A stretch of DNA of 8,082 nt. Origin: Candidatus Desantisbacteria bacterium CG1_02_38_46. Lineage in GTDB: Bacteria > Desantisbacteria > UBA1551 > UBA1559. Below, piece after piece: positions 1-8,082 of this stretch (its first letter is position 1; each line of letters starts with the position of its first letter). The translations under genes were made by a program, and so were the position numbers. The stretch covers positions 1 to 8,082 of the forward strand of contig MNUO01000061.1 of NCBI GenBank assembly GCA_001871015.1, in the 5' to 3' direction. The notes under the pieces are model-generated. The model did no database searches, had not been told where the DNA came from, and was given only the letters and a program-made list of their open reading frames with translations.

Positions 1-236
1 CTTTTGCTGTTAAGAACACTGGAAAGCATAGCAACACCCTGCTCCGTAAATACATAAGGTAAGTATCTAATACCGCCCCATCTTGAGGTTTCAAATTGAA
101 ACCTCAAGTTAGCAAATTCTTCTTTAGTTAATTGAAACATAAAATCATCTGGAAATCTGTCTATATTTCTTTTTACTGCAAGATTAAGTGATTTTGTTTT
201 TACGCCATAAAGTTTACCAAGGTCTCTATCTAACAT
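1..236 (-). CDS. ORF6N-domain protein (phage antirepressor-like), partial at the window edge
   Basis: The minus-strand frame is open through the left edge and gives 78 codons from the ATG at 236. The protein starts [15 protein letters not shown] and continues through [16 protein letters not shown] to [22 protein letters not shown]. These blocks are diagnostic of the ORF6N domain, found in phage antirepressor-type and accessory bacterial proteins and thought to bind DNA. The open frame continues upstream to a TAA at 282-284. Residues LIRG just before the ATG still fit the family, which usually reads IRGxxVMLDxDL, whereas the IVRWLSPG before them does not. A normal member has roughly 15 more N-terminal residues, so the 5' end may be lost or replaced. 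AGAGG (251-247) lies 10 nt before the ATG, and a TTG at 257 is an alternative start. The domain call is firm. Whether the gene is intact is not known. Confidence 0.8.
82..108. repeat. Perfect 13-bp inverted repeat inside the ORF6N coding region
   Basis: CTTGAGGTTTCAA (82-94) is followed by one A and then its exact reverse complement TTGAAACCTCAAG (96-108). It lies in the codons for [10 protein letters not shown], just before the RWGG motif of the ORF6N protein. Palindromy ends at both outer flanks (T81 opposite T109). As RNA or single-stranded DNA it would form a stable hairpin. It might be a recombination or binding site, or a by-product of coding a quasi-symmetric peptide; no function is shown. 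Confidence 0.9.
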
Positions 237-261
237 TGCATTCAGACCTCTAATCAAACCT

Positions 262-330
262 GGGGATAGCCATCTGACAATTTACTATCCCCCGGTATTT
301 CTAAACGGGGTTTACTTGAGGGTGGTCCCG
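262..330. repeat. Cluster of overlapping GC-rich hairpins 5' of the ORF6N gene
   Basis: GGGGATAG (262-269) pairs exactly with CTATCCCC (285-292) over a 15-nt loop. CCCCG (290-294) can instead pair with CGGGG (306-310), and CGGG (306-309) can pair with CCCG (327-330). Adjacent stems share bases and are therefore mutually exclusive. On the minus strand the cluster sits just before the ORF6N gene, where it could be a leader attenuator. It also lies where that gene stops resembling its family, so it may instead be the end of a mobile element. I cannot choose between these. Confidence 0.5.
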
Positions 331-379
331 AGGTCTATAGATATTACAATTGATAGTTATTACTGGCATGGTTACTTTC

Positions 380-397
380 TCTCAATACCTATTGAGA
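380..397. repeat. AT-rich inverted repeat downstream of the operon, weak terminator candidate
   Basis: TCTCAATA (380-387) and TATTGAGA (390-397) are exact reverse complements around a 2-nt CC. A further TCAATA at 404-409 could pair alternatively with TATTGA (390-395). The hairpin lies about 60 nt past the stop codon of the kinase-AAA gene, where the operon transcript should end. On the minus strand it is followed by GAAAGTAACC, not a U-run, so it is not a canonical intrinsic terminator. The rest of 237-459 shows no gene. Confidence 0.5.
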
Positions 398-459
398 AAC
401 TTTTCAATACATATTGGCTGTTACCCATAAGATCATTTCCAATTTCCAAATCAGTTTCA

Positions 460-2202
460 TCAAAAACTCCGCTTGTTCTTAAAATTATCATAATATTTAA
501 TCATTTCTCTGGAAACAGAAGGAGAAACGATACTAATTGTATCGGATAGAATCTTAAAAGTGATATCACTTTTTTTCTTAAGTGCAGACCTTGCTGCCTC
601 ATTGATGATCATTTCTATATCACTCGCCATATAGTTTTCGGTAGCAGAAGCAAGAGAATTACTTTTTATGTCAGGTGAAGTGGGGCGGCCACTGAGGAAC
701 ATATCAAATAGTGCAGCACGAGCATCATAGTCTGGTGGCGGCACGTAGATCAATTTATCAAACCGTCCTGTACGTAATGCTGCCTGATCTATTCTATCTG
801 GTCGGTTAGTAGTTGCAATTACAACAATACCATCTCTACTACATTCACTTACTTGACTCAGGAACTCATTAACCTCTGACGAATAGTGATGATCTAGTTT
901 ATCACTGCGCTTCGGAATTATCGCATCAATTTCATCAATAAATATTATGGAAGGTGCTTTTTCTCTGGCTCGTTGGAATAATCTTCCAATTTTTTGTTGT
1001 GTGCCGTGAACGTAGGTACTTGCCAAGTCAGATGGCCTGACCTCAATAAATGTATAGTTGATTTCTTCAGATAACTTCTTTGATATAAAGGTTTTACCAC
1101 ATCCAGGAGGTCCGTAAAGAAGAATTCCGTTAGGAAGGGAAATCCTATATTTGTTATACAAATCTTTTTGTTGTAAGGGCAGAATAATTTCAGAATAGAG
1201 CAGTTCCTTGAGCTCCTCCATACCAGCAACACCAGAGAAACCACTTCCTTCCTTAATTTTTTTAATTGCTTCGGGTTCACGCATATCTGTCTTTTGAATT
1301 ATTGGTCTCTTATCCCTGTTTTCATAATCAAGCAAAGCACTCAAAAATTCCGTACCGTCCTTAAATCGCTGTGATTGGTCATCTTGAATGGCTTTCAAAA
1401 TTATTTCATCTAATTGACTGTCACATTGGTCATTAATAAATGACGGTTTCTGAGGCTTTTGTTTTCTTGCTTTAAGGACTGCAATCTCCATCGCATCTAT
1501 ATCGTCTTCAGCTCCGGTAAGATCGTAAGTCCACGGAGCAATTCCTGTCACCATTTGATAGAACACAATACCTGCTGAAAATACATCGCTCGCTGGAGTG
1601 TGGAAACCCCAGGGGCTTTCCGGTGGTAGATAGGTAACAGTACCGGCTGCGCCAGTCATGCGAGTTTTTGGGTCTACTGCTTTAGCGACTCCAAAGTCTG
1701 AAACTTTTCCAGTTGGCATTGATGTGTCATAGGAAAGGAGAACATTTTGCGGTTTTATGTCTCGGTGAATTACTGGAGGCTCCTGTCTATGTGCAACTGA
1801 GAGCCCGGCACAGATATCTCTCTGAATAGAAAGAGCAAGTGGAAGTGCAATTCTAATCTTCCTTTTTAGCAATTGGAATAAAGTTTCACCAGACACATAC
1901 TCCATAGAGATAAAAAACAATTCCTTGTCATCCTTTTTGAAGGAATTTGCTTCAAAAACTCTGACTACATTGGGGTGAGTTATATGAGAAAGAATCGTAG
2001 CTTCTGAAATAAAATTTGACTGTTCTTCTCTTTTAAAAACATCTGGTTTTAAGACCTTTAGAGCCTGCAAGCCTAAAAATTTATGTTTGACTCGGTAGAC
2101 CTCAGCAAAGGCACCTGCACCAATGAAGCAATCAATAGTGTATGTGTCCTTGATTACTTCACCCGCAGTAAGTAATGCATTCTGGGGAATTTTTCGACTC
2201 AT
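460..2202 (-). CDS. Ser/Thr protein kinase fused to a Cdc48/FtsH-class AAA ATPase
   Basis: 580 aa, cytosolic, with no signal peptide or TM segment. Residues about 20-290 are a Hanks-type kinase: Gly-rich loop GAGAFAEV (28-35), ATP lysine K49, helix-C glutamate E67, catalytic loop HRDIKPQN (146-153, D148), DFG (169-171) and a PPE version of the APE motif (193-195). T183, T188 and T190 lie in the activation loop. All key residues are present, so it should be active. Residues about 320-560 are an AAA module: Walker A GPPGCGKT (364-371), Walker B IIFIDEID (419-426), sensor-1 TTNRPD (464-469) and arginine-finger motif RTGRFD (477-482), the layout of Cdc48/FtsH-type unfoldases. There is no FtsH protease part, so it likely remodels or unfolds its target. 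The ATG overlaps the Hsp70 stop (ATGA) and has no clear Shine-Dalgarno site, suggesting translational coupling. Substrates are unknown. Confidence 0.93.
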   Translation of the reverse strand: MSRKIPQNALLTAGEVIKDTYTIDCFIGAGAFAEVYRVKHKFLGLQALKVLKPDVFKREEQSNFISEATILSHITHPNVVRVFEANSFKKDDKELFFISMEYVSGETLFQLLKRKIRIALPLALSIQRDICAGLSVAHRQEPPVIHRDIKPQNVLLSYDTSMPTGKVSDFGVAKAVDPKTRMTGAAGTVTYLPPESPWGFHTPASDVFSAGIVFYQMVTGIAPWTYDLTGAEDDIDAMEIAVLKARKQKPQKPSFINDQCDSQLDEIILKAIQDDQSQRFKDGTEFLSALLDYENRDKRPIIQKTDMREPEAIKKIKEGSGFSGVAGMEELKELLYSEIILPLQQKDLYNKYRISLPNGILLYGPPGCGKTFISKKLSEEINYTFIEVRPSDLASTYVHGTQQKIGRLFQRAREKAPSIIFIDEIDAIIPKRSDKLDHHYSSEVNEFLSQVSECSRDGIVVIATTNRPDRIDQAALRTGRFDKLIYVPPPDYDARAALFDMFLSGRPTSPDIKSNSLASATENYMASDIEMIINEAARSALKKKSDITFKILSDTISIVSPSVSREMIKYYDNFKNKRSF

Positions 2203-4715
2203 AGTTTAGGTATGTAAATTGGGATATCGGTCCTTGGTACTTTCGTCTTTTCTTGATCTGCTTTGGGCATGAGGCCCCAAAGCTCGAAGACAATGTTCTT
2301 AATCTCATCAGAAAATTGGCCACTTGCGAGTAAGGAGCTCCCCTTATCGACAAGATCTCTGGCTTTTGACCGATCACTCCATTGAATTTCATCAAATGAT
2401 TCATTTATATTGGTTAATACAGAAACCCAATATTCTTTTCGCTGAAATAAGATGTTCAATTTTAGCTGGAGTAGTTTATCCTTCACATCCTTTGCACGCT
2501 TGACATTCTTTAATTCAATTGCTTTTTCAATCTCCGGTTTTAATTGCGATAGAATCTGCTTCGCTTTATCGTCTCCAAATCTGTCAACAACCTGTTCCGT
2601 TGCTTTCAATTCTTCGGTAAGTTCATTTTCAACCTGTGGCCAGTTTATACTTCTCTCAATTCCATCTATTTTTACAGCAATTTCATTTAGCCTCTTCTGA
2701 ACCTCTCTGCTCCGGTCTTTGTCACCGCGCCCCTTTTCATTTAGGTCATCAATTTCTATCAAACTCTTTTCTATTTCAGTCGGCTTAGGCCCAGCGAACT
2801 CTCCAACTTGTTGAATCTTATTCTGTATGTCATCTAACCTTGTTTTTTCATCTTCAATTTGGTGGGCGAGTTCGTCTGTGCTTACAGCAGAAAGTGTGTA
2901 ATCCGGGTCCATGACTTTTTCTATGGTTTTATCCAAATATGGCAGGTAAGCACTCGTCTTGACTCTCCGTGATTCATCTATTCTAATTGTTACCGTTACT
3001 TCACTTCTTTCGGGCAATAAAGATGACAACATATCTCCAGAAATTCTTATCTCATTCATATAGGTATTTCTGATAGGTTTTGTTCCCCCTTTCCCCTCCC
3101 AAACGACGATTTTCAAGACATCTGAACTATTGCCTGGTCGTAATTTCTTTGGGGCAAAGAAAGTTTTCTTGCTGACAATAGGTAGGGAAGTTCCTTTTGT
3201 CAGTATAGGCACTATCAATTCTTCCTCCTCCGCTCCTATTACAGTAGCAGAAATTCCAATATCGTGTGGTAGAGGAGGCTGTGCTATTTTAATCCCTTGC
3301 AAAATAGAAATAGAATTCGGTTCACATGCCAATCTGTTACCTGTTTCATCGAAAAGCTCAACTGAGAAACCATTCGTCGTGTTTTCTATTAAATGGAGAC
3401 GCACCACCAAAACGGCACCACCTTCAAGTTCAATTTTGCCCGTTGTCCAATCCTTATCATTTCTTGTTACTACTGCAAAAACTTTTGAAGGAACAGTGCC
3501 CTTGGTCTTTTCCTTATCAACCTTAATCCCAAACGTTAACTCTGTCTCTGCTGTTGTATCAGGATAGCCCAATATCAACTGTATCTTTGAATAATCCCGT
3601 GGTTGTTTCTCAACCGGAATTGGCTTCGTTGAAGCAAATATAGCAGCTCCTTGTGCAACCACAGTCATAGGGTCAATCGTTACATTTATGTTCTTATATA
3701 ATTCGTTTTTTACTTTTTCTCTTAACAAGGGGATATAAGTGGGACCACCAACCATCAGGACTGTCATTAAATCGGAAGAGGGCAACCTATTCCTTGTTAA
3801 TAATTCTTTGCAAATACTTATTGCTCCATCAATTAGTGGAGAAATAAGTTGTTCAAATTCTGAGCGGTTAATACTAATTGCAGTATCTATCTTGTTCCCA
3901 TTGTCATCCTCACATACTGACTCTTCCTCTATGATGTAAAAGGCTCTATCCGACAATGTAATCTTTGCTTCTTCAGCATAACGCTTCCAAGCCCAACGCA
4001 AGTCCAGACGGCGGTCGTCGTCATTAACTATTGCTTCAATTGAGAAGTTTTCTTCTAAATGGGGTATAATTTTTTCATCAACTATTAACCAATCCATGTT
4101 TTTACCACCAAGATAGTTATCTCCGGCATGGTCAATAACCTTCATAATTCCTTCTTCCATTCCGACAAGAGCCGCATCAAATGTTCCACCTCCAAAATCA
4201 AAAACCAACCATATTCCTTCAATGTTTTTTTTATCATATAGAAAAGCCAACGATGCAGCTATAGGTTCCTGTAACAATTGAAAGTATTCAAAACCCGCTA
4301 ATTCAGCGGCTCTACGAGTGGCTTCTATTTGAACCTGGTCAAAGGCGGCAGGAACAGTAATCACAACTGATGAGAATTCTTCATCTTTGACTGCTCGTTT
4401 TAGTTGCTTTAATATCTCTGCAGATAATTCCTCCGGGGTATAAGACTTGTCCATGTGAGTAGAATGATAAATATCATCTGAGCCCATTGCTCTTTTGAAT
4501 TCAATAAAAGTGTTTTCTTTATCCTTGGATATTGCATTATATGCCATGTCCCCAACCAACATCTGCCTCCTTTTGGTAAAATGCACACAGGAGGGCAAAA
4601 TTTCCTTGTTGCGCGGTCCATGACGAAAGATTGTTATTCTTCCGTTGTCCATACGGGCGATTTCTGAATTAGTAGTGCCCAAGTCTATTCCATAATCAAT
4701 TTTTTGTCTTGCCAT
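2199..4715 (-). CDS. Divergent Hsp70 (DnaK-like) chaperone with an extra insert and a long helical tail
   Basis: 838 aa against about 640 for DnaK. The nucleotide-binding domain (about 1-365) looks functional: phosphate-1 loop IDLGTTNS (10-17), catalytic lysine candidate K74 in EFKRAMG, VPAAFDQVQ (121-129), QEPIAAS (149-155), phosphate-2 loop FDFGGGTFD (172-180), GDNYLGGKNMD (198-208), adenosine motif MVGGPTYIP (321-329) and QGAAIFA (355-361). The DVTPLSLGIE-like start of the substrate-binding beta domain appears only near 482 (LPHDIGISA), followed by LPIVSKKTFF, so about 110 residues are inserted after the NBD. Residues about 600-838 are charged and helical, replacing and exceeding the DnaK lid, with no EEVD-type tail. 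It should be an ATP-driven chaperone or adaptor working with the two upstream proteins. It lies 14 nt after the GrpE-like gene and overlaps the kinase-AAA gene by 4 nt. The length and insert argue against it being the housekeeping dnaK. Confidence 0.95.
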   Translation of the reverse strand: MARQKIDYGIDLGTTNSEIARMDNGRITIFRHGPRNKEILPSCVHFTKRRQMLVGDMAYNAISKDKENTFIEFKRAMGSDDIYHSTHMDKSYTPEELSAEILKQLKRAVKDEEFSSVVITVPAAFDQVQIEATRRAAELAGFEYFQLLQEPIAASLAFLYDKKNIEGIWLVFDFGGGTFDAALVGMEEGIMKVIDHAGDNYLGGKNMDWLIVDEKIIPHLEENFSIEAIVNDDDRRLDLRWAWKRYAEEAKITLSDRAFYIIEEESVCEDDNGNKIDTAISINRSEFEQLISPLIDGAISICKELLTRNRLPSSDLMTVLMVGGPTYIPLLREKVKNELYKNINVTIDPMTVVAQGAAIFASTKPIPVEKQPRDYSKIQLILGYPDTTAETELTFGIKVDKEKTKGTVPSKVFAVVTRNDKDWTTGKIELEGGAVLVVRLHLIENTTNGFSVELFDETGNRLACEPNSISILQGIKIAQPPLPHDIGISATVIGAEEEELIVPILTKGTSLPIVSKKTFFAPKKLRPGNSSDVLKIVVWEGKGGTKPIRNTYMNEIRISGDMLSSLLPERSEVTVTIRIDESRRVKTSAYLPYLDKTIEKVMDPDYTLSAVSTDELAHQIEDEKTRLDDIQNKIQQVGEFAGPKPTEIEKSLIEIDDLNEKGRGDKDRSREVQKRLNEIAVKIDGIERSINWPQVENELTEELKATEQVVDRFGDDKAKQILSQLKPEIEKAIELKNVKRAKDVKDKLLQLKLNILFQRKEYWVSVLTNINESFDEIQWSDRSKARDLVDKGSSLLASGQFSDEIKNIVFELWGLMPKADQEKTKVPRTDIPIYIPKL

Positions 4716-4719
4716 TTTT

Positions 4720-4726
4720 CCTCCTC
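4720..4726 (-). promoter_or_regulatory. Strong ribosome binding site of the Hsp70 gene
   Basis: The minus strand reads GAGGAGG, then AAAA, then the ATG at 4715. This is a near-perfect anti-16S match inside the 14-nt gap after the GrpE-like gene. It is the strongest such site in the operon, so the Hsp70 is probably translated more than its neighbours. Confidence 0.85.
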
Positions 4727-4729
4727 TTA

Positions 4730-5620
4730 TTAAGGTTGTTTCATATTTTTAGATGATATAGAAAGCTCTGCTTCTCCATGGCTCACTGCAACACCGTTGT
4801 GGAAAATTTGTGGTGTGATCATTCTTGAGATAATTTCTTCTCCGGGTTCAAGGTCATCTCTTCTAATAGTGTTAGTAATTTTAACCGTTAGTTCATCTAC
4901 ATATGACTGTCCTGTGAGGTCTTTTATTGTATATCCCTGCCGATTAAATTCATCCTCTAAACGAGTTAAAGCATTCTTTAATGCGTGTATCCCCTTTGTA
5001 TTTTCATCCATATGCTTGATTCTTTTCCGCATTCTAAAAATTTCATTACCTACCGATACTGGCAAGGAATGGTCAATTTCTGTTTCTGGTAGCTTTTTTC
5101 CAACTGCTTCTTTCTTCAGAAGAACTAATTGGTTTTCAAGCATCTCGCTTACCTTGGCATCAATCTTAATGCTTTCCTCAACAACATTGACCTTCTTGAA
5201 CTTCTTCTGAAACACTACTATTATCACAATAATTATCAATAATGTAAATAGAATTGATAAGCTAACTACAAGAAATTTGGTTAACGTATCTTTTTTAATA
5301 CTTGTTATTTCTTTGTCCGTCTTTTGATTTAAGTCAGTCATAATATCTTTTAATGTATTCTGTTCAGTGCTAAGTGAGTTAAGTTTGTTGGTCAGGCTTT
5401 GAAATTGGTTTTTAATGGCTACTTGGTTTTCTGAGAGGTTCTTAAATTCCGCCTGCATCGTCTTTGTAATATCAGCTATTGATGAGCTTACACTATCTAT
5501 TCTAATTTCAAGTTTCTCTATCTTGGATTTATCTTTAAGAGCATTTTGAGTTTGACTATAACCAATCGTACTTAATAGACATAGAAAAAATATGGCTACT
5601 TTTAGTTGTATCTTTTTCAT
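4730..5620 (-). CDS. Membrane-anchored coiled-coil protein with a GrpE-like cytoplasmic C-terminus
   Basis: 296 aa. Residues 1-22 look like a Sec signal peptide: basic MKK, a hydrophobic core, and an end at GYSQ. Residues about 28-112 are a charged, heptad-like segment, probably periplasmic coiled coil. A TM helix spans about 115-137 and is followed by QKKFKK, so the positive-inside rule puts the C-terminus in the cytoplasm. A second coiled coil (about 145-228) leads into a small C-terminal domain: LTGQSY (235-240), acidic RRDDLEPGEEI (253-263), ITPQIFHNG (268-276) and GEAELSIS (282-289). The order of coil, G-Q/E-x-Y/F-D, PG, NG and a closing beta strand parallels GrpE, the DnaK nucleotide exchange factor. 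With an Hsp70 next door, exchange-factor or Hsp70-tethering activity is plausible but inferred. The start is 2 nt after the previous stop, and GGAG lies 10 nt upstream within the preceding gene. Confidence 0.85.
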   Translation of the reverse strand: MKKIQLKVAIFFLCLLSTIGYSQTQNALKDKSKIEKLEIRIDSVSSSIADITKTMQAEFKNLSENQVAIKNQFQSLTNKLNSLSTEQNTLKDIMTDLNQKTDKEITSIKKDTLTKFLVVSLSILFTLLIIIVIIVVFQKKFKKVNVVEESIKIDAKVSEMLENQLVLLKKEAVGKKLPETEIDHSLPVSVGNEIFRMRKRIKHMDENTKGIHALKNALTRLEDEFNRQGYTIKDLTGQSYVDELTVKITNTIRRDDLEPGEEIISRMITPQIFHNGVAVSHGEAELSISSKNMKQP

Positions 5621-5622
5621 TC

Positions 5623-7386
5623 TTATTTAGCTCCAATTAAGCGATTATATCGGTTAATATCAGCATCGATTACATCAAAAAGCCGATTATATTCGGCATA
5701 CCTTGTTTGGTAATTCTCAACAACCTGAACAAGAGCATTGTAATTATCAATATTGCTATGGTAGGTAACTTCATTTACATATAGTCCTTGTCGCAATTTT
5801 CTTTCTGCATCGTCAATATCTTCTTTAAGCCTTTTTAATTGATTGTCATAACCCTCAAGAGTATTTCTCAACGATGCAAGTTCGGACTCCATTTTAGTTA
5901 GTCGCATTTTATCCTCATCAATTTTCTGCTTCAGGGCACCAGCCTCTTGAGATTTTGGCCCTGTTTCGTAGGAACTTGAATAAGAGACAGAACTTGGTGG
6001 TGTGTATGTCCCGGATGAGTAGTTGTTAGAATCTGTTCCTAAAAAAAGCCTAAGCATTCCCAGTAATAGCAAAATTCCTAAACCTAAGTGCCACTTATCA
6101 AATGTTCTGAAAAGAACTTTTCCCAAGAATCTGTAATAATTGGCGCCCGTCTCAATGACTCGATATCTTCCCAAAGGTATAATGGGAATGCCAAAAAATA
6201 CGAAATACCTTGTGGTCTCATAACAATTTGGTTCAAAATTGTAATTTGAATGTCCATAAAGTGTGGTTCCTATGCCGTATATTGCGCCGAGATGTGGTGC
6301 TTTCTTAATAGGTTCAAGACCTCTCCACATTTTTTCTTGCTTAAGATTCTCTTTGATAACCTTAAAGTTTGTCTCATATCTTTCTTTTAGTAAAAGCCCT
6401 GTAATATAAGTTTCAGCTAATTCATAAATATCCTCACTCTTTTGCCATTGACCAGTCTTGTTAGCATAGTGAATACCGTTATCTAAAATGATCCCACCAA
6501 TTTTATCTCCATAACTTTCTATAAGAAAAGCATTACCGCTTTGTTTGATCTGTTCAAAATATGGGTTTACCTCTTTATAAAACGTCCTTGTCTCAGTGTA
6601 TATCTTCTCATAATTACCTTTATCATCAGTCTCCGAAAAAGCAGTACACATTTTATCTATCTCTTCTGATATAGGATTGGCGTATTTGTCTTTTACAAAT
6701 CCAACAATCTCTTGTGACAAACCACTTTCATTCAAGTATTTAAAAAAACGACCAATTTGGTCTAACTGGTCCGCATTTGCCCATCCTTTAAGAAACTGGT
6801 TTGCTGCTTGGTAAATACTATTACCTATCGATTTAGTAATTTGACTATCGGTGATATTCGTTGATAATTCTACATCAATTTTCTTTATTAGATTGGGTAT
6901 TTTAACAGATGCGATAAGTTCAGCCCAATATTTTATACTGTTTTTAAGATGTTCATAATTAGAGGCAGTTTCTTGGCAAGCTAATATTTGTTCGAGCGTA
7001 ATTAAGTTCTTTTTATGATGGGAATACTTTTGCTGAGTAGCTGCTGACCAAATATCAATCGCTTCCTCAACATTTTTATGTTTTAAACTATTGAGTGCTC
7101 TCTTATCAAACTTATCAATATCCCAAAACCAGGAAATTAAGTGTTCGAGTTTTGTATTTGGATTGTCTATGGATTGCACCGCTTTTCTCACGGATTCAGT
7201 ATTTCGATGGAGTTCTCCTATCCAAGGCAAATCTGAATCATATTGGGGAGTTTGTTCAATTGTAATATAGGTTTGTATCTCTTCTACTCTACAAACAACT
7301 TCCTTCTTTGATGCTGTAACGGGCAAACCCAATATACGAAAGGCATTCTTTATTATTTTACTTTCCACAGTATTAACAGTTATCAA
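5623..7386 (-). CDS. J-like, membrane-anchored coiled-coil protein; first gene of the operon
   Basis: 587 aa. The N-terminus (about 13-88) resembles a degenerate J-type domain found in bacterial membrane proteins: NAFRILGLPVTASKKEV, then ESVRKAVQSIDNPNTKLEHL and ISWFWD. The HPD tripeptide needed to stimulate Hsp70 ATPase is absent. Residues about 95-355 are helical with TPR-like stretches (ALNSLKHKNVEEAIDIW). Residues about 366-425 hold a compact motif region: LGAIYGIGTTLYG, YETTRYFVFFGIPIIPLGRYRV, YYRFLGKV. A TM helix follows (about 432-449), then an S/T/Y-rich linker (452-478), a coiled coil (about 480-532) and a mostly polar helical tail. The start is a TTG with GAGG (7396-7393) 6 nt upstream; no in-frame ATG lies between it and the TAG at 7425-7423, while a GTG six codons downstream is an alternative. 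A co-chaperone or membrane scaffold for the operon's Hsp70 is the likely role, from context and the weak J similarity. Confidence 0.85.
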   Translation of the reverse strand: MITVNTVESKIIKNAFRILGLPVTASKKEVVCRVEEIQTYITIEQTPQYDSDLPWIGELHRNTESVRKAVQSIDNPNTKLEHLISWFWDIDKFDKRALNSLKHKNVEEAIDIWSAATQQKYSHHKKNLITLEQILACQETASNYEHLKNSIKYWAELIASVKIPNLIKKIDVELSTNITDSQITKSIGNSIYQAANQFLKGWANADQLDQIGRFFKYLNESGLSQEIVGFVKDKYANPISEEIDKMCTAFSETDDKGNYEKIYTETRTFYKEVNPYFEQIKQSGNAFLIESYGDKIGGIILDNGIHYANKTGQWQKSEDIYELAETYITGLLLKERYETNFKVIKENLKQEKMWRGLEPIKKAPHLGAIYGIGTTLYGHSNYNFEPNCYETTRYFVFFGIPIIPLGRYRVIETGANYYRFLGKVLFRTFDKWHLGLGILLLLGMLRLFLGTDSNNYSSGTYTPPSSVSYSSSYETGPKSQEAGALKQKIDEDKMRLTKMESELASLRNTLEGYDNQLKRLKEDIDDAERKLRQGLYVNEVTYHSNIDNYNALVQVVENYQTRYAEYNRLFDVIDADINRYNRLIGAK

Positions 7387-7416
7387 CTCCCCCCTCTTTG
7401 GAAACTCTCCCCTATA

Positions 7417-7445
7417 CTTATACTACGAATAAGAATATCTGTAAC
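7417..7445 (-). promoter_or_regulatory. Sigma70-like promoter candidate for the four-gene operon
   Basis: On the minus strand, GTTACA (7445-7440, four of six bases matching TTGACA) is 17 bp from TATAAG (7422-7417, five of six matching TATAAT). The TTG start is 30 bp further on, giving a short leader of about 24 nt. Position and spacing fit well, but the -35 is weak and the region is AT-rich, so chance is possible. Confidence 0.4.
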
Positions 7446-7562
7446 CATGACTTAAAGACACTACATCTAATTCCCTTGGCTTCTTTTTCCTCGGTAATGT
7501 CTTAAAATGTCTGGAAAAAGATTATGGCGTGAGGTATCCTATAGGGACAAAAGAAGTTAATA

Positions 7563-7615
7563 AGGGGAAAATCCCCTAAGAGAGGGCCATAACCTATAAG
7601 AGGCTACAGCCCTCT
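7563..7615 (+). repeat. Two consecutive hairpins upstream of the transposase remnant
   Basis: AGGGGA (7563-7568) and TCCCCT (7572-7577) form a 6-bp stem with a 3-nt AAA loop. AGAGGGC (7581-7587) and GCCCTCT (7609-7615) form a 7-bp stem with a 21-nt loop. Neither is followed by a T-run, so they are not clear terminators. They may be IS-end structures that block read-through into a transposase. Confidence 0.55.
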
Positions 7616-7688
7616 AAAAGGAGACCAACGCCATGAATAATAGAATACCACACACGGAAGAAAATAAGCAAGGAGATTAAAGGGTTAA

Positions 7689-8082
7689 GGGAATACCGAT
7701 ACCTTAGAACATTTAGCAGTGGAGATGTATGTCAGAGGTTGCTCCACCAGGGATGTAGAAGAGATTCTTAAGGACGAGAATGGCAATCTTCTTCTCTCCA
7801 AAAGCAGTATCAGTGCAAGAAGATGAGAGACTGTGGGATGCCTATGAGGAGTTCTGTAAACAGGATTTGAGCAAGTATAATGTGGTCTACCTCTTTGTTG
7901 ACGCTGTTTATGAAGCAATGAGAATGTACAAGACAACCAAGGAAGGAATCCTTGTTGCCTGGGCAATATTAGAAGATGGAAGAAAGATATTACTGGGAAT
8001 GAAATTGGGAAATAAGGAATCCTATCAGGACTGGTTAGATTTCTTCCGGGACCTTAAGAAACGAGGATTAGTGGATCCTGTC
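7689..8082 (+). pseudogene. IS256 (mutator-type) transposase remnant, frameshifted and cut by the window edge
   Basis: Reading from 7689 gives LEHLAVEMYVRGCSTRDVEEI and then LLLSKSSISAR, the region before the catalytic core of IS256-type transposases. That frame hits TGA at 7824. One frame over, from 7822, the match resumes: DERLWDAYEEFCKQDL, VYLFVDAVYEAMRM, GILVAWAILEDGRK, NKESYQDWLDFFRDLKKRG, open to the window end. The aspartate at 7900-7902 (VDAVYE) is probably the first residue of the DDE triad; the second would lie just past the edge. The net change is one extra base or two missing near 7818-7824. A TAA at 7686-7688 cuts off the N-terminal domain, and the usual 100 or so upstream residues are absent. 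The gene is almost certainly dead here, and it marks accessory DNA. Confidence 0.88.

Follow-up and report, generated by a model that had tools for sequence, protein, structure and literature searches.

A conserved four-gene block on mobile DNA encodes a candidate Hsp70-AAA chaperone machine with a possible defence role

RESULTS

Four packed genes in damaged mobile DNA

Few protein machines are as well understood as the Hsp70 cycle. Why, then, would a bacterium whose genome has separate DnaK, GrpE and DnaJ of its own carry, between remnants of mobile DNA, another Hsp70 together with partner proteins? The window (the whole stretch of 8,082 nucleotides that was analysed) contains, on the minus strand between positions 460 and 7386, four packed genes in the order J-like protein (J), GrpE-like protein (G), Hsp70 and kinase-AAA fusion (KA). 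A check of the open reading frames recovered all four genes and the spacings given in an earlier sequence-only reading: 2 nt between J and G (5621-5622), 14 nt between G and Hsp70 (4716-4729) and an overlap of 4 nt between Hsp70 and KA (2199-2202). That reading had also placed the locus in damaged mobile DNA, and the flanks, which lie outside the system, bear this out: they hold a truncated ORF6N-domain gene (3-251, minus strand; Pfam 1e-31) and a frameshifted fragment of a Mutator-family transposase (about 7705-8082, plus strand; Pfam 2e-14). No defence gene was found in the window's own short flanks, and the four-gene core encodes no evident effector of the toxin, nuclease or protease kind.

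Misbinning of the contig was considered. The window's GC content of 0.376 and tetranucleotide distance of 15.0 put it at the margin of the contigs of its bin (6.5-14.4), and the foreign stretches compared all lie above it (18-52), so that the assignment to the bin is plausible.

A divergent Hsp70 and two membrane proteins

The third gene (2199-4715, minus strand) encodes an 838 amino acid protein, assigned to Hsp70 by Pfam, a family profile and a structural model. Its nucleotide-binding domain (aa 1-362; 3630-4715) matches Pfam HSP70 (PF00012) at 3e-70, over residues 9-362 only, and the phosphate-1, phosphate-2 and adenosine loops are intact (GIDLGTTNS, GGGTFD and GGPT conserved). The substrate-binding domain beta (aa 485-602; 2910-3263) was delimited with the family profile and has eight strands in the model; against PDB sequences the profile finds the Hsc70/DnaK substrate-binding domain at E 5e-8, and the 60 best-ranked matches are all of Hsp70 type. 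The short linker that normally joins the two domains is missing. Instead, all of the 30 aligned relatives have an extra beta domain of about 90-120 residues, a signature of the family, which in the window spans aa 368-460 (3336-3614), is built of strands in the model and has no match in the PDB by sequence. In the model, a long C-terminal helical region (aa 613-824; 2244-2879) takes the place of the usual lid. The protein is a divergent Hsp70, with ATPase core and substrate domain kept and a further domain set between them.

G (4730-5620, minus strand; 296 aa) was defined from its reading frame, profile comparison and hydropathy. It has an N-terminal signal-like segment (aa 1-22; 5555-5620; hydropathy, with a similar N-terminus in the relatives at loci L166, L313, L314 and L317), a coiled coil (aa 25-115; 5276-5548) predicted from sequence to be extracytoplasmic, as it is placed between signal segment and membrane helix, a transmembrane helix (aa 118-138; 5207-5269; hydropathy 3.35) and a GrpE-like domain (aa 178-290; 4751-5089) aligned with canonical GrpE by hhalign. 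This layout is conserved among relatives. Since basic residues follow the transmembrane helix, we infer that the C-terminus is cytosolic. Sequence comparison argues strongly for GrpE homology of the family: its alignment with 23 canonical GrpE sequences reached E 1.8e-9 (96%; negative control 0.59), and the G-family profile retrieved canonical GrpE reading frames. The earlier description of a transmembrane coiled-coil protein with a GrpE-like C-terminus is therefore upheld at profile level. In the window's own genome only the host's canonical GrpE, on contig C106, passes the PF01025 cut-off, which G does not, and among PDB sequences the G profile gave weak matches, with UBE2K (E 0.01) ahead of GrpE (0.046).

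The first gene of the operon, J (5623-7386, minus strand; 587 aa, TTG start), has a homologue on an H. hydrossis plasmid (24.7% identity). It comprises a J-domain-like segment (aa 14-90; 7117-7347), a transmembrane helix predicted from hydropathy (aa 433-451; 6034-6090) and C-terminal long helices or coiled coil (aa 477-585; 5632-5958; model pLDDT about 80, generic coiled-coil Pfam matches). The AlphaFold model of the whole protein (pLDDT 57, built from 5 sequences) is too poor for a judgement of fold. Profile alignment of the J family with canonical J domains (hhalign E 2.4e-5, 76%; negative control 0.08) gives moderate support for homology at profile level, and the segment is a putative J domain; a PF00226 search of the window's own genome did not match J, and neither J nor G had anything past the Pfam cut-off. 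The HPD motif is absent from J and from the long-type relatives aligned with it. Stimulation of Hsp70 is therefore not assured, and a canonical cycle with a J protein driving the Hsp70, as first proposed, is unsupported in that form. The proposed membrane anchoring of the set fares better, with transmembrane helices predicted in both J and G.

The kinase-AAA fusion

KA (460-2202, minus strand; 580 aa; ORF, Pfam) joins a Ser/Thr kinase domain (1318-2145; Pfam Pkinase 8e-44), whose Lys, HRD and DFG are intact in the alignment, to a single classic-clade AAA ATPase domain (553-1239; Pfam AAA 3e-36), without a protease domain. Walker A (GPPGCGKT), Walker B (IIFIDE) and the arginine motif (conserved TGR arginines) are invariant columns in eight aligned KA/AAA proteins. 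The kinase half is less constant. The catalytic Lys, HRD Asp and DFG are present in the kinases of the window and L317, and HRD and DFG are also intact in that of L007, so by its motifs the window's own kinase looks catalytically active; HRD is lost (HNE, FNS, HKS) in L166, L313, L314, L192 and L324, and an AAA-only branch has no kinase. Most fused relatives have a degenerate kinase, so phosphorylation is not what the family conserves. Of the phospho-signalling AAA motor proposed earlier, the motor part is retained and signalling may apply to the window itself, but not to the family at large. The joint action of motor and Hsp70 on a shared target, also proposed there, is conjectural.

Conservation and spread of the set

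Queries with the complete KA or Hsp70 sequence mostly retrieved generic FtsH/Cdc48, DnaK and kinases, and a profile of the Hsp70 C-terminal part was used instead. The order J-G-Hsp70-KA is shared by the window, L166, L192, L311, L313, L314 and L317. Its carriers include Bacteroidota (in one case a plasmid with BREX genes alongside), a virus-classed contig and a Verrucomicrobium. Recurrence of all four genes in unchanged order in unrelated genomes is not due to chance, and the expected conservation across distant taxa is seen in several phyla. Nor do the genes prove rare companions, which would have spoken against the set: among 40 Hsp70-family loci, G lies directly upstream in 31 and an AAA gene directly downstream in 18. 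In 345 Bacteroidota genomes, all 4 full-length KA genes (E<1e-240) stand directly behind this divergent Hsp70; the best further match (7e-75) covers the AAA part only. What is conserved as one unit, across several phyla and in mobile settings, is thus an Hsp70 with a dedicated GrpE-like protein, a J-like partner and a single-ring AAA ATPase.

Presence is patchy (6/194, 12/345, 5/321, 9/188 and 1/149 genomes per group, i.e. 0.7-5%), and no DNA match to the locus was found in E. coli genomes. In the tree, the KA clade has support of 100/99 and phyla are mixed, the gammaproteobacterial L326 being sister to L315 from Bacteroidota. The gene set is best read as horizontally mobile and crossing phyla.

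Genomic neighbourhoods

The sequence-only reading expected enrichment in defence islands. Of 17 AAA-linked loci, 5 have known defence genes in their flanks, as against none of 18 control windows (one-sided Fisher about 0.02, calculated by hand; a small sample of 17 loci). These neighbours are BREX, beside the plasmid-borne set of L166; type I RM with ThsB; ThsB-TIR; NACHT/PDC-S60; and Cas3/Cas8e. Relatives are also carried on plasmid, Tn7 and prophage DNA, among them an H. hydrossis set on plasmid pHALHY02 (J-G-Hsp70-KA-TerB) and a Tn7-borne Shewanella set (G-Hsp70-AAA-J). The suggested conflict role gains from this frequent defence-island and mobile-DNA context, but some relatives of the Hsp70 are ordinary chromosomal genes: in some Bacteroidota they lie beside gldKLMN-type gliding genes, without AAA and without J, and the family of this Hsp70, taken together, is therefore not purely defensive.

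DISCUSSION

The same gene order across phyla, carriage on plasmids and in phage or prophage DNA, and the frequent anti-phage neighbours together point to a chaperone-unfoldase machine that is self-contained and moves horizontally. Its probable role is defence against phages or mobile elements; this activity is predicted, and we give the reading about an even chance. The principal alternative, which we consider rather unlikely, is a housekeeping chaperone specialised in an envelope or secretion complex and spread by horizontal transfer, beside which defence genes would be incidental because accessory genes cluster. The membrane location predicted for G and J, the gliding-gene neighbours and a peptidoglycan-binding protein in the Shewanella set all suit such a function, but the patchy presence, the carriage on mobile DNA and defence flanks absent from control windows do not, and the gliding-linked members lack AAA and J. 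Improbable, in our view, is a chaperone serving the mobile element or phage itself, whether by folding the proteins of that element or by acting against host defences: a portal-like gene follows the complete set of L192, an integrase is present in L193 and L314 adjoins an integrase and a Sak4-like gene, yet the set is also present on plasmids and on chromosomal islands with BREX, RM, Thoeris-like and CRISPR neighbours, and there no element gene regularly accompanies it. Least probable is a Ter-like stress-signalling module with the kinase as main output, tuned by chaperones, since, although a TerB-domain protein follows KA in L166 and L324 (a similar one occurs in L313 and L314) and TerB follows Hsp70 in L316, and three kinases keep HRD and DFG, most fused kinases are degenerate, the AAA-only branch has none and the window has no TerB.

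If the set is a defence machine, J would direct Hsp70 to the inner membrane, to a site or a client there, Hsp70 would clamp the client through its conserved substrate domain and the GrpE-like domain of G would reset it. In this clade, that domain would be tethered to a coiled coil outside the membrane, so that phage attack or another event at the envelope could control nucleotide exchange through G. The client may then pass from Hsp70 to the AAA ring for unfolding, a handover proposed by analogy only with the transfer of clients from DnaK to ClpB. The part of the kinase or pseudokinase domain would be to regulate or dock the ring rather than to act as a conserved enzyme. A precedent for chaperone involvement is bNACHT25, whose phage sensing is mediated by DnaJ (PMC12169576). 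More tentatively, the locus may represent a new immune class with a dedicated Hsp70 cycle at its core, in which a membrane-spanning GrpE-like receptor senses an external envelope event and resets Hsp70, and Hsp70 feeds phage proteins to an AAA unfoldase gated by the kinase or pseudokinase.

Hsp70 control through a GrpE-like domain that is joined across the membrane to an outer coiled coil would be novel. If the set is defensive, protein unfolding by a chaperone relay would be a bacterial immune strategy, and the model is compact and testable; otherwise the set would be a widespread specialised chaperone machine.

As the sequence-only reading supposed, no named system with these four genes, nor any description of the set, was found in the searchable literature or PADLOC, and as far as that literature goes a second complete set of Hsp70, GrpE-like protein, J-like protein and AAA motor on mobile DNA is undescribed. 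PADLOC has no model for the window's Hsp70. Its matches of the AAA half to IetA of IetAS (4e-34) and of the kinase half to PD-T4-6 (4e-57) and MAD6 are generic domain matches, and the window set has no IetS protease. CoCoNuT CnuD and CnuCD (PMC11090510) likewise place a protein with Hsp70 nucleotide- and substrate-binding domains in defence operons, but with degenerate Walker-A-like motifs and with McrBC GTPases and RNases as partners, whereas the ATPase loops of the window's Hsp70 are intact and the window has no McrB or McrC. The HSP70-GrpE theme of the DO-GTPase/GAP1-N2 conflict systems, predicted mainly in actinobacteria and firmicutes (Kaur et al. 2020, PMC7159879), resembles the window in having genes for HSP70, for GrpE and for a DnaJ- or TPR-fused protein, and membrane-linked parts; those systems, however, are centred on DO-GTPases, GAP1 and FNIII repeats, with canonical GrpE and DnaJ and no kinase-AAA fusion, and the window has no DO-GTPase, GAP1 or FNIII, its system comprising four genes only, whose Pfam matches include neither a GTPase nor FNIII. 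The housekeeping DnaK-DnaJ-GrpE system with ClpB also combines an Hsp70 with exchange factor, J partner and AAA motor, with the same nucleotide-binding and substrate-binding beta folds. Compared with it, the window set has an extra beta domain and a long helical tail on Hsp70, a transmembrane GrpE-like protein, a J-like protein without HPD and, as motor, one AAA ring of the classic clade (Cdc48/FtsH/PAN-like) where ClpB is a Clp double ring.

Genomic organization and host

The four genes fill the window, which is the complete 8,082-base contig (C128) of a 1.73-Mb metagenome bin estimated as 88% complete. All lie on the minus strand: J, coding for a J-like membrane protein (5623–7386), G, for a transmembrane GrpE-like protein (4730–5620), a divergent Hsp70 gene (2199–4715) and KA, coding for a fusion of a kinase with a single classic-clade AAA ring (460–2202). 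They are separated by a 2-nt gap, a 14-nt gap and a 4-nt overlap, respectively. Each window end carries a broken mobile-type gene, namely a truncated ORF6N gene (3–251) and a frameshifted Mutator-family transposase gene (7705–8082). The composition of the window is near that of the rest of the bin, though at its edge; the host phylum is sparsely sampled, with one further genome in the collection. Since the host possesses its own canonical DnaK, GrpE and DnaJ, separate from the window, the chaperone genes described here constitute a second set. Also apart from the window, a J-domain ORF lies near a Cdc48-type double AAA gene in the host genome (G000; contig C80, locus L432, ~6009–8668).

Conservation and distribution

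A tblastn search of plasmids found all four genes, with their order unchanged, on pHALHY02 of Haliscomenobacter hydrossis (locus L166), with identities of 24.7% (J), 29.9% (G), 39.3% (Hsp70) and 35.6% (KA). Genomes were also surveyed with a profile of the Hsp70 C-terminus, which detected members in Verrucomicrobiota (6/194), Bacteroidota (12/345), Gammaproteobacteria (5/321), the myxobacterial phylum (9/188) and a Firmicutes phylum (1/149). G is directly upstream in 31 of the 40 Hsp70 loci examined and an AAA gene directly downstream in 18; the kinase-AAA form is present in 8. The sequence-only reading had treated the four genes as one functional unit, which rare co-occurrence would have contradicted; the reverse test upheld the association, as the same 345 Bacteroidota genomes encode four full-length kinase-AAA proteins in all, each of them behind this Hsp70.

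In the tree, one clade (100/99) takes in every kinase-AAA locus; its members come from Bacteroidota, a Verrucomicrobium and a virus-classed contig as well as from the phylum of the window. In the branch whose AAA protein has no kinase, loci from Gammaproteobacteria, Bacteroidota, Verrucomicrobiota, a Firmicute and a myxobacterium are intermingled, and one gammaproteobacterial locus is a close sister of one from Bacteroidota. This pattern implies horizontal transfer. Two operons of this branch (L170:12932–14377 and L325:12139–18818) have further membrane/envelope genes in common; those of L170 include a peptidoglycan-binding protein. Myxobacterial relatives L332–L337 are without G and have a J-like ORF directly downstream of Hsp70.

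Component proteins and proposed mechanism

The Hsp70 has a standard ATPase domain with intact nucleotide loops, and its Pfam match ends at residue 362. A profile of 28 relatives (window residues 488–612) matched Hsc70/DnaK substrate-binding domains with E values down to 5e-8, and Hsp70-type entries occupy the top 60 ranks; the AlphaFold model shows eight strands in this region and matches DnaK structures. An extra beta-strand domain, common to 30 aligned relatives and with no PDB match by sequence, lies between the two domains, and in place of the usual lid there is a long helical region. In the alignment, the window Hsp70 has Asn at the position that we take to correspond to T199 of DnaK.

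The Pfam GrpE model does not reach G; hhalign of the G family against 23 canonical GrpE proteins gave E 1.8e-9 (negative control 0.59), and the family profile, run on all ORFs, singled out two GrpE proteins of the canonical type. Within the kinase-AAA clade, the signal-like N-terminus of G is followed by a coiled coil of ~95 residues, a single transmembrane helix and then the GrpE-like domain. This membrane layout is conserved in the window, L166, L313, L314 and L317; G of L311 is without a clear signal segment and that of L192 is a short soluble form. The N-terminal segment of J is probably related to J domains (E 2.4e-5) and lacks the HPD motif; a predicted transmembrane helix and a C-terminal coiled coil follow. 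Such a J-like domain may either only target Hsp70, or leave stimulation to the host DnaJ.

KA has intact AAA motor motifs and no protease domain. Its kinase, like that of L317, looks active from its sequence, HRD being lost in L166, L313, L314, L192 and L324. Because of these five losses, and because the kinase is missing altogether from the AAA-only branch, the AAA motor is the conserved enzyme and the kinase a regulatory or docking domain. In the cycle that we propose, the J-like protein would recruit, Hsp70 would clamp, the GrpE-like domain would reset, possibly gated from outside via the coiled coil, and the AAA ring would unfold. DnaJ-dependent phage sensing by bNACHT25 is a precedent for a chaperone state guarded in immunity (PMC12169576).

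Mobile and defence neighbourhoods

Carriers of relatives include plasmids, among them a Shewanella plasmid where they reside in a Tn7-like transposon. Relatives also lie on the virus-classed contigs L192, with a portal-like gene downstream of the operon, and L193, with an integrase; the former carries the whole operon, which there has two J-like proteins and one extra gene (L192:3128–14058). The L314 neighbourhood is integrase/Sak4-like, and L326 adjoins conjugative-element-like genes (judged by eye).

Defence neighbours are BREX (L166), type I RM and ThsB (L313), ThsB-TIR (L315), NACHT/PDC-S60 (L317) and Cas3 with Cas8e (L327). On pHALHY02, a TerB-domain gene and then BREX genes flank one side and a SIR2 gene the other; in L315 (6566–7501), a ThsB-type TIR gene and a PDC-M50A membrane gene directly precede G-Hsp70-AAA on the same strand. 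In a PADLOC scan (E<=1e-15), 123 flank proteins from 17 AAA-linked or KA-linked loci matched 101 families, many of which are overlapping models for the same few proteins; for 18 control windows from the same genome set, the numbers were 5 families for 122 proteins and 6 for 119. The 17 loci include L318, with Hsp70 and a J-like gene and no AAA within its available stretch. Control matches (RtcR, mad2/3, ShosA, PsyrA, capP and a transporter) are taken to be generic domain matches. Hallmark defence genes occur at 5/17 loci versus 0/18 controls (one-sided Fisher ~0.02, hand-worked).

Not every member of the wider Hsp70 family is defensive, since some chromosomal Bacteroidota Hsp70-G pairs without AAA adjoin GldM and a GldK-like gene. 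L319 and L321 (~9200–16628) are a chromosomal branch of the same family; their pairs, with neither AAA nor J, lie directly downstream of GldM/GldK-like gliding-motility genes.

Comparison with known systems

This Hsp70 is not represented by any PADLOC model, and no description of the J-G-Hsp70-KA set was found in the literature searched, subscription journals and preprints being mostly outside it. In the Hsp70-like proteins of CoCoNuTs, the ATPase motifs are degenerate (PMC11090510). Among described systems, the closest is the HSP70-GrpE-DnaJ theme of GAP1-N2 GTPase conflict systems, which is without the kinase-AAA and whose GTPase, GAP1 and FNIII parts are absent from the window set (PMC7159879). 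Given these differences and the lack of a description, the set is placed with chaperone-based conflict/chaperone machines, and there is a real chance that it merits a class of its own.
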